A DNA stretch of 64,000 bases from Sphingobacteriales bacterium (GCA_016200915.1 JACQDV010000017.1:1-64000), one strand, 5' to 3'. Shown: positions 1 to 64,000, counted from the stretch's first letter. Numbers and translations are program-made. Notes: generated by a model not told the origin, from the letters alone.

Positions 1-89
1 ATCCCTGGCAGGGTTAAAAACAAGACTGATAACTAAGATTGCCGCAACTACATTGCTCCAATGGATTAATTATCAGAATCAAAAACCAA
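1..89. other. window edge, no gene recognised
   Basis: AT-rich stretch downstream of the lactate dehydrogenase stop codon. I see no convincing reading frame, tRNA or terminator hairpin. It may be the 3' flank of the rhamnose operon. Confidence 0.4.
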
Positions 90-1274
90 TTAATCATTTA
101 AAACATGCCTTGGCGGCTTAATCGCACAACGGGTTAAATGATTCTTTAAGTCTGCCGTTACAGTACAACACACCTGCTCCATTACTTGTTTGAGTTGTGT
201 TTTCAAACTGCTTATTATATGGTTGCCTCCTTCATTACCCAAAGCCGCAACACTGTACATAAAGGAACGGCCAAGAAAAGTAAATTCAGCACCACTCGCC
301 AATGTTCGGGCAATATCCGGACCAGTGCGAATACCACTGTCCATCATAATTTTTATTTTGCCTTTATAATTTTTTACAATTGGTTCCATTGATTTAATGG
401 CTGATTGACCAGCATCTAATTGTCTGCCGCCATGATTAGAAACAATTACTCCATCCATTCCTAACTTAATGGCGAGTTCTGTATCTGCTTCTGTTGCCAC
501 ACCTTTCAAAATAATTTTTCCTTTCCATTTATCACGAATGGGTTTTATTCTTTCTTCATTCAGCCTGCCCGAAAAAGTTTTGTTCATAAACAAACCTAAT
601 TGTTTCATGCTTAACCCTTTTTCCATATATGGTTTTAAGGTGGCAAAATTGGGTGTGCCATGAATGAGTGTTTTAATAGCCCATTCAGGTTTTGTCATGA
701 TTTGTAAAATATTACTCAGCGTCATGCGTGGTGGCATTGCTAAACCATTTCGTATATCTCTTGGACGATAACCGAATGATGGCACATCACTCAGTAAAAC
801 CAGCACCGGATATTTTGCTGCATCTAATCTCTTTAAAATATCATCTCTTAAATTACTATCAGCAGGATGATATAATTGATACCATGCTTTTCCTTCTGTT
901 ATTTCACTGATTCGTTCAATGCTGGAAGTAGTTACTGTGCTTAATATAAATGGAATGTTATGTGCAACTGCTGCTTTCGCCAGTATCTCAGGCGAGTTAG
1001 GCCAAATCAATCCCTGTAAACCTACCGGTGCTACACCAAAGGGTGCATCATATACATGACCAAATAATTCTGTTTTTAAATCAGCACCTGAATAATTATT
1101 CAAATAATATGGAGCTAATTCTACTTCTCTTAACTCAGTCGTATTCTTATACAGGTTCACATCTTCATTACATCCTCCATCCAGGTATTCAAATGCGAAT
1201 CTTGGTATTTTTCTTTTTGCTTTATTGCGTAAATCATCAATTGCCGGGTACTTTGAATTGTATTCCCATTTCAT
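90..1274 (-). CDS. lldD: FMN-dependent alpha-hydroxy-acid (L-lactate) dehydrogenase
   Basis: 394 aa, the usual length for the FMN-dependent alpha-hydroxy-acid dehydrogenase family, which oxidises L-lactate or similar acids to 2-oxo acids. Seen: the N-terminal FAFEYLDGG segment and, near residue 280, SNHGGRQLDAG, the family signature holding the catalytic His and an Arg, followed by the glycine-rich phosphate site. The ATG at 1274 is preferred; an in-frame GTG at 1280 overlaps the TAG stop of the upstream GH78 gene, so the two are translationally close. It is last in the rhamnose operon. Inference: it oxidises the L-lactate made from lactaldehyde by the fused aldolase/dehydrogenase. The exact hydroxy acid (lactate, glycolate or other) cannot be read from sequence. 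Confidence 0.9.
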   Translation of the reverse strand: MKWEYNSKYPAIDDLRNKAKRKIPRFAFEYLDGGCNEDVNLYKNTTELREVELAPYYLNNYSGADLKTELFGHVYDAPFGVAPVGLQGLIWPNSPEILAKAAVAHNIPFILSTVTTSSIERISEITEGKAWYQLYHPADSNLRDDILKRLDAAKYPVLVLLSDVPSFGYRPRDIRNGLAMPPRMTLSNILQIMTKPEWAIKTLIHGTPNFATLKPYMEKGLSMKQLGLFMNKTFSGRLNEERIKPIRDKWKGKIILKGVATEADTELAIKLGMDGVIVSNHGGRQLDAGQSAIKSMEPIVKNYKGKIKIMMDSGIRTGPDIARTLASGAEFTFLGRSFMYSVAALGNEGGNHIISSLKTQLKQVMEQVCCTVTADLKNHLTRCAIKPPRHVLND

Positions 1275-1279
1275 AATCA

Positions 1280-4249
1280 CTATTGTTTTGTTCCTTCAAA
1301 TAACATTCCTAATGCAGAGAGTTTAACTTTTATCACTTTACCATTACTATCACGAATAAAATTTACTACTGAACCATCAGCACCGCTAAACTGGTCTTTC
1401 ACTCCTTTTACAGGGTCAAGCTCTCCACTATTATTATACACCAGCAATATCAATTTACCTTCTTTTGCTTTTACTTCAATTTTACTAATCATCCCCTCGG
1501 CCACTTTGTATTCACCAATATATTCTTCTGTATTGATTGTGACAGTTTCTGCTTTTGGCTTAGCGGCCACACAATGATACGTTCCGGAACCAACATTTAC
1601 TACCACATAATTCTCTTCTTTCCCAACTATTTTAATATCGGCCACTGCTGTTAATGGTTTCCCTCCTTCTGTAATCGCTTCTGCATTATCAGCCGGAATA
1701 TAAATAGTAGCTGTTGTGTTTGCAGGAATCTCCACATCCATTGTAATATTATCTGCATTTACTTTCCAGCCACTGCTTAATTTACCATAATAAGTTTGCA
1801 AACTTGCAGATGCTGCAGTAAGGCCTCCGCCTATATATGGTTTTACTTTTATATGCTTATATCCTACTCCATCTTCATAAGTATCCAATCCAACCATTTT
1901 ACGATACATCCAGTCACCAATAGCTCCATAAGAATAGTGGTTGAATGAATTCATACCTGGAGTTTGAAAAGTACTGTCTGGTTTTTGTCCATCCCATCTT
2001 TCCCATATAGTTGTTGCACCCATCTTAACAGGATACAACCACGACGGATATGTTTCCTGCAATAATAATTTGTATGCAACATCGGTATAACCATAACGGG
2101 TGAGCACATGACATAAATAAGGAGTTCCCAAAAAACCAGTGGTCAAATGATTACCATAACTCTTTACATTTTCTGCTAACCGTTTAGCAGCTTGTTCTCT
2201 TAGAGCTTCCGGTAACATATCAAAGTTTAATGCTAACACATACGCTGTTTGTGTTGAAGAAACCAATCGACCATTATTAGTTACATACTCTTTATTAAAT
2301 GCTTCCTTAATTTTTGATAGGAGTGCTGTATAATTATTCACCTCATCTGTTTTACCTAAAACATTAGCTGCATTGATAAGCAGTTGGGTTGAGTTGGCAT
2401 AAAAACACTGGGCAATTAAATATTTATCTGTAACAGCTGCTCTTCCATCATTATCATCTTCAGGGCGATAAAACAACCAGTCACCAAAATGAAAACCGCT
2501 ATTCCATAAATTATCTTTTGCAATTGCTCTTATGCTTTCCACATAAGCTTTCATACTGCTGTACTGGTTTTCTAAAATTTGTTTATCACCATAAGCCAAA
2601 TACATATTCCATGGAATAATAGTTGCCACATCAGCCCAACCGGCACTGCTGATAGCAGCACCCAATACATTGGGAATAACAAAAGGCACTACACCTTTTT
2701 GCTGGTCAGCATCCACATCTTTCAACCATTTGGAAAAGAAACTATGCACATTCATATTAAACGAGGCGGTACGGGAGAAAACCTGTGCATCACCAGTCCA
2801 TCCCAAACGTTCATCCCTTTGCGGACAATCAGTTGGCACATCAAGGAAATTCCCTTTTTGTCCCCATTGAATATTATGCTGAAGCTGGTTGATTAACGGA
2901 TTAGAAGAAGTAAATGTTCCTGTTGGTTGCATATCAGAATACAAAGCCACAGCCGTAAAATTTTCCGGTTTAATTTCTCCTGGATAACCTTCTATTCGTA
3001 TATAGCGGAAACCCTGCCATGTAAAATGCGGTTCAAAACTTTCTTCTTCACCACCTTTTAAAATATAAGCGTCCTGTGCTTTAGCTTCACGAAGATTGTC
3101 AGTATAAAAATTTCCATACTTATCTAATACTTCTGCATGTGACAATACAATTTTATCACCTGCATTACCTTTTGCTTTCAGCATCACCCAGCCAACTAAG
3201 TTTTGCCCAAAGTCAAGTACCTTTTCTCCTTTTGGTGTAGTGAAAATTTTTACCGGCTTGAATGTTTCATGTTTTTTAACCGGCTCGTTTTCTTCTGCTA
3301 CTAAAACATCTTTTGAGAAATCAGCCACCTTCGCTGATGACCATGCTGCATCATTATAACCCGGCAATGCCCATCCTTTCTTTTCTTTTCGGGCATCAAT
3401 CGTTTCACCATTATAAATTTCTGCATACACAATAGAACCAGTGGAGGACTTCCAGCTTTCATCTGAAACAATAGATTCTGTGCTTCCATCACTATAAGTA
3501 ATAACCAGTTGAAATAACAAAGCGATATCTTTTCCATATACATTTACACTATTAGTGAAACCAATAATTCCCCTGTACCAACCACTTCCCAGCGTTACAC
3601 CAATAGCGTTGTTTCCATTCTTTAATAAACCAGTTACATCATAAGCTTGAAATTGCAAACGCTTTTTGTAAGCAGTCCATCCCGGTGTTAAATAAGCATC
3701 GCCTACTCTTTGCCCGTTTATTTGTGCTTCATATAAACCATGAGAAGTGATATAAGCAGTTGCATTGACTATTTTTTTGGCGGATGAAAATTCTTTCCTA
3801 AATAATGGACTAGCTCTTAAAGCATCCTCTTCATAACTAGGTGTTATCCATTTGGCTTTCCATTCAGCTTTGTCTAATAGTGCTGTTTGAAAAGAAGCTA
3901 ATGAACTCCAGGCAGATGCTTTGCCATTATTATCCCATACTCTTACCTGCCAGTTATATTTTTTTCCTGATTGCAATGACTTGCCGGCATAATCTACCAT
4001 CACAGATTTATCAGAATTAATTTTACCACTGCTCCAAACTACTTCCTTTCCATTGCTTACTTTGATTTCATAAGCAGCTTGTTTTACATTTCTCTGCGTT
4101 GAATTTAGCTGCCAGCTAAATCTTGGCTTTGCAGTTCCAATACCAACAGGATTTTTTAAATTATTACACAGCAAATCTGAAACAGTTACCTGTGAGAAAG
4201 CAATCGAAAAAAATAACAAGCAAACGATAAACACCAAACTCTTTTTCAT
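1280..4249 (-). CDS. secreted alpha-L-rhamnosidase, GH78
   Basis: 989 aa with a signal peptide (MKKSLVFIVCLLFFSIAFSQ). The architecture is typical of GH78: beta-sandwich modules over roughly residues 25-440, then an (alpha/alpha)6 barrel. The catalytic region carries DCPQRDERLGWTGDAQ near residue 470 and TTIWERWDG near 750, both hallmarks of the family. The last ~100 residues extend past the usual C-terminal beta domain. It removes terminal L-rhamnose from plant glycosides or pectic side chains, outside the cytoplasm. It starts 9 bp after the kinase stop and runs directly into lldD, so it is in the same operon as the catabolic enzymes. Substrate specificity is not evident. Confidence 0.93.
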   Translation of the reverse strand: MKKSLVFIVCLLFFSIAFSQVTVSDLLCNNLKNPVGIGTAKPRFSWQLNSTQRNVKQAAYEIKVSNGKEVVWSSGKINSDKSVMVDYAGKSLQSGKKYNWQVRVWDNNGKASAWSSLASFQTALLDKAEWKAKWITPSYEEDALRASPLFRKEFSSAKKIVNATAYITSHGLYEAQINGQRVGDAYLTPGWTAYKKRLQFQAYDVTGLLKNGNNAIGVTLGSGWYRGIIGFTNSVNVYGKDIALLFQLVITYSDGSTESIVSDESWKSSTGSIVYAEIYNGETIDARKEKKGWALPGYNDAAWSSAKVADFSKDVLVAEENEPVKKHETFKPVKIFTTPKGEKVLDFGQNLVGWVMLKAKGNAGDKIVLSHAEVLDKYGNFYTDNLREAKAQDAYILKGGEEESFEPHFTWQGFRYIRIEGYPGEIKPENFTAVALYSDMQPTGTFTSSNPLINQLQHNIQWGQKGNFLDVPTDCPQRDERLGWTGDAQVFSRTASFNMNVHSFFSKWLKDVDADQQKGVVPFVIPNVLGAAISSAGWADVATIIPWNMYLAYGDKQILENQYSSMKAYVESIRAIAKDNLWNSGFHFGDWLFYRPEDDNDGRAAVTDKYLIAQCFYANSTQLLINAANVLGKTDEVNNYTALLSKIKEAFNKEYVTNNGRLVSSTQTAYVLALNFDMLPEALREQAAKRLAENVKSYGNHLTTGFLGTPYLCHVLTRYGYTDVAYKLLLQETYPSWLYPVKMGATTIWERWDGQKPDSTFQTPGMNSFNHYSYGAIGDWMYRKMVGLDTYEDGVGYKHIKVKPYIGGGLTAASASLQTYYGKLSSGWKVNADNITMDVEIPANTTATIYIPADNAEAITEGGKPLTAVADIKIVGKEENYVVVNVGSGTYHCVAAKPKAETVTINTEEYIGEYKVAEGMISKIEVKAKEGKLILLVYNNSGELDPVKGVKDQFSGADGSVVNFIRDSNGKVIKVKLSALGMLFEGTKQ

Positions 4250-4258
4250 AATTTATTT

Positions 4259-5647
4259 TTAGTGCTGAATTAATTTTTGTTCGGGTGTATAATATTTTAA
4301 TTCGATAATGTCGCCAGGCAAATCTTTACTGTTCCAATGTTCGTGAATACACAAAGCCGCCCCCAATGCCGAAGCCTGCGGAATAGTTGCCGCATACACT
4401 TCAATCCCTGGAAAAGCATCAGCCAGCAATTGCATATAAATTTGATTTTTACTGAAACCGCCGTCCACAAATATCCTTTTTACATTTGTTCCCTTCAAAA
4501 CAATATTGGTGCTGTGAATTTGCTGCTCAATAATATCAGCTATCAATTGATGATAAGCAACTTCATATGTTTTAAAAGACGATAACTCTCTTTTACTAAA
4601 AGCAGACTGACCAACCATTGCTGATTGTTCATCTGCTAAAGAAATTTTTGCTTTATTTCTGTAATTGTCAACTAAAGATGAATCATACATTACCGACTTG
4701 TAATAATCTTCTGATTTATTAAAGTATGTTGCCAATCTTTTTGTTTGTTGCTCATGTTCATAACCGGCAAACAACCGGGAAGCTTTAACCGGTTTTCCTT
4801 TGTAGGAGAGAAAACATAAACAATCCTGGTGCAATTCATAATCTGTTAATTGAGTATGGTTAAACGGATTTAATGTAATGCACCATGTTCCAGTTGACAA
4901 TAAAACGAAAGAGTCAGTAAAAGAAATTAAATAAGGTATAAGTGCGGAGGAACTGTCGTGCAAACCAATGCCGGCAGGAATATTTTCATCAACAAATCCG
5001 CCAACAACATCACTGCTCTTTATTTCAGGAAACTTACTGTCAATCTTTTCTACTTTTACCCATGCATGATATTGCTGTTGCTGAAAATCCCATAAGTTGG
5101 TATGACAGCCAATGCTGGTAATATCGCTGTACACTTTATTAGTCAACACAAAACTTAAATATTGCGGAAGATGTAAAGCGTATTTTATTTTGTTGAATGC
5201 TTCCTTTTTTTCATATTTTAACCGGTACAATTGCATACCTGAATTCAAATTACCTAAAACAGGTGAAGCAGTTTGCTTCGCTACCAAACTTTCACCGCCA
5301 TAATCAGCATAAAACTTTTCCTTTAATGAAGAAGGAAATGGTTTAAGATAATTATATAAAGGAAGTGTTACATTCAATTGTTCATCCAGCAAAACGAAAC
5401 TGGCGCCATAGCCGGAAAAATTTACTCCTTTAACTTCGAATCGTTCATCATGCAGTATTTTTTCAAATGATTCTTTTATCCAATTCGTCAATGCAATCAC
5501 ATCTTCACATGGAAAATCATCTTCATCTTTTATTTCAGCAAACTGTTTACTTTCTTCAAATATCAACTTGTACTGTTCATTAAATAACAACAGTTTTTTA
5601 TTGGTCTTGCCAACATCGAAGATTGCTATTGCAGGAAGCTGAGTCAT
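4259..5647 (-). CDS. rhaB: FGGY-family carbohydrate kinase, probable L-rhamnulokinase
   Basis: 462 aa. Seen: the N-terminal ATPase fold phosphate loop (AIFDVGKTNKKLLLF), LLSTGTWCITLNP in the middle, and the second-domain FGGY-type segment DGGFSKNQ near residue 394 followed by PQASALGAAL. Known: FGGY kinases phosphorylate ketoses or polyols with ATP. The position between the rhamnose isomerase and the GH78 gene makes L-rhamnulose the likely substrate, giving L-rhamnulose 1-phosphate in the cytoplasm. It is divergent from Escherichia coli RhaB, as is common in Bacteroidota (also called rhaK), so the specificity is inferred from context. Confidence 0.87.
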   Translation of the reverse strand: MTQLPAIAIFDVGKTNKKLLLFNEQYKLIFEESKQFAEIKDEDDFPCEDVIALTNWIKESFEKILHDERFEVKGVNFSGYGASFVLLDEQLNVTLPLYNYLKPFPSSLKEKFYADYGGESLVAKQTASPVLGNLNSGMQLYRLKYEKKEAFNKIKYALHLPQYLSFVLTNKVYSDITSIGCHTNLWDFQQQQYHAWVKVEKIDSKFPEIKSSDVVGGFVDENIPAGIGLHDSSSALIPYLISFTDSFVLLSTGTWCITLNPFNHTQLTDYELHQDCLCFLSYKGKPVKASRLFAGYEHEQQTKRLATYFNKSEDYYKSVMYDSSLVDNYRNKAKISLADEQSAMVGQSAFSKRELSSFKTYEVAYHQLIADIIEQQIHSTNIVLKGTNVKRIFVDGGFSKNQIYMQLLADAFPGIEVYAATIPQASALGAALCIHEHWNSKDLPGDIIELKYYTPEQKLIQH

Positions 5648-5650
5648 ATT

Positions 5651-5861
5651 GTGAGTGGTGAGTAGTCAGTTGTGAGTACTCAGTTAAGGGTCACTTCGAA
5701 TTTCCGCATCGTGACCCACCCCTATTAAATAGTCCTTTATTTTATAACACTAATGCCCCTCCCCGGAGGGGATAAAAATACTGCTAATTGAAATTCAATA
5801 GAGTCAGGCATTTTGAAAATTTGATTACAATAGACACTCACAACTCACCATTCACCACTCA
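5651..5861. repeat. spacer with two opposed 7-bp-phased arrays
   Basis: The gap between the kinase and the isomerase holds phased heptamers: GTGAGTG, GTGAGTA, GTCAGTT, GTGAGTA, CTCAGTT at 5651-5685, and the complementary kind ACACTCA, CAACTCA, CCATTCA, CCACTCA at 5834-5861. Between them lie GGGTCA...TGACCC (5688-5715) and CCCCTCCCCGGAGGGG (about 5756-5771). The whole spacer can fold on itself. No gene is seen in it. Confidence 0.75.
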
Positions 5862-5862
5862 C

Positions 5863-7137
5863 TCAAAGCCCCGTTGCTACTGTTTTTGTCCCCCTTTCTT
5901 TTATCAGTTGCTCTCTTATTTTTTGTTCACGGAAGAATTGCAAAGGATTCAATGCACCACCGCTTCTTAATCTTGCTTCAGCCACAATTACCCTTACATC
6001 CGTACGAAAAGTATTTTGCAATATTTCCTGTGCAGCCACCACATCATTTTTTTCCTGTGCAGCATTCAGTTTTTTTCTGTCAACTATCAATGCATGCGCA
6101 TAAGCCAGCATAATTGCTTCTACTGATTGCAGTAAATCTTCCAATGGGTCTTTTACATTATGACTCGCATCAATCATCCAACCCAAATCTGTTGCATGAT
6201 TCATTCCTCTTGCATCCATTCCTTCAACCAGTTCATTAAAAATTAAAAACAACTGGTAAGGCTTAATGCTTCCGGCAGTTAAATCATCATCACCATATTT
6301 ACTGTCATTAAAATGAAAACCGGCCAGTTTCCCTTCCATCAACAACAATGCAACAATCTGTTCAATGTTTGCATTGGGTAAATGATGACCTAAATCAACC
6401 AATGTATATGCTTTTGGTCCGAGTTTATTTGCATATAGCAATGATTGTCCCCAATCTCCTACTGTCATGGAATAAAAATTGGGTTCGAAAGCTTTATACT
6501 CTACAAACAGTTTCCAATCATCCGGCAATGCTGCATATATCTCCTGCAAACTCTCGAGTGTATTTTGAAAAGCTTTTCTAAAATTCAATTGCCCCGGAAA
6601 ACAACTTCCATCACTCAGCCAAACCGTCAATGCTTCAGATCCCAATTCCACACCATGTTTTATTACTTCAATATTATGTTCGATGGCTTGTTTGCGTACT
6701 GCCTTATCAACATGCTGCAATGAACCAAACTTATAACTCAGTTCCTGGTCCTGCTGATCCTGGAATGTATTGGAGTTAACCGCATCAAACTTCAATCCTA
6801 ATTGAGTCGCTAAAAATTTAATAGCCTTATAATCTTTTGGAATGTCCCATGGAATATGTAATGAAATAGCACCGCTTGATTGATTGATTGCATGCAGCAA
6901 ACCAATGTCTTCCATCTTTTCTTCAAGAGACCGTGGTTCACCGGCACCGGAAAATCTTCCGAATCTTGTTCCACCTGTACCTAAAGCCCAACTGGGAATG
7001 GCAATATTAAAATCAATCAATTTTTGAATAATAGCTTCCACATTTTTTACTTCGGAAGCTGCATATTCAAACCTGCGACGATGTTCAGTTAACAATGATT
7101 GATTGATCTCAGCAATTTTATTCTTATCCGCCAGCAT
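5863..7137 (-). CDS. rhaI: L-rhamnose isomerase, RhaI type
   Basis: 424 aa TIM-barrel sugar isomerase of the Pseudomonas stutzeri RhaI type, unrelated in detail to E. coli RhaA. Seen: HHLPNANIEQ and, near residue 276, FHFNDSKYGDDDLT, which contain the metal-binding and catalytic His and Asp residues typical of the group. The N-terminus (IPSWALGTGGTRFG) is also typical. It converts L-rhamnose to L-rhamnulose using divalent metals. It starts 9 bp after the mutarotase stop. A 215-bp repeat-filled gap separates it from the downstream kinase, the widest gap inside this operon. Confidence 0.95.
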   Translation of the reverse strand: MLADKNKIAEINQSLLTEHRRRFEYAASEVKNVEAIIQKLIDFNIAIPSWALGTGGTRFGRFSGAGEPRSLEEKMEDIGLLHAINQSSGAISLHIPWDIPKDYKAIKFLATQLGLKFDAVNSNTFQDQQDQELSYKFGSLQHVDKAVRKQAIEHNIEVIKHGVELGSEALTVWLSDGSCFPGQLNFRKAFQNTLESLQEIYAALPDDWKLFVEYKAFEPNFYSMTVGDWGQSLLYANKLGPKAYTLVDLGHHLPNANIEQIVALLLMEGKLAGFHFNDSKYGDDDLTAGSIKPYQLFLIFNELVEGMDARGMNHATDLGWMIDASHNVKDPLEDLLQSVEAIMLAYAHALIVDRKKLNAAQEKNDVVAAQEILQNTFRTDVRVIVAEARLRSGGALNPLQFFREQKIREQLIKERGTKTVATGL

Positions 7138-7146
7138 AAATTCATT

Positions 7147-7461
7147 TTATTGTAAATAGAAAACTTCTTTTAAAGGGATATTCACCGGACTGTTATCAGT
7201 GTTTGTCTCCATAATGTCTTTCATATAAGCCCACCATTTTTTCATAACCGGATGATGAGGCAATTCATTTAATTGTTGCGGGTCTTCAATCAATAAATAG
7301 CCAAACAATTCACTCGTCTCTTCATCTAAAAAAATAGAATAAGAATGAATACCACTTTCTTTTAACAGCATTGCCAGCTCAGGCCATAATGCATCATGTC
7401 TTTTTTTGTACTCGTCTTCTTTTCCTTTAAAGAGTTTCATTTTAAAAGCTACTCTTTGCAT
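7147..7461 (-). CDS. rhaM: L-rhamnose mutarotase
   Basis: 104 aa, the normal size for RhaM, a ferredoxin-like dimer that interconverts alpha and beta anomers of L-rhamnose. Seen: KRHDALWPEL near residue 21 with the conserved His, and PVMKKWWAYMKDIM in the C-terminal half, both standard for the family. It lies between the fused aldolase/dehydrogenase and the isomerase with short gaps, and would feed the right anomer to RhaI. Confidence 0.95.
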   Translation of the reverse strand: MQRVAFKMKLFKGKEDEYKKRHDALWPELAMLLKESGIHSYSIFLDEETSELFGYLLIEDPQQLNELPHHPVMKKWWAYMKDIMETNTDNSPVNIPLKEVFYLQ

Positions 7462-7494
7462 AACTGGTAGTGATTGATAACCTAAGTTACAACA

Positions 7495-9618
7495 TTACCT
7501 TACAAAAGCATTTGCCACACCGCCATCCACATTCAACACATTGCCGGTTGATTTATTTAATAATCCGCCGACTAAAGCAAAACAGGCATTGGCAATATCT
7601 TCCGGTGAAATAATTTCATTTAGTAAAGTACGGTTGGCATAATAAGCCGGTAACTCTTCCACGGTAATGCCATAAGCTTTAGCTCTTCCCTCGGCCCAGC
7701 CGCCACTCCAGATATTACTTCCGGAAATCACCGCATCAGGATTCACCACGTTCACTCTTATTTTATCTTTCCCTAATTCAGCCGCATTCAATCTTGATAA
7801 ATGTAATTGAGCTGCTTTGGCCGAACCATAACCAGCATTGTTTGGTCCGCTTACCAATGCGTTCTTGCTAACTATATTCAGTACATCACCGCCCATGTTT
7901 TGTTTACGTATCACTTCTACTCCAGATTGTGTAACGAGGAATTGTCCTTTCACCAACACATCGTACAATAAATCCCAGTCCTTCTCTGCATGTTCTTCAA
8001 TTGGTTTTGAAATAGAAAGTCCGGCATTGTTTACTACAATATCAATTCCTCCAAATGCCAGTACAGCGGTAGTAATTGTTTGCTGAATGGTAGATGCATT
8101 GGTTACATCGAGTATATCGCCGGTAAAAACATCTTTACCATATTGTTTATTAAATTCTGCTTTAGCATCTTCTAATCTTTCAGCGTTGTTATCAGAAAGA
8201 ACAACACAGGCACCTTCATCAGCAAATTTTTTTGCAATAGCTTTTCCAATACCACCGGCGCTGCCTGTTATCAATGCAATGCGGCCGCTTAATGGTTTTG
8301 GTTTGGGCATGCGTTGCAGCTTGGCTTCTTCCAACAACCAGTATTCAATATTGAACGCTTCTTGTCTTGGCAAGGAAGTGTATTCAGAAATTGCTTCCGC
8401 ACCTTTCATTACATTGATGGCGTTGATATAAAATTCTGCAGCTACTCTTGCTGTTTGTTTGTCTTTTGCGAAAGTAAACATACCAAAGCCGGGATATAAT
8501 ATTACCACCGGGTTAGGGTCACGCATTGCAGGACTATTGGAATGTTTGCAGGTGTTATAATAATCTGCATACATTTTTCTGTAGGCATCAAATAAAGGAC
8601 TGATTTTTTCTTTTATCGTTTTTACATCACTTAAATCCTCATCTGTTGCTAAATTCAAAACTAATGGAGAAATTTTAGTGCGGAGAAAATGGTCGGGACA
8701 ACTTGTACCCAACGGAGCTAATCTGTCCAGATCATTTGAATTGATATACTCCAGCACTCGTTCATCATCAGTAAAATGACCAATCATTTTTGTTTGCGAT
8801 GAACACAAACCACGCAGTACGGGGGCCAATGATGCAGCCATACGATTACGACTCTCTGCAGGCAATGACTTCACCCTGACACCACCAAATACTGCCGTTT
8901 GCTTACTTATTTTTTCTTGCAGGTATTCTGCACAACGTTCAATTACTTCAAGTGTGTTGATATAACTTTCATAAGCAGTATCTCCCCATGTAAACAAACC
9001 ATGCGAACCGAGCATGATACCACGGATACCGGGATTTTCATCCAAACATTTTTTTAATTGCAATCCCAAATCAAAACCCGGCTTCTGCCATTTTACCCAA
9101 CCAATAGTACCACCAAATAATTCTTTGGTGATTTTTTCTCCGTCTTTCGCTGCTGCAATAGCTATAGCTGCATCAGGATGTAAATGGTCAATATGTTTGA
9201 ACGGAAGAAAACCGTGTAAAGGTGTATCGATGGATGGAGCTTTGGAAGCCAAATCATAAATACAATGATTAAACAACTCAACCATTTCATCTTCATGCTC
9301 AATACCACGATAAATATTTTTTAATGCTCTCAACCTGTCAACATACAAAGCAGCCAGGCCGTTGCGTTTCATTGTACCCAAATCGCCACCGCTTCCTTTT
9401 ACCCACATTACTTCCACTTCTTTTCCTGTCAACGGGTCTTTTGCCATCGCTTTACAGGAAGTGTTTCCACCACCATAATTGGTCAGTCGCAAATCAGCTC
9501 CTAATAAATTGGAACGATACACTAACAAGGCTACTTCATCACCTGCTAATTCCGCCGCTTTGGCTTCATCCCACAGGTAGCTCACATGTTTAAACTTTTT
9601 TACTTCCACTGTTGACAT
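7495..9618 (-). CDS. rhaEW: bifunctional L-rhamnulose-1-phosphate aldolase / L-lactaldehyde dehydrogenase
   Basis: 707 aa fusion. Residues ~1-420 are a class II aldolase/adducin-like domain (GSHGLFTWGD near 206). Residues ~440-707 are a short-chain dehydrogenase with the nucleotide-binding TGSAGGIGKA near 453 and the catalytic Tyr-Lys pair in YGSAK near 598. Known: this two-domain protein (RhaEW) splits L-rhamnulose 1-phosphate into DHAP and L-lactaldehyde and oxidises the lactaldehyde to L-lactate with NAD+. It sits between the RhaT transporter and RhaM. Keeping both steps on one chain would limit escape of the reactive aldehyde (inference). Confidence 0.95.
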   Translation of the reverse strand: MSTVEVKKFKHVSYLWDEAKAAELAGDEVALLVYRSNLLGADLRLTNYGGGNTSCKAMAKDPLTGKEVEVMWVKGSGGDLGTMKRNGLAALYVDRLRALKNIYRGIEHEDEMVELFNHCIYDLASKAPSIDTPLHGFLPFKHIDHLHPDAAIAIAAAKDGEKITKELFGGTIGWVKWQKPGFDLGLQLKKCLDENPGIRGIMLGSHGLFTWGDTAYESYINTLEVIERCAEYLQEKISKQTAVFGGVRVKSLPAESRNRMAASLAPVLRGLCSSQTKMIGHFTDDERVLEYINSNDLDRLAPLGTSCPDHFLRTKISPLVLNLATDEDLSDVKTIKEKISPLFDAYRKMYADYYNTCKHSNSPAMRDPNPVVILYPGFGMFTFAKDKQTARVAAEFYINAINVMKGAEAISEYTSLPRQEAFNIEYWLLEEAKLQRMPKPKPLSGRIALITGSAGGIGKAIAKKFADEGACVVLSDNNAERLEDAKAEFNKQYGKDVFTGDILDVTNASTIQQTITTAVLAFGGIDIVVNNAGLSISKPIEEHAEKDWDLLYDVLVKGQFLVTQSGVEVIRKQNMGGDVLNIVSKNALVSGPNNAGYGSAKAAQLHLSRLNAAELGKDKIRVNVVNPDAVISGSNIWSGGWAEGRAKAYGITVEELPAYYANRTLLNEIISPEDIANACFALVGGLLNKSTGNVLNVDGGVANAFVR

Positions 9619-9646
9619 ATCTTTCGATTTTAAATCTTACGTGTTA

Positions 9647-10735
9647 TTATTTTAATGAATTACCATAACCAACAATCAGCACCGATACAATCATTATCAC
9701 AATACCGGCGACAATGGTTATGATTGTTTTTTTATTCACCCCTTTCCATTCTTTCAAAACCAATCCCCACATATTGGCAACTAAAATGATAAACGCCATG
9801 TGCAGTATCCATGAGCTTGGTCCGTTACCGAGTTTACTTTCTCCCATACCATAGAAAAAGAATTGAAGAAACCAGGTAGTACCAGCTAATGCTGAGAAAA
9901 GATAGTTGTTGAATAATGGAGTTTTCTTATTGGTATAATCACCAAAAGTTTTGTTACGGGCATTTAAAATCATACACCAGATGAAGTTGGTGGTTAACCC
10001 GCCCCACAACACTACCACGTAGGTAACATTGTTCTGGTATAAAAATTCTCCCTCATTGGGATTAGCTGCTTTCCATAATTGATTGGCTATTGCTGCCATT
10101 GGTTTACCAGCTTCCAAACCAAAATTAAAACAGGCACTTAACACACCGGAAACAATAGCCACAAACATTCCTAATCCAAATTTATATTCAGTAGCCGCAT
10201 CTGCTCCATGTGCGTCAGTAATACCGGATGAAACTTGTTTTTCCTTCATCATTCCTGCTTTGCCGCAAATGATGATACCGATTACGCAAACAATCAATCC
10301 TGTCAGCACTGTTAATCCCCATTGAGAATTTAACAGCATGGAAAATGTATCCTTACCTTCTTTGGGAAAGAAATTATAATAGATGGATGGAATGAGTGAA
10401 CCAAACACCATGCATAATCCAAGAATGATGCTGCTGCCCAATGAAACACCGAGGTAACGGACACCCAATCCATAAGTTAATCCGCCAATTCCCCATAACA
10501 CTCCAAACAAATAAGCTAAGCCGATGGTAGATGCATCTGTGTGTTTGATGATATCAGCAAAACCGGGAATAGTGAGAAAAGCAGCTAACGGCGGCACAAT
10601 AAACCAGGAGAAGATACCACCTACAATCCAGAAACTTTCCCAGTGCCAGCCTTTTACTTTTTTATAGGGCATATAAAAACTGCCGGAAGCAAAACCGCCT
10701 ATGAAATGAAATATAACTCCTAATATAGCCTGCAT
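9647..10735 (-). CDS. rhaT: L-rhamnose/proton symporter RhaT
   Basis: 362 aa inner-membrane transporter with about ten hydrophobic helices, in the drug/metabolite transporter superfamily like E. coli RhaT. Seen: an N-terminal helix with GGFASGSFYMPYKKVKGWHWESFW, a typical RhaT opening, and repeated Gly-rich helices. It imports L-rhamnose with protons. It is the first gene of the catabolic unit; the upstream 91-bp gap carries a repeated operator-like motif shared with the GH106 gene. Confidence 0.95.
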   Translation of the reverse strand: MQAILGVIFHFIGGFASGSFYMPYKKVKGWHWESFWIVGGIFSWFIVPPLAAFLTIPGFADIIKHTDASTIGLAYLFGVLWGIGGLTYGLGVRYLGVSLGSSIILGLCMVFGSLIPSIYYNFFPKEGKDTFSMLLNSQWGLTVLTGLIVCVIGIIICGKAGMMKEKQVSSGITDAHGADAATEYKFGLGMFVAIVSGVLSACFNFGLEAGKPMAAIANQLWKAANPNEGEFLYQNNVTYVVVLWGGLTTNFIWCMILNARNKTFGDYTNKKTPLFNNYLFSALAGTTWFLQFFFYGMGESKLGNGPSSWILHMAFIILVANMWGLVLKEWKGVNKKTIITIVAGIVIMIVSVLIVGYGNSLK

Positions 10736-10792
10736 CGGATGTTTATTTTATAGCAAAACCTGTTGTAAAATTTGCAATTAATTATTAGTCCT

Positions 10793-10809
10793 CTGTCATG
10801 TACTGTCGG
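10793..10809 (-). promoter_or_regulatory. operator-like 17-mer upstream of rhaT
   Basis: CTGTCATGTACTGTCGG, read on the plus strand, lies 58 bp before the rhaT start. A copy with one change (CTGTCATGGACTGTCGG) lies at 15108-15124, 52 bp before the GH106 start; TTAATT follows both, directly here and 5 bp on there. Each holds a direct repeat CTGTC-N5-CTGTC. Inference: a shared regulator site for the rhamnose genes. Confidence 0.55.
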
Positions 10810-10826
10810 TTAATTCAGCACTTAAT

Positions 10827-11711
10827 TTATTCTTTATTTTTTAATAGCCCCAAAACATTTAGCCATTCGCCAAAGCTTTCTATCCATTTATCGGAAGGTA
10901 GCCCCTGGCGGTGCATTCCAAAACCATGTCCCCCTTTTGAAAACATATGCAACTCAGCAGATTTCCCTGCGGCCAGCCATTCATTATACAGGTTGCTGCT
11001 GTGAGTAGCAAAACCAAGTTGGTCATCACTGGCAGCACAGATAAAAATTGGAGGTGCATCTTTGGGTACGGACTGTGGACCTAATGCATTTCGATAGAAA
11101 TAAATTGGGGCTAAAAAATCCGGACGATTTGATTCATTGTATGTGTATCCCACGCCCATGGTTACTGTACCACCGGCTGAGAAACCCATTATTCCAATTC
11201 GTTTTGGATTGATGCGATATTCTGCGGCATGTGTTCTTACAAATTCAATGGCCTTCTTTCCATCTGCTATTGCCATTGTTACAACTGAATCGTTTTCCTT
11301 ATCCAGCTTTGCCTTATCATTCATTTTAGAAAAGGTTTCTTTAACAGGGTCATCCGTTAAACTACGAACTAAACGATAACGCAATACAAATGCAGTTACA
11401 CCTTTTTTATTGAGCCATTTGGCAACCCATGATCCTTCACTTCCTATTGACAATTGATGAAAAGCACCTCCGGGACAAATGATAACTGCAGTACCATTCG
11501 CAACTGATGAATCAGGAAGATAGACCGTTAACGTTGGCTGGGAAACATTATAAACTATTGTATCCTGCATCATGCTATAATATTTTGCCTTCTCTGTCCA
11601 TGACCACTTTTCAGAGCCAGGGGCCTTGCTATTATATAACGATACTACTTGCTGTGCATTTCCAGCTTGCACAACTAAGAATCCTATCAAGAGCAATCGT
11701 ATTCGTTTCAT
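10827..11711 (-). CDS. secreted alpha/beta hydrolase, acetyl-esterase-like
   Basis: 294 aa with a signal peptide (MKRIRLLLIGFLVVQAGNAQ). Seen: the oxyanion-hole region CPGGAFHQLS, the nucleophile elbow GFSAGG near residue 175, and the late acid and base segments (AASDDQLGFA and GGHGFG). Known: this esterase/lipase type (BD-FAE/xylan esterase-like) removes acetyl or other acyl groups from polysaccharides. It lies just downstream of the GH106 gene (18 bp), so it may deacylate the same rhamnose-rich substrate. The particular ester is not known. Confidence 0.85.
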   Translation of the reverse strand: MKRIRLLLIGFLVVQAGNAQQVVSLYNSKAPGSEKWSWTEKAKYYSMMQDTIVYNVSQPTLTVYLPDSSVANGTAVIICPGGAFHQLSIGSEGSWVAKWLNKKGVTAFVLRYRLVRSLTDDPVKETFSKMNDKAKLDKENDSVVTMAIADGKKAIEFVRTHAAEYRINPKRIGIMGFSAGGTVTMGVGYTYNESNRPDFLAPIYFYRNALGPQSVPKDAPPIFICAASDDQLGFATHSSNLYNEWLAAGKSAELHMFSKGGHGFGMHRQGLPSDKWIESFGEWLNVLGLLKNKE

Positions 11712-11729
11712 TGACTAAACTTATAATTT

Positions 11730-14700
11730 TTATTTCCTATTTACTGAAGTTAACTTAACCGGGCCTAATAAACCAGATGGTAGTAAAGGTGAATTGGCCT
11801 GGTAAAAAGGCATGGTGGTATATGTAATTTTATTGGTAACATTTGGTTGCGCATCTCCAATCAGCCTGTTTACCCATAAGTTGGTCACTTTTATTTCAAG
11901 TTTATTATTACCGGGTTTTAATGCACCACTTATACTTACACGGAATGGTTTTTTCCAGAGAATACCTAATGATTTTCCATTTACAATTACTTCTGCTAAA
12001 TTTTTTACATCACCTAAGTTTAACCACAACTCAGCATCTTTGGCAAACCAATCAGCTGATGCATTGATAGTTTTAGTATAAGTTGCTGTACCGGAAAAAT
12101 ATTTTACTCCTGCATCTGCATTGGTTGACCATGAACTTAATTCATTTACTGTAATAGATACTGGTGCTCCCCTGTTTGGTTGAAAGCTGATTTCCCATTC
12201 ACCATTAACAGCAGCAACATCAGAAACTTTAACAGCCGGTAACTCAACACTGTTCTTAGTTGCTTTGTTTTTAAACACTACAAACACCGCATCATTCGGT
12301 TCCAGATGTAGTTTTACTTTGGTAACTCCATTAGCAATAGTGTATGACAATGGTTCAGTTTTACCAGTTTCAGCAAACCACAATTCAGGAACTTTACCGG
12401 TGATGCGGAATGTTGCTTCCAGATCTTCCACATTAGTTGTGCGGCTATTTATCCAATAAATATCACGGTCATTGGTTTTGCGATGCACATATAATAAATT
12501 GGTATTGCTTTGTGGTTTTGTATAACTAAAATCAGCAGCTACATTTAATACATCACTTAACGATTTACCCGCTGTTACTTTTGAATTGGAAGATGACCAT
12601 ATTTCACTCACTAATTTATTAAACTCATTCACATCATCTGCTAAGCTGGGCGATGCTGTTGGTTTTACTCCTGCTACTGTAGCACCAGCTTTAACCAATG
12701 CATTTAATTTACGCAATGCTGATACTGACATTTTTACTGCACTGCTGTCTAACACCAGTACACGATAACTCATACCGCTCGGTGTAATCAATTTTCCATC
12801 TTTTACAGAAAGCAGATTTACCAATGCATCCGTATTGACGAAGTCATAGTTATATCCTTCAGGGATAACTGGTGGTTTCTTCCCGAATAGATTGGTGATG
12901 TTATTGTCTTCACCATAATAATATAATACATCGGCAACAAATTTTCCCTGCTGCAACATATAAGAACTACGACTCAAATAAGCATTCCATACAGTAGCCT
13001 GTTCAGCCCATGTTTCATGACGTGTGTACCACTGACCAAATGGTCCGAGACCCAAGCCGGGAATTTTATCATCTTTTGGCTGATGAGGTGAACAGTGAAT
13101 TACAAAAAGATTCAATCCATTGGCTAATTCCAAATCAACACTTGGTTTTAAATTTTCAGGATAGTATGACCAGGCTACCCCGCCAATACCCAAGGCTGTT
13201 AATGATTCCGCCGCCACTAAATTTTGTCCATAGATATGTGCTACTGAAGCTGACTCACGAATATCAATCGTATGTTTTGTCTGATCATTCTGATTGATAA
13301 ATGGATTGGGTGTCCATAAAGCTGACATTGGTATAGCTGCTGTTCTCTTTACTTCCATTCCATCTGCTATTAAAGCCCTTCCATCTTCATGTGATTCGGA
13401 ATAACGTTTCATTCCCCATTCAGCCAGAATTTTTGTTAGTCCATCATAATGATATTCTGAAACCATTTCACTCAATGTCTTTCTGAAATCAAATAAGAAT
13501 TTTTCACTGGCTTCTGAGCTTTGAACAATATGTCCTGTCAACACCGGCATCCATAAGAACATACTATAACCACGTCGCTTATGAAATTCCTGTGGCAGGT
13601 TTGCTGTCCAGTTTTGTGCACCGGCTTCCCAACTATCCGTTATGATGTATTGCAAGCCACCTTTCATACCCATCAATCCACCCGTAGCATTTTTATATTG
13701 ATTTAAATAATTGGTGAAATAATTTTTTATGGCAACAGGGTCAAGCTTATCAACTTCAGGTCCTGTTGCTTCGGCAGATGCAGGATGGTTTGTAATGCCC
13801 ATCAATGAATAACCAAAACGAACAACTTTCCATTCGCCATCAGGAGCAGTCCAGTTTAAAGAACCACCTTCACTCATTTTGTTTGAGAGATTAATAATAT
13901 TATTTGTTGAAACAACATCTTTTGATGGTGCCGTCATCTTTGTATTCAAATCACCAACAGGTGCAAACGCATCTTTCTCTTCAAATCGTTCAATAACATT
14001 TGCAGTATGCAAATAAATTTCTGCAATCTCCGTGCCGCCAATATCTTTTACATCACCTCCAAAACCAAATGCGGCACCCGGGTTTGTAGCCTTTGGCGGA
14101 TTTTTTACTGTAATGCGAAAATATTTTGCAGTGGTTGCAGGTATATTAATTGTTTGCTGAAGTATGGCACCAGGAGGTATGACACAAACAAATTTATAAT
14201 TGATACCATCGTCGCATGCTTCCAGTTTACGACTATCTTTTGCTGCTGCACCAAAACCAAACACACCCGGCTCTCCACCGCCAACCATCGTGATTGCTTT
14301 TATAGTTTGTACCTGTGGAAATGCAAATTGAATCCATCCAAAACCGGTTGCGGAATCTCTTGGCAAAAGAACATTTGTGTTTACGTCGCCATCGGTTAAT
14401 TGCTGTAATGAAAAGTTGCCGCCGCTTGCTGTAACAGTTGCACCTAAATCGTTTAATGATTTATCTGCTTCAGGCAACTTGAATGCTACCACTGCAACAT
14501 CTTTATAAAAAACAGAAAGCTTTGAAACATCAATGGTTTCACCAAAACCGGCCTGCATAATTATATTTTGAAACGGACCTGTTGTACCTGGTGGCTGCAT
14601 TAATTTAATAGTTGAAGTGCCACCTTTTACACGGGTTTCAGACCAAACAATTTTCTTCATCCCATCTTCCGGTTTCACCCAAGGGCCGCCACTCTCACTC

Positions 14701-15056
14701 CAGCCGGGAGAACCGGCAATCGCCATTTCTAATTTTAATGAGTCAGCCAGTTTAGTAGTGAGCTTAAACGCATCGATCCAGTCTGGCGTCATATAGGTTA
14801 AACGTTTGTCAACAATTTGTGGTGTTGCCAGTGCTGCATCAAAATTTTGAAAACCACCAATACCCACCCTGTGCATCCATTGCAAATCTTTTCTTATACC
14901 ATCTTTGGTAATATTTCCATTCATCCAATGCCACCATACACGGGGTTTGGCTGAATTAGGAGGAGCTACGAAAGCATTGTACAAACTGTCCTTTTTTTGA
15001 GTGAACCCAGTTGCTGCCAGTAAAAGCAGCGCTACTGCAGAAGCAATCTTTTTCAT
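11730..15056 (-). CDS. secreted alpha-L-rhamnosidase, GH106
   Basis: 1108 aa. The ATG at 15056 is chosen because it opens directly into a signal peptide (MKKIASAVALLLLAATGFTQ); an upstream ATG at 15107 adds an unlikely 17-residue leader. Seen: the GH106 N-terminal segment RVWWHWMNGNIT, TDSWEAGAQNW near residue 472, HETWAEQATVWNAYLSRSS and a C-terminal galactose-binding-like beta domain (NNKLEIKVTNLWVNRL). Known: GH106 enzymes cleave alpha-L-rhamnose linkages, for example in rhamnogalacturonan side chains. It is the first gene of its unit, followed by the esterase, and divergent from the TetR gene. Confidence 0.93.
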   Translation of the reverse strand: MKKIASAVALLLLAATGFTQKKDSLYNAFVAPPNSAKPRVWWHWMNGNITKDGIRKDLQWMHRVGIGGFQNFDAALATPQIVDKRLTYMTPDWIDAFKLTTKLADSLKLEMAIAGSPGWSESGGPWVKPEDGMKKIVWSETRVKGGTSTIKLMQPPGTTGPFQNIIMQAGFGETIDVSKLSVFYKDVAVVAFKLPEADKSLNDLGATVTASGGNFSLQQLTDGDVNTNVLLPRDSATGFGWIQFAFPQVQTIKAITMVGGGEPGVFGFGAAAKDSRKLEACDDGINYKFVCVIPPGAILQQTINIPATTAKYFRITVKNPPKATNPGAAFGFGGDVKDIGGTEIAEIYLHTANVIERFEEKDAFAPVGDLNTKMTAPSKDVVSTNNIINLSNKMSEGGSLNWTAPDGEWKVVRFGYSLMGITNHPASAEATGPEVDKLDPVAIKNYFTNYLNQYKNATGGLMGMKGGLQYIITDSWEAGAQNWTANLPQEFHKRRGYSMFLWMPVLTGHIVQSSEASEKFLFDFRKTLSEMVSEYHYDGLTKILAEWGMKRYSESHEDGRALIADGMEVKRTAAIPMSALWTPNPFINQNDQTKHTIDIRESASVAHIYGQNLVAAESLTALGIGGVAWSYYPENLKPSVDLELANGLNLFVIHCSPHQPKDDKIPGLGLGPFGQWYTRHETWAEQATVWNAYLSRSSYMLQQGKFVADVLYYYGEDNNITNLFGKKPPVIPEGYNYDFVNTDALVNLLSVKDGKLITPSGMSYRVLVLDSSAVKMSVSALRKLNALVKAGATVAGVKPTASPSLADDVNEFNKLVSEIWSSSNSKVTAGKSLSDVLNVAADFSYTKPQSNTNLLYVHRKTNDRDIYWINSRTTNVEDLEATFRITGKVPELWFAETGKTEPLSYTIANGVTKVKLHLEPNDAVFVVFKNKATKNSVELPAVKVSDVAAVNGEWEISFQPNRGAPVSITVNELSSWSTNADAGVKYFSGTATYTKTINASADWFAKDAELWLNLGDVKNLAEVIVNGKSLGILWKKPFRVSISGALKPGNNKLEIKVTNLWVNRLIGDAQPNVTNKITYTTMPFYQANSPLLPSGLLGPVKLTSVNRK

Positions 15057-15107
15057 TAATAGCAAGAGTTTTTTAATGCCTAAAAATAAAAAGGGCTGAT
15101 TTTCCAA

Positions 15108-15124
15108 CTGTCATGGACTGTCGG
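15108..15124 (-). promoter_or_regulatory. operator-like 17-mer upstream of GH106
   Basis: CTGTCATGGACTGTCGG, 16 of 17 identical to the site before rhaT, at nearly the same distance from the start codon (51-57 bp). The pairing of position and sequence is the evidence; the regulator is unknown. Confidence 0.55.
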
Positions 15125-15320
15125 AATAGTTAATTGCTACTTTCATTTTCTAATTTATATTTTACTAACCCTGTATAGCTAAGGGCCTTATGCGATGTAA
15201 AAGTCTAGCTCATAAGATTATGAATTGAATATCTGTGATTTTTTTAGAGTAGTCCAAATTTTAAAACCCTTACAATCGTTGGCATTTCATTAGACCGTGT
15301 TATCCGGCTTAAAATTATTG

Positions 15321-15392
15321 ATGGAAATTTTTTTTATTAAAATAATTTCCATTTCTTTGATGGAAATTATTTAGTATTAAATCATTTCCAAT
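15321..15392 (+). promoter_or_regulatory. TetR-type operator cluster in the GH106/tetR divergent region
   Basis: A perfect 12-bp inverted repeat, AATAATTTCCAT (15341-15352) and ATGGAAATTATT (15360-15371), with a 7-bp spacer. Extra half sites are ATGGAAATT at 15321-15329 and CATTTCCAAT at 15383-15392, touching the tetR start codon. Four alternating half sites in 72 bp fit autoregulation by the adjacent TetR protein. The rest of the 336-bp gap (15057-15320) holds only the 17-mer noted separately. Confidence 0.75.
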
Positions 15393-16019
15393 ATGAAAGA
15401 TGTAAAAAATGAGATTTTAAAAGTTTGCCTGAAGTATTTTTTGCAGCATGGTGTTCGTAAAATGACTAATGATAATCTTGTGGCGCAGTTAGGGATATCT
15501 ACAAAAACGCTTTACAAATATTTTAAGGATAAAGAACACCTAATTGAAGAATGCTTGCGGTTATATTACTCACAACAGTTTGCGTTATTCGAGAAATCTG
15601 AAAAAGGAGGAAATGCAGCTATTTTTCTTTTTGATGTATGGTACCACGGCATAGAAGAAGAATGTAAAGTCAACAAATTGTTTTTTACAGATTTAAATTA
15701 TTACTACGCAGACATAGAGGAAAAAATTGAAAAGGAAGTTGTAAAAAAAGTGTGGTTAAGATTTAAGCAAATTGTACAGCAGGGAATTGATGACGGATTT
15801 TTCAAAAAAGATATTAATGCGGATATTTTTCTCGAAGCCTTATCTGCTATCTATGTTGCGATTGCAAGAACTAATAAATTCAAAAAGTTCAGGAAGCCTG
15901 TTGATATAATCTTCATCAATAGTATAGCTTTATTAATCAGAGGGATATGTACAACAGAAAGTGTGGCAGATTTCGATAACTATGTTGCTGAAGTATTTCC
16001 TGCAATTCACCTTAACTGA
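15393..16019 (+). CDS. TetR/AcrR-family transcriptional regulator
   Basis: 208 aa. The N-terminal helix-turn-helix is clear (MTNDNLVAQLGISTKTLYKYFKDKE, residues ~23-48). The all-helical C-terminal part is the usual ligand and dimer domain, with no recognisable ligand signature. It opens a plus-strand unit with a small secreted protein, GH2, GH39, an esterase-like protein and an SDR. The palindromes directly before its start suggest that it represses itself and that unit, and perhaps the divergent GH106 unit (inference). Confidence 0.9.
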   Translation: MKDVKNEILKVCLKYFLQHGVRKMTNDNLVAQLGISTKTLYKYFKDKEHLIEECLRLYYSQQFALFEKSEKGGNAAIFLFDVWYHGIEEECKVNKLFFTDLNYYYADIEEKIEKEVVKKVWLRFKQIVQQGIDDGFFKKDINADIFLEALSAIYVAIARTNKFKKFRKPVDIIFINSIALLIRGICTTESVADFDNYVAEVFPAIHLN

Positions 16020-16050
16020 TTCATTTATTCAAAACCTATAAATTTAAAAA

Positions 16051-16476
16051 ATGAAAAAAACAAGCTTTCTTTTTGCAGGATTATTATTTCTGCTATTATC
16101 GTTGAGTGCAAAAGCACAAAAAACCGGTGCTGATTATTTTGCCGGCAAATGGAGTGTATTAATAAAAGGAACTCCGGGGGGCGATGCAAAAATGATTGTT
16201 GTGCTTACCAAAAAAGATTCAGCGTTAACCGGCGTGATACTTGATACCACCGGTGCACAAACATCCAAAATTGACAAGATAGAAGTCAACGGAAATGAAG
16301 CCACTATTTACTTCAATGCACAGGGATATGATGTAAACCTTGTAATGACTAAAAAAGATGACGATCATTTTACAGGAAGTTTAATAGGTATGTTCGATGC
16401 AGATGGTGAACGTGTAAAGCAAGAAAAAGCAATTGCTTTAAAGCAAGTATCCGATTTTAAAAAATCACACAGCTGA
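16051..16476 (+). CDS. small secreted protein of unknown function
   Basis: 141 aa with a signal peptide (MKKTSFLFAGLLFLLLSLSAKAQ). The mature part looks all-beta, with alternating hydrophobic strands (FAGKWSVLIKG, AKMIVVLTKK, LTGVILDTTG, FTGSLIG), like a small lipocalin or cysteine-free beta-barrel. I do not recognise a family. It sits 31 bp after tetR and 19 bp before GH2, so it is probably co-transcribed with them. Confidence 0.75.
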   Translation: MKKTSFLFAGLLFLLLSLSAKAQKTGADYFAGKWSVLIKGTPGGDAKMIVVLTKKDSALTGVILDTTGAQTSKIDKIEVNGNEATIYFNAQGYDVNLVMTKKDDDHFTGSLIGMFDADGERVKQEKAIALKQVSDFKKSHS

Positions 16477-16495
16477 ATTAGTTAAAACATTATGT

Positions 16496-18910
16496 ATGAA
16501 TTTTTTTCAATTCCGAACACTGCTCATATGCTTACTCCTGAGCACTTCTGTAGTTTCGTCTGCACAAAATAATGCAGCTAACCGCAACAGGTTATTTGAT
16601 GCCAACTGGCGTTTTATTAAAGACAGTACTATTGATGCATCAGGCGTTGCGTATGATGATATAAAATGGAGAACCCTTGATCTTCCTCATGATTGGAGCA
16701 TCGAAGACTTACCCAATCAATCCGATTCAGTGGTTGGTCCGTTCACAACCAAAAGCATTGGCACAACAGCAACAGGTTATACTGTTGGCGGTATTTGCTG
16801 GTACCGTAAACATTTTACATTCAACAATATCGCCAATAAAAGAGTTACTATTTATTTTGATGGTGTTTATATGAACAGCGATGTATGGATCAATGGTCAT
16901 CATCTGGGCACTCATGCTTATGGTTATACACCATTCTATTATGATCTTACTCCATACTTAAAACAAAATGGTGAAAATATTTTGGCAGTACGTGTCAGAA
17001 ACGAAGGAAAAAATTCAAGATGGTATAGTGGCTCGGGTATTTACCGCCATGTATGGTTAACAGTAACGAATCCTGTGCATATTGAACAATGGGGTGTTTA
17101 TATTACTACCCCAAAGGTTTCAGAAGCATCTGCTGCTATAAATATTCAAACATCAATAATCAATGATGAACAAAAGGTAAAGTCTCTGAAACTCCGCACC
17201 AGTATTCTTGATGCAAAAAATAATATTGTTGGAAAAACAGAAACACCGGTCAGTAACTCAACTAATCAATCAATCGCATTATCGAATCCTCATCTCTGGT
17301 CACCTGAATCGCCTTATCTCTATCATGCAGTAACAGATGTAATGAGCGGAGATAAAATTATTGATCATGTGGTAACAAATTTTGGCATTCGTTCTATCAA
17401 CATTACTGCTGATAAAGGTTTTTTGCTCAACGGTAAACCTGTTGAACTAAAAGGTGGATGTGTGCATCATGATAATGGTCCTTTGGGTTCTGCTACAATC
17501 GATCGGGCTGAAGAAAGACGAGTAGAATTGTTAAAACAGTTTGGTTATAACGCAGTCCGCTTAAGTCACAATCCTCCTTCCATGCAATTTCTTGATGCAT
17601 GTGACCGGCTCGGCCTCATTGTTATTGATGAAGCATTTGATCAGTGGCAACGTCATAAAAATCCTGATGATTATGGTTTGTATTTCGACACCTGCTGGCA
17701 ACCTGATATTGATGCAATGGTACTTCGTGACCGCAATCATCCATCTGTTATTTTCTGGAGTATCGGTAATGAGATCAATGAACGGGCAGACTCGTCTGGC
17801 ATTGTCATCACAAAAACATTACACGATGAAGTAAAGCGCCTCGACGACACAAGACCTGTTACAGAAGCCATTTGTTTCTTCTGGGATCATCCCAAATACA
17901 AATGGGATACAACCGCAGCGGCTTATGCTTTGCTTGATGTTGGTGGTTACAACTATCAAATGAAGGAGTATGAAAAAGATCATGCAAAATTTCCGCAACG
18001 GATTATGATGGGTACAGAATCTTTTCCATTGCAGGCTTTTGAAAACTGGCAACTGGTAGAGCAACACCCTTATGTGATTGGGGATTTTGTATGGACGGCT
18101 ATGGATTATTTGGGTGAAACAGGTATTGGGCATACATCGCTTGATAATAATACAAAATTTACAATGGACTTCCCCTGGTTCAATGCATTTTGTGGTGATA
18201 TTGATTTGATTGGTGGCAAAAAACCGCAATCATATTATCGTGATGTTGTTTGGAATAAAAGCAAACTGGAAATGCTGGTTCATACACCAATTCCTGAAGG
18301 GCATAAAGAAGCCGTAAGTTTTTGGGGCTGGGGAGATGAAGTTGCATCCTATACTTTTCCCGGCGCTGAAAGAAAACTTTTGCAGGTGCATGTTTACACG
18401 AGATACGATTCTGTACGTCTTGTATTGAACGGTAAAACAATTGGTGTGCAAGCTGCATCTGCGGAAACAAAACTTACCGCAACGTTCAATATTAATTATG
18501 AGCCCGGAGTGTTAAAAGCAATCGGTTTAAAGAATGGTAAAGCAGTTGATTCGATTGTGTTGAAAACAGCAGGTAAACCTGCAGGCATACGTCTCCTTGC
18601 AGATAGAAAAAAAATACATGCAAATCCTAATGATCTTGCTTATGTTACTGCAGAAGTAGTTGATGCAAATGGCAACCTTGTTCCTGATGCAGCATTTTTG
18701 TTACACTTTAGTGTTAGTGGCAACGGTAAAATTATTGCAACAGGCAATGCCAATCCTTCTGGTGTTGAAAGCATGCAGCAACCGCAACACAAAACTTTCA
18801 AAGGAAAATGTTTGGCAATTGTGCAACCAAAAGGAGCCAGTGGAAATATTATATTGAAAGCAACAGGCGATGGATTAACATCAGCACAAATTGTTATTTC
18901 AACAAAATAG
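16496..18910 (+). CDS. secreted glycoside hydrolase family 2, beta-galactosidase-like
   Basis: 804 aa with a signal peptide (ends near SSAQN). Domain order: sugar-binding jelly roll (PHDWSIEDLP near 65), immunoglobulin-like domain, TIM barrel with acid/base Glu in WSIGNEINE near 425 and nucleophile Glu in MMGTESF near 508, then a DUF4982-like module (ASYTFPGAE) and a C-terminal Ig-like domain. Known: this GH2 subgroup contains beta-galactosidases and related enzymes. Stop codon TAG. It is followed by GH39 after 30 bp; together they could strip side chains from a rhamnose-containing glycan (inference). Confidence 0.92.
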   Translation: MNFFQFRTLLICLLLSTSVVSSAQNNAANRNRLFDANWRFIKDSTIDASGVAYDDIKWRTLDLPHDWSIEDLPNQSDSVVGPFTTKSIGTTATGYTVGGICWYRKHFTFNNIANKRVTIYFDGVYMNSDVWINGHHLGTHAYGYTPFYYDLTPYLKQNGENILAVRVRNEGKNSRWYSGSGIYRHVWLTVTNPVHIEQWGVYITTPKVSEASAAINIQTSIINDEQKVKSLKLRTSILDAKNNIVGKTETPVSNSTNQSIALSNPHLWSPESPYLYHAVTDVMSGDKIIDHVVTNFGIRSINITADKGFLLNGKPVELKGGCVHHDNGPLGSATIDRAEERRVELLKQFGYNAVRLSHNPPSMQFLDACDRLGLIVIDEAFDQWQRHKNPDDYGLYFDTCWQPDIDAMVLRDRNHPSVIFWSIGNEINERADSSGIVITKTLHDEVKRLDDTRPVTEAICFFWDHPKYKWDTTAAAYALLDVGGYNYQMKEYEKDHAKFPQRIMMGTESFPLQAFENWQLVEQHPYVIGDFVWTAMDYLGETGIGHTSLDNNTKFTMDFPWFNAFCGDIDLIGGKKPQSYYRDVVWNKSKLEMLVHTPIPEGHKEAVSFWGWGDEVASYTFPGAERKLLQVHVYTRYDSVRLVLNGKTIGVQAASAETKLTATFNINYEPGVLKAIGLKNGKAVDSIVLKTAGKPAGIRLLADRKKIHANPNDLAYVTAEVVDANGNLVPDAAFLLHFSVSGNGKIIATGNANPSGVESMQQPQHKTFKGKCLAIVQPKGASGNIILKATGDGLTSAQIVISTK

Positions 18911-18940
18911 TGAACCTGACTAAAGTTATAAATTATCAAA

Positions 18941-20491
18941 ATGAAAAAAATATTTTGTACCATTTTGTCTTTATTCATTACACTGTTACTTCATGCACAA
19001 ACAAACAGAACAATTAATGTTTATATATCTGATGTAAAAGGAACATTCAACATTTTTTTTAATGAATGTGTTGGAGCAGGAAGAGCAAATGAAGGTTTAA
19101 GAGCAGACTGGCAACGTCAGCTAACATATGCAAAAGAACAATGTGGCTTTCGCTACATATGTATGCATGGATTATTGCATGACGATATGGGGGTTTATTT
19201 TGAAGATGGTAAAGGCAATCCCATTTACAACTGGCAATATATAGATGAGCTGTATGATTTTTTATTAAGTATTCATGTAAGACCTTTTGTTGAGTTTGGC
19301 TTTATGCCTAAAACACTTGCAAGTTCCAATGCAACTCTTTCCTTCTTTTTCTGGAAGCCCAATATCTCGCCGCCAAAAGATTACACTAAATGGAGCAATT
19401 TAATAAAGGCATTGGTACAGCATTGGGTGGAACGTTACGGCGAAGCAGAAGTAAAACAATGGTATTTTGAAGTATGGAATGAGCCTAATTTAAAAAGCAT
19501 CTTTTGGTCTGGAGACCAGGCTGAATATTTTAAATTATTCGAGGCTACAGCAAGGGCGGTAAAATCTGTTTCGGCTGATTATCGGGTTGGCGGTCCTTCA
19601 ACAGCGGTGAGTGCATGTATCCCTGAACTGATAAAATATTGCGACAGTACTAAAACACCACTTGATTTTATCAGCACTCATAATTATGGCAGCGATAAAA
19701 CATTCTGGACAGATACAAGTGATGCGGCCATTACTACTAAAAACATGGATGTTATTCCTTATGCCGTAAAAAAATCAAAACACATTATTGAACAATCTTC
19801 AATGCCAAAGCTTCCGTTGTTTTATACTGAATGGAGTTCTGGCGATGGTTTATTTGACCACTACCGGCAGGCGGCGTACATTCTCGATAAATTAAAAAAG
19901 ACAGGTAATGCTGCCAATGCTATGTCGTATTGGACGTTCACGGATATTTTTGAAGAAAGGGGTCCCCGGGCAACGCCATTCCACGATGGCTTTGGAATGA
20001 TTAATTACCAGGACATCAATAAACCTGCTTTTTATGCGTATCAATATCTAAACAGGTTAGGCAAACATGAATTAAATGTTTTGGACGCTACATCGTTTGC
20101 CTGCAAAGATGATAAAGGAAATGTACAGGTATTGTTATGGGATTTTACAACCACCATTCCGGATTCAATAAATAAAAGAGATTACTATAAGAAAGACATA
20201 CCATCAAATACAAAAGGTAAAGTCACTATTAATTATAAAAATCTTCCAGCCGGAAAATATGAATTGAAGGTTTATCAAACAGGATACAAAGCAAATGACC
20301 CGTACACTTTGTATAAAGAAATGGGCAGTCCGTCTCAATTAACCAAACAACAGGTGCAAACTATCAGGCAAAAAGATAATGGTGCGCCAATCATTCAAAA
20401 GAATGTTCTTGTCAATTCAAATAAAACATTCAGTGAAACACTCGATTTAAGAGAGAATGATGTGTTTCTTGTTACGATCAGTAAATTATAA
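18941..20491 (+). CDS. secreted glycoside hydrolase family 39, beta-xylosidase-like
   Basis: 516 aa with a signal peptide (MKKIFCTILSLFITLLLHAQ). The TIM barrel carries the acid/base motif FEVWNEPN near residue 181 and the nucleophile motif FYTEWSSG near 296, both standard in GH39. A C-terminal beta domain (residues ~380-516) follows. Known activities in the family are beta-xylosidase, alpha-L-iduronidase and others, so the substrate is open. Spacing of 30 bp from GH2 and 24 bp to the next gene supports one transcript. Confidence 0.9.
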   Translation: MKKIFCTILSLFITLLLHAQTNRTINVYISDVKGTFNIFFNECVGAGRANEGLRADWQRQLTYAKEQCGFRYICMHGLLHDDMGVYFEDGKGNPIYNWQYIDELYDFLLSIHVRPFVEFGFMPKTLASSNATLSFFFWKPNISPPKDYTKWSNLIKALVQHWVERYGEAEVKQWYFEVWNEPNLKSIFWSGDQAEYFKLFEATARAVKSVSADYRVGGPSTAVSACIPELIKYCDSTKTPLDFISTHNYGSDKTFWTDTSDAAITTKNMDVIPYAVKKSKHIIEQSSMPKLPLFYTEWSSGDGLFDHYRQAAYILDKLKKTGNAANAMSYWTFTDIFEERGPRATPFHDGFGMINYQDINKPAFYAYQYLNRLGKHELNVLDATSFACKDDKGNVQVLLWDFTTTIPDSINKRDYYKKDIPSNTKGKVTINYKNLPAGKYELKVYQTGYKANDPYTLYKEMGSPSQLTKQQVQTIRQKDNGAPIIQKNVLVNSNKTFSETLDLRENDVFLVTISKL

Positions 20492-20514
20492 TCATTCTAT
20501 TAAATTATAACAGT

Positions 20515-22647
20515 ATGTCTCCTTCGAAAATTTACATAACTCTTTTTAGCCTGATGATGGTTTGCTCATCAGTATGTTTTGCTCAAAATAGTGAGTCATT
20601 GAAAGGAAAAGATTTTCCGCAGGACTTTGCAGTAAAAGACACCATGTTCAAAGCGCCTTATGTGGATGTTGATGAATGGCGTGATAAACCAGTACATCAT
20701 CATTATGTGCATGGTGGATTTAAAGGAACAGATACACGTTTCTCATTTTATTTTCCGGCAAAAGAAAAATTTGAAGGACATTTTTTTCAATACATAACAC
20801 CGGTTCCTGACAATGAAAATTTATCGCAGGGTGCAACGGGTGAAGGAGACAAGATCGGCTTTTCTGTTTCGCATGGAGCGTATTTTATAGAAAGCAATGG
20901 TGGCGGCAAATATGGTGCAGGCATGCCAGGTTCCGGTATTGACGCAACGATAGGTGCTTATCGTGCCAATGCTGCATGTGCACAGTTTTCACGTATTGTT
21001 GCTGCCCGCATTTATAGTACACAGAAACATATTTACGGTTATGCTTTTGGAGGCAGTGGTGGTGCATACCGTACCATTGGTGGTTTGGAAAATACAGATG
21101 GTGTTTGGGATGGAGCGGTACCTTATGTATTGGGTTCACCAATGGCAATTCCAAATGTGTTTACGGTGCGTATTTATGCCATGCGCATACTGCATGATAA
21201 ATTTCCTCAAATAGTTGATGCCATTGAACCCGGCGGTGGAGATATGTATGCAGGCCTAAACGATGAAGAAAAACAAGCGCTGACAGAAGTTACTAAAATG
21301 GGCTTTCCTCCCAAAGCATGGTTTGCATATAAGACGATGGGCTTGCATGCTTTTCCTGTTTTATATCCCGGCGTTAAAATGGCTGACGCAAAATATTTCA
21401 CAGACTTCTGGACGGTGCCTGGTTATGATGGTGCAGATTCAACAAACTCTGTACGCAAAGTACGCATTCAGCAAAGCAGCAAAATAAAAATGATCATCAC
21501 CACAGACCTTGCTGCAAAGTTTGGAATTCCACAACCGGAAAATGCAGGACAGGCAAGAGGCACAGCCGATGCTGCATGGAAATCTGTCGGCGGTGCAGAA
21601 GGTGGAATGCCTGTTGCTTTTCAATTAGAGAATACATTGCCTGATGCAAATTATTTAGGTGGAGATTTAATTATAAAGAGCGGTGATGCTGCAGGGAAAA
21701 AATTATTTATACCAAATGTATCAGACGATAAAATAATTCTTGGCACTGCCGATGCGAAAGTGCTTGCACAAATAAAAGTTGGTGATGAAGTAGTGCTTGA
21801 CAATTCAGATTTTTTGGCTGCACAAACCTATCATCGGCACCAGGTGCCCGGCAAAGAGTATCATGTATGGGATCAGTTTCGTGATGCAACCGGCAAACCC
21901 ATTTATCCGCAGCGTCCCATGTTATTAGGGCCGCTGTTTACACAAGCTGCTTCAGGTGTTTTACCGGAAGGAAAGTTCAAAGGAAAAGTTATTCTTCTTG
22001 GGTCGCTGTGGGACAGCGAAGCATTTCCATGGCAGCAAGATTGGTATCGTTCAAAAGTGAAAGAAAATTTTGGTGACAGCACAGATAATCATTTCAGAAT
22101 TTGGTTTACTGATCATGCGAATCATGGTGACTATGTAAACCCGGGAGACCCTGATCATCTGGTAAGTTATCTCGGTGTGTTGCAACAAGCGTTACTTGAT
22201 TTAAGTGCATGGGTTGAAAAAAGAATAACTCCACCTGCAAATACAAACTACAAAGTAACAGACGGGCAAGTTATATTGCCATCAAATGCTGCAGAGCGAA
22301 AAGGTATTCAGGCAACAGTAATTGTAAAAGCTAATGGCAACGAAAGCACGGAAGTTAATATAAATAAACCTGTTGTTTTTTCTGCAGTAATAGACTTACC
22401 ACCAAACGCCGGGAAGATAGTAAGTGCAGCCTGGGATTTTGAAAATGCAGGTGAGTTTGCAGTTGAAGGAAAATTGATTCCTGATAACAAAACGGGTTTA
22501 CGTATAATCTTGAAGAACACTTACACTTTTACTAAGCCCGGAACTTATTTCTCTACGCTAAGAGTTGTTTCACAGCGGCTGGGCGATAAGAAAACTCCTT
22601 ACACACAAATAAAAAATTTGGGGAGGGTAAGAGTGGTGGTAAAGTAG
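20515..22647 (+). CDS. large secreted alpha/beta-hydrolase-like protein with C-terminal PKD-like domain
   Basis: 710 aa with a signal peptide (ends near VCFAQN). Seen: a nucleophile-elbow-like GYAFGGSGGAYR with Ser about 181, a later strand with GSLWDSEAFPWQ, and FTDHANHGD as possible Asp and His partners. Residues ~605-710 look like a PKD/Ig-type domain (AAWDFENAGEF, NTYTFTKPGTYFSTLRV). I do not recognise a named enzyme; tannase or feruloyl-esterase-like is the closest guess. It lies between GH39 and the SDR, which suggests a role on plant-derived ester-linked glycosides (inference). Confidence 0.7.
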   Translation: MSPSKIYITLFSLMMVCSSVCFAQNSESLKGKDFPQDFAVKDTMFKAPYVDVDEWRDKPVHHHYVHGGFKGTDTRFSFYFPAKEKFEGHFFQYITPVPDNENLSQGATGEGDKIGFSVSHGAYFIESNGGGKYGAGMPGSGIDATIGAYRANAACAQFSRIVAARIYSTQKHIYGYAFGGSGGAYRTIGGLENTDGVWDGAVPYVLGSPMAIPNVFTVRIYAMRILHDKFPQIVDAIEPGGGDMYAGLNDEEKQALTEVTKMGFPPKAWFAYKTMGLHAFPVLYPGVKMADAKYFTDFWTVPGYDGADSTNSVRKVRIQQSSKIKMIITTDLAAKFGIPQPENAGQARGTADAAWKSVGGAEGGMPVAFQLENTLPDANYLGGDLIIKSGDAAGKKLFIPNVSDDKIILGTADAKVLAQIKVGDEVVLDNSDFLAAQTYHRHQVPGKEYHVWDQFRDATGKPIYPQRPMLLGPLFTQAASGVLPEGKFKGKVILLGSLWDSEAFPWQQDWYRSKVKENFGDSTDNHFRIWFTDHANHGDYVNPGDPDHLVSYLGVLQQALLDLSAWVEKRITPPANTNYKVTDGQVILPSNAAERKGIQATVIVKANGNESTEVNINKPVVFSAVIDLPPNAGKIVSAAWDFENAGEFAVEGKLIPDNKTGLRIILKNTYTFTKPGTYFSTLRVVSQRLGDKKTPYTQIKNLGRVRVVVK

Positions 22648-22674
22648 AAGAGTAATAAAGCAAGCGATTAAAAA

Positions 22675-23481
22675 ATGAAAGTTCAAAACAAAACAATTCT
22701 TGTAACAGGTGGTGGAAGCGGCATGGGGCGTGAATTGGTACTCCACCTTCTATCGAAGGATGCGAAAGTAATTGCTATAGATATTAATGAAGCTTCACTA
22801 AATGAAACTGCCGGGTTAGCTGGTGATAAAAGAAGTTTATTAACAACATTCATTATTGACATTACGAATAAAAGTGCTATTGAAAAATTATTGACTGATG
22901 CCATTGCAGAGTTTGGATATGTAGATGGCATTATTAACAATGCAGGCATCATTCAGCCTTTTATTAAAGTGAACGAATTAAAATATGAAGCAATAGAACG
23001 GGTAATGAATATTAATTTCTATGGGACACTTTACATGATAAAAACATTTTTGCCACACCTGCTTACCCGCCCTGAAGCGCATATTGTAAACATTTCCAGC
23101 ATGGGTGGTTTTTTGCCGGTGCCGGGACAAACCATTTATGGTGCATCAAAAGCTGCAGTGAAATTATTGACAGAAGGTTTGCATTCTGAATTGATTGGTA
23201 CAAATGTAAAAGTCTCTGTTGTGTTTCCAGGAGCAGTAAATACCAATATCACCAAAAACTCAGGGTTGAATGTTCCGGCGCAGCCTGCCGCTGAAAGTAA
23301 AGCAATCAAAACATTATTGCCTGCAAAAGCTGCACAAATTATTATTGATGGAATGGAAAAAAATCTCTACCGGATAATAGTAGGTAGAGATGCGCTGTTT
23401 ATGGACCTTTTCTGCAGATTAAACCCCAAAGGCGCTGCAAGTATGATCAGTAAAAAAATGAAGTATCTTTTGCCCGGGTGA
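22675..23481 (+). CDS. short-chain dehydrogenase/reductase (SDR)
   Basis: 268 aa classical SDR. Seen: the cofactor-binding TGGGSGMGRE near residue 12, NNAG near 89, and the active-site YGASKAAVK near 155 with a Ser upstream in NISSMGG. Cytoplasmic, NAD(P)-dependent. Substrate unknown; it may handle an aglycone or alcohol released by the enzymes encoded before it. The 28-bp gap to the upstream gene suggests the same transcript. Confidence 0.9.
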   Translation: MKVQNKTILVTGGGSGMGRELVLHLLSKDAKVIAIDINEASLNETAGLAGDKRSLLTTFIIDITNKSAIEKLLTDAIAEFGYVDGIINNAGIIQPFIKVNELKYEAIERVMNINFYGTLYMIKTFLPHLLTRPEAHIVNISSMGGFLPVPGQTIYGASKAAVKLLTEGLHSELIGTNVKVSVVFPGAVNTNITKNSGLNVPAQPAAESKAIKTLLPAKAAQIIIDGMEKNLYRIIVGRDALFMDLFCRLNPKGAASMISKKMKYLLPG

Positions 23482-23581
23482 TTAACAGAAAAAAAGGATT
23501 TGATCGGCTAATATTGAACTTAACTTTTTGTATTTTAGATGGGAGCTGCTTTCCTTTCTGAATATAAAAGCAATTTTTAGT

Positions 23582-24403
23582 ATGAAAAAGTTATTGTTTT
23601 TCTTATTAATCACTTCTTCATTATTTCAATGTACTTCAAAAAAAGAGACATTGTCATTTGAAAAACTAAACTCAAATGAATTTAATGCAGGAAATCGCAC
23701 TATTCCCGGTGGTAAATCTATTGATTCAGTAAAACATGCTCATGATAGTTGTATGGGTATTTCTTTTGATGCAAATGTAGTGTTGGCAGGCAGCAAAGAC
23801 AGCCTGTTTGCCGGAACAATTTTAAACAGACGCACTTTAAAAGTTGCAGGGTCTTTGAATGAACTTGGTTTTGATTTTGAAAAAATGTCAACTCAATATA
23901 TTATTATTACAAACCCGTGTTACGAAAAAAAAGAATTTCATTTTCCGCTTAAATCAATATTTACGGGTGATTTAACTATAGAGCTTCCCAATTCGGCTTC
24001 GTCAATAAACAAAGAGCTTAATGAAATCATTGCTGCTTCACAGGATCAGGAAGTACGAACAGGGTCATGGGTTTATCTTAACATAAAACAGCTGATCAAG
24101 AATATGATGGATACAATTAAAAGTGAAAAGGGAGAACTGTATAAGGCGAAATTGTTAGATACATCAAATATGGTTGTGACTGCAGTTGAAAGTATAATGC
24201 GGGTTGATTTTATTATTCACTCAAACAAATTGATGTCACCGGCTTTAAGAGCAAAGCTTGCAGAAAAACCAACCGCTAAAATTGCAGGATTAAAATATCA
24301 GGTTAATTTTTATTTAATTAGCCCTGATCAATTACAGATTTCAATAGATGGTTTTTTCCCAATTATCGGCAAGTTTATGAAAGTACAATTAAAAGTAAAT
24401 TAA
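23582..24403 (+). CDS. lipoprotein of unknown function
   Basis: 273 aa from the ATG at 23582, chosen because it opens into a lipoprotein signal peptide with lipobox SLFQC; the longer frame from 23528 adds an unlikely leader. The mature protein begins with a Ser/Lys-rich linker, then mixed alpha/beta sequence with two Cys (residues ~58 and ~119). No family recognised. Converges on the epimerase-like gene. Confidence 0.75.
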   Translation: MKKLLFFLLITSSLFQCTSKKETLSFEKLNSNEFNAGNRTIPGGKSIDSVKHAHDSCMGISFDANVVLAGSKDSLFAGTILNRRTLKVAGSLNELGFDFEKMSTQYIIITNPCYEKKEFHFPLKSIFTGDLTIELPNSASSINKELNEIIAASQDQEVRTGSWVYLNIKQLIKNMMDTIKSEKGELYKAKLLDTSNMVVTAVESIMRVDFIIHSNKLMSPALRAKLAEKPTAKIAGLKYQVNFYLISPDQLQISIDGFFPIIGKFMKVQLKVN

Positions 24404-24545
24404 TAATACCTGTTTAGATGTAGCCAGTTTGCAGGCCAGATAATTTAACACACTACCGGGATTTATCAATAAAAAACAGGCATTACTATCTGATCAACGA
24501 TCTTCATATATTGTATTGATAAAACAATAACCGCCAATTATACAT

Positions 24546-25421
24546 TTACTTTAATTTCTTAACCTGCTCATTATAGTATTTTACAGTTTGTATTACAGAA
24601 GGTAAATTACTTGGTTGATCTGTTGCATCTCGTTCTATATAAACATAGCCTTTAAAACCCTGTTGCTTCAATTCTTTAAAAATAGCAGGAAAATCAACAA
24701 CACCTGTACCAACAGGAACATCAACAAGCTTAGGATCATTATAGGCAGCAATATCTTTTAAATGAATGGCTATAATATGGCCACTTAGTTTTTTTATTGC
24801 ATCAAGTGGATTGATTCCGCTCTTTGGCCAATGACCCAGATCTGCACATACTCCAAAATTCGGATGACCTTTCATTGCCAGCAACGTTGTATCCGGGTTC
24901 CAGTAATGACTCATCCCTCTCCAATGTTCGTGAATAGCCACTTTGATCTTGTAAATTCCGGCAAGGCTGTCAATGCCATCCCACATATTCAATGGTGGTT
25001 CGGTTGTTATAAATTCAACACCAAACTGCTTTGCCATCTCGAACTGCTTTTTCCAGGAATTAATATCATTGCCACCTGCTACGTAAACTGATTTGCATTT
25101 CAATCCTCTTTGTTCGATTAACGATTTTAATTTTTGTATGCCGGCAGGTGATAATTGCATAAGCGATGAATCTTTCAGCTCAGGAAGTGTTTTTGTAAAA
25201 TTATTAGGCTCAATATATTTTAAACCGGCGCTATCTGTTTTATCCAGTGATTGAGAAAAACTGAATGTGTGAAATGTCCATAATGCTATCCCGAATTTCC
25301 AGTCTGCCGCCGGATTGACTAAACCTGCTTTCTCAACTAACACTTTTTTATTTGATTGACGTATGTTAAAAGCGACAAGAAGTATTGCCACGAATACAAA
25401 AGGGATGATTGCTTTTTTCAT
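24546..25421 (-). CDS. exported sugar phosphate isomerase/epimerase-like TIM-barrel protein
   Basis: 291 aa with an N-terminal hydrophobic export segment (MKKAIIPFVFVAILLVAFNI). The body is a xylose-isomerase-like (AP endonuclease 2 fold) barrel: VEFITTEPP, VAIHEHWRGM, GVCADLGHW, AIHLKDIA and YVYIERD carry the His, Glu and Asp metal ligands typical of the fold. Known: such enzymes isomerise or epimerise sugars, and many exported forms in Bacteroidota have no proven substrate. It ends facing the lipoprotein gene. Confidence 0.87.
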   Translation of the reverse strand: MKKAIIPFVFVAILLVAFNIRQSNKKVLVEKAGLVNPAADWKFGIALWTFHTFSFSQSLDKTDSAGLKYIEPNNFTKTLPELKDSSLMQLSPAGIQKLKSLIEQRGLKCKSVYVAGGNDINSWKKQFEMAKQFGVEFITTEPPLNMWDGIDSLAGIYKIKVAIHEHWRGMSHYWNPDTTLLAMKGHPNFGVCADLGHWPKSGINPLDAIKKLSGHIIAIHLKDIAAYNDPKLVDVPVGTGVVDFPAIFKELKQQGFKGYVYIERDATDQPSNLPSVIQTVKYYNEQVKKLK

Positions 25422-25507
25422 TTTTGAATTTTATATTGTACGCTAAAGTTATCTGTTTTTTACATCCATCTTAAGTTTAATTAATGTCGTAGGTTTTCAA
25501 AAAAACA

Positions 25508-25529
25508 ATGCTCTCCTTCCGGAGAGCAT
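25508..25529 (-). terminator. rho-independent terminator behind the receptor remnant
   Basis: A perfect 9-bp stem (ATGCTCTCC / GGAGAGCAT) with a 4-base loop, followed on the minus strand by TTG then a run of seven T. It sits 14 bp after the stop of the TonB-receptor remnant, so it looks like that gene's original terminator. Confidence 0.85.
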
Positions 25530-25543
25530 GTTACCTGTTTATT

Positions 25544-25680
25544 TATTAATTACATGAGAAAATTTAAAAGTAGCCGTAATGAAATAAGCTCTTGGTGGTA
25601 AAGCCACTGTAGAATAAGGGGTGTTATTTTTCACTGCATCCTGTAGCATCCTGCTGACCATACTGTACTGTCCTGCTTCC
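25544..25680 (-). pseudogene. 3' remnant of a TonB-dependent receptor
   Basis: Read on the minus strand this gives 45-50 codons ending ...ALPPRAYFITATFKFSHVINK and TAA. The PPRAYF...TATFKF ending is the last beta strand of a TonB-dependent outer-membrane receptor. No upstream part exists: the frame is closed by a stop at about 25703 and the GntR gene occupies the adjoining DNA on the other strand. I infer a deletion or rearrangement that removed the receptor and left its tail and terminator. The identification rests on a short end segment. Confidence 0.65.
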
Positions 25681-25723
25681 GATGGAAAAAAGAATATATA
25701 TATTTACATTGCTACTTGCTATT

Positions 25724-26755
25724 ATGGCTTCTGAGAATATATATCGTTTAATTAAAATAGATGAACAGTCTATTACTCCAAAGTATTTACAGCTTACCAA
25801 TTCGGTATTAGATGCCATCGAACAAAAAAAGATTGATAAAGATTACCCGTTACCTTCTATCAATGAGCTGAGTTACGAACTGGAGATTTCGAGAGATACT
25901 GCGGAAAAGGCATACCGTCATTTAAAACAATTAGGTGTGATTGGTTCTGTACCGGGTAAAGGTTATTTCATTGCTAAAACCGATTTTAAACAAACCGTAA
26001 AAGTATTCCTGCTGTTTAATAAACTGAGTGCTCACAAAAAACTGATTTACGATTCTTTTGTCAGCACATTGGGTGAACAGGCAGCTATTGATTTTTATAT
26101 TTACAACAATGATTTTGGTCTTTTTAAAAAATTAGTTCAAAACAGAAAGGGCGATTATACGCATTACATTATCATTCCGCATTTTTTGGAAGGTGGTGAA
26201 CATGCGGCAGATGTCATTAATGAAATATCAGGCGGCAACCTGATATTGCTCGATAAAATTATTCCCGGTGTAAAAAGAGAATATGCGGCGGTTTATGAAA
26301 ATTTTGAAAAAGATATTTACGAAGCGCTGAAGAAAGCATTGCCGCAATTAGGAAAATATCAAACATTAAAAATTACATTTCCTACTTACACCTATTTCCC
26401 TGATGAAATAGTAAAAGGTTTCCAATCCTTTTGCCAGGAATATGCGTTTAACTATAAAGTGGTACACAGTATAGCTGAAGAACCCATTCATGAAGGAGAA
26501 GCTTATATTAATCTCATGGAAGATGATTTAGTAGTGTTGCTGGGAAAAATACAGGAAACAAAATTAAAAGTAGGAGCAAGCATCGGCATCATTTCCTACA
26601 ATGAAACACCCTGGAAAAGATTTATACTGGATGGCATCACCACCATCTCCACCGATTTTAAAAAGATGGGGGAAATGACCGCTAAAATGGTATTGAACGA
26701 TGAAACTAAAAAAATGGAAGTGCCATTTACTCTAACCTTAAGAAATTCTTTATAA
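25724..26755 (+). CDS. GntR-family regulator with sugar-binding-type effector domain
   Basis: 343 aa from the ATG at 25724 (the 25682 ATG adds an odd hydrophobic leader). Residues ~1-80 are a winged helix: YLQLTNSVLDAIEQ, LPSINELSYELEISRDTAEKAYRHLKQLGVI and GKGYF are classic GntR. The rest resembles a periplasmic-binding-protein/LacI-like effector domain. Known: such GntR proteins control carbohydrate loci in Bacteroidota. CTGTACTGTC lies at 25664-25672, just upstream, and shares GTACTGTC with the rhaT site. It might therefore control the rhamnose genes (inference). Confidence 0.88.
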   Translation: MASENIYRLIKIDEQSITPKYLQLTNSVLDAIEQKKIDKDYPLPSINELSYELEISRDTAEKAYRHLKQLGVIGSVPGKGYFIAKTDFKQTVKVFLLFNKLSAHKKLIYDSFVSTLGEQAAIDFYIYNNDFGLFKKLVQNRKGDYTHYIIIPHFLEGGEHAADVINEISGGNLILLDKIIPGVKREYAAVYENFEKDIYEALKKALPQLGKYQTLKITFPTYTYFPDEIVKGFQSFCQEYAFNYKVVHSIAEEPIHEGEAYINLMEDDLVVLLGKIQETKLKVGASIGIISYNETPWKRFILDGITTISTDFKKMGEMTAKMVLNDETKKMEVPFTLTLRNSL

Positions 26756-26794
26756 CATTTAATAGCTGCTATATTAAGAAGCCAGCACCATTAT

Positions 26795-29197
26795 CTATAG
26801 AGTAATTGAATTTTTTCCCGGTTTTAAAAGATAACTTTTCCCTTTCCAATTAAATTGACCTTTAGTTTTTTCCGGAAGAATAATATCAGCTTTTAAATGA
26901 CCATTCTCATTCACATATTTTACACTGATCTTTCCGTTGGGGTGTGGCATTTCTCCTCCAATCTTCATTATACTTCCAAGATGTGGTTCAATTTTTACGT
27001 TTGAAAAACCCGGTGCATCACTATCAATTCCCAATATAATTCTGAAGAATTCAATATTCGGACTGGCACCCCAGGCATGGCAATCAGATCTTGCTGAAGA
27101 AACTTCTGATATTTCAGCCCATGTGGTTAATCCCATTACAATATTCTCACGCCATTTATCCAACCAACCCAGGTAATCATTCCCATAGCCGGCTTTAACC
27201 AATGCTAAGTGCAGATAATATTTAAAATAAATAGAAGATTGAGCCAATGTTGTATCAGTCAGCAATTGTTTACCAATCATCGCCGCACTTTTACCGTTAA
27301 CAACTCCTGTCAATATTGCTAATGCGTTTGTGTGCTGAGAATACAAATCTTTTTCAGATCTGTCGGCATACAGCATTTTGCCGCTATCCCAATACTTATT
27401 TTGAATGGTCTTTTTTAATTGTACTACATCTTTGTTGTATATGGCAGCATTTTCCTTGTTACCAAGTTTTTGTTCCATATCAGCAGCCAGCTCATAAGCC
27501 CATAAAAGTTGTAAATCTAATACTGCAGCGTTACCATCCTTTCCCGGTGAACGTTCTCCTGTGTTCCAGTTTTTCGCTTCTACCCAATCAGTAAAATTCC
27601 ACCAGGGAAGATTCTTTAACGATCCATCCGGCTGTTGAAATGTTTTAAAATAATTTAGTACCTGACGCATGCTGGTCAGTTTGTTTTTTACAAATGCTGT
27701 GTCTTTCCCATACATCATGTAGTCATGCAACATACCAATATACCATAATGAAAAAGGCGGAATATACTGCGGTGTTGTTGTTGGGTAACGACTTTGTGTT
27801 AATCCTTCCGGCTGCTGCGAATAATAAATTTGATTAATAGCATTTTTCACCAAATGATCATCACCACTATTGTATAGCGATACCAAAGCCTGGATACGGG
27901 TATCACCTATATACTGCAACTGCTCGTAATAAGGACAATCCATATAAGTTTCAATAGCACATGACCTGGCTGTACGCCAACCAATCTCTAACATCTTTTG
28001 CACTTCTGCATTATCCGTTTCCAGCCGGGCATTCAATACGAACGGATAACCGATAAAAGTACCATACACATCTTCCAATGTGAGTGGCATGTCTTTGGTG
28101 GTTATATTGATCTGCAGATAACGATAGGTTCTCCAGGATAGCGTTGTAAACTCCTGGTGATCGCTTCCATCTGAAAAAATGCTATCCTTTCTTCCAATGA
28201 AAATTTTTCCATCTGTTTCATTACGGTTCCCTTTTTCAGGAAATTTAGTGAATAACGCCTCCTGGTAGCCCAGCATTACAGAACTGTTCTTTCCTCCACT
28301 AAAGATGATGGTGGGATATGCATTGGTGAGAAAGGTTTGATCAAGCAATAGCGTTGCTGTAGTATTTGCCTTAATAGTAATAACAGATTGGTTGGCGGGA
28401 AAAGAAGCCGGGACAATAACACCTTCGGCTTTACGCAATTGTAATAACCGTTGTTGCTTTAATTCCATTTGAGGTAAAGGCGATGGCATCAGCATCCAGC
28501 CATTGGGTTCACCTGTGGCTCCAATTTTATTTTTTGGATAACCAGGTACAATAGTTTTAGCAGCCTGCCAATGATCGGCTGAATAACTTAATTTTTTCCA
28601 ATCTTTAATATGCTGCTTCATATCTACCCTTTCGCCCGGGCCAGCTACATAATAAGTTGGAATGGTAATTCTGAATGGTGAATAACTACTGTCCTGCAGG
28701 CATTTCCAGCTATTATTTGTATTGAGAATTTGAGCCGGCTCATTATCGCCTTGCAAAATAAAACCTGTGCGAACGGTGCTATTTGCTTCAGCATGTAATT
28801 CACCTTCGTTCCATACTTGTGCAGCTATCACATTATGTCCGGCTTGTAAAAAAGATGCCAGGTCAATTGTTTCAAAATTCCAATGTAAAGCATCACCCCG
28901 TGCAGGACCAAAAGAAACTAATTTTTCATTGACAAATAATTTATACCGGTTATCTGCTGACACATGAATGGTGAAAGTTTCAGGAACAACTGATAGTTCA
29001 AAATCCTTCCTGAAATAATAAACTCCATACCCGGTTGGGTTTGTGTTTGGCACCATAATCCACATCGCTTTCCATGGTCTTTGCAAATAGGCTGAATTAA
29101 TTGTTTGCCCGACTGAAATAAATGATAATAAAAGCCAAACAGCAAAAGTCAACGTTCTAAGAATAAATTTTTGATGGCGGGAATAGAATAGTCTCAT
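26795..29197 (-). CDS. secreted alpha-L-rhamnosidase-like enzyme, GH78 family
   Basis: 800 aa with an N-terminal signal segment (residues ~12-30). Modules: an N-terminal beta domain (AMWIMVPN, FRKDFEL), an (alpha/alpha)6 barrel with METYMDCPYYEQLQYIGD-like sequence near residue 420 and WAEISEVSSARSDCHAWGASP near 705, and a C-terminal beta domain. These are hallmarks of the GH78 alpha-L-rhamnosidase group, of a different subgroup from the first GH78. It is single, facing the GntR gene. It probably acts on rhamnosides outside the cytoplasm. Confidence 0.88.
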   Translation of the reverse strand: MRLFYSRHQKFILRTLTFAVWLLLSFISVGQTINSAYLQRPWKAMWIMVPNTNPTGYGVYYFRKDFELSVVPETFTIHVSADNRYKLFVNEKLVSFGPARGDALHWNFETIDLASFLQAGHNVIAAQVWNEGELHAEANSTVRTGFILQGDNEPAQILNTNNSWKCLQDSSYSPFRITIPTYYVAGPGERVDMKQHIKDWKKLSYSADHWQAAKTIVPGYPKNKIGATGEPNGWMLMPSPLPQMELKQQRLLQLRKAEGVIVPASFPANQSVITIKANTTATLLLDQTFLTNAYPTIIFSGGKNSSVMLGYQEALFTKFPEKGNRNETDGKIFIGRKDSIFSDGSDHQEFTTLSWRTYRYLQINITTKDMPLTLEDVYGTFIGYPFVLNARLETDNAEVQKMLEIGWRTARSCAIETYMDCPYYEQLQYIGDTRIQALVSLYNSGDDHLVKNAINQIYYSQQPEGLTQSRYPTTTPQYIPPFSLWYIGMLHDYMMYGKDTAFVKNKLTSMRQVLNYFKTFQQPDGSLKNLPWWNFTDWVEAKNWNTGERSPGKDGNAAVLDLQLLWAYELAADMEQKLGNKENAAIYNKDVVQLKKTIQNKYWDSGKMLYADRSEKDLYSQHTNALAILTGVVNGKSAAMIGKQLLTDTTLAQSSIYFKYYLHLALVKAGYGNDYLGWLDKWRENIVMGLTTWAEISEVSSARSDCHAWGASPNIEFFRIILGIDSDAPGFSNVKIEPHLGSIMKIGGEMPHPNGKISVKYVNENGHLKADIILPEKTKGQFNWKGKSYLLKPGKNSITL

Positions 29198-29491
29198 GCT
29201 GCCTGATATTAATGTTGTTTATTAAAGTTGCGTAATAGTATGCCTTATTTATTCAAAAAGGCAATTGCTGCCTGGCTGATACCAATCATGATCATCATTG
29301 TAAAAAAAAATCAGCCCATACTGATTAAGAAAGATATTTAATAATGAGCCTTACTTTTTTTTAACTGCGGTATAAAATCGTTTCTGATCCAAAAAAAATT
29401 ACTGCTGCTGACCTGAAGAATAAAATAACCTCTAAACCAGTAAGCAGGCTAACAACCGCTACAGTACCAGTAGTACGTTTCCGGAATAAAC

Positions 29492-29713
29492 CTAAGATGA
29501 ACATAGCAAATACCCCGCATCTTTATCCATCGTTTTTTTAAAGGAGCTGCCATTCAATAAGTTTACTTCTCTTAAATTGAAGGCATATGCCTGTATCGGT
29601 ACTTTAGGTTTTATTTTAAACCTCAAATTATTTTGTTCATTAACATATAATTGTGCAGTAATTGCACTTGCTAAAAAGCAAACCATTATTCTTACTAAGA
29701 ATTTCGGTTGCAT
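29492..29713 (-). pseudogene. 5' fragment of a GH127-like glycoside hydrolase gene
   Basis: 73 codons: a signal peptide (MQPKFLVRIMVCFLASAITAQ) followed by VPIQAYAFNLREVNLLNGSSFKKTMDKDAGYLL, which matches the opening of the GH127 / DUF1680 beta-L-arabinofuranosidase group (AYAF-DV-LL-G-FK-A-YLL). The frame then meets a stop where the family continues with a PDRLL-type segment. The remaining ~600 residues are absent; 29198-29491 holds no further recognisable part. Inference: a truncated, dead gene. Confidence 0.55.
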
Positions 29714-29737
29714 TAAACCTGTTTATACAAACAGTGG

Positions 29738-30799
29738 TTATAGCCCGAAATATTGTTTGTACCATTTTACAAATTCCGCAACACCCTGCTCCACCTCCAC
29801 CTGTGGACGGTACCCGGTAATATTTTCTAACATACTGCAATCTGCCTGCGTTGCCGGTACATCGCCTAACTGCATAGGAAGTAATTCCCTTTTAGCTTTT
29901 GTTCCCAATGCTTTTTCTAATGCCTCCACATACTCAATCAACGGTACTGGTTTACTGTTGCCAATATTTAAAATTCTGTAAGGAGCACTGGAAGTTGCAG
30001 GGTTAGGTTGAAGACCACTCCAACTTGCATCCCGCTGCGGTGGAAGTGGAACCAACCGGGCAATGGATTCAACAATATCACCAACGAAAGTAAAATCTCT
30101 TATCATATTTCCATTGTTGAATAACCTGATGGGTTCACCTTTTATTATTGCATTAGTAAATAAGAATAACGCCATATCCGGTCTTCCCCAGGGACCATAA
30201 ACTGTAAAAAACCGGAGACCGGTTGTGGGAAGATTAAACAAATGACTATAGCTATGCGCCATCATTTCATTGCTTTTCTTAGTTGCAGCATAAAGCGTCA
30301 TGGGATGGTTTGCTGCTTCATTTTCCGCTAATGGAAATTTTTCATTCAGCCCATATACACTGGATGTACTTGCATAAATTAAATGACGAATATTATTATG
30401 ACGGCTTGCTTCTAATAAATTTAAAAACCCCAGCAGGTTACTGTTAAGATAAGCGTAGGGGTTTTGAATGGAGTATCTCACCCCGGCCTGTGCAGCAAGA
30501 TTAATTACTACATCAAATTGACTTTCACTAAACAGTTTATCGATAAATGCTTTATCCTCCAACTGTGTTTGTATAAACCTGTAGTTGGTAAAAATTTCAC
30601 TTTGAATAACTTTGCCGGGCTGTATCAAATCTTTTCTTATACCACAATCATTGAGCCTGGCTAATTTTAATGCCGTATCATAATAATCATTAATGCTGTC
30701 AATACCCGTCACTTCATATCCAAGTGACAATAATTTTTTGGCAACATGAAATCCTATGAACCCGGCAGTTCCTGTAACTAATATTTTTTCCATAGTCAT
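29738..30799 (-). CDS. NAD-dependent epimerase, UDP-glucuronate 4-epimerase-like
   Basis: 353 aa extended SDR. Seen: the NAD-binding GTAGFIGFHVA near residue 10, the active-site YAATK near 174, and FTVYGPWGRPDMALF followed by FNNGNMIRDFTFVGD, a pattern typical of UDP-glucuronate/capsular type-I epimerases. It would make UDP-galacturonate for surface polysaccharide. A second ATG three codons in (30793) is an equal start candidate. No other glycan biosynthesis gene is adjacent. Confidence 0.88.
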   Translation of the reverse strand: MTMEKILVTGTAGFIGFHVAKKLLSLGYEVTGIDSINDYYDTALKLARLNDCGIRKDLIQPGKVIQSEIFTNYRFIQTQLEDKAFIDKLFSESQFDVVINLAAQAGVRYSIQNPYAYLNSNLLGFLNLLEASRHNNIRHLIYASTSSVYGLNEKFPLAENEAANHPMTLYAATKKSNEMMAHSYSHLFNLPTTGLRFFTVYGPWGRPDMALFLFTNAIIKGEPIRLFNNGNMIRDFTFVGDIVESIARLVPLPPQRDASWSGLQPNPATSSAPYRILNIGNSKPVPLIEYVEALEKALGTKAKRELLPMQLGDVPATQADCSMLENITGYRPQVEVEQGVAEFVKWYKQYFGL

Positions 30800-31280
30800 T
30801 TAATCAGCATTCAGTTTTTTGTTTTCTTTTTGCCTGAGCTGCTATAGTACGGATAATCTTATTTACAATTAATAAGAATAACATTAATTATACTCTTAAC
30901 ATCCTTTGTCCCCGATGTCATTAAACGCCTTAACTGCATTTGAGGATATTATCTTTTTGTACCAGCCGGCCATTTATATGAGCTGTTATTTTATGCCAAC
31001 CACTTTTTTGCTGAGAAGAGGCTGTATTTTAAATCTCAGTTCGTTACAAATATATTTATTATGGGGAGTTAAAGCACTGTTTCCCCAACTAAAAATAAAA
31101 ATAGTCCTGCACCCTCAATATCCATTTTATGGCTTATGCTAATCAGATAAATTAAAACAAATAAGCAGAATATTTCAAAACCGTTGCGTTTTTACACAGA
31201 TGGTATTATTCCGGTTTTTGTGTTAGTATGACAAACCATTTAAAATGTTTACTTTTTCTTTACCTTTCTGATTTTTACAG
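30800..31280. other. 481-bp intergenic region, no gene supported
   Basis: AT-rich divergent region between the epimerase and the Gfo/Idh oxidoreductase. A 78-codon frame at 30906-31142 has no homology features, no ribosome site and a random-looking hydrophobic composition. No repeat, tRNA or clear promoter is visible. Confidence 0.5.
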
Positions 31281-32357
31281 ATGGCAGCTCAATTAAATGT
31301 TTGCATAATTGGTTTTGGAATTTCAGCAAGGGTATTTCATGCCCCTTTCCTGGTAAACAACCCATTTTATACATGGAGTTCAGTGGTAGAACGATCTGCC
31401 AATAATGCCAGTCTTTTAAAAGCGGATATAAAAACTTACCGCTCTGTTGAAGCAGCTTTAGAAGATTCAACACTTGATTTATTTATTATCACTTCTCCCA
31501 ATGAAACGCATTACAGTTATGCCAAAAAAATACTGGAAGCCGGTAAAAATGTGGTGATTGAAAAACCTTTTACGAATACAAGCGGAGAAGCAAAGGCATT
31601 AATTAAAACAGCCAATCAAAACCAAAAAATTTTGAGTGTATATCAGAACAGGAGATATGTTTCAGATTTTCTTACGATAAAGGATATCCTTAATGAAAAA
31701 CTACTGGGAGAAATAGCGGAGTTTGAAGGGCATTACGACCGCTACAGACCCGAAGCCAAACCCAATGCCTGGCGTGAAGAAAATAAAGCTGGCAGTGGAA
31801 TACTTTACGATCTGGGTTCTCATCTTATCGACCAGGCACTTTACCTGTTTGGATTACCCAAAAATATAACTGCTGATATACGTTTACAAAGGCCACATGC
31901 TAAAGTTGACGATTATTTTGACATTCGCTTAGACTATGGATTTACTAAAGTGATACTGGAATCGGGCATGCTGGTAAGAGAACCGGGTCCCAGGTATATG
32001 ATTCATGGTACCAAAGGCTCTTTCATAAAATATGGAGAGGATCCACAGGAAGCAGCTCTAAGAAATGGTGAAATGCCGGGTGGGGCAGACTGGGGTAAAG
32101 AGCCTGCCTCATCATACGGACTACTGCATACTGAAAAAGAAGGCGTTATTATTAAAAAAAATATTGCTTCAAAACCTGGAAATTACGGGCAATATTATAG
32201 CAACCTTTATAATACTATTGTTCATAATCATTCCTTAAAAGAAAAACCGGAGCATGGGTATAATACTATCCGGCTAATAGAACTTGCAATACAAAGCAAT
32301 AAAGAAAAACGAACGCTGCCGTGTACTGAATTAATCAATATTAGTTACCATGATTAA
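31281..32357 (+). CDS. Gfo/Idh/MocA-family oxidoreductase
   Basis: 358 aa. N-terminal Rossmann domain with GFGISARVFHAPFL (a variant seen in YdgJ/IolW-like members) and the conserved EKPF near residue 93; the C-terminal domain has GSGILYDLGSHLIDQALYLFG with the expected Asp and His. NAD(P)-dependent, cytoplasmic; substrates are usually sugars or inositols. It stands alone, so the substrate is unknown. Confidence 0.92.
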   Translation: MAAQLNVCIIGFGISARVFHAPFLVNNPFYTWSSVVERSANNASLLKADIKTYRSVEAALEDSTLDLFIITSPNETHYSYAKKILEAGKNVVIEKPFTNTSGEAKALIKTANQNQKILSVYQNRRYVSDFLTIKDILNEKLLGEIAEFEGHYDRYRPEAKPNAWREENKAGSGILYDLGSHLIDQALYLFGLPKNITADIRLQRPHAKVDDYFDIRLDYGFTKVILESGMLVREPGPRYMIHGTKGSFIKYGEDPQEAALRNGEMPGGADWGKEPASSYGLLHTEKEGVIIKKNIASKPGNYGQYYSNLYNTIVHNHSLKEKPEHGYNTIRLIELAIQSNKEKRTLPCTELINISYHD

Positions 32358-32482
32358 GCGCTGAAAATGAGGGTTTTTACTGGCATTAAAACTGGCAAAA
32401 TTTCTTCTTTTTTCTATACTAAACTATCCCTTCAGGCGTTTAATGGTGGTAATTAATCCGTAATCCGTACATACCCTATACT

Positions 32483-32896
32483 ATGGAAACCAGAATTATT
32501 CTGACTGTTTTGTGTTTTACCATGTCCCTCCTTTCCCTCATCAGGGGATTATACTTAATCAGACTGGAACAAAAACAAGGCACTGGCGCCACCATTAATC
32601 TGCATGATGCTGCAGATACCTTAAAACTTGTTTTCTTTAATGGTATTAAAAGCCGCAATGGTATTGTTTTACTTTGGAAATCCAATACCCAGATGAGCAG
32701 ATGGGGATTCTCCATTGAAAAAAAGAACGATAAAGGCGAATTTGTTGAAATAGCACATTTTTATTCAGCCGCTAACGGCCAGTACAGGTTTATTGATTCA
32801 AATACTATTAATTATGAAACTGAATATCGCTTAAAACAAATTGATCCGTTTGGCGGTATTTACTATAGCAAAAAAGTTTTAACCAGCCGCTGTTAG
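32483..32896 (+). CDS. small membrane-anchored or secreted protein with an FN3-like module
   Basis: 137 aa. A hydrophobic N-terminal segment (residues ~5-26) is followed by a fibronectin-like piece (GIVLLWKSNT, GFSIEKKNDKGEFVEIAHF, YRLKQIDPFGG) of the kind that normally precedes the sorting tail of long T9SS proteins. Here it is free-standing and lacks the tail. Ends 3 bp from the stop of the convergent LuxE-like gene. Function unknown. Confidence 0.7.
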   Translation: METRIILTVLCFTMSLLSLIRGLYLIRLEQKQGTGATINLHDAADTLKLVFFNGIKSRNGIVLLWKSNTQMSRWGFSIEKKNDKGEFVEIAHFYSAANGQYRFIDSNTINYETEYRLKQIDPFGGIYYSKKVLTSRC

Positions 32897-32899
32897 CTT

Positions 32900-33880
32900 T
32901 TAAACAACCATAAGGCTGCATCCACGAATATCACTGTTATCAACTCTTCCTATAACCTCAAAACTTCCATCTTCCTGTAACGTACATGCGTCATCAGTAG
33001 CTATAAAACTGCAGCTATAAATATTTGCAAGATCAATTACATTTATCACTCCCCGCCCCGCCGGCTTAACTGTTAAAGGATCGTCCTCATCTCTTACCAA
33101 TATTTTCATCCAGGCCGGACATTGAAAAATTCCACCTCCTTTGGAATATGCCTGCGATAATAATTCTGTCATCCCATATTCAGAATGTATTTGTTTTAAA
33201 CCGGTTTTTGATTTTATGAAATCATGTACTTCTTTCCTGGTCCATTCTTCTCTGCGTCCTTTCATCCCCCCTGTCTCCATTACTATTGTATTGCGGAGTT
33301 GAATTTCGTGCCGTTCAAAAAAATCAAGCAGGCCAAATGTTACACCTATTAAAATAGCAGGCTGCTTCCTTGTTTCAAGTTTTTTTAATGTTTCGGAAAG
33401 TTTTTCAAATTCATTCAGGTAAAATCCGTTTTCGGGGTGTTTACTTTCTTCCATTAGCTCATTCACCATATAAACTAATGAAGAGTTATTTCGTTGCAGG
33501 TAAGAAGGTAATAAACCAAGCACACACCAGTTGCTGATATTGCCATAAATTTCTTCAAAAAACTGAAAAAAAGAATGGCGATAAATACCTGCATCTTTTA
33601 CATAATGAAAGCTGTTGATAGTTTGTGTGGTGCCGCTGCTTGCAAAAACCAGTTCCGACTCAAAGGAAGTTGTTTTTATTGCATGGGTTTTAAAAAAAGA
33701 AATGGGCAGGAAGGGTATCTTTTCAAATGAAGTAATATCTTCTTTCCTTAACCCCAGTTGCTTTACAAATTTCCTGTACAGTTCGTTTTCCCGGTATTGA
33801 AAATGAAAAACTTCAACCGCCATATCCGGAAAGGTATGTGGCGCCACATTGAAAATATTGTTAATAAAAGCAGCGTTCAT
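32900..33880 (-). CDS. LuxE/PaaK-like acyl-activating protein
   Basis: 326 aa, adenylate-forming superfamily. Seen: the ATP-binding FASSGTT near residue 82, METGGMKGRREE near 205, SEYGMTELLSQAY near 232 and GRVDNSDIRGC near the end. Known: LuxE is an acyl-protein synthetase that activates fatty acids; Bacteroidota members without luxC/luxD have no proven role. It is divergent from a lipoprotein gene and is not in an operon with fatty-acid genes. Confidence 0.85.
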   Translation of the reverse strand: MNAAFINNIFNVAPHTFPDMAVEVFHFQYRENELYRKFVKQLGLRKEDITSFEKIPFLPISFFKTHAIKTTSFESELVFASSGTTQTINSFHYVKDAGIYRHSFFQFFEEIYGNISNWCVLGLLPSYLQRNNSSLVYMVNELMEESKHPENGFYLNEFEKLSETLKKLETRKQPAILIGVTFGLLDFFERHEIQLRNTIVMETGGMKGRREEWTRKEVHDFIKSKTGLKQIHSEYGMTELLSQAYSKGGGIFQCPAWMKILVRDEDDPLTVKPAGRGVINVIDLANIYSCSFIATDDACTLQEDGSFEVIGRVDNSDIRGCSLMVV

Positions 33881-33904
33881 TTATACCGAATACTCTTTTT
33901 TAAT

Positions 33905-33912
33905 TAAATTTG
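33905..33912 (+). promoter_or_regulatory. candidate -7 element for the small lipoprotein
   Basis: TAAATTTG matches the Bacteroidota -7 consensus TAnnTTTG and lies 17 bp before the lipoprotein ATG. No matching TTTG is found about 19 bp further upstream, so support is partial. Confidence 0.35.
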
Positions 33913-33928
33913 ACAACAAACCTACGAA

Positions 33929-34390
33929 ATGAAGACAAAGGTATTGCTGCTAATAATATTAATTGCCATTGTAACAGCCTGCAATAAAGACAAGCTGGAG
34001 AGCATTCCTAAACTAAAATTTAAGTCGTTAAACACTTCCACCGTTCAGGTTGGTCAAAATTTCAGGGCTGTATTTGAATTTGCAGACAAGGAAGGTGATG
34101 TAAGCGACAGCATATTTATAAAAGAAATAAGGCTGAACAAAAATGTAGTGGCAACAAAGATTGATACTTTTGCTTTTCCCATGCCCTCTTTCCCCGATAA
34201 ACAACGGGGAGAAATTTCACTTGACTTTACTTATGAGCAAATAAAATCTGCCATCAACCCGCCTAATATACCAGGAACGAATCCCCCGGTAAAGGAGCCA
34301 GATACGCTGGTTTTGAGAGTAACGCTTAAGGATAAAGCAAATCATGTAAGCACTGCCGTAAGCACCTCGCAATTCCAGGTGATAAGATAA
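33929..34390 (+). CDS. small lipoprotein of unknown function
   Basis: 153 aa. Lipoprotein signal with lipobox-like ...AIVTAC near residue 18. The mature part is beta-rich and Ig-like (FRAVFEFADKEGDVSDSIFIKEI, DTLVLRVTLKDKANHVSTAVST). This layout is common for outer-membrane lipoproteins of Bacteroidota. No family function known. It is followed after 42 bp by the UbiA-like gene. Confidence 0.75.
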   Translation: MKTKVLLLIILIAIVTACNKDKLESIPKLKFKSLNTSTVQVGQNFRAVFEFADKEGDVSDSIFIKEIRLNKNVVATKIDTFAFPMPSFPDKQRGEISLDFTYEQIKSAINPPNIPGTNPPVKEPDTLVLRVTLKDKANHVSTAVSTSQFQVIR

Positions 34391-34432
34391 TAATTCAGGT
34401 GTTTACTTAAATTGTGTTGCTTATTCTGCTAA

Positions 34433-35293
34433 ATGAAGAAAATAACCAATGTATTTCTTTTTAGCTCGGCATTTATTACACTTTGTGCACTGGCAATGGT
34501 AGCTCAAACGGCAGATTTATTTCAACTGCAAAACCTGAATCCTTTTTACTTTTTTTTTACTGCCGGAGGTACAATGGCCAGTTATAACTTACATTGGTAT
34601 TTAACTGATACTAATGTTAGCAATGAAATATCGGAAAGATATACCTGGACACATACCCATAAACAACTACTGCTCCCATTTGCCGGGATTGGAATGCTGA
34701 TGTCTTTGATTTCTTTTTATTTTTTAATCCACTATTGGTTATGGATTATTACAGGTGCAATAGTAGCAGGTTTGTACACAGCGCCTAAAATACCGGGAAA
34801 AGTGAGTACTTTTTTAAGAAAAATTGCCATTGCAAAAACTATTTACCTTGCACTGGCATGGACGTATGTTACGGCAGTACTACCGCTTATTATTAGCCGG
34901 CAGCATATAAATTTTCATAGTATTGCTTTTATTTTACACCGCTATTTTTTTATTTATGCCCTTTGTATTTTGTTCGACTACCGGGACCGGGATGAAGATA
35001 TTGGGCAGGGAATCCGTTCGCTCATTACCATGTTAAATGAAAAAGGTATTAAAGTCCTGTTCTATGTGTCGCTGGTATCAGGCATTTTAATGGCTTTATT
35101 TTTTTACGGAATTTACAGTCCTTCGCTAAAGGGAATATTACTTTGCATTCCGTTACTGATACTGGCAATGCTTTATAACAGCATCAAAAAAAATAAAAAT
35201 GACTATTTGTATTATTTTGCAATAGATGGCCTGATGCTCTTATCCTTTTTATTAACCTCCTTTCAACAGTTATCATCATTTCTTTGGCAATAA
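34433..35293 (+). CDS. UbiA-like prenyltransferase-family membrane protein
   Basis: 286 aa with about eight transmembrane segments. Seen: YNLHWYLTDTN near residue 50 at the place of the first Asp-rich loop, and LFDYRDRDEDIGQGIRSL near 180, which matches the second Asp-rich motif of UbiA enzymes with following charged loop. The first motif is weaker than the canonical NDxxDxxxD. Known: UbiA proteins transfer prenyl groups to aromatic rings. No quinone or pigment gene is next to it, so the acceptor is unknown. Confidence 0.7.
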   Translation: MKKITNVFLFSSAFITLCALAMVAQTADLFQLQNLNPFYFFFTAGGTMASYNLHWYLTDTNVSNEISERYTWTHTHKQLLLPFAGIGMLMSLISFYFLIHYWLWIITGAIVAGLYTAPKIPGKVSTFLRKIAIAKTIYLALAWTYVTAVLPLIISRQHINFHSIAFILHRYFFIYALCILFDYRDRDEDIGQGIRSLITMLNEKGIKVLFYVSLVSGILMALFFYGIYSPSLKGILLCIPLLILAMLYNSIKKNKNDYLYYFAIDGLMLLSFLLTSFQQLSSFLWQ

Positions 35294-35313
35294 GTTATTT
35301 TACAGTAGGTTTG
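35283..35313 (+). promoter_or_regulatory. Bacteroidota promoter for the M42 peptidase unit
   Basis: TTTG at 35283-35286 and TAGGTTTG at 35306-35313, 19 bp apart, exactly the Bacteroidota -33/-7 layout, 23 bp before the ATG at 35337. Confidence 0.75.
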
Positions 35314-35336
35314 TTTTTTAGTAAATAATATATTTT

Positions 35337-36443
35337 ATGGCAAAAGCGGCTGCGGCAAAAAAGAAATCAATTCTTACTGAAAAATCGCTCGACTTTTTAA
35401 AGAACTATCACAATACACATTCACCGGTTGGTTTTGAAAGTGCCGGGCAAAAAGTGTGGTTAGAATACATTAAACCATATATCAACTCACATATTGTAGA
35501 TCCTTACGGAAGTGTGGCCGGCATCATCAACCCCAATCAGGCTTTTAAAGTAGTAATAGAAGCCCATGCTGATGAGATCAGCTGGTTTGTAAATTATATT
35601 ACCGGCGAGGGTCTAATTTATTTGAAAAGAAATGGTGGAGTGGATCATCAAATTGCTCCATCAAAAAGAGTGTTAGTTCATGGTAAAAAAGGAATGGTAA
35701 AAGCAGTGTTTGGATGGCCGGCTATTCACACCCGTATGGGAGGTGAAAAAGAAACCAGTCCGAAAGTAGATAACCTGTGGTTAGATTGCGGAGCCCGTTC
35801 AAAAAAAGAAGTGGAAAGTTTAGGCATACATGTAGGGGCAGTTGTTACCTATGAAGATGGATTTGAAGAACTGGCATATGGAAATTTAATTGCCCGTGCT
35901 TTTGATAACCGCATCGGCGGATTTATGATTGCTGAAGTGGCAAGGTTAATTCATGAAAACAAAAAGAAACTTCCTTATTCTTTATATGTAGTTAATGCGG
36001 TGCAGGAAGAAATAGGTTTACGTGGTGCCGAAATGATTGCCCGAAGAATTAAGCCCAACATCGCTATTGTTACTGATGTTACACATGATACTTCCACACC
36101 CATGATCAGCAAAACAGTAGAAGGCGATATTAGTTGTGGTAAAGGCCCATCTTTAGCAACAGCACCGGCTGTTCATAATAAGTTATTGACTATTGTAGAA
36201 GAGGTAGCTAAAAAATCAAGAATACCGGTACAATGGAGAGCATTAAGCCGCAGTACGGGCACAGATACCGATTCCTTTGCTTATGCAAATGACGGTTGCC
36301 CTTCTGTATTAATCTCTATCCCGCTGCGTTATATGCATACTACCGTAGAAATGCTGCATAAAGATGATATTGAAAACACCATTAAACTCATTTACGAAAC
36401 GCTATTGACTGTTTCTCCAAAAACCAATTTGAGTTACCTTTGA
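35337..36443 (+). CDS. M42-family metallopeptidase (aminopeptidase)
   Basis: 368 aa, cytoplasmic. Seen: AHADEISWFV with the first His and Asp, DNRIGGFMI bridging Asp, QEEIGLRGAE catalytic Glu pair, DVTHDTSTP and the late MHTTVEMLH His. Known: M42 enzymes are large dodecameric aminopeptidases using two metal ions. It has its own promoter and is followed 5 bp after its stop by a small membrane gene, so the three following genes may share its transcript. Confidence 0.93.
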   Translation: MAKAAAAKKKSILTEKSLDFLKNYHNTHSPVGFESAGQKVWLEYIKPYINSHIVDPYGSVAGIINPNQAFKVVIEAHADEISWFVNYITGEGLIYLKRNGGVDHQIAPSKRVLVHGKKGMVKAVFGWPAIHTRMGGEKETSPKVDNLWLDCGARSKKEVESLGIHVGAVVTYEDGFEELAYGNLIARAFDNRIGGFMIAEVARLIHENKKKLPYSLYVVNAVQEEIGLRGAEMIARRIKPNIAIVTDVTHDTSTPMISKTVEGDISCGKGPSLATAPAVHNKLLTIVEEVAKKSRIPVQWRALSRSTGTDTDSFAYANDGCPSVLISIPLRYMHTTVEMLHKDDIENTIKLIYETLLTVSPKTNLSYL

Positions 36444-36448
36444 AGCTT

Positions 36449-36625
36449 ATGAAAATAATTCTTCTTTATGTTGACCCGGGCAGCACCAGTTATTTATTAC
36501 AGGTGATTATTGCTGCTATTGTAGGGGTGGCGGTTTATTTTAAAACCATCTGGTGGAGAATAAAATCTTTTTTTTACAAAGGAGATAAAAAAGAAACGTC
36601 AACAGAAGATAATACTGATGAATAA
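36449..36625 (+). CDS. tiny conserved membrane protein
   Basis: 58 aa from the ATG at 36449 (an upstream TTG at 36440 overlaps the peptidase stop). It has the opening YVDPGSTSYLLQ, one transmembrane helix (residues ~9-30), then WWRIKSFFYKGDKK and an acidic tail. I recall the DPGSxSYL-type opening as recurrent in tiny proteins next to methyltransferase and sulfatase-like genes, but cannot verify it here. Its last 8 bp overlap the methyltransferase start, which implies coupled translation. Function unknown. Confidence 0.8.
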   Translation: MKIILLYVDPGSTSYLLQVIIAAIVGVAVYFKTIWWRIKSFFYKGDKKETSTEDNTDE

Positions 36626-37991
36626 TTTGCCGGCTCATCCTTCTTCGTTTAAAGATCCTGCAGGATTTATGTTTGTTGCAGATGGCATTTACTACCGCCA
36701 GGTTAATATATTTGGCAGCGAAGATTATTCGTTACTGATGAGTTCCGGTTTATATGAAAAGCTTATTTCAAAAAACAGGCTGATCCGTCACACAGAAATT
36801 GATAACATTAAAAGTGAGGCATCGCAATGGTTCAAAACTTTACAACCTGAACAATTACCTTTTATAAGTTATCCTTACGAATGGAGTTTTGATCAGCTGA
36901 AAGACGCCGCTTTACTTACACTTACTATTCAGAAAGAAGCATTAAATCATGGAATGACATTGAAAGATGCCACGCCTTTTAACGTACAATGGTTAAATGG
37001 AAAAGCAATTTTTATTGATACCCTTTCATTTGAAAAACACAAAGATGGAGAACCATGGATTGCTTACAAACAATTTTGTGAATGCTTTTTAGCTTCCCTC
37101 CTGCTGATGCACTATCGCAATAATGAGCTGAATAAATTACTCGTGAGCTTTCCCAACGGAATTCCAACGCCAATAGTTTCATCACTCCTGCCTTTTAAAA
37201 CAAAATTAAACCTGAATCTTTACCTGCACATTCACCTGCAGGCGAAAATGCAAAAGAAAGGAGCTGATGATAAGCAGCAAAACAAAAGGTCTTTATCAAC
37301 CACTCAACTGGTAAACATAATTGAGAGCCTTCGCAATCTTATTAAAAAGCTTTCGCCTGTCAGCGCCAAAACAACCTGGAATAATTATTATGATGAAACG
37401 ATCTTAAGTAATGCTTATCTCCAGCATAAACAAGAGTTGGCAAAAAGCTTCCTATCGGCTATTCAATTTAATTCACTTATTGATTTAGGAGCAAACAAAG
37501 GCGAGTTTTCATTGCTGTTTAAAGATAAAGCTGCAAAGATCGTTGCTGCTGATTTTGATGCTGCTTGTATCAATGAATTGTACCTGCATATCAAATCACA
37601 AAAGTTAAACAATATTTTTCCATTGGTAATCGATCTTGCTAATCCAAGTCCCGCCATTGGCTGGGCCAATGAAGAACGAAATAGTTTCTGGAACAGGGTC
37701 AATACCGATGTTATAATGGCGTTAGCACTCATTCATCATCTTGCTATCAGCTTTAATATCAGCTTTGCCATGATGGCTGAACTATTTAGCCAAAAAACAA
37801 ATTATCTGCTGATAGAGTTTGTGCCAAAGCATGATCCTAAAGTACAGCAATTACTCAGCCATCGTAAAGATGTGTTTGATCATTATACACAAACAGATTT
37901 TGAACAAAGCTTTTCTGTTTATTTTCAAGTACTGAAAAAAGAAACCATACAAACCACCGACAGGATTTTATACCTGATGAAAACAAAATAA
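36618..37991 (+). CDS. class I SAM-dependent methyltransferase, NoeA-like
   Basis: 457 aa. The N-terminal ~240 residues form a separate, unassigned domain (GIYYRQVNIFGSEDYSLLMSSGLYEKL) with kinase-like traces (LKDATPFNVQWLNGKAIFIDTLSF). The C-terminal part is a Rossmann methyltransferase with LIDLGANKGEFSLLF near residue 288 and VAADFDAACI after it. Overlaps the tiny membrane gene by 8 bp and is 3 bp from the sulfatase-like gene. Substrate unknown; a surface glycan or lipid is plausible (inference). Confidence 0.82.
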   Translation: MNNLPAHPSSFKDPAGFMFVADGIYYRQVNIFGSEDYSLLMSSGLYEKLISKNRLIRHTEIDNIKSEASQWFKTLQPEQLPFISYPYEWSFDQLKDAALLTLTIQKEALNHGMTLKDATPFNVQWLNGKAIFIDTLSFEKHKDGEPWIAYKQFCECFLASLLLMHYRNNELNKLLVSFPNGIPTPIVSSLLPFKTKLNLNLYLHIHLQAKMQKKGADDKQQNKRSLSTTQLVNIIESLRNLIKKLSPVSAKTTWNNYYDETILSNAYLQHKQELAKSFLSAIQFNSLIDLGANKGEFSLLFKDKAAKIVAADFDAACINELYLHIKSQKLNNIFPLVIDLANPSPAIGWANEERNSFWNRVNTDVIMALALIHHLAISFNISFAMMAELFSQKTNYLLIEFVPKHDPKVQQLLSHRKDVFDHYTQTDFEQSFSVYFQVLKKETIQTTDRILYLMKTK

Positions 37992-37994
37992 CGG

Positions 37995-39551
37995 ATGCTC
38001 AAAAAACTTTACCATAAAATAAAATACTTTCACTTTGTTCTGCTGCCCGTTTTTTTCATGCTGCATGTAATCAATTATTATTACGGGCTTATTCCACGGG
38101 ATATTATATTGCGGCATAGTTTTGCTTATACGGCATTAACCGTTTCTGTTTTTCTGTTTGCCCAGTTTTATTATCGTGACTTGGTGAAAAGCTGTTTGTT
38201 TTCTTTTATTGCATTAGGTTATTTCTTTGGTTTTGGCTCAGTAAAGGATTTTTTATCTGAATCCCACACCTTAAGCAGGCTAAGTTCGTACAGCATTTTG
38301 CTACCACTGGTTTTTATACTGCTTTTATCATTACTTATTTATTTAAAAAAATCGTCAGGAAATTTTAACCGGCTTACGGCTTTTCTTTTCATTGCCATCA
38401 GTATTAACCTGCTGATTGAGCTGTTTTTTTTAACGAAAAATATCATTAACAAGAACGATATAAAAAATGATTTGGGTGACCCCCAATTGATAGCAGTGAA
38501 AAAATATGTTCCCTGCGATACCTGTACACAACCCGATGTCTATTTCATTGTGTTTGACGAGTTCACCAGCAGCGGCTGTTTGAAGCAATACTGGAACTAC
38601 TCTAACGATACACTGAATAATTATTTAAAGGATAATCATTTCTTTGTTTCAGAAAAATCGCATAGTAATTATTCTTTTACCACCTTTTCATTGTCCGGCA
38701 CAATGGAAATGCAATACCTTAATCTGCCGCCTGACTATACTGAAGCAGGTGCTATTGATCTTGCCAGGGGTCAGTACACTTTATTCAATAATGCGGTGGT
38801 GAATATTTTTGAAAAACAGGGATACGAGTTTCATAATTATTCCATCTTCGATATGAAGAATCATCCTGCTTACAATGGAATATATTTTAATAAGCTGACT
38901 GATCTTTTCATTTCGGATGAAACATTGTTTGGCAGAACAATGAGAGATATTGGCTGGAATTTAACCAATCCTTTTGTTCGAAACCAGCGGGTTAGAGATT
39001 CATTAGCCCATGTGGCAACGTTTAACATAAGAGATCCATACATAAAAAAAACAATTGCTGATGCCAAAGATGCAGTAAGTGCACAGGATTCAACAAAAAA
39101 AGATTTCTTCTATTTCCACTTTATGTTGCCGCATGATCCGTTTATTTATGATTCAACAGGTCAGCCACGTTCATTTGGATATATGGACATAAAACAACGC
39201 TACCTTGACCAGTTAAAATATGCCAGTAAAGTATTGATTGATTTAGTGAACTATATTAAAGCTAACAGCAAAAACAAAGCAGTAATTATTATACAGGGCG
39301 ATCATGGTTTTAAATCATGGCCCGGAGAAGAGAACTTTGAAGAAAAAGCATTTGAAAACCTAAACGCTGTTTATCTGCCTGATGAAAACTATACACACTA
39401 TTATGATGGTGTAAGTCCGGTTAATACTTTCCGCCTTTTATTCAATCATTACTTTCATACTAACTATAATTTATTGCAGGATAAATCCATTCAACTTTTC
39501 TTTAAACCCGACCTTAAGAAGATATATGGAATGCGACAGAAGAATTCTTAA
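37995..39551 (+). CDS. membrane sulfatase-like (alkaline-phosphatase superfamily) enzyme
   Basis: 518 aa. About five membrane helices in residues 10-150, then an extracytoplasmic domain of the alkaline phosphatase superfamily: VYFIVFDEF near 185 (metal Asp), SNYSFTTFSLSG near 228 (Thr nucleophile candidates), HFMLPHDPF near 375 and IIQGDHGF near 435 (metal Asp/His). There is no sulfatase Cys, so it is not a formylglycine sulfatase. Known relatives are phosphotransferases such as LtaS and EptA. It is probably a phospho-group transferase or hydrolase at the cell surface (inference). Confidence 0.8.
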   Translation: MLKKLYHKIKYFHFVLLPVFFMLHVINYYYGLIPRDIILRHSFAYTALTVSVFLFAQFYYRDLVKSCLFSFIALGYFFGFGSVKDFLSESHTLSRLSSYSILLPLVFILLLSLLIYLKKSSGNFNRLTAFLFIAISINLLIELFFLTKNIINKNDIKNDLGDPQLIAVKKYVPCDTCTQPDVYFIVFDEFTSSGCLKQYWNYSNDTLNNYLKDNHFFVSEKSHSNYSFTTFSLSGTMEMQYLNLPPDYTEAGAIDLARGQYTLFNNAVVNIFEKQGYEFHNYSIFDMKNHPAYNGIYFNKLTDLFISDETLFGRTMRDIGWNLTNPFVRNQRVRDSLAHVATFNIRDPYIKKTIADAKDAVSAQDSTKKDFFYFHFMLPHDPFIYDSTGQPRSFGYMDIKQRYLDQLKYASKVLIDLVNYIKANSKNKAVIIIQGDHGFKSWPGEENFEEKAFENLNAVYLPDENYTHYYDGVSPVNTFRLLFNHYFHTNYNLLQDKSIQLFFKPDLKKIYGMRQKNS

Positions 39552-39559
39552 AAGCTACC

Positions 39560-39979
39560 CTATTTTTCCAGCAGGTATTTAACAGCCAGCTCATATCCTT
39601 TTAATCCTAGCCCAATAATACTTCCTGCGGCCTTAGCACTTACATGTGATATTTTACGAAAATCTTCTCTTGCCTGTACATTGGAAATATGTACTTCAAC
39701 AACCGGCACTTTAATTGCTGCAACAGCATCGCCAATAGCAACAGAAGTATGTGTATAGCCACCGGGATTTAAAACAATACCGTCATACTCAAAACCCACT
39801 CTTTGAATTTCATTGATAAGCTCCCCTTCCACATTACTTTGATAGTAAATAAAATTTACATTGGGGAATTTAGCTTTCAGTTCGTCTAAATATTCTTCAA
39901 ATGATTTGTTGCCATAAACACCCGGTTCTCTTTTGCCAAGCAAATTCAAGTTGGGGCCATTAATGATTGCTATTTTCAT
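39560..39979 (-). CDS. aroQ: type II 3-dehydroquinate dehydratase
   Basis: 139 aa, standard length. Seen: NGPNLNLLGKREPGVYG with the catalytic Arg and Tyr, LNPGGYTHTSVAIGDA with substrate-binding Asn and His, and VEVHISNVQAREDFR with the catalytic His. Third step of the shikimate pathway, cytoplasmic dodecamer. Converges on the sulfatase-like gene with 8 bp between stops. Confidence 0.97.
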   Translation of the reverse strand: MKIAIINGPNLNLLGKREPGVYGNKSFEEYLDELKAKFPNVNFIYYQSNVEGELINEIQRVGFEYDGIVLNPGGYTHTSVAIGDAVAAIKVPVVEVHISNVQAREDFRKISHVSAKAAGSIIGLGLKGYELAVKYLLEK

Positions 39980-40108
39980 GTGTGTCTTTTATTTTTCTTT
40001 TGGTCACATGTTATTCGCTGTAAAAATTTATTTCGCCTGTCAAACTAAATTGCTCATAAATTTTTATAGCTCATTTCATAACACTAATATACGCAGAGGA
40101 AATTATAA

Positions 40109-40173
40109 AAACCTCACAGGTTTATAAGCAGTAGTATAAAATGAAAACCTGCTTAATAAAACCTGTGAGGTTT
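40109..40173. repeat. paired palindromic 15-mers AAACCTCACAGGTTT / AAACCTGTGAGGTTT
   Basis: The two 15-mers at 40109-40123 and 40159-40173 are perfect reverse complements of each other, and each is nearly self-complementary (AAACCT-N3-AGGTTT). They sit between the 3' end of the transglutaminase gene and the start of aroQ and may act as a terminator or a dispersed hairpin repeat. Confidence 0.8.
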
Positions 40174-40188
40174 ACACCAATGTTTTTG

Positions 40189-41175
40189 CTATTTAGGTTT
40201 CACCCGTAACCGGTAAATAAGTGCCGGCGTATAGGTTACATAACTATAACGGGCTTTCTCATCTATATAAAACAAGGATACTCTCAAATCATATTCTCCT
40301 GCTTTCTTTGGACGAAACGTGTAACTGTAGTAACCATTCCCGGCATTCAGTCTTTCTCTTTCCACCACCTGGTTATCCAAACTTTCCAAAGCAATATGAC
40401 TAAACTGTTTGCTGGTGTAAAACTTAAACTGAACGGTATCACCAGCCTTACGGTCAATATATAATTGAAAAGGATAAACCTTAGTAATATTATTGACTGT
40501 ATAACCCTCATCAACAAATGGCCAGTTACAAAATTGATTGGCCGTAATTGCTGAATCCAGCAATTGCCATTCAGGTTTTATAGGAAGATGCTTGTAAATA
40601 AAGAATGCTGGGTCGCCCAGGAAATATTTTTCATTACGGCTTTTATGATATTGCCCCGATGCATAATCAGTATAACCACTTCCCCAGGTTGCATCAATCA
40701 GTTTCCATTGTCCATTCAGCTTTACTGCATTCCAGCTATGATCTGAAATGAGTTTTTGTGGATTTAGTACTACATCTGAATACAAACTTCTTCCGGTTCC
40801 ATCAATCGTTACACATTCCACTCCAAATTTTTTACAGAAATATTCCATCAAGTTAGCATAGCCACTGCACAATGCTTCACCGGATTGAATGAGTGAAGTA
40901 ATATCCTTTGTTCTGTAAGAACGATCATTTACTGCCTTGTAATTATAACTGATGTTCTCCGATATCCAGTAGAAAGCCGCTCTTACTTTATCTGTAGGCG
41001 AACTGAATTGTTTATTCACAGCTTCGATAAACCGGTCTAAGTCCTGCTGATTATTGATTCGTTGCGGATAGTTTTTTACAAACTCATCTACCCTGAAATA
41101 TTTATTTTCCTGCTGTGACTGTGCAGTAAAAATTAAAGAAACAAGAATATAAACGGTAATTAAAATTTGCCTCAT
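40189..41175 (-). CDS. secreted transglutaminase-like protein
   Basis: 328 aa from the ATG at 41175, which opens a signal peptide (MRQILITVYILVSLIFTAQS). Catalytic triad of the transglutaminase/peptide N-glycanase fold: EALCSGYAN (Cys near 97), SDHSWNAV (His near 145), LIDATWGSG (Asp near 159). The C-terminal 120 residues are beta-rich. Known: bacterial members are mostly proteases or of unknown role. Single gene. Confidence 0.88.
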   Translation of the reverse strand: MRQILITVYILVSLIFTAQSQQENKYFRVDEFVKNYPQRINNQQDLDRFIEAVNKQFSSPTDKVRAAFYWISENISYNYKAVNDRSYRTKDITSLIQSGEALCSGYANLMEYFCKKFGVECVTIDGTGRSLYSDVVLNPQKLISDHSWNAVKLNGQWKLIDATWGSGYTDYASGQYHKSRNEKYFLGDPAFFIYKHLPIKPEWQLLDSAITANQFCNWPFVDEGYTVNNITKVYPFQLYIDRKAGDTVQFKFYTSKQFSHIALESLDNQVVERERLNAGNGYYSYTFRPKKAGEYDLRVSLFYIDEKARYSYVTYTPALIYRLRVKPK

Positions 41176-41235
41176 GCCAACATCAATACACAAATATAAA
41201 TGCAGTATCAGCAGTTTTATTGGAAAGAAAAAGTT

Positions 41236-41409
41236 AAAGCCCCTTTAGGAATAGTGCATCAGTTTCAAAATTTGCCCGATGTATTGTCTGATTTAACGCC
41301 AAGACGCAAAGAAAATAAGCCGCAAAAAATATCGTAGCGCCTTTGCTCCTTATATTTCTTTGCGTGAAAAATTCAAACTGATACACTACCCCTTTAGGGG
41401 TTGGGGCTT
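41236..41409. repeat. nested inverted-repeat element reaching into the carA 3' end
   Basis: Outer arms: AAAGCCCCTTTAGGaATAGTGCATCAGTTT at the left and its near reverse complement AAACTGATACACTACCCCTTTAGGGG...GGGGCTT at 41376-41409. Inside, 41293-41370 holds a second hairpin with 8-bp-phased units (ACGCCAAG, ACGCAAAG, AAAATAAG, CCGCAAAA). The right arm includes the last codons and stop of carA. Confidence 0.75.
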
Positions 41410-42497
41410 ATCATTCCTATAAAATCATCAAACAAATAACGACTGTCATGCGGACCGGGTGTACTCTCGGGATGATACTGAACAGAGAAAGCAGGTTTAT
41501 CTTTTAACTTGATTCCTTCAATGCTCTGATCATTGAGATTAAGATGTGTTACTTCAACATTCGCTGCTTTACGCACTGCCTCACCGTCCACAGCAAAACC
41601 ATGATTCTGCGTGGTGATCTCACATAAACCAGTTTGTAAATTTTTTACCGGGTGATTTAATCCACGATGACCATGATGCATTTTAAAAGTAGGAATACCA
41701 TTGGCCAATGCCAGCAACTGGTGTCCCAAACATATTCCAAAAGTAGGTTTGTTTTCTTTCAGCACATCTTTCACTGTTTTGATAGCATAATCCATTGCTG
41801 CCGGATCACCGGGACCGTTGGAGATAAAATATCCTTTGGGATTAAATGCTTTCAGTTCTTCAATACTTGTTTTGGCAGGAAACACTTTTACATAAGCACC
41901 CCTGTCAACCATGCACTGAATAATATGTTCTTTGGTGCCAAAATCAAGTACAGCAATTCTTATGGGAGAATGCTCATTGCCCAATGTATAGGCTTCTTTG
42001 GTGCTTACAATACTCGCTAATTCCAATCCGTCCATGGATGGTACTTTAGCTAACTCAGCTTTCAGTTGAGCAACATCGGTGATCTCAGATGAGATGATGC
42101 AGTTCATCGCACCTTTGGTACGAACATGTGCAACCAGTGCTCTTGTATCAACATCTTCTATTCCTACAATATTTTGTTCTTCTAAATATTGCTGTAATGA
42201 TTTATCAGCAAAATAACGGGAGTATTTTTCTTCCAGGTTACGACCAATCAGTCCACGAATCTTTACACTTTTGCTTTCCACATCTTTGGCGTAAGTACCA
42301 TAGTTGCCAATATGCACATTATTCATAATGATTACCTGGCCATAATAGCTGGGATCAGTAAACACTTCCTGGTAACCCGTCATGCCGGTATTGAAACATA
42401 ATTCGCCGGAAGTAGTACCAATTTTTCCAAAAGCTTTACCGAAAAAAACATTGCCATCTTCCAGAACGAGAATAGCGGTTTGTTGAGATGTGGACAT
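41394..42497 (-). CDS. carA: carbamoyl-phosphate synthase small subunit
   Basis: 367 aa. N-terminal domain VLEDGNVFFGKAFG; C-terminal class I glutamine amidotransferase with GICLGHQ (Cys near 256), MHHGHRG, QNHGFAV and QYHPESTPGPHD (His/Glu near 337). It releases ammonia from glutamine for the large subunit CarB, which is not in this window. In many Bacteroidota carA follows rplQ; here 2.4 kb of other genes separate them. The final codons (ISPNP) lie in the repeat arm at 41394-41409. Confidence 0.97.
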   Translation of the reverse strand: MSTSQQTAILVLEDGNVFFGKAFGKIGTTSGELCFNTGMTGYQEVFTDPSYYGQVIIMNNVHIGNYGTYAKDVESKSVKIRGLIGRNLEEKYSRYFADKSLQQYLEEQNIVGIEDVDTRALVAHVRTKGAMNCIISSEITDVAQLKAELAKVPSMDGLELASIVSTKEAYTLGNEHSPIRIAVLDFGTKEHIIQCMVDRGAYVKVFPAKTSIEELKAFNPKGYFISNGPGDPAAMDYAIKTVKDVLKENKPTFGICLGHQLLALANGIPTFKMHHGHRGLNHPVKNLQTGLCEITTQNHGFAVDGEAVRKAANVEVTHLNLNDQSIEGIKLKDKPAFSVQYHPESTPGPHDSRYLFDDFIGMISPNP

Positions 42498-42589
42498 TTA
42501 TTAAAAGAGATTTTGCAAAGAAACGGAAATATCAAATGGGAACCTTCATCAATTGTCCACAAATTTTTAATGCTTGTTTACTAACAATG

Positions 42590-42724
42590 ATTAGCTGGCT
42601 GGTGGAGATTGTAATTGCGGAGCTTTGAACCACGCAAAGGCGCTAAACAAGCAAAGATGCAAAGGTTTCATTCTTTGCGCCTTATTTTCTTTGCGCCTCT
42701 GCGTGAAATAATACACCAGCTAAC
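42590..42724. repeat. nested inverted-repeat element with 8-bp-phased core
   Basis: Outer arms contain TTAGCTGG...GGTG on the left and CACCAGCTAA on the right. The core, 42631-42706, is a hairpin: CACGCAAAGGCGC at the left and GCGCCTCTGCGTG at the right, with 8-bp units ACGCAAAG, GCGCTAAA, CAAGCAAA, GATGCAAA. Same design as the element at 41236-41409 on the other side of carA. Confidence 0.75.
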
Positions 42725-42762
42725 TTCAAAACGAAATGTGTTGTAAATTGAAAGAAAAAGAC

Positions 42763-43191
42763 ATGAAGAAAATTTTGATTGCCTGTTTTATCAGTTGCAT
42801 ATTTCCATTACTCTCCCACAGTCAATCCGCAGCCGAAACAGAGATAAGAACAACAATGAGCAACCAGGTAAAATATTGGAACGAAGGTAACCTGGAAGCT
42901 TTCATGCAGGGCTACTGGAAAAGTGATTCGGTAATGTTTATTGGCAGTCACGGAATAACCTACGGATGGCAAAACACATTGAACAGTTATAAAAAAGGAT
43001 ATCCTGACACCGCAGCAATGGGCAAACTAAACTTTAACCTGCTTGAAGTAAAACGCTTATCCGCCATCTATTTCTTTGTAACCGGTAAATGGCATTTAAC
43101 GAGGAGCATAGGAGATGCGGAAGGATATTTTACTTTATTGTTTCAGAAGATTAAGAATAAATGGGTGATTGTGAAAGATCATAGTAGTTAG
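42763..43191 (+). CDS. secreted NTF2-like (SnoaL/DUF4440) protein
   Basis: 142 aa from the ATG at 42763, which begins a signal peptide (MKKILIACFISCIFPLLSHSQ). The body is a small cone-shaped alpha+beta domain: WNEGNLEAFMQGYWKSDSVMFIG, GWQNTLNSYKKGYPD, FVTGKWHL, GYFTLLFQKIKNKWVIVKDHSS, typical of DUF4440. No catalytic role can be assigned. Inserted between carA and the toxin-antitoxin module. Confidence 0.85.
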   Translation: MKKILIACFISCIFPLLSHSQSAAETEIRTTMSNQVKYWNEGNLEAFMQGYWKSDSVMFIGSHGITYGWQNTLNSYKKGYPDTAAMGKLNFNLLEVKRLSAIYFFVTGKWHLTRSIGDAEGYFTLLFQKIKNKWVIVKDHSS

Positions 43192-43200
43192 ATAACAAAT

Positions 43201-43279
43201 CACCAGGCGAGTGTCGTGCTGGCTTATGCGTTGGGGCTGTGGCACTCGCCGCATTCCGAGACAAGATGCTTGAACATTT
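43201..43279. repeat. 79-bp hairpin repeat, copy 1
   Basis: Carries GGCGAGTG (43206-43213) and CACTCGCC (43243-43250), able to pair. About 65 of 79 bases match copy 2 at 43892-43970 in the same orientation. It ends at the parE stop codon. Confidence 0.85.
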
Positions 43280-43579
43280 TTATTCCTTAATCCGTTTTTT
43301 TAAATCCATTCGTTCATGCAGAATTCTGGCAACTTCAATGGCAGGGTTCTTTGCTTTCCGGTAAAAGATTATGTGTCGCCCCGCTTTAAACCCTGATATT
43401 TCATTGCTGATTTCAGGATAAGGCTTTCCTGAGAGATTTCCATCGGCTAAATCCTGGCAGGCATCCAAGAGCATATAGTAATATTTTTCAGCCTGAAGCG
43501 CTGACCAGGTTTCATAAGTGTATTCCCAAATTTCAGAAAGGTCTTCTACTGCTTTATTTGAAAGAGCATACTTAGCCAT
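43280..43579 (-). CDS. parE: ParE/RelE-family toxin
   Basis: 99 aa. Seen: LSNKAVEDLSEIWEYTYETWS at the N-terminus, GKPYPEI in the middle, and FKAGRHIIFYRKAK...VARILHERMDLKKRI at the C-terminus, the usual ParE core. ParE proteins poison DNA gyrase; the target here is not proven. It overlaps the antitoxin gene by 8 bp, the common antitoxin-first layout. Confidence 0.93.
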   Translation of the reverse strand: MAKYALSNKAVEDLSEIWEYTYETWSALQAEKYYYMLLDACQDLADGNLSGKPYPEISNEISGFKAGRHIIFYRKAKNPAIEVARILHERMDLKKRIKE

Positions 43580-43823
43580 TTCTTCTCTTTGTAGATTTTA
43601 ATTTGGCAAGATGTTTCTTAGGATTAAAATTCTTGGCAAATCCACTTTCAAAACCTTCGTCAATAGCTTTTCGCAGGGCTACTATTTTAGTTTCTTCTTC
43701 TTCTAATAAACGAAGACCCGCCCTTATTACTTCGCTGGCATTTTTAAACCGGCCGTCAGATACTTTGCTGTCAACAAAATTTTCAAAATGGTCGCCCAAT
43801 GAGATGGAAGTATTACGCCCCAT
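43572..43823 (-). CDS. parD: ParD-family antitoxin
   Basis: 83 aa from the ATG at 43823; a longer frame from 43955 runs through the repeat and is rejected. Ribbon-helix-helix N-terminus (NTSISLGDHFENFVDSKVSDGRFKNASEVIRAGLRLLEEEE), then a basic C-terminal tail that would wrap the toxin. It binds ParE and its own promoter. The pair lies between two copies of a hairpin repeat. Confidence 0.93.
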   Translation of the reverse strand: MGRNTSISLGDHFENFVDSKVSDGRFKNASEVIRAGLRLLEEEETKIVALRKAIDEGFESGFAKNFNPKKHLAKLKSTKRRNG

Positions 43824-43891
43824 AGTTTCAAGATTTTTATAAAAGTACCAAATTTTGGTAATTATAAAAACTTTTGAGCAGCATTTAATGT

Positions 43892-43970
43892 TACCAGGTG
43901 AGTATCGTGTTGGCTTAGTGAGTTGGGCTGTGGCACTCGCCGCATTCGGAGACAAGAGGCCTGAACATTA
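43892..43970. repeat. 79-bp hairpin repeat, copy 2
   Basis: Direct-orientation partner of copy 1, with GGTGAGTA (43898-43905) and CACTCGCC (43934-43941), located upstream of parD. Confidence 0.85.
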
Positions 43971-43994
43971 ATATGCTGTAGTGCAAACCATCAC

Positions 43995-44037
43995 GGCGAG
44001 TGCCGCATAGGTTACACATATCTGTATGACACTCGCC
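43995..44037. repeat. third GGCGAGTG/CACTCGCC hairpin
   Basis: GGCGAGTG at 43995-44002 and CACTCGCC at 44030-44037, 8-bp perfect arms with a 27-bp loop unlike copies 1 and 2. It is 58 bp before the DUF4261-like gene. Confidence 0.75.
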
Positions 44038-44094
44038 TTCGAAAGAGGATTTTCTCTTAATTGAGTCAAAATCTCAATAATTAAACCTTGGTTT

Positions 44095-44871
44095 ATGCGA
44101 TCACTTTTTAAATCAAAAAGCAAAAAAGAAAACATCAGAATCATTTTAGGTATGGTAATGCTTGCAGATGAATTGCCATTAAATAAGGACGCTTTTTATC
44201 AGGATTTTATTAAAAATTATTCACGAAAAGCAAAGAAAATTACTGGAGATAATTCAGTTTCTACAATCACAATTGATGGCCAACTGGTACTTATTGCACA
44301 CATGCCTGTACCAATTCCTAATAGCGATATTGAAAGAACTGCTGAATATGCCTACAATTGGGAGACAGCAGTTGAAGATACAAAAGATCATAAAAGTCAC
44401 CTTATAGTATCCATTACAAGTGGAGATGCTTCAACAATAGAAAGATTTAAAATTTTTACTGAAGTGATTTGTTCCTTACTAAGAACAACAAATGCTATAG
44501 GAGTATATAAAGGGAATCAATCCTTGCTAATTCAAAAAGAAAGTTATCTGGATATAGCATCTCACATGGATGATGAAACACTACCGTTATACCTTTGGAT
44601 ATATTTTGGAATACGCAGAAATGAAAACGGATTTTCGTCTTACACATATGGTCTGAAAGAGTTCAACAAACTTGAAATGGAAATTATTGAATCCTCAAAA
44701 AGTCCTGAAGAAATACAAAGTTTTATTTATAACATGACACACTATGTGCTGGACTATGATGTCTCTTTCAAAGATGGACAAACTTGTGGAATGTCAGCAG
44801 ATGAAAGAATTCCAATTACTTTATCGAAAGGAGTGTTTGTTGAAGGAGAAAGTTTTAAACTCAGCTATTGA
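44095..44871 (+). CDS. DUF4261-like protein of unknown function
   Basis: 258 aa, no signal peptide. Opening RIILGMVMLADELPLNKDAFYQDF and the later HLIVSITSGD, MDDETLPLYLWIYFGIRR and SSYTYGLKEFNKLEMEII match the DUF4261 family as I remember it. The basic N-terminus (KSKSKK) precedes it. No catalytic motif is evident. It converges on rplQ across a shared terminator. Confidence 0.75.
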   Translation: MRSLFKSKSKKENIRIILGMVMLADELPLNKDAFYQDFIKNYSRKAKKITGDNSVSTITIDGQLVLIAHMPVPIPNSDIERTAEYAYNWETAVEDTKDHKSHLIVSITSGDASTIERFKIFTEVICSLLRTTNAIGVYKGNQSLLIQKESYLDIASHMDDETLPLYLWIYFGIRRNENGFSSYTYGLKEFNKLEMEIIESSKSPEEIQSFIYNMTHYVLDYDVSFKDGQTCGMSADERIPITLSKGVFVEGESFKLSY

Positions 44872-44877
44872 AACAAA

Positions 44878-44901
44878 AAGTCCCGCCAAATGGCAGGACT
44901 T
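44878..44901 (-). terminator. bidirectional terminator of the alpha operon and the DUF4261-like gene
   Basis: Ten-base arms AAGTCCCGCC and GGCAGGACTT (one mismatch) with a 4-base loop. On the minus strand the stem is followed by TTTTTG, so it ends the ribosomal operon; the plus strand has only a short AT run. Confidence 0.8.
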
Positions 44902-44925
44902 AATTATAGTAAGCAATTAGTTAGC

Positions 44926-45429
44926 TTATTCTGCTGATTTTTCTTCAGTGCTTGCTTCTGCAGCTTTTTTATCTGCCGTAGCTTTAGCGGAGGCAGACTT
45001 CTTAGCACCACCGGCACGACGGGTTTTCTTAGCAGGAGCTTTCGCTTCGCCTTTACCCTTACCGTATATTTCGTTGAAGTCAACCAGTTCAATCATCGCT
45101 AAGTCAGCATTATCACCCACACGGGCATGCAGCTTAATGATTCTTGTATAACCACCGGGGCGGCTTGCTACTTTTTCAGCAACCGTTCCAAACAATTCAG
45201 TAACTGCTTCTTTATCCTGTAAGTAACTAAATACTACACGACGCTGATGTGTACTGTTTGTTTTTGCTTTAGTGATCAGTGGTTCAATAAATACTCTTAA
45301 TGCTTTAGCTTTTGCCACAGTAGTTACAATACGCTTATGTGTAATTAGCTGGCTGGCTAAATTGTTCAGCAATGCTTTACGGTGCGAAGCCGTTCTGCTG
45401 AGGTTTTTAATTTTGTCTCCGTGACGCAT
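44926..45429 (-). CDS. rplQ: 50S ribosomal protein L17 with C-terminal extension
   Basis: 167 aa from the ATG at 45429 ([25 protein letters not shown], a textbook L17 start); the frame from 45480 is a false extension through an octamer repeat. The L17 core ends near residue 120 ([14 protein letters not shown]). The tail, about 45 residues rich in Ala/Lys, contains [13 protein letters not shown], encoded by a palindrome-like DNA segment at 44970-44999. Last gene of the alpha operon. Confidence 0.96.
44970..44999. repeat. repeat-like palindrome inside the rplQ tail
   Basis: The minus-strand sequence encoding [10 protein letters not shown] (AGTCTGCCTCCG...TACGGCAGA) has complementary ends and resembles an interspersed Bacteroidota repeat that I recall from other coding and non-coding sites. 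Only one copy is seen in this window. Confidence 0.5.
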
Positions 45430-45439
45430 GACTTTAAAA

Positions 45440-45463
45440 ATTTGAAGATTTGAAGATTTGAAG
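45440..45463. repeat. three exact copies of ATTTGAAG
   Basis: Exact 8-bp tandem repeat in the rpoA-rplQ spacer, immediately before the rplQ start. It is the only 8-bp array among the otherwise 7-bp-phased spacers of this operon. Confidence 0.85.
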
Positions 45464-45568
45464 ATGTGTTGATGAGACATCCCAAAACTAAATCCTTGTT
45501 ATTAAATAATTCGATTGTACCGTGTCAGGAATTACAATCTACTTTTCTTACTTACTACTCGCAGCTTC

Positions 45569-46570
45569 TTAAAAATCTTCTTTATCAACACCCAGTTTGC
45601 TCAGGTCCATACCAAAGTGCAAACCTCTTTCACCCAACACCTGCTCAATTTCAGCTAAAGACTTCTGACCAAAGTTTCTGAACTTCATCAGGTCTTCCTG
45701 CTCATATTGTACCAGTTCGCTTAAGCTGTTGATCTTAGCAGCTTTCAAACAGTTAAAGGCACGAACAGAAAGATCTAAATCTTCCAATGGCGTTTTCAGC
45801 ACTTTGCGCAGTTGCAGCATTTGCTCATCTACCACATCTTCTTTCTTGTCTTCTTTATTATCAAACGTGATGTTTTCATCAGTGATGATCATCAGGTGCT
45901 GAATCAATATACGGGAAGCTTGTTTTACCGCTTCTTCAGGATGAATCGTTCCGTCAGTAACAACTTCCATGATCAGTTTTTCAAAATCAGTACGTTGTTC
46001 CACACGGGTATTCTCAATAGAATACTTTACGTTTTTAATTGGCGTGTGAATAGAATCGGTTGGAGTATAACCAAACGGAGCATCTTTCACTTTGTTATCT
46101 TCAGCAGGAACATAACCACGGCCTTTACCGATAGTGATTTCAATATCTAATTTGGCAGAAGGATCCATAATGCAGATCAACTGCTCAGGATTCATTACTT
46201 CAAAGCTTTGAGTAGCTTCACCAATAGTAGCCGCCGTAAATTCAGTGCGGTTCTTCAGGCTCAGCATTAATTTTTCCTGGTTCACATCGTGGTCAACTTT
46301 CTTCTTAAAACGAACTTGTTTTAAGTTAAGGATAATTTCCACCACGTCTTCGGTTACCCCTTTTAAAGTAGCAAACTCATGGTCAGCTCCTTCAATCTTT
46401 ACACCAATAATAGCATAACCCTCTAAAGAGTTTAATAACACACGGCGAAGTGCATTACCAATGGTTACACCATAACCTGGTTCTAACGGACGAAATTCAA
46501 AAAGTGCTTCAAAGTCCGTTGCTTTTTGAAGAACTATTTTATCTGGTTTTACAAAATTTAAAATACCCAT
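45569..46570 (-). CDS. rpoA: RNA polymerase alpha subunit
   Basis: 333 aa. N-terminal dimer domain (FRPLEPGYGVTIGNALRRVLLNSLEGYAI) and C-terminal domain (LDLSVRAFNCLKAAKINSLSELV, FGQKSLAEI) are intact. Part of core RNA polymerase. Downstream of rpsD across a 209-bp repeat-filled spacer. Confidence 0.98.
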   Translation of the reverse strand: MGILNFVKPDKIVLQKATDFEALFEFRPLEPGYGVTIGNALRRVLLNSLEGYAIIGVKIEGADHEFATLKGVTEDVVEIILNLKQVRFKKKVDHDVNQEKLMLSLKNRTEFTAATIGEATQSFEVMNPEQLICIMDPSAKLDIEITIGKGRGYVPAEDNKVKDAPFGYTPTDSIHTPIKNVKYSIENTRVEQRTDFEKLIMEVVTDGTIHPEEAVKQASRILIQHLMIITDENITFDNKEDKKEDVVDEQMLQLRKVLKTPLEDLDLSVRAFNCLKAAKINSLSELVQYEQEDLMKFRNFGQKSLAEIEQVLGERGLHFGMDLSKLGVDKEDF

Positions 46571-46582
46571 ATTGAAAATTTG

Positions 46583-46752
46583 TAGTTTATTGTTTGATGT
46601 TTATGGTTACCAGCTTTGGTATTTCTTATCACCTTCTGTTGCGTCGCACTCTTGTACGTTCTGTAATTCTTTTCAGCTTTAAAGTTTGCAGTTGCCAGTC
46701 TTCAGTTCGCATCTCAAAGGTTGAGCTGCCCACTGCCAACTGAATACTGCCC
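46583..46752. repeat. 7-bp-phased arrays in the rpsD-rpoA spacer
   Basis: Array one at 46583-46617: TAGTTTA, TTGTTTG, ATGTTTA, TGGTTAC, CAGCTTT. Array two at 46683-46710: AGTTTGC, AGTTGCC, AGTCTTC, AGTTCGC. Array three at 46725-46752: GCTGCCC, ACTGCCA, ACTGAAT, ACTGCCC, roughly complementary to array two, so 46683-46752 can fold. TGTTGCGTCGCACTCTTGTA follows at 46638-46657. Confidence 0.8.
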
Positions 46753-46779
46753 ACTAAAAAAAGAACTCAACATTCACGA

Positions 46780-47385
46780 TTACTTACTATACAATTCCAC
46801 AATCAGTTGTTCCTTGATGTTCTCAGGAACACTTTCTCTCTCAGGATAAGCAATGAAAGTACCTCTCATTTCACCTTCATTCCAGTCTAACCAGCTGAAC
46901 TTAGGATTCTTTCCTTTAAAAGCGCTGATGATAGCAGTGTTGGTCTTGTCTTTATCTTTAATGCTGATTACATCACCAGCCTTTAATGAATAAGAAGGAA
47001 CGTTAACCACTTCACCATTTACTGTAATGTGTTTGTGACTTACCAACTGGCGTGCAGCAGGACGTGAAGGAGCAATACCTAAGCGGTAAATGGTGTTGTC
47101 AAGACGAGCCTCTAATAATTTAATGAGGTTTTCACCGGTAACACCAGTAATACGGGCTGCTTCTTCAAATGTTTTGCGAAATTGCTTTTCCAATACACCA
47201 TAAGTGTATTTAGCTTTTTGCTTTTCACGTAACTGTAAGGCGTATTCGCCTAAAGTTTTACGCTTACGTGTTGCGCCATGCTGACCTGGGGGCAGGCTGT
47301 TTTTAGTTAACCATTTGCCATTGCCTAATACAGGCTCACCAAAAATGCGGGAAATCTTGGTCTTGGGACCAGTGTAACGTGCCAT
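46780..47385 (-). CDS. rpsD: 30S ribosomal protein S4
   Basis: 201 aa. Seen: ARYTGPKTKISRIFGEP, LLEARLDNTIYRLGIAPSRPAARQLVSHKHITVNGEVVN (S4 RNA-binding domain). Primary binder of 16S rRNA and a candidate operon autoregulator. No zinc cysteines, the C-minus type. Confidence 0.98.
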   Translation of the reverse strand: MARYTGPKTKISRIFGEPVLGNGKWLTKNSLPPGQHGATRKRKTLGEYALQLREKQKAKYTYGVLEKQFRKTFEEAARITGVTGENLIKLLEARLDNTIYRLGIAPSRPAARQLVSHKHITVNGEVVNVPSYSLKAGDVISIKDKDKTNTAIISAFKGKNPKFSWLDWNEGEMRGTFIAYPERESVPENIKEQLIVELYSK

Positions 47386-47502
47386 AGTTTTTTTTCATTT
47401 ACGCTTTTTAGAAACCGGTGAACTGATCGGTAAAAGCGTTAAAAAATTAATCAGTCACCCTTTTTAAAAATGAAAGCTATGCGCTTATCAATATGTAAGA
47501 AA

Positions 47503-47537
47503 AGCTAATAGCCATCAGCTGATAGCTGTTAGCTAAT
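47503..47537. repeat. five 7-bp units in the rpsK-rpsD spacer
   Basis: AGCTAAT, AGCCATC, AGCTGAT, AGCTGTT, AGCTAAT in exact phase, ending 3 bp before the rpsK stop. Confidence 0.85.
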
Positions 47538-47540
47538 TCA

Positions 47541-47957
47541 TTAAACTCTTCTTTTCTTAGGCGGACGGCAACCGTTATGCGGTAACGGAGTTACGTCTTT
47601 AATCATAGTTACTTCAATGCCAGACTGAGATAATGCACGGATAGCGCCTTCTCTGCCTGAACCGGGGCCTTTTACAAAAACCTCTACTCTTTTTACACCT
47701 GCATCAAATGCTACTTTACCGGCATCTGCGGCGGCCATCTGGGCAGCATAAGGAGTGTTCTTTTTAGAACCCTTAAAACCCATTTTACCTGCACTGCTCC
47801 AGCTTATAACCTGGCCTTGCTTGTTAGTAATACTGATGATTAAGTTGTTGAAACTGGCAGTAATGTGTGCATCTGCTTGTGCCTCTACTTTTACCACCCT
47901 TTTTTTAGCAGCTGCTTTAGCGCTTAATTGTTGCTGCTGTTGTTGTGCTTTTGCCAT
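47541..47957 (-). CDS. rpsK: 30S ribosomal protein S11
   Basis: 138 aa. The core is standard ([42 protein letters not shown], ending [10 protein letters not shown]). The N-terminal 25 residues carry a glutamine run ([17 protein letters not shown]) made by CAA/CAG repeats, longer than in most S11 proteins. Confidence 0.98.
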
Positions 47958-48082
47958 TGTACTTTAAAAGGTAATCTTGTTTTTATAATTATCCCGTGTA
48001 ACCGGAACCTGGTTTAACCCTCCACCTGCACCGGAGTATCCGTAATAAACCAGTAGTTATGGTGCATTTATATAAAAACTAA

Positions 48083-48110
48083 AAGCTGGTAGCTTGTGGC
48101 TAACAGCTTT
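48083..48110. repeat. four 7-bp units in the rpsM-rpsK spacer
   Basis: AAGCTGG, TAGCTTG, TGGCTAA, CAGCTTT in phase, closely related to the array at 48740-48767. They lie 6 bp before the rpsM stop. Confidence 0.85.
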
Positions 48111-48115
48111 CAGGA

Positions 48116-48496
48116 TTATTTCTTAGCTACTTTTTTCTTACCCGCTACTGTCTTACGCTTACCCTTACGTGTGCGGCTGTTTGTTTTAGTACGCTGACCA
48201 CGAACCGGTAAACCTTTACGGTGACGCAGACCACGGTAACAAGCGATATCTAATAAACGCTTGATGCTCATTTGCACTTCACTACGTAACTGACCTTCTA
48301 CTTTCAGTTCGTTAGTAATGATGTTACGGATGGCATTCAGCTCATCATCGTTCCACTCATGTACTTTTTTATCGAAACTGATGCCTGCTTTTTCTAAAAT
48401 GTAGCGGGCAGTAGAATTGCCAATACCATAGATATAGGTAAGGCCTATTTCTCCTCTTTTATTTTTTGGTAAATCAACACCGGCAATACGAGCCAT
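48116..48496 (-). CDS. rpsM: 30S ribosomal protein S13
   Basis: 126 aa. Seen: [33 protein letters not shown] and [28 protein letters not shown], the complete S13 core and basic C-terminus. It binds the 30S head. Confidence 0.98.
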
Positions 48497-48508
48497 ATTA
48501 TTTGTTTA

Positions 48509-48588
48509 TAGTTTGTTGTTTGTAGTTTTTTGTTTCTGGTTGCTTGTTTCTGGTTGTTGTAACCAGTAACTAATAACCAGCAACTATT
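48509..48588. repeat. long 7-bp-phased array with opposed halves, rpmJ-rpsM spacer
   Basis: TAGTTTG, TTGTTTG, TAGTTTT, TTGTTTC, TGGTTGC, TTGTTTC, TGGTTGT, then a 3-bp shift and AACCAGT, AACTAAT, AACCAGC, AACTATT. The second half is the complementary kind (CTGGTT versus AACCAG), so the array can form a hairpin. Confidence 0.85.
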
Positions 48589-48591
48589 TTC

Positions 48592-48708
48592 TTATCCCTG
48601 TCTTTGCTTGAAGCGTGGATTTTTTTTGTTGATAACAAATAACTTTCCTTTTCTGCGTACAATCTTGCAATCTGCACTGCGTTTTTTAATTGAAGCTCTA
48701 ACCTTCAT
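48592..48708 (-). CDS. rpmJ: 50S ribosomal protein L36
   Basis: 38 aa, found by reading the gap between infA and rps[39 protein letters not shown] and TAA. One Cys is kept ([12 protein letters not shown]) and the usual later zinc ligands are missing, so this is a zinc-free (C-minus) form. Normal position in the Bacteroidota alpha operon. Confidence 0.96.
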
Positions 48709-48739
48709 CGTTTTGAGTTTTTTGTTTCTTTATTGCGTG

Positions 48740-48767
48740 TAGCTTGCAGCTTGTGGCTTACAGCTTT
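48740..48767. repeat. four 7-bp units in the infA-rpmJ spacer
   Basis: TAGCTTG, CAGCTTG, TGGCTTA, CAGCTTT in phase, 2 bp before the infA stop. Confidence 0.85.
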
Positions 48768-48769
48768 AT

Positions 48770-48988
48770 TTACTTATACCTGAATATTATTCTTCCCCTT
48801 GTTAAATCATACGGGCTCATCTCCACTCCCACTTTATCACCCGGCAATATGCGGATGTAATTCATTCTCATCTTTCCACTGATGGTGGCCAGTATTTCAT
48901 GTCCATTTTCAAGCTTCACCTTAAACATCGCATTGCTTAATGCTTCGATGATAGTTCCGTCCTGTTTAATGAGTGCCTGTTTAGCCAT
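48770..48988 (-). CDS. infA: translation initiation factor IF-1
   Basis: 72 aa, full length OB-fold: [65 protein letters not shown]. First gene of this ribosomal unit here; the spc operon genes (secY, map) that often precede it are absent. Confidence 0.98.
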
Positions 48989-49004
48989 ATTCTTTTTGGG
49001 TGCG

Positions 49005-49012
49005 CAAAGATA
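49005..49012 (-). promoter_or_regulatory. candidate -7 promoter element of the alpha operon
   Basis: On the minus strand TATCTTTG, a match to TAnnTTTG, 16 bp before the infA start. A -33 TTTG is not seen at the expected place, so the upstream part of the promoter is uncertain. Confidence 0.5.
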
Positions 49013-49107
49013 TGAGTTAATGACGTAGAAATAAAAAAAATGGGGAAAATTTTCCCCTTTTGGTGGAAAAGCTCCCCAATATAGCTCAATACGGTGACGT
49101 TCAGGGT

Positions 49108-49512
49108 CTAATAAGCCTCTTCGGTAAGGTGAATCTTAGTCATCCGGAGATGATGATTCTGCAAATCATGAACATTGATGGCATGGTCGATAATACTCCT
49201 TTCCTGCCGGTACCAAACCTCCATGCGACTGAAATCTCCTTTTTTGGGAAGATGGATACGGAAAGCCCCTTTCAGGTATTTTACAGAGCCGTCTTCCTGG
49301 TCTTCTTTAGTAAACTTCAAATTCAATAACTGTGCTTCATCAAGGGGAACAGGAGCCAGGTCTTTTTCATCGTACCAGAATTCCTGGTCACCATGAGATA
49401 CGATGACCTTTCGTTCTCCCTTGTCAATACGTGTTACTTCGCCGATGTTGGTAGTTTCTTCAAATGTGGCTTTAACAATATCGCCTAATTGGAGGTCTGA
49501 AATTTTAATCAT
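49108..49512 (-). CDS. conserved hypothetical protein, SH3-like N-terminus
   Basis: 134 aa from the ATG at 49512 ([39 protein letters not shown] reads as a small beta-barrel). The C-terminal half has [30 protein letters not shown] and [16 protein letters not shown], which I recall from uncharacterised Bacteroidota proteins. No catalytic residues stand out. It is upstream of infA with an 83-bp repeat-free gap after it. Confidence 0.8.
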
Positions 49513-49574
49513 AGCAACAATCAATTTAGATTCCTGAATTTACAAAAGTTTGGGTAACAGAAAAATGAAATTTA

Positions 49575-50693
49575 TCACGACCTTTTGCGATAACTCAAAA
49601 TAGCCCAGCCATTCAGCGCCACGGCAAAACCTCCCATGATTAATAAATCTTTGCTGATATCCGCAAGAGTGCTTCCTTTTAGCACCACCATCCGCATTAC
49701 ATTAACAAAGTAAGAAACGGGATTGAATCTGGTAATCCATTGTGCCCATTCTGGCATGCTGTCAATTGAAGTATATAATCCCCCTAACAATACAAATATC
49801 ATCATTACGAAAAATGACAGCAGCATGGCCTGTTGCTGATTTACTGAATAGGTGGAAATTAAAAGTCCTAACCCAAGAATAGCAAGCAGGTAAACTGCAG
49901 CAAATACATATATAGTGAGGAAACTTCCAGCAGGGATAATTCCATAAGCTACCCTTGCTACTGTTAAACCCATAGTCAATACTACCAAACCCAATATCCA
50001 GAAAGGGATAAGTTTACCTAATATGAAATGATATTTCTTTACCGGTGTTACGTTGATTTGCTCAATGGTGCCTATCTCCTTTTCTTTTACAATGTTGATA
50101 GCAGTAAGGTTGGCGCCAACCATCGTCAATAAAATCACGAGTATGCCTGGCACCATAAAATATTTATAATTCATCAATGGATTAAACCAGTTGGAAGAAG
50201 TAACTTCAATCTGTGTTTCCGGACTAAACCTCGGCAGTTGCACCCACTCCGTTCTTACTTCATTATTATAGTTTTGAATGATAGTGCGGAGATAAGCTCC
50301 GCCTAAATTTCCTTTCACTCCATTAATAGCATTTACAGCGACAAATATTTTGGCTTCATCTTCTTTTACCAGATCTTTTTCAAAGTTGGCGGGAATTTCC
50401 ATAATCAAATCTGAACGGTCATGTTCAATTTCATTCATGGATTTATCAAAAGAAGGCGAATAATCATTTAATATAAAATAACCGGAAGCAGTAATTTTTG
50501 AAACAAGTTGACGGGAATATTCGGAATGGTCATGATCAACCACACTCAGTTTAATATTCTTCATTTCATAATCAGCTGCCAATGGTAGTATCAGCAATTG
50601 TATTACCGGCATAATAAAGATGATGCGGATAATAGCCTTATCCCGGAATATCTGGCGAAACTCTTTCTGCAATAAAAATTTCAGTGTCCTCAT
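49575..50693 (-). CDS. ABC-2 type permease, YbhR-like
   Basis: 372 aa. One N-terminal helix (IIRIIFIMPVIQLLILPLAA), a large extracytoplasmic loop, then five C-terminal helices with the ABC-2 signature region (INIVKEKEIGTIEQINVTPVKKYHFILGK). It overlaps the next permease by 4 bp. Exports a small hydrophobic molecule with the two ATPases encoded upstream (inference by analogy to the E. coli YbhGFSR pump). Confidence 0.92.
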   Translation of the reverse strand: MRTLKFLLQKEFRQIFRDKAIIRIIFIMPVIQLLILPLAADYEMKNIKLSVVDHDHSEYSRQLVSKITASGYFILNDYSPSFDKSMNEIEHDRSDLIMEIPANFEKDLVKEDEAKIFVAVNAINGVKGNLGGAYLRTIIQNYNNEVRTEWVQLPRFSPETQIEVTSSNWFNPLMNYKYFMVPGILVILLTMVGANLTAINIVKEKEIGTIEQINVTPVKKYHFILGKLIPFWILGLVVLTMGLTVARVAYGIIPAGSFLTIYVFAAVYLLAILGLGLLISTYSVNQQQAMLLSFFVMMIFVLLGGLYTSIDSMPEWAQWITRFNPVSYFVNVMRMVVLKGSTLADISKDLLIMGGFAVALNGWAILSYRKRS

Positions 50694-51796
50694 GCCAAAC
50701 GAATTTTAAATTTCTTAATAGCCACCGTAAGAAAGAAAAGCATCATACCGGTTAACACTAATGTTTCCTTCCATATTGCATGAAATCCAATTCCTTTTAT
50801 CATCACTGATTTTACAATAGTGAAATACCATTTAGCCGGAACCATATTGGAGACGATGCGTAAAGGCAGCGGCATATTTTCAATAGGAAACATAAAACCA
50901 CTCAACATAATTGTCGGTAAAAACATACCCACTAATGAAATGAACATAGCAGTTTGTTGCGAGGCAGCAGCAGATGAAATCAGCAATCCTAATGACAGGG
51001 AAACAAGTATAAACAGTATGCTTTCAAATAACAATAAAACCAGGCTGCCATTAATAGGAACATCCAGTACAAAACGGCTTAATAATAAAATACTGCTGAT
51101 GTTTACAGCTGATAAAACGAGATAAGGCACTGCTTTGGCAATTACTACCATTTGAGGTTTCATGGGTGATACCAGCATAATTTCCATGGTACCCATTTCT
51201 TTTTCTTTTACAATGGTGATAGCTGTCATCATAGTACAAACCAGCAACAACACCATGGCCATTACGCCGGGCACAAAGTTGTAAGCGCCTTTTAATTGAG
51301 GATTATAAAGATTTCTTATTTCAACATTGATGGTATAAGGTAGTTTACGGTCATTGGTAATTCTTTTTTGATAATCCATTATTACAGCCGTAGCATAATT
51401 CGTAAGCTGATTCGCTGTGTTGGGATCTGAAGCATCAGCAATCAGTTGCACCTGTGCTTTATTGAAATGCTGTAAGTCGGAAGCAAATTGCTGCGGAATC
51501 ACTACTGCAAGTTTTATTTTACCTTTCTTAAACTCTGCTTCTATTTCATTATAAGAATATAAATTCTTCTCTATTTCAAAATAACGACTGGCATTCAGTT
51601 CCGTCATTAATGAAGTTGAAGCCGCATCTTTAGCATTATCCAGTATGGCAATCTTAGAATTCTTTACTTCATTGGTAAGGGCAAAACCAAAGATGATGAT
51701 CTGCACCACCGGCATCCCCAGCAGGATAAACATCGTACGTTTATCACGCCAGATGTGCAGGAATTCTTTTTTTATAAAGGATAAAAATTGTTTCAT
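50690..51796 (-). CDS. ABC-2 type permease, YbhS-like
   Basis: 368 aa from the ATG at 51796 (the TTG at 51811 is less likely). Same topology as its neighbour with ITIVKEKEMGTMEIMLVSPMKPQMVVIAK before the C-terminal helices. Partner of the adjacent permease; the pair forms the membrane channel. Confidence 0.92.
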   Translation of the reverse strand: MKQFLSFIKKEFLHIWRDKRTMFILLGMPVVQIIIFGFALTNEVKNSKIAILDNAKDAASTSLMTELNASRYFEIEKNLYSYNEIEAEFKKGKIKLAVVIPQQFASDLQHFNKAQVQLIADASDPNTANQLTNYATAVIMDYQKRITNDRKLPYTINVEIRNLYNPQLKGAYNFVPGVMAMVLLLVCTMMTAITIVKEKEMGTMEIMLVSPMKPQMVVIAKAVPYLVLSAVNISSILLLSRFVLDVPINGSLVLLLFESILFILVSLSLGLLISSAAASQQTAMFISLVGMFLPTIMLSGFMFPIENMPLPLRIVSNMVPAKWYFTIVKSVMIKGIGFHAIWKETLVLTGMMLFFLTVAIKKFKIRLA

Positions 51797-51814
51797 TGTT
51801 TGATTGTTCAATTG

Positions 51815-52561
51815 TTAATCTGCGTTCCTCACTGCTTTTCTTGCTAATTTCAAAAACACTTCATCCATTGATTTTGCCTCAAATGTTTTTTTAAGCTGAG
51901 CAGGCGTATCTAATGCATCAATTCTTCCATCCACCATTATACTTACACGGTTACAATATTCAGCTTCATCCATATAGTGTGTGGTAACAAAAATGGTGAT
52001 GCCATCAGCTGCGGCTTGGTAAATCATATTCCAGAATTCTCTTCTCGTTACAGGATCCACTCCTCCCGTAGGCTCATCTAAAAAAACAATTTCAGGTTCA
52101 TGAAAGATGGCGACTGAAAAAGCCAATTTCTGTTTCCAGCCCAATGGCAGCGACTTAACTAATTTATCACCTTCAGTTTCCAGGTGAAGATGTCTCAAGA
52201 TAAAAACTGTTTTATCTTTTATCTGTTTATCACTCATCCCATAAATGCCGCCATAAAAACGCATATTTTCTTTTACAGTTAAATCATCGTACAAAGAGAA
52301 CTTCTGACTCATGTAACCAATATTCCTTTTTATCTTTTCGTTTTCCTTATATACATCAAATCCCGCCACTGTTGCTTTGCCTGATGTTGGCAACGACAAA
52401 CCACACAACATACGCATGGCCGTTGTTTTACCAGCACCGTTCGCACCGAGGAAACCAAATATTTCACCTTTTTTCACCTCAAAGCTGATATGGTCCACCG
52501 CTGTGAAATCGCCAAAGCGTTTGGTAAGTTGTTCTGCTGTTATTACTTTATCGTTACTCAT
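51815..52561 (-). CDS. ABC transporter ATP-binding protein, YbhF C-half-like
   Basis: 248 aa. Walker A GANGAGKTTAM near residue 40, Q-loop MSQKFSLY, signature variant LPLGWKQKLAF and Walker B EIVFLDEPTGGVDP near 160, with a switch His in TTHYMDE. The ABC signature is unusual (LPLGWKQKL rather than LSGGQ). Two base pairs from the preceding ATPase gene. Confidence 0.93.
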   Translation of the reverse strand: MSNDKVITAEQLTKRFGDFTAVDHISFEVKKGEIFGFLGANGAGKTTAMRMLCGLSLPTSGKATVAGFDVYKENEKIKRNIGYMSQKFSLYDDLTVKENMRFYGGIYGMSDKQIKDKTVFILRHLHLETEGDKLVKSLPLGWKQKLAFSVAIFHEPEIVFLDEPTGGVDPVTRREFWNMIYQAAADGITIFVTTHYMDEAEYCNRVSIMVDGRIDALDTPAQLKKTFEAKSMDEVFLKLARKAVRNAD

Positions 52562-52562
52562 A

Positions 52563-53477
52563 CTAATTCTTCATCAAGGAAATAAAACAATCTTCAATAT
52601 CAGGCCGCACCGCTTCCACTGTTACCGTTTCGGTAGTGGATTGCCTTATCCATTGTTCCAATTCTTCTTTCTTTATGTTATTCTTCAACACCAGGTGATG
52701 ATATTCGCCAAACGGGTAAATATCTTCTACTTCATTTTTTTCTTTCAGCTCATTCAGCAACTGCAGCATATTGGGCGACTTAACTGCCCACAATGGTTTT
52801 TTATAATCATCCACTATTCCCTGTGGTCTATTAATCGAAAGAATTTTACCGGTTTGAATCAAAGCAACCTTATCACACAAGCCAGCTTCATCCATATAAG
52901 GAGTAGAAACCAGGATAGTAATCCCCTGTTCCTTCAATCGCTTCAGCATTTCCCAAAACTCTTTTCTTGAAACAGCATCTACTCCGGTGGTAGGTTCATC
53001 TAAAAACAATACGGATGGACGATGAATCAAGGCACAGCTTAATGCTAACTTTTGTTTCATACCACCTGATAATTTTCCTGCTTTGCGGCGTTTAAAGGGT
53101 TTTATTTGCTGGTAGATATCTTTTATCAAATCATAATTCTGCTGAATGGTTGTATTGAAGATGGTAGCAAAGAAGTTGAGATTTTCTTCCACACTCAAAT
53201 CCTGGTACAACGAAAACTTACCAGGCATATACCCTACTCGCTTTCTTATCTCTTTGTAATCTTTCACCACATCAAAACCATCCACTATTGCATTACCTGA
53301 ATCAGCCAGCAACAAGGTGGTTAATATGCGGAACAGGGATGTTTTACCAGCACCATCCGGTCCAATAATTCCATACAACTCACCAGGCTTTACTTCAAAT
53401 GAAATATCCTGTAAGGCAGTAACTTCTTTTTTTTTGCCGTATGTTTTAATTATATTTTCAACAACAACCGCACTCAT
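52563..53477 (-). CDS. ABC transporter ATP-binding protein, YbhF N-half-like
   Basis: 304 aa. Walker A GPDGAGKTSLF near residue 42, signature LSGGMKQKLALSC, Walker B SVLFLDEPTTGVDAV, H-loop replaced by STPYMDEA (no His). The C-terminal 80 residues are a regulatory extension. In E. coli the two ATPase halves are one YbhF chain; here they are two genes. Confidence 0.93.
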   Translation of the reverse strand: MSAVVVENIIKTYGKKKEVTALQDISFEVKPGELYGIIGPDGAGKTSLFRILTTLLLADSGNAIVDGFDVVKDYKEIRKRVGYMPGKFSLYQDLSVEENLNFFATIFNTTIQQNYDLIKDIYQQIKPFKRRKAGKLSGGMKQKLALSCALIHRPSVLFLDEPTTGVDAVSRKEFWEMLKRLKEQGITILVSTPYMDEAGLCDKVALIQTGKILSINRPQGIVDDYKKPLWAVKSPNMLQLLNELKEKNEVEDIYPFGEYHHLVLKNNIKKEELEQWIRQSTTETVTVEAVRPDIEDCFISLMKN

Positions 53478-53518
53478 GCAATGATTCCTTTATTTATATG
53501 CATTCTTTTTTTACCAAT

Positions 53519-53680
53519 CGTTCCTACGGAACGAATCATTTCAATTATTTTTTTCTACCCACGAGATGTTCCTACGGAACATTTTCTATCTTACACAGTT
53601 ATTCTTTCTCAACCAGAAACCAGAAACCAGAAACCAGAAACCAGAAACCAGAAACCAGAAACCAGAAACCAGAAACCAGA
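53519..53680. repeat. GTTCCTACGGAAC pair and ten AACCAGA units
   Basis: GTTCCTACGGAAC occurs at 53520-53532 and 53568-53580, each a small palindrome. Ten exact AACCAGA units run 53611-53680 and end 1 bp from the stop of the HlyD gene. All frames across this block are repeats, not genes. Confidence 0.9.
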
Positions 53681-53681
53681 A

Positions 53682-54620
53682 TCAAAACTTCACCTTCCCA
53701 AACATGCCAATCTTCAGCAAACCATCATTCTTCACATTCACTTTAATAGCATACACCAGGTTGGCTCTCTCGTCTTTTGTCTGAATTGTTTTTGGCGTAA
53801 ACTCTGCTTTATCACTTATCCAGGTAATAATGCCGGGATATTCTTTGTACTTATCCTTTCCATCATCAATCAGCACTTTCACCTGTTGGTTTAATTTTAT
53901 TTTGGAGAATTGGTCACCCGTTACATAAGCACGGAGTTTCAATGTTGATAGATCAGCAATCTTATACAATGCTTTTCCGGAACTGACAATCTCACCTTCC
54001 TGTACATATTTGGTAAGCACTGTACCGTTTATTGGATTAACCACCGCAGCTTTATTTATCAAATCTTTTAACTGTTCAGCTCTTTTTCCCAGCGGGGCAG
54101 ATTCACTCAGCACACTTCTGTTTTGTGTATTCACATTATTTACCTGAACTGTCACCTGCTGACGGGTTACCATCATTTGTTTTTGCAATGATTCAATCTG
54201 AAAATTGATATCATCTAATTGTTTTTGTGTAGCAGCATCTGCTTTCAGCAGATTTTCAATTCTTGTTTTCTCATGATTCAGGTTAGCTAATTGTGTTTCC
54301 TGCACTTTTAACTGGCCATACAATAATTGAACTTGTGGTGTTACATCAGCAGTTTTTGCATTTAATGCTTTGATGCTTTCTTCCACTTGTTGCTGTTGAA
54401 GTATTAAGTTTTGCGGATCAACCAACCCCACCACACTATCTTTTGCCAGTAGCATTCCTTCCTCCACTTTCAACGAGAGCAGCTTGCCGGCCTGCATGGA
54501 AGACACCACTGTTTCTTCTGCTTCAAATGTGCCGGATGCATCAAACTTATTTTCATCGCTATTGCAGGATGCAAATACAATGACTGCTGAAATACTTAAA
54601 ACAAAAACTATCTTTTTCAT
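53682..54620 (-). CDS. HlyD-family membrane fusion lipoprotein
   Basis: 312 aa with lipobox VIVFASC near residue 18. Layout: N-terminal barrel strand (GTFEAEETVVSSMQAGKLLSLKVEEGMLL), a long coiled coil (residues ~70-175), then a lipoyl-like half (VNPINGTVLTKYVQEGEIVSSGKALYKIAD) and a beta-barrel. It links the ABC pump to TolC. Lies between the TolC gene and the ATPase genes. Confidence 0.92.
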   Translation of the reverse strand: MKKIVFVLSISAVIVFASCNSDENKFDASGTFEAEETVVSSMQAGKLLSLKVEEGMLLAKDSVVGLVDPQNLILQQQQVEESIKALNAKTADVTPQVQLLYGQLKVQETQLANLNHEKTRIENLLKADAATQKQLDDINFQIESLQKQMMVTRQQVTVQVNNVNTQNRSVLSESAPLGKRAEQLKDLINKAAVVNPINGTVLTKYVQEGEIVSSGKALYKIADLSTLKLRAYVTGDQFSKIKLNQQVKVLIDDGKDKYKEYPGIITWISDKAEFTPKTIQTKDERANLVYAIKVNVKNDGLLKIGMFGKVKF

Positions 54621-54663
54621 AATCTCATATTTTATTCCTCCCTTCAGGGAGGCAAGGAGGGTT

Positions 54664-55920
54664 TTATTTATTGCCTGATGTAGTTAGATAATTAATTTTT
54701 GCCTGTAACAACTGCAGTTCATGCGTAATACGGGTTTGTCGTGCCTGGTCTTCAGCGTTTACTTCCCGCAGGTAATCATTAGCAGTTATTACCCCATTCT
54801 CCAATTGTGCGTTAGCAGCCTGTTTAACAGAAACTCTTAGTTCAATAATTTCTTCATCTCTTGCAATCAACTGTTCAATTTTATCAATCTCTGCCTGCTG
54901 TTGTTTTAATTGTGTATTGGTATTTAGAAGGAACAAATTTTTCTGTACATCTACTATTTGATTATTAACACGAACCAGTTCTTTCTCTTTCCTCACAGTA
55001 TATAGCCCTCCAAAATTCCAGTTGAAGCGAACACCGGTGGTATAAAAGAAATCAAAATCGTTCTTCAAAAAATTCAAACCCGGTCTTCCATATCCGCCCT
55101 GGAAAAACAAACTGGCTTTAGGAAGTTTTTTTGATTCAATTAATTTATTCTGACCATTAAACAATTTTTGTTGCGCAGAAAATAGTTGTAGTTCGGGACG
55201 TCGTATATCAAATGCTGTTTTTGTTTGAGGCAATACCGGCTTTTCAAAAACAGCAGCAATATCTATTGTTTGATTAATAAACAAACCAATTGTTTCTAAA
55301 AGGCCCTTTCTTGTTGCCGCTAATTCAATAGTACGCTGGTCTGCTTTTAACCATTCTGCTTTCAGAACATTTAAATTAGATTTAAAAGAAACTCCATTTT
55401 TCACCTGAGCTTCTACTTTCTTCATTCCAGTCTCTAAATCTTTTTTGATTAAATCAACCTGCGCTACTTGTTCATCTATATACAATACAGAAAGATATAG
55501 TTGATTAATCCGCTCTTGCAACTTATATAACTCTACTTCTATTTTCTGTTGCTCTACTGTCGCATTCAGTTGTTGAATTTCTTTTTGTTGTTTTACCGCA
55601 CCACCATCATACAGCAGCTGACTTATATCAGCCAAAATTTTATACTGATCTTTTGATGGAGATGGAATAGTAATACCGGGAATAGGCACACTTATCTTCG
55701 TAACTTCTGATTGATAAGTTGCCTGTCCGCTTAAAGCAAATTGCGGCAGAAAATTCTTTTGCAGATTTTCCACCGTAATGTCTCTTGTCCTGTTAACTAA
55801 ATCCTGCTGCTTTATCAATGGATAGTTTTGTTTGGCCAGTTCATTCACTTTATCTAATGTGAGTGGCTGTGCAAACAATTTGCCTCCTGAAAGCAGTAAA
55901 ATAACTAACCACTTTTTCAT
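54664..55920 (-). CDS. TolC-family outer-membrane efflux protein
   Basis: 418 aa with a signal peptide (MKKWLVILLLSGGKLFAQ). Two repeats of long alpha-helical segments (NVLKAEWLKADQRTIELAATRKGLLETIG; NTNTQLKQQQAEIDKIEQLIARDEEII) and short beta segments (FFQGGYGRPG) fit a TolC trimer subunit. First structural gene of the pump, 40 bp after the tetR stop, with an operator in the gap. Confidence 0.92.
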   Translation of the reverse strand: MKKWLVILLLSGGKLFAQPLTLDKVNELAKQNYPLIKQQDLVNRTRDITVENLQKNFLPQFALSGQATYQSEVTKISVPIPGITIPSPSKDQYKILADISQLLYDGGAVKQQKEIQQLNATVEQQKIEVELYKLQERINQLYLSVLYIDEQVAQVDLIKKDLETGMKKVEAQVKNGVSFKSNLNVLKAEWLKADQRTIELAATRKGLLETIGLFINQTIDIAAVFEKPVLPQTKTAFDIRRPELQLFSAQQKLFNGQNKLIESKKLPKASLFFQGGYGRPGLNFLKNDFDFFYTTGVRFNWNFGGLYTVRKEKELVRVNNQIVDVQKNLFLLNTNTQLKQQQAEIDKIEQLIARDEEIIELRVSVKQAANAQLENGVITANDYLREVNAEDQARQTRITHELQLLQAKINYLTTSGNK

Positions 55921-55930
55921 ACTTACTTAT

Positions 55931-55945
55931 TTAACCAATGGTTAA
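55931..55945 (-). promoter_or_regulatory. TetR operator before tolC gene
   Basis: TTAACCA-A-TGGTTAA, a 7-1-7 palindrome 10 bp before the tolC start. Same arms as the site before tetR. Confidence 0.75.
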
Positions 55946-55960
55946 TGATTGAATAAAAAT

Positions 55961-56587
55961 TTATTTTTTAATAGCATCAATAATAAACTTTGGTATTTCT
56001 TTCTTCCGTTGTTCCATAGCGGCACTAAACTGTTTATCCTCTATCCGCATTACCCTTTGCATCATAGGCCGGGCAATAAACGGGAATATCGTCATCCCCA
56101 GCAGGTTCATCAGCAAATGCACAGGTGCAATTCTTTTAATGGTTCCTTTTTTAATTTCTTTTTCCATCTGTGCAAGGAAACCGGAAGGGTTAGGCAAATT
56201 TTCTTTACCCCAGATTTTATTGATAAACTGATCAGGGTCACGGTTTAGTTCATTCATCACAAACCAGGGCAGGTAAGGATTCAATAACATTTCATCAATA
56301 TACTCTTCTACAAACTGCTCAAACTTTTCAAACAATGGAGTATCGGCATTAAAGATGCTGTTGATTTTAGGAAAGAATTTTTTTGCTTCTTCAAGGAATA
56401 TTGTTTCAAACAATTTATCCTTATCCCGGAAGTAATAATGCAGCATCGCTTTGTTGATACCGGCTTCATCCGCTATATCCTGCATTCTTGCCCCGGTCAT
56501 TCCCTTTGTCATAAACACCTTACGGGCCGCCAGCAAAATGCGTTCTTCCGCACTGGCATCTTTTATTTTTGTTTTCTTTTTAACCAT
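55961..56587 (-). CDS. TetR/AcrR-family repressor of the efflux operon
   Basis: 208 aa from the ATG at 56587 (MVKKKTKIKDASAEERILLAARKVFMTKG); the longer frame from 56758 is discarded because it crosses the promoter and operator. Helix-turn-helix at residues ~32-52 (ARMQDIADEAGINKAMLHYYFRDKDKLFETIF). The C-terminal domain is helical, ligand unknown. It precedes the TolC gene in the same direction; palindromes flank it on both sides, so it likely represses itself and the pump. Confidence 0.93.
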   Translation of the reverse strand: MVKKKTKIKDASAEERILLAARKVFMTKGMTGARMQDIADEAGINKAMLHYYFRDKDKLFETIFLEEAKKFFPKINSIFNADTPLFEKFEQFVEEYIDEMLLNPYLPWFVMNELNRDPDQFINKIWGKENLPNPSGFLAQMEKEIKKGTIKRIAPVHLLMNLLGMTIFPFIARPMMQRVMRIEDKQFSAAMEQRKKEIPKFIIDAIKK

Positions 56588-56592
56588 ACAGT

Positions 56593-56608
56593 TTAACCAA
56601 ATGGTTAA
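56593..56608 (-). promoter_or_regulatory. TetR operator before its own gene
   Basis: TTAACCA-AA-TGGTTAA, 5 bp before the start codon and touching the -7 element (56609-56616), so a bound repressor would block transcription start. Confidence 0.8.
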
Positions 56609-56639
56609 CAAAAGTAGCCACATTTTCTTTTTTACCAAA
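56609..56639 (-). promoter_or_regulatory. Bacteroidota promoter of the tetR-efflux operon
   Basis: Minus strand: TTTG (56636-56639), 19 bp, TACTTTTG (56609-56616), matching TTTG-N19-TAnnTTTG. The operator follows directly. Confidence 0.8.
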
Positions 56640-56761
56640 TATTTTTTTGAGGGAATTGCAGTAAATTGAAGGTGAACCGCAGAAAAGAGCGGATGGTACA
56701 TCACCGGATTATTTCCCGGCAAGCTTACTTCTTCATCATTAAACACTGAAAAACACACAGT

Positions 56762-58195
56762 ATGAAAGTAAGATTACCTAAAGGCTGTCATAAAATATCT
56801 ACTTTATTATTCATCTCGATATATTGTTTGAGCTGCAGGCTGCACAGTCAGCCAACTATTAGTTTTACACCAATCATTACAGGGCTAAGCTCACCGGTTG
56901 ATATTGTAAATGCAGGCGATGGCAGTAATCGCATTTTCGTGGTGGAACAGGGAGGAACAATCAAAGTATTTAGTTCATCCTATACACTATTGGGAACTTT
57001 CCTCACAGTAACAGGAATAACCACCGGAGGCGAAAGAGGATTATTAAGTCTGGCTTTTCACCCGGATTATGAAACTAACGGATTCTTCTGGGTTTATTAT
57101 ACCAATGTAAATGGAGATGTGGAAGTAAGCCGTTACAAAGTAAGCACCGGCAATGCAAATGTTGCTGATGCAGCGAGTAAACAGGTATTGATAACTATAA
57201 CACATCCAACCTATGCCAATCACAATGGCGGTAAATTAAATTTTGGAAAAGATGGCTATTTATATTTTGGTACTGGTGATGGCGGCAGTGGTGGTGACCC
57301 CAATAACAATGCACAAAATGGAAATAGTTTATTGGGAAAGATGTTACGCATAAATGTATCAACGAGTGCAACGGCTTCATTCTATACCATACCACCCGAT
57401 AATCCTTTTGTCAATGATGCTAATGTATTAGATGAAATATGGGCTTTAGGTTTACGCAATCCATTCCGCTGGAGTTTTGACAGAAGTAATGGTGATATGT
57501 GGATTGGTGATGTGGGGCAGGATACAAGAGAAGAAATTGATTATCGTTCCGCCGCTAATTCTGCTGGTACTAATTATGGATGGCGATGTTATGAAGGAAA
57601 TAATGCTTACAACACTACTGGCTGTGCTGCTGCATCCAATTATGTTTTTCCTGTTTATGATTATGTGAATCCATCTTCAGGTTCTGCTTCTGTTATTGGC
57701 GGATTTGTTTACAGGGGAACTACATATCCTGATATGCAGGGCTACTATTATGCTTCTGATGTTTATTCCGGAAATCTTTATAAAATAAATATCAGCAACT
57801 TCACTACAACAGTACAATCAGGCGTACCAACTTTGATAGCAGGTTATGGAGAAACAGAAAACGCTGAACTTTTATGCGTTTCTCTCAATGGCTCAGCTTA
57901 TTCAGTACAATCAACTGTTACTGCTATTCCCGGTGTTAACAGTAATAACAATAAGCCGGTTATTTATCCAACTATAATAAATCAATCCACATTCCTTGTT
58001 AGTCTTCCGTCAGTATATGAGCAGTTACAAATCATAAGTATTAATGGAATAATTATACTGCAACAAAGTATAAGAGGAAGAACCGGTACAGTTGAAATAA
58101 AATTACCCGATGTTTCGGCAGGAGTTTATTTGGTAAGACTGACTGGTAAACAAAAATTTTTTACGGGAAAGATCATCGTAACAAGACAATCCTAA
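56762..58195 (+). CDS. secreted PQQ-dependent sugar dehydrogenase with T9SS sorting tail
   Basis: 477 aa with signal peptide. The body is a six-bladed beta-propeller of the glucose/sorbosone dehydrogenase group: GERGLLSLAFHPDYE, HNGGKLNFGKDGYLYFGTGDGGSGGDP (catalytic His and calcium loop), IWALGLRNPFRWSFD, DVGQDTREEID, GENAELLCV. The last ~85 residues (IYPTIINQSTFLVSL...GVYLVRLTGKQKFFTGKIIV) are a type A T9SS sorting domain. It would oxidise a sugar at the cell surface; cofactor supply and substrate unknown. Divergent from the efflux tetR. Confidence 0.92.
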   Translation: MKVRLPKGCHKISTLLFISIYCLSCRLHSQPTISFTPIITGLSSPVDIVNAGDGSNRIFVVEQGGTIKVFSSSYTLLGTFLTVTGITTGGERGLLSLAFHPDYETNGFFWVYYTNVNGDVEVSRYKVSTGNANVADAASKQVLITITHPTYANHNGGKLNFGKDGYLYFGTGDGGSGGDPNNNAQNGNSLLGKMLRINVSTSATASFYTIPPDNPFVNDANVLDEIWALGLRNPFRWSFDRSNGDMWIGDVGQDTREEIDYRSAANSAGTNYGWRCYEGNNAYNTTGCAAASNYVFPVYDYVNPSSGSASVIGGFVYRGTTYPDMQGYYYASDVYSGNLYKINISNFTTTVQSGVPTLIAGYGETENAELLCVSLNGSAYSVQSTVTAIPGVNSNNNKPVIYPTIINQSTFLVSLPSVYEQLQIISINGIIILQQSIRGRTGTVEIKLPDVSAGVYLVRLTGKQKFFTGKIIVTRQS

Positions 58196-58217
58196 AATAA
58201 TTTTTAACATCAAATAA

Positions 58218-58251
58218 AAAGAGAGAAAAGAAATAACTCTTTTCTCTCTTT
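58218..58251. terminator. bidirectional terminator
   Basis: Perfect 14-bp inverted repeat AAAGAGAGAAAAGA / TCTTTTCTCTCTTT with a 6-base loop, between the convergent sugar dehydrogenase and homogentisate dioxygenase genes, followed by T-rich sequence on the plus strand. Confidence 0.85.
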
Positions 58252-58286
58252 CTCTTTTCCTCTTTCTCTCCTTTATCCTCTTAGCC

Positions 58287-59444
58287 CTACTCAGCCCAAC
58301 TCATTACATAATCTTTATTCTCTATCTCCAATGCCTGCTTCGTCAGCATCAATGGACGAAAAGTATCTACCATCACCGCTAATTCTTTTGTTTCTTTAGC
58401 ACCAATACTTTTTTCCACTGCACCGGGATGTGGGCCATGCGGAATACCGGCAGGATGCAATGTCATCATTCCTCTTGTTACATTCTTACGACTCATAAAA
58501 TCTCCATCCACATAATAGATCAGCTCATCACTGTCAATATTACTATGATTGTATGGAGCAGGAATTGCCTGTGGATGATAATCAAATAACCGTGGTACAA
58601 AGGAACATACCACAAATGCATTTGTTTCAAATGTCTGATGAATAGGCGGCGGCTGATGCACCCGTCCAGTGATAGGTTCAAAATCATGAATAGAAAAAAT
58701 AAATGGATAGCAACAACCATCCCAGCCAATTACATCAAAAGGATGAGTACCATAATGCAATCCGTACAACATTCCCTTCTTCTTTGCTTTAATTAAGAAG
58801 TCGCCTTTTTCATCAAAGGTTTTTAAATCCTGCGGCGGACGAATATCCCTTTCGCAATAAGGCGAATGCTCCATCAGCTGTCCAAAGCGGCTCATATAAC
58901 GTTTTGGAAAACGCAGTGGAGTAAAAGATTCAACAATAAACAAACGGTTTTTATCATCATTAAATTCTATCTGATAAATCGTTCCTCTTGGCAACACAAT
59001 ATAATCGCCATAACCAAATGGCAGCTCACCATACTGTGTTTTTACTTTGCCGCTTCCTTCATGTACAAAGATCATTTCATCACCATCGGCATTTTTGTAA
59101 TAATAATCCGTCATGCTTTGCTGCGGTGCTGCCAGCACAATATGACAATCATTATTCACCAGTACGGGAACACGGCTGTCTAAAAAATCTTTTACAGGCT
59201 TAATATTAAATCCTTCAAAGCTGCGGTGCTGCAACATTTTCTCTTCTGCAATTTGCGGACTCACCTCCTTTTGTGGTTCTGTTTTGATGATTTGTGTTGG
59301 TGGATGACAATGGTACAGCAAAGCGTAATCATCACTAAATCCTTCTGTAGAAAATAATTGTTCACTGTACAAAGTCCCGTCGGGTTTGCGGTATTGTGTG
59401 TGACGTTTATGCGGAATGTTTCCCAATTTATAATAATGAGGCAT
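58287..59444 (-). CDS. hmgA: homogentisate 1,2-dioxygenase
   Basis: 385 aa, single-chain cupin type as in other Bacteroidota. Seen: MIFVHEGSGKVKTQYGELPFGYGDYIVLPRGTIYQI in the N-terminal cupin, and near the C-terminus DSDELIYYVDGDFMSR and HPAGIPHGPHPGAVE, with the His and Glu iron ligands. It opens the ring of homogentisate in tyrosine and phenylalanine breakdown. No other gene of the pathway is in the window. Confidence 0.95.
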   Translation of the reverse strand: MPHYYKLGNIPHKRHTQYRKPDGTLYSEQLFSTEGFSDDYALLYHCHPPTQIIKTEPQKEVSPQIAEEKMLQHRSFEGFNIKPVKDFLDSRVPVLVNNDCHIVLAAPQQSMTDYYYKNADGDEMIFVHEGSGKVKTQYGELPFGYGDYIVLPRGTIYQIEFNDDKNRLFIVESFTPLRFPKRYMSRFGQLMEHSPYCERDIRPPQDLKTFDEKGDFLIKAKKKGMLYGLHYGTHPFDVIGWDGCCYPFIFSIHDFEPITGRVHQPPPIHQTFETNAFVVCSFVPRLFDYHPQAIPAPYNHSNIDSDELIYYVDGDFMSRKNVTRGMMTLHPAGIPHGPHPGAVEKSIGAKETKELAVMVDTFRPLMLTKQALEIENKDYVMSWAE

Positions 59445-59450
59445 GTGAAA

Positions 59451-59485
59451 AGTTTATAGTTTATAGTTTATAGTTTGTGGTTACC
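59451..59485. repeat. 7-bp-phased array upstream of hmgA
   Basis: AGTTTAT x3, AGTTTGT, GGTTACC, in phase, starting 7 bp before the hmgA start codon. The end (GTGGTTACCAGC) matches the array at 46583-46617. The remaining gap to 59726 holds TTGTTGCGT and TCGCACACTTTTAC, related to the block at 46638-46657, and no gene. Confidence 0.8.
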
Positions 59486-59726
59486 AGCAGCAGTACCGCT
59501 GTTAACCATTTGTTGCGTTTACCCCCAACTTGTTGGCGGGTCGCACACTTTTACTGCAACAATTCTATTCAGCAACTAATTTCGGGAGAGTTCCAATGTT
59601 GCCAGCAGAAAAATATATTTCCACCGGCGTTTATCAATCTGGTATGTAAAGTTGCGGAAGAATGGCATAGCTGGTTCGTTACAGTAAAGTTAGGAAATAC
59701 TAATTTACAGCCTGAAATTTTATTAC

Positions 59727-60131
59727 ATGCAATTACATTGCGCAGGGCTACTGGTGATTAAGGACAGAAAATTATTACTGGCTTTCAGCAAAAACAAACA
59801 ATGCTTTTATTTACCGGGAGGCAAAGCAGATGCTGGCGAAACAGCCATTGATGCCTTATGCCGGGAAGTTGCAGAGGAACTGAATATATTATTATCAACA
59901 GATGAACTCAGTTACTATACACCTATCTCTGCTCCGGCCTATGGAGAACAGCAGGGTATCATTATGGAACAGGATTGCTTTTTACTGAACAAAGAAATCA
60001 ATCCTGTTGCATCTGCCGAGATAGGAGAATTAAAATATTTTTCATCTGAAGAATATTTGCTTCAACCCAACAAAGCACCGGGTGCTGTAATGATTCTGGA
60101 ACAATTACAAAAAGATGGATTAATAGATTAA
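59727..60131 (+). CDS. NUDIX hydrolase
   Basis: 134 aa. The NUDIX box is intact: GGKADAGETAIDALCREVAEELNI at residues ~31-54 (GxxxxxE, REVxEE). It hydrolyses a nucleoside-diphosphate-linked compound or RNA cap-like substrate, magnesium-dependent; target not identifiable. It is 2 bp from the phosphodiesterase gene. Confidence 0.92.
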   Translation: MQLHCAGLLVIKDRKLLLAFSKNKQCFYLPGGKADAGETAIDALCREVAEELNILLSTDELSYYTPISAPAYGEQQGIIMEQDCFLLNKEINPVASAEIGELKYFSSEEYLLQPNKAPGAVMILEQLQKDGLID

Positions 60132-60133
60132 GC

Positions 60134-60628
60134 ATGACAAGGATAGGATTGATATCAGACACTCATGGATATTTGGATGAAGCCATATTCAAACATTTTG
60201 AACAATGTGATGAAATATGGCATGCAGGAGATTTTGGAGGAGAAGAAATTGCTAAGAAGATAAAAGAGAAAAAAAGTTTAAAAGGCGTTTATGGGAATAT
60301 TGACGGACAGGATATACGAACGGTTTACCCGGAGCAATTAGTATTTATGTGCGAAGAAGTAAAAGTAATGATCCGTCATATTGGTGGTTATCCTCCAAAA
60401 TATAATCCTGAGGCAAAAAAAGAATTATTGATTCATCAGCCACAACTTTTCATCAGCGGACATAGTCACATCTTAAAAGTGATATATGATGATAAACTCA
60501 ACTGTCTGCATATGAATCCCGGTGCAGCAGGTAAGCAGGGATGGCATAAACTAAGAACCATCATCCGCTTTGTAATTGATGGCAGCAATATGAAAGACTG
60601 TGAAGTAATAGAACTGGGGACACGATAA
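60134..60628 (+). CDS. YfcE/MJ0936-family phosphodiesterase
   Basis: 164 aa calcineurin-like metallophosphoesterase. Seen: GLISDTHGYLDE (Asp, His), WHAGDFGGEE, VYGNIDGQD, RHIGGYPPKYN, FISGHSHILKV, LHMNPGAAGKQG. All metal ligands present. Hydrolyses phosphodiesters; true substrate unknown. Tight pair with NUDIX (2-bp gap). Confidence 0.93.
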   Translation: MTRIGLISDTHGYLDEAIFKHFEQCDEIWHAGDFGGEEIAKKIKEKKSLKGVYGNIDGQDIRTVYPEQLVFMCEEVKVMIRHIGGYPPKYNPEAKKELLIHQPQLFISGHSHILKVIYDDKLNCLHMNPGAAGKQGWHKLRTIIRFVIDGSNMKDCEVIELGTR

Positions 60629-60665
60629 TTGATAATGGATAATGGATAGTGGAAAGTGGAGAATG
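60624..60665. repeat. six 7-bp units after the phosphodiesterase stop
   Basis: GATAATT, GATAATG, GATAATG, GATAGTG, GAAAGTG, GAGAATG in phase. The first unit overlaps the gene's TAA stop (60626-60628). It lies between two convergent reading frames. Confidence 0.85.
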
Positions 60666-60670
60666 CTGGA

Positions 60671-60988
60671 TTATTTAAACTTGTGCACTGCTACTTCGTA
60701 ATGCTGCGATTTAGTATCATATCGTTTCAGTAAGGCCTGTGCTTCTGGTAACACTACAGCTTTTTCATAATCAGTGCCGGCAAAATCAATAATGCTTTGC
60801 CATTCATCAAACCACATAATCGTTATAAAAGTAGTTTCATCAGGTTGCGCTTTACGCAGCAGTTGTATTCCCTGCTATCCTTTGATCTGTTTTGTTTCGA
60901 TCCGGTGAAAGATTTCAGTTCTTAACAACGTTTTATACCTGTCAGCATTTTCTTTGGTGGTATAACCGTGCCATATTCTTGCAATCAT
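60671..60988 (-). pseudogene. antibiotic-monooxygenase-like (ABM) gene interrupted by an in-frame TAG
   Basis: Reading from the ATG at 60988 gives MIARIWHGYTTKENADRYKTLL...TKQIKG, then TAG at 60875-60877 (codon 38), then QGIQLLRKAQPDETTFITIMWFDEWQSIIDFAG...HYEVAVHKFK and TAA at 60671. Without the TAG this is a full 105-residue ferredoxin-like ABM/EthD-type protein, 35-40% like the copy at 62555. A Tyr codon one base away from TAG is the natural expectation at that place (GYKGIQLL in relatives). No frame shift is present, so the loss is a single codon. Confidence 0.75.
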
Positions 60989-61080
60989 GGCTCTTCTTTT
61001 AATTGATACAAGTTAACAGTAATAATAAAATATAAAAACCATACTACTGCTGAAACCGCAAATTCATTTGATGAAATGGC

Positions 61081-61938
61081 TTAAATCAATTCTTTTCTTA
61101 AGGAAGAAGGGTTAACTGCATAATGTTGTTTAAAGGCAGTTACAAAATGTTCAGGACTATTAAACCCACATTCAAATGCAACATCACTCACCGGCAAATT
61201 AGTTTCAGTGAGTAATACTTTTGCATGTGTCAATCTTACTTTTGTTAAGTATTGATGAGGTGATTCGCCTGCAGTGGTTTTAAAGATGCGGCTGAAATGA
61301 AAAGGGCTTACAAAACAATGCGCCGCTAATTGCTGCAGCGAAATGTTTTCATTGAAATGTTTCAACAGGTATTCCCTTGCTGATTCAATGGTGACCAGGT
61401 GATGTTGTTTAAGTTTATCATCCACTATTTCCGGACTGGTATAATTACCCAGCACCATCATGATCTTCTCCAGTAATAAAAGAACCATTTCATCTGCTTC
61501 TAATGAATTATAAATTCTGGAAGCAATAATTTGATACAGGCGATGATGTATATACTCTAATTCAGGAGTAGCATTCAGCATCAGCGAGTGAATATCTTTA
61601 TTCAGCAAAAACCAGGAAAGTTTTTTACCATACACATCCACTAAGCAATCAGTAAAGAAGGAAGGTTTAAATTCAAAGATGGTAACAATATCCGGTTGGT
61701 TTTCTATATGCCGCACCACTCTTTCATAACCCGGTTTGGAAAGCAATACTCTCCCCACATGTATCTCTTCTTTTCTTTTGAATGTTCTGTATTCAAAAAA
61801 ACCTTTGCGGATAAATGAAAAGTAAAAGGTGTTACTATACTCCGTTTCACTCACATTACATTCCACGCAATGACAGCGAAAATCAAGTATGCGGCAAAAA
61901 TCGCCCTGGTGCAGGGTATGTACAGCTGCCAGTCTCAC
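61081..61938 (-). CDS. AraC-family transcriptional regulator
   Basis: 285 aa. N-terminal cupin-like ligand domain (residues ~1-170, TFYFSFIRKGFFEYRTF) and a C-terminal AraC double helix-turn-helix: ISLQQLAAHCFVSPFHFSRIFKTTAGESPHQYLTKVRLTHAKVLL and VSDVAFECGFNSPEHFVTAFKQHY. Divergent from the DinB-like gene, with a 19-bp palindrome in the gap. Effector unknown. Confidence 0.92.
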   Translation of the reverse strand: MRLAAVHTLHQGDFCRILDFRCHCVECNVSETEYSNTFYFSFIRKGFFEYRTFKRKEEIHVGRVLLSKPGYERVVRHIENQPDIVTIFEFKPSFFTDCLVDVYGKKLSWFLLNKDIHSLMLNATPELEYIHHRLYQIIASRIYNSLEADEMVLLLLEKIMMVLGNYTSPEIVDDKLKQHHLVTIESAREYLLKHFNENISLQQLAAHCFVSPFHFSRIFKTTAGESPHQYLTKVRLTHAKVLLTETNLPVSDVAFECGFNSPEHFVTAFKQHYAVNPSSLRKELI

Positions 61939-62037
61939 TGTATAAAGTTATTTATTACTGTAAACTTAATTCAACCATTCATATAAAATGTCAGTCACTA
62001 ACAAATAAGCAAGATTTCTAAGTCCACTGCTTTTATT

Positions 62038-62056
62038 AATCAGCAATTTGCTGATT
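62038..62056 (+). promoter_or_regulatory. 19-bp palindrome before the DinB-like gene
   Basis: AATCAGCAA-T-TTGCTGATT, perfect 9-1-9 inverted repeat, 9 bp before the ATG at 62065, in the region usually covering the ribosome site. Confidence 0.6.
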
Positions 62057-62064
62057 CAAATTTT

Positions 62065-62544
62065 ATGATTATGAACAATAAGATCAACAACTACATCAGT
62101 GAGTTTGAAACTATTTATGATGGCGAACCATTTTATGGTAAACCCTTAATGGCCGTATTAAAAGATGCCGGCCCAAAAACAGTTTTCAAAAAGCAAAACA
62201 ACAATGGTCATTCTGCTTATGAAGTTTTGCACCATGTATTAGCCTGGCGGGAACTACTGGTAAAAAGATTAAACGGAGACAACAAATCAAACATTAAAAT
62301 AGATTCAGAAAATGACTGGTCTGCTTTGCCGGCAAAACAATCAGCAGCAGAATGGAATGCATTGGTAAGAAAGGTTCAACAAAATCAGAAAGAAATCATT
62401 AGTTCTCTTTCTAAATGGAATGATGAAGCTATTGATAAAAACTTTGTCGGCTCTGCTTATCCATTAAGAACGTTTTTACATGGGCAGATACAGCATGATA
62501 TTTATCATATCGGGCAAATTGCATTAGCATTAAAGAACGCATAA
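62065..62544 (+). CDS. DinB/YfiT-family four-helix protein
   Basis: 159 aa (an equal start is the ATG at 62071). Four-helix bundle with three metal-type His: EVLHHVLAWRELL near residue 53, and HGQIQHDIYHIGQIALAL near 140. Known: DinB-like proteins bind metals and often act as thiol-dependent transferases or detox enzymes. It is followed 10 bp later by the ABM-like gene, so the two may act together. Confidence 0.88.
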   Translation: MIMNNKINNYISEFETIYDGEPFYGKPLMAVLKDAGPKTVFKKQNNNGHSAYEVLHHVLAWRELLVKRLNGDNKSNIKIDSENDWSALPAKQSAAEWNALVRKVQQNQKEIISSLSKWNDEAIDKNFVGSAYPLRTFLHGQIQHDIYHIGQIALALKNA

Positions 62545-62554
62545 ATATTATTTT

Positions 62555-62860
62555 ATGATTGCAAGAATATGGCATGGAAGAACAAAAAGCAATGATGCTG
62601 ACAATTACCGACAGTATGTAATTGAAACAGGAATGGCAGGTTATCGTTCAACCAAAGGAAATATTGCTGCACAGATATGGCAACAACAGGAAGGAGATAT
62701 TACACATATCTATACCCTCTCCTGGTGGGATAGTTATGATAGTATTAAAGCTTTCGCCGGAGAAGATTATGAAAAAGCCAAGTATTATTAGGAAGACGAA
62801 AAATATTTATTAGAGTTTGAGCCAACTGTGCAGCATTATGAGTGCTGGGATTTCAGGTAA
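62555..62860 (+). pseudogene. ABM-like gene interrupted by an in-frame TAG, second copy
   Basis: Frame: MIARIWHGRTKSNDADNYRQYVIETGMAGYRSTKG...FAGEDYEKAKYY, TAG at 62789-62791 (codon 79), then EDEKYLLEFEPTVQHYECWDFR and TAA at 62858-62860. The segment after the TAG is what relatives have at the C-terminus (YYxEDEKFLLEFEP...HYE), so the reading frame is kept. If termination is complete the product is 78 aa and lacks its last strand. It lies 10 bp after the DinB-like gene. Confidence 0.75.
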
Positions 62861-62861
62861 A

Positions 62862-62896
62862 AAACATAGTCAGACAGGGACGGTCAGACTATGTTT
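62862..62896. repeat. inverted repeat AAACATAGTC / GACTATGTTT before the aminotransferase gene
   Basis: Perfect 10-bp arms at 62862-62871 and 62887-62896 with a 15-base loop; the loop region includes GTCAGAC AGGGACG GTCAGAC, itself 7-bp phased. It sits 34 bp before the aminotransferase start. It could be a terminator of the DinB unit or an attenuator; no T-run follows. Confidence 0.65.
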
Positions 62897-62930
62897 CAGA
62901 AATCCCGTAACTTAATAGAAATTTTAAGTT

Positions 62931-64000
62931 ATGCAATCATCCCGCCGTCACTGGATACGCCAAAGCAGTTTGGCATTAGCAGGTTTAGGTTTCGCTTCTG
63001 AGCTTTTAGCTAAAGAAATAAAACCCTTCTCCCCTGTTACCAAACAAATACTACTCAACAGTAATGAAAATGCATACGGCCCCTCACCGATGGCGAGAAA
63101 GGCTATGATGGAAGCATATCTGAGTTCCAACCGTTATCCTGACGATGTTATTTCACCTTTAAAGAAAAAGATTGCAGCACATTGGAATGTGGGAGCTGAA
63201 AATATTTTACTCGGCGCAGGTTCATCAGAGATCATTGGGCTGGCCACTCATCATGTATCTGCTAACAAGGGACATGTGCTGGTGGGCGAACCTGCTTATA
63301 AAGTCTGGAACGGACAGGCTGAAGCTTTCGGCTTATCTTTTAACCGTATTGCACTTACTGATAAAAAAGTACATGACTTAAATAAAATGCTTGGTTCCGT
63401 TACCGGTGAAACACGCATGGTTTATATATGCAACCCTAACAACCCTACCGGTACTGTGAATGATGTAAATGAATTAAGAAGCTTTGCAGAAGAAGCATCA
63501 AAGAAAACCATGGTATTTATTGATGAAGCTTATACCGAATATGCCCAACTTCCTTCATTAGCTGATATGGCGGTAAAGAATAAGAATATTATTGTGGCTA
63601 AAACTTTCTCCAAAATTTACGGATTAGCAGGGGCAAGAATTGGTTACGCTATTGCGCATACTGATATGATCAATACACTCGGCAGTTATCAGCCCTGGTC
63701 AGATTCAGCTGTAAGTGTAGTATCGGTGGCAGCAGCATCAGCTTCTTTGGACGATAAAACATTTACAGAACAATGCAGGCTGAATGCTGCTAAAGCAAGA
63801 GATATTTGTTATAACACATTTAATCAGCTCAAATTAGAATACATACCTTCACAAACCAACTTTATTTTATTTCATATCGATTCTATTCAAAAAGATCTTA
63901 TTAAAGAAATGGCAGCACAGAACATTTATGTTCAGTATCGTCCGCACTTTGGTGGTAAGTGGTGCCGGGTAAGCATGGGTACGGTAGAAGAGATGCAGCA
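62931..64000 (+). CDS. Tat-exported PLP-dependent aminotransferase, histidinol-phosphate aminotransferase-like (partial)
   Basis: Incomplete: 356 codons are visible and the frame runs off the window end. Twin-arginine leader SSRRHWIRQSSLALAGLGF at residues ~3-21. Class I/II fold: NSNENAYGPSP, NPNNPTGTVND near 168, FIDEAYTEYAQ, and the PLP Lys in AKTFSKIYGLAGARIGY near 228, the latter parts strongly like HisC. Known: HisC is cytoplasmic; this one carries an export signal, so its substrate is probably an outside-made amino compound (inference). Confidence 0.9.
   Translation, partial: MQSSRRHWIRQSSLALAGLGFASELLAKEIKPFSPVTKQILLNSNENAYGPSPMARKAMMEAYLSSNRYPDDVISPLKKKIAAHWNVGAENILLGAGSSEIIGLATHHVSANKGHVLVGEPAYKVWNGQAEAFGLSFNRIALTDKKVHDLNKMLGSVTGETRMVYICNPNNPTGTVNDVNELRSFAEEASKKTMVFIDEAYTEYAQLPSLADMAVKNKNIIVAKTFSKIYGLAGARIGYAIAHTDMINTLGSYQPWSDSAVSVVSVAAASASLDDKTFTEQCRLNAAKARDICYNTFNQLKLEYIPSQTNFILFHIDSIQKDLIKEMAAQNIYVQYRPHFGGKWCRVSMGTVEEMQ

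Follow-up and report, generated by a model that had tools for sequence, protein, structure and literature searches.

Three adjoining genes, encoding a tiny membrane protein with a Y-x-D-P-G motif (the DPG protein), a kinase-methyltransferase and a membrane enzyme of the AlkP superfamily, almost certainly form one functional unit. By homology, this trio is related to noeA and noeB, root-nodulation genes of Sinorhizobium. New here are the observations that the DPG protein and the kinase-methyltransferase co-occur almost without exception, that the DPG protein is fused once to the AlkP enzyme, that a phosphonate cassette replaces the kinase-methyltransferase at the same site in some relatives, and that a DPG-related tiny protein is encoded between a sulfotransferase and an arylsulfotransferase wherever we find it. 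As an explanation of the whole, we consider it an even call that the trio decorates an envelope molecule with a small acidic head group, the group being written inside the cell and transferred outside.

A three-gene locus conserved across phyla

The window is the whole 64,000-nucleotide stretch of Sphingobacteriales bacterium DNA that was analysed, and its closest relatives are Chitinophagaceae and Sphingobacteriales records. The initial annotation had described a trio in which genes 1 and 2 overlap by 8 bp and genes 2 and 3 are separated by 3 bp, and had singled out the opening of the DPG protein. On re-reading, the ORFs agree with this description in every respect, and all lie on the + strand (Table 1). 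The gene upstream, an M42 glutamyl aminopeptidase, is separated from the DPG gene by 5 bp. It is a family-specific site anchor that keeps its position in relatives with either module. It is a conserved neighbour in the window's family only and probably lies outside the system.

Among 89 homologous loci, the DPG gene adjoins the kinase-methyltransferase gene in 85, so the linkage goes beyond chance or local synteny. The two genes nearly always overlap or lie within ~110 bp, and three of the four loci with no DPG gene beside the kinase-methyltransferase start at or near a contig end. The initial annotation had proposed a search for adjacency in other genomes and named restriction to one lineage as grounds for abandoning the idea. 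Sets are present in Bacteroidota, Chloroflexota, Planctomycetota, Gemmatimonadota, Armatimonadota, KSB1 and proteobacterial lineages, with differing flanks and, in some lineages, a shuffled gene order (AlkP-MT-DPG, DPG-AlkP-MT-AlkP). The Chitinophagaceae site is itself constant, with LuxE-like, lipoprotein-like, UbiA-like and M42 peptidase genes upstream, as would be expected if housekeeping genes had simply stayed side by side within a single lineage without working together. However, the spread over many phyla, the shuffled order, the near-perfect co-occurrence and the DPG-AlkP fusion leave mere neighbourhood with a negligible likelihood. Lineage-only synteny was rejected on these grounds and could be revived only by strongly biased locus sampling. 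A defence system was also rejected as a reading of the trio, as a PADLOC scan gave no meaningful match.

Table 1. Coordinates of the trio, its functional positions and related loci. Positions without a locus number are those of the window.
Feature	Position	Strand	Remarks
M42 glutamyl aminopeptidase gene, upstream neighbour	35337-36443	+	PF05343, 3.6e-76
Tiny membrane protein ORF (DPG, gene 1)	36449-36625	+	58 aa, opening MKIILLYVDPGSTSYLL
NoeA-type kinase-methyltransferase ORF (gene 2)	36618-37991	+	457 aa
N-terminal kinase-like domain, ~residues 1-222	36618-37283	+	motifs, spacing, Lani_1194 analysis
Kinase catalytic loop K116-D117-A-T-P-F-N122	36963-36983	+	sub-threshold alignment with WbdD kinase loop
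D134, expected Mg-binding Asp (DFG position)	37017-37019	+	64/64
Class I SAM methyltransferase domain, C-terminal, ~residues 238-457	37329-37988	+	
H373-H374, aligned with WbdD H132-H133	37734-37739	+	64/64
Membrane AlkP-superfamily ORF (gene 3), NoeB-like	37995-39551	+	518 aa
Five TM helices, residues 2-28, 35-60, 63-89, 99-119, 125-151	37998-38447	+	AF2 model
D188, expected metal ligand	38556-38558	+	57/57
T229, expected catalytic nucleophile	38679-38681	+	Thr 56/57, Ser 1; no Cys for formylglycine
H375 and H380 (HFMLPHDP motif)	39117-39134	+	57/57 each
D436-H437, expected metal ligands	39300-39305	+	57/57 and 56/57
DPG protein fused in frame to AlkP-enzyme N-terminus	L172:2822-4384		520 aa
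71-aa DPG gene between nodL and noeA	L102:5748-5960; L107:4748-4963		L102, S. meliloti 1021 pSymA
Phosphonate cassette, four genes	L117:6662-11239; also L118, L119, L120		
YxGPG loci	L176:5274-8162; L177:5592-8388; L178; L179; L186; L187		

The tiny protein tracks the kinase-methyltransferase

The DPG protein has one predicted TM helix (residues 16-34) and a basic C-terminal tail. Only Y7 and Q18 are invariant among 41 diverse homologues, while D9, P10, G13 and S14 are each kept in at least 90%, and in about one fifth of homologues the N-terminus resembles a signal peptide that ends just before the Y. A Pfam search with the protein returned no family, and a literature search on the DPG motif found nothing.

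This protein is a dedicated partner of the kinase-methyltransferase. In genome searches that scored a limited number of first-look candidates, a DPG profile matched nine of 296 phylum genomes, all of them with the kinase-methyltransferase, though the profile was built from these same genomes. With an enlarged profile, 197 family genomes yielded DPG in 59, a full-length or split kinase-methyltransferase in 55 and both in 54 (P 2e-41 assuming independent genomes; because the genomes are related, hypergeometric P values are a guide only). In a class sample of 395 genomes, the kinase-methyltransferase is present in the same locus in 23 of the 23 genomes with a DPG match (E < 1e-7). The fusion joins the DPG protein to the third member of the trio (Table 1).

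A kinase-like domain joined to a probable phosphate methyltransferase

The initial annotation had given gene 2 a large unassigned N-terminal domain. The domain is kinase-like by R27, D117, N122 and D134, which represent an Arg at the K72 position and the equivalents of D166, N171 and D184. All four are kept in 64 of 64 homologues, NoeA included; R27 is likely the Lys72 equivalent, and the motif spacing (D+5=N) is that of protein kinases. Gene 2 shares 30% identity over 97% with S. meliloti NoeA from pSymA (tblastn against plasmids, for which the annotation used is incomplete), and its domain order, kinase-like and then class I SAM methyltransferase, together with this full-length homology, is that of a NoeA-type enzyme. 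The kinase domain alone, run as a profile against the PDB, had no match, so the assignment rests on these motifs and on PMC9758233, where the portion concerning the homologue Lani_1194 makes the same assignment (Arg/Asp/Asn/Asp). Structure models were built from window and fetched-locus rows, with plasmid-derived rows left out. The AF2 model of gene 2 is confident (pLDDT 92.8, pTM 0.93), and a fold search with the whole model gave no kinases among the 50 matches listed.

For the C-terminal half, Pfam gives a weak Methyltransf_23 match, and the best PDB profile match of gene 2 is WbdD (3.6e-06). D289, G295, H373, H374 and E400 are present in 64 of 64 homologues. The His pair aligns with WbdD His132/His133, which lie next to the phosphate that receives the methyl group and whose mutation abolishes methylation (PMC3482155), and invariant R449 may correspond to WbdD R203.

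A five-TM membrane enzyme of the AlkP superfamily

Gene 3 scores above the Pfam Sulfatase cut-off (PF00884, 2.3e-10, 40.7 bits vs 25), and the top fold matches of its AF2 model (pLDDT 90.6) are MCR-1, PbgA, EptA, EptC and S1 sulfatases, at modest TM-scores. With its five TM helices and its conserved metal-ligand and Thr positions, which we take to correspond to LtaS/EptA active-site residues, gene 3 belongs in the LtaS/EptA superfamily, as first annotated. A formylglycine (S1) sulfatase was rejected, as the nucleophile position, in the motif NYxxTxFS, is Thr in 56 of 57 homologues and there is no CxPxR-type Cys/Ser. The enzyme's role as a transferase stays putative because PF00884 also takes in hydrolases and sulfatases.

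Roughly 26 of the 89 loci, mostly in Anaerolineae, have no AlkP gene beside the DPG-methyltransferase pair, an upper bound because the A2/A5 AlkP profiles under-detect distant AlkP genes. The AlkP enzyme may act in trans or be dispensable in these loci. At L046, L057, L063 and other Anaerolineae loci, the pair stands downstream of topoisomerase I and is followed in most by a membrane protein of ~330 aa with no Pfam match. Tandem AlkP copies follow the kinase-methyltransferase in about one tenth of loci (L034, L035, L042, L059, L064, L083, L086, L100, L101), possibly serving different acceptors.

Phosphonate and sulfate counterparts

Five of the 197 family genomes carry DPG with no kinase-methyltransferase. 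In four of these (L117-L120), a phosphonate cassette lies between the DPG and AlkP genes, at the same site. It encodes a PEP mutase fused to a cytidylyltransferase (TIGR02320, 2e-119, with PF01467), a phosphonopyruvate decarboxylase (Ppd; TIGR03297, 9e-124), an iron alcohol dehydrogenase and a CDP-glycerol-type transferase (PF04464), and its PEP mutase is found in these four of the 197 genomes only. In the fifth genome, which is incomplete, a truncated PF04464-like gene adjoins DPG at the end of a contig. Because the cassette occupies the site of the kinase-methyltransferase, phosphate-methylating and phosphonate writers appear to stand in for each other while their partners stay the same. The predicted product of the cassette is hydroxyethylphosphonate activated as a CMP ester, for which the Fom1-type PEP mutase-cytidylyltransferase is a precedent (PMC6697681). 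The Pnt pathways and Fom1 share with the cassette a PEP mutase fused to a PF01467 cytidylyltransferase, plus Ppd; the difference is that the cassette belongs to four relatives and not to the window. PMC6697681 makes no mention of a sulfatase, alkaline phosphatase or CDP-glycerol, and a literature search on PntC/pepM gave nothing useful.

The second counterpart involves sulfate. Four weak matches of the DPG profile are short YxGPG proteins, and a dedicated YxGPG profile has six matches in the 395 genomes. At all six loci, the YxGPG gene sits between arylsulfotransferase and PAPS-type sulfotransferase genes. The alignment of the two small families has a probability of 95.5%, and the DPG and YxGPG proteins, both short membrane proteins, are probably homologous. 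A literature search on the arylsulfotransferase-sulfotransferase pair gave nothing useful.

Relationship to named systems

No named system with this set had been recognised in the initial annotation, a view that the homology of genes 2 and 3 to NoeA and NoeB overturns. The closest parallel is the nodL-noeA-noeB operon of S. meliloti (nod box n5). In addition to the homology of noeA to gene 2, NoeB is an AlkP-superfamily protein that matches the gene-3 profile (1.6e-07), a NoeB-like gene is adjacent and on the same strand in the window too, and an unnamed DPG gene lies between nodL and noeA in Sinorhizobium/Ensifer. Unlike the window trio, the operon is symbiotic, with a Medicago host-range phenotype, and for noeA and noeB as host-range nodulation genes the relevant passages of PMC4053727 and PMC9048898 offer a chemical role only as a hypothesis. 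NodL is also missing from the window, where the upstream gene is the M42 peptidase and the trio contains no acetyltransferase, but nodL defines the nodulation operon and not the NoeA/NoeB families. NoeB itself is distant from the window enzyme, at 17% identity.

A 2022 Legionella survey (PMC9758233) also describes, in the part drawn on here, a kinase-methyltransferase with conserved neighbours, and notes NoeA/NoeB. In its Lani_1193/Lani_1194/Lani_1195 set from Legionella anisa, the kinase-methyltransferase has the same domain order and an AlkP-fold neighbour, with conserved neighbours in 65% and 38% of 816 neighbourhoods. That part of the survey differs from our account in treating the proteins as putative effectors and in making no mention of phosphonate or sulfate counterparts. 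A literature search for a paper describing the trio gave nothing useful. The initial annotation would have counted a published function for the methyltransferase outside the envelope against its proposal, and we found none.

WbdD of E. coli O9a is likewise a bifunctional kinase and phosphate methyltransferase with a His pair at the methyl-transfer site. However, WbdD has the methyltransferase first, then the kinase and a coiled coil, and is linked to ABC-transporter O antigen, whereas the window enzyme is a kinase-methyltransferase of 457 aa. The EptA/MCR-1/PbgA/LtaS group resembles gene 3 in its five TM helices, outside AlkP domain and metal-ligand/Thr positions, but at a TM-score of ~0.37 by query length and 11-15% identity. 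A sequence search with gene 3 matched no member of that group.

Proposed head-group transfer and its alternatives

The initial annotation had proposed an envelope-modifying unit, perhaps one that attaches a phosphate-linked group and methylates it. The kinase-like domain, the WbdD His pair, the membrane AlkP enzyme and the phosphonate swap lend this idea partial, indirect support. In such a scheme, the NoeA-type kinase domain would work at the cytoplasmic face, phosphorylating a hydroxyl group on a carrier that is either a lipid or a glycan-lipid, and the C-terminal domain would methylate that phosphate by WbdD's chemistry. Methyl phosphate as the product of the kinase-methyltransferase is the part of the scheme that we think somewhat probable. 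The carrier would then reach the outer face, where the NoeB-like AlkP enzyme would take methyl phosphate onto Thr229 and hand it to an acceptor, either glycan or lipid, in the way that EptA/MCR enzymes transfer phosphoethanolamine; transfer of this group by the AlkP enzyme is a tentative suggestion that we hold a little short of evenly. The DPG protein would be a membrane subunit that joins writer and transferase or holds the carrier.

The alternatives differ in which step they change. The kinase step would be lost if the N-terminal domain were a degenerate substrate-binding kinase and the methyltransferase acted on something other than phosphate. An inactive or altered kinase is possible because the domain has no PDB relative by sequence and no kinases are among the listed fold matches; its motifs are also atypical, with Arg replacing the usual Lys, and no ion-pair Glu was identified in Lani_1194 in the relevant part of PMC9758233. 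Nevertheless, four catalytic-type positions that never vary in 64 homologues, NoeA among them, and an invariant phosphate-binding His pair make degeneracy quite improbable. A stronger competitor, though still an unlikely one, keeps both reactions and gives them WbdD's role, capping a polyprenol-linked glycan at its non-reducing end with methyl phosphate and terminating the chain inside the cell, with the AlkP enzyme working separately, for example by adding phosphoethanolamine or phosphoglycerol from a membrane phospholipid. Among solved structures the closest relative is WbdD; phosphoethanolamine transferases come closest to the AlkP fold, and several homologues lie among glycan genes (L017, L020, L104, L106). 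At L021, a divergent kinase-methyltransferase directly follows two Wzm/Wzt-like ORFs in an O-antigen ABC-transporter-like cluster, without DPG and AlkP. Yet in the window and most family members no glycan cluster stands beside the trio, and the 457-aa protein has no room for a coiled-coil ruler region. Furthermore, the phosphonate cassette retains the same DPG and AlkP genes even with a CDP-glycerol-type transferase of its own, which suggests that the AlkP enzyme acts on the swapped group.

That action could also be removal, with the AlkP enzyme a hydrolase that edits what the kinase-methyltransferase has written, so that the modification could be reversed or trimmed. Phosphodiesterases and sulfatases belong to PF00884, and S1 sulfatases also rank high among the fold matches, but the five-TM architecture and Thr nucleophile are transferase-like, tandem AlkP copies fit several acceptors better than one eraser, and in the sulfate set the same slot is filled by an arylsulfotransferase, a transfer enzyme. 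We consider a hydrolase unlikely.

Head-group transfer also accommodates how writers and outside enzymes pair. Phosphate and phosphonate ester writers occur with AlkP and a sulfate writer with a sulfotransferase, with a tiny protein in each set. The simplest account would be that the group is written within the cell, crosses the membrane on a carrier and is handed over on the outer side. More speculatively, tiny Y-x-x-P-G proteins may serve a general 'head-group relay', each pairing a cytoplasmic writer of a small acidic ester with a transferase that handles the same chemistry outside. Its versions could be kinase-methyltransferase plus AlkP for methyl phosphate, the CMP-phosphonate cassette plus AlkP for hydroxyethylphosphonate, and sulfotransferase plus arylsulfotransferase for sulfate. 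If true, the first version would explain noeA/noeB, to which our comparison offers a concrete product idea, methyl phosphate, and a third operon gene, DPG. The link to phosphonate and sulfate counterparts suggests a common trans-membrane carriage of small charged groups for envelope decoration.

In a record titled as a Rickettsia typhi MAG, a name that looks doubtful, the trio adjoins ORFs that resemble nonulosonic-acid synthesis genes (L038). One genome carries a second DPG gene (L122:6035-6187) with no kinase-methyltransferase or AlkP match nearby, and the neighbours of this gene resemble polysaccharide-export genes.
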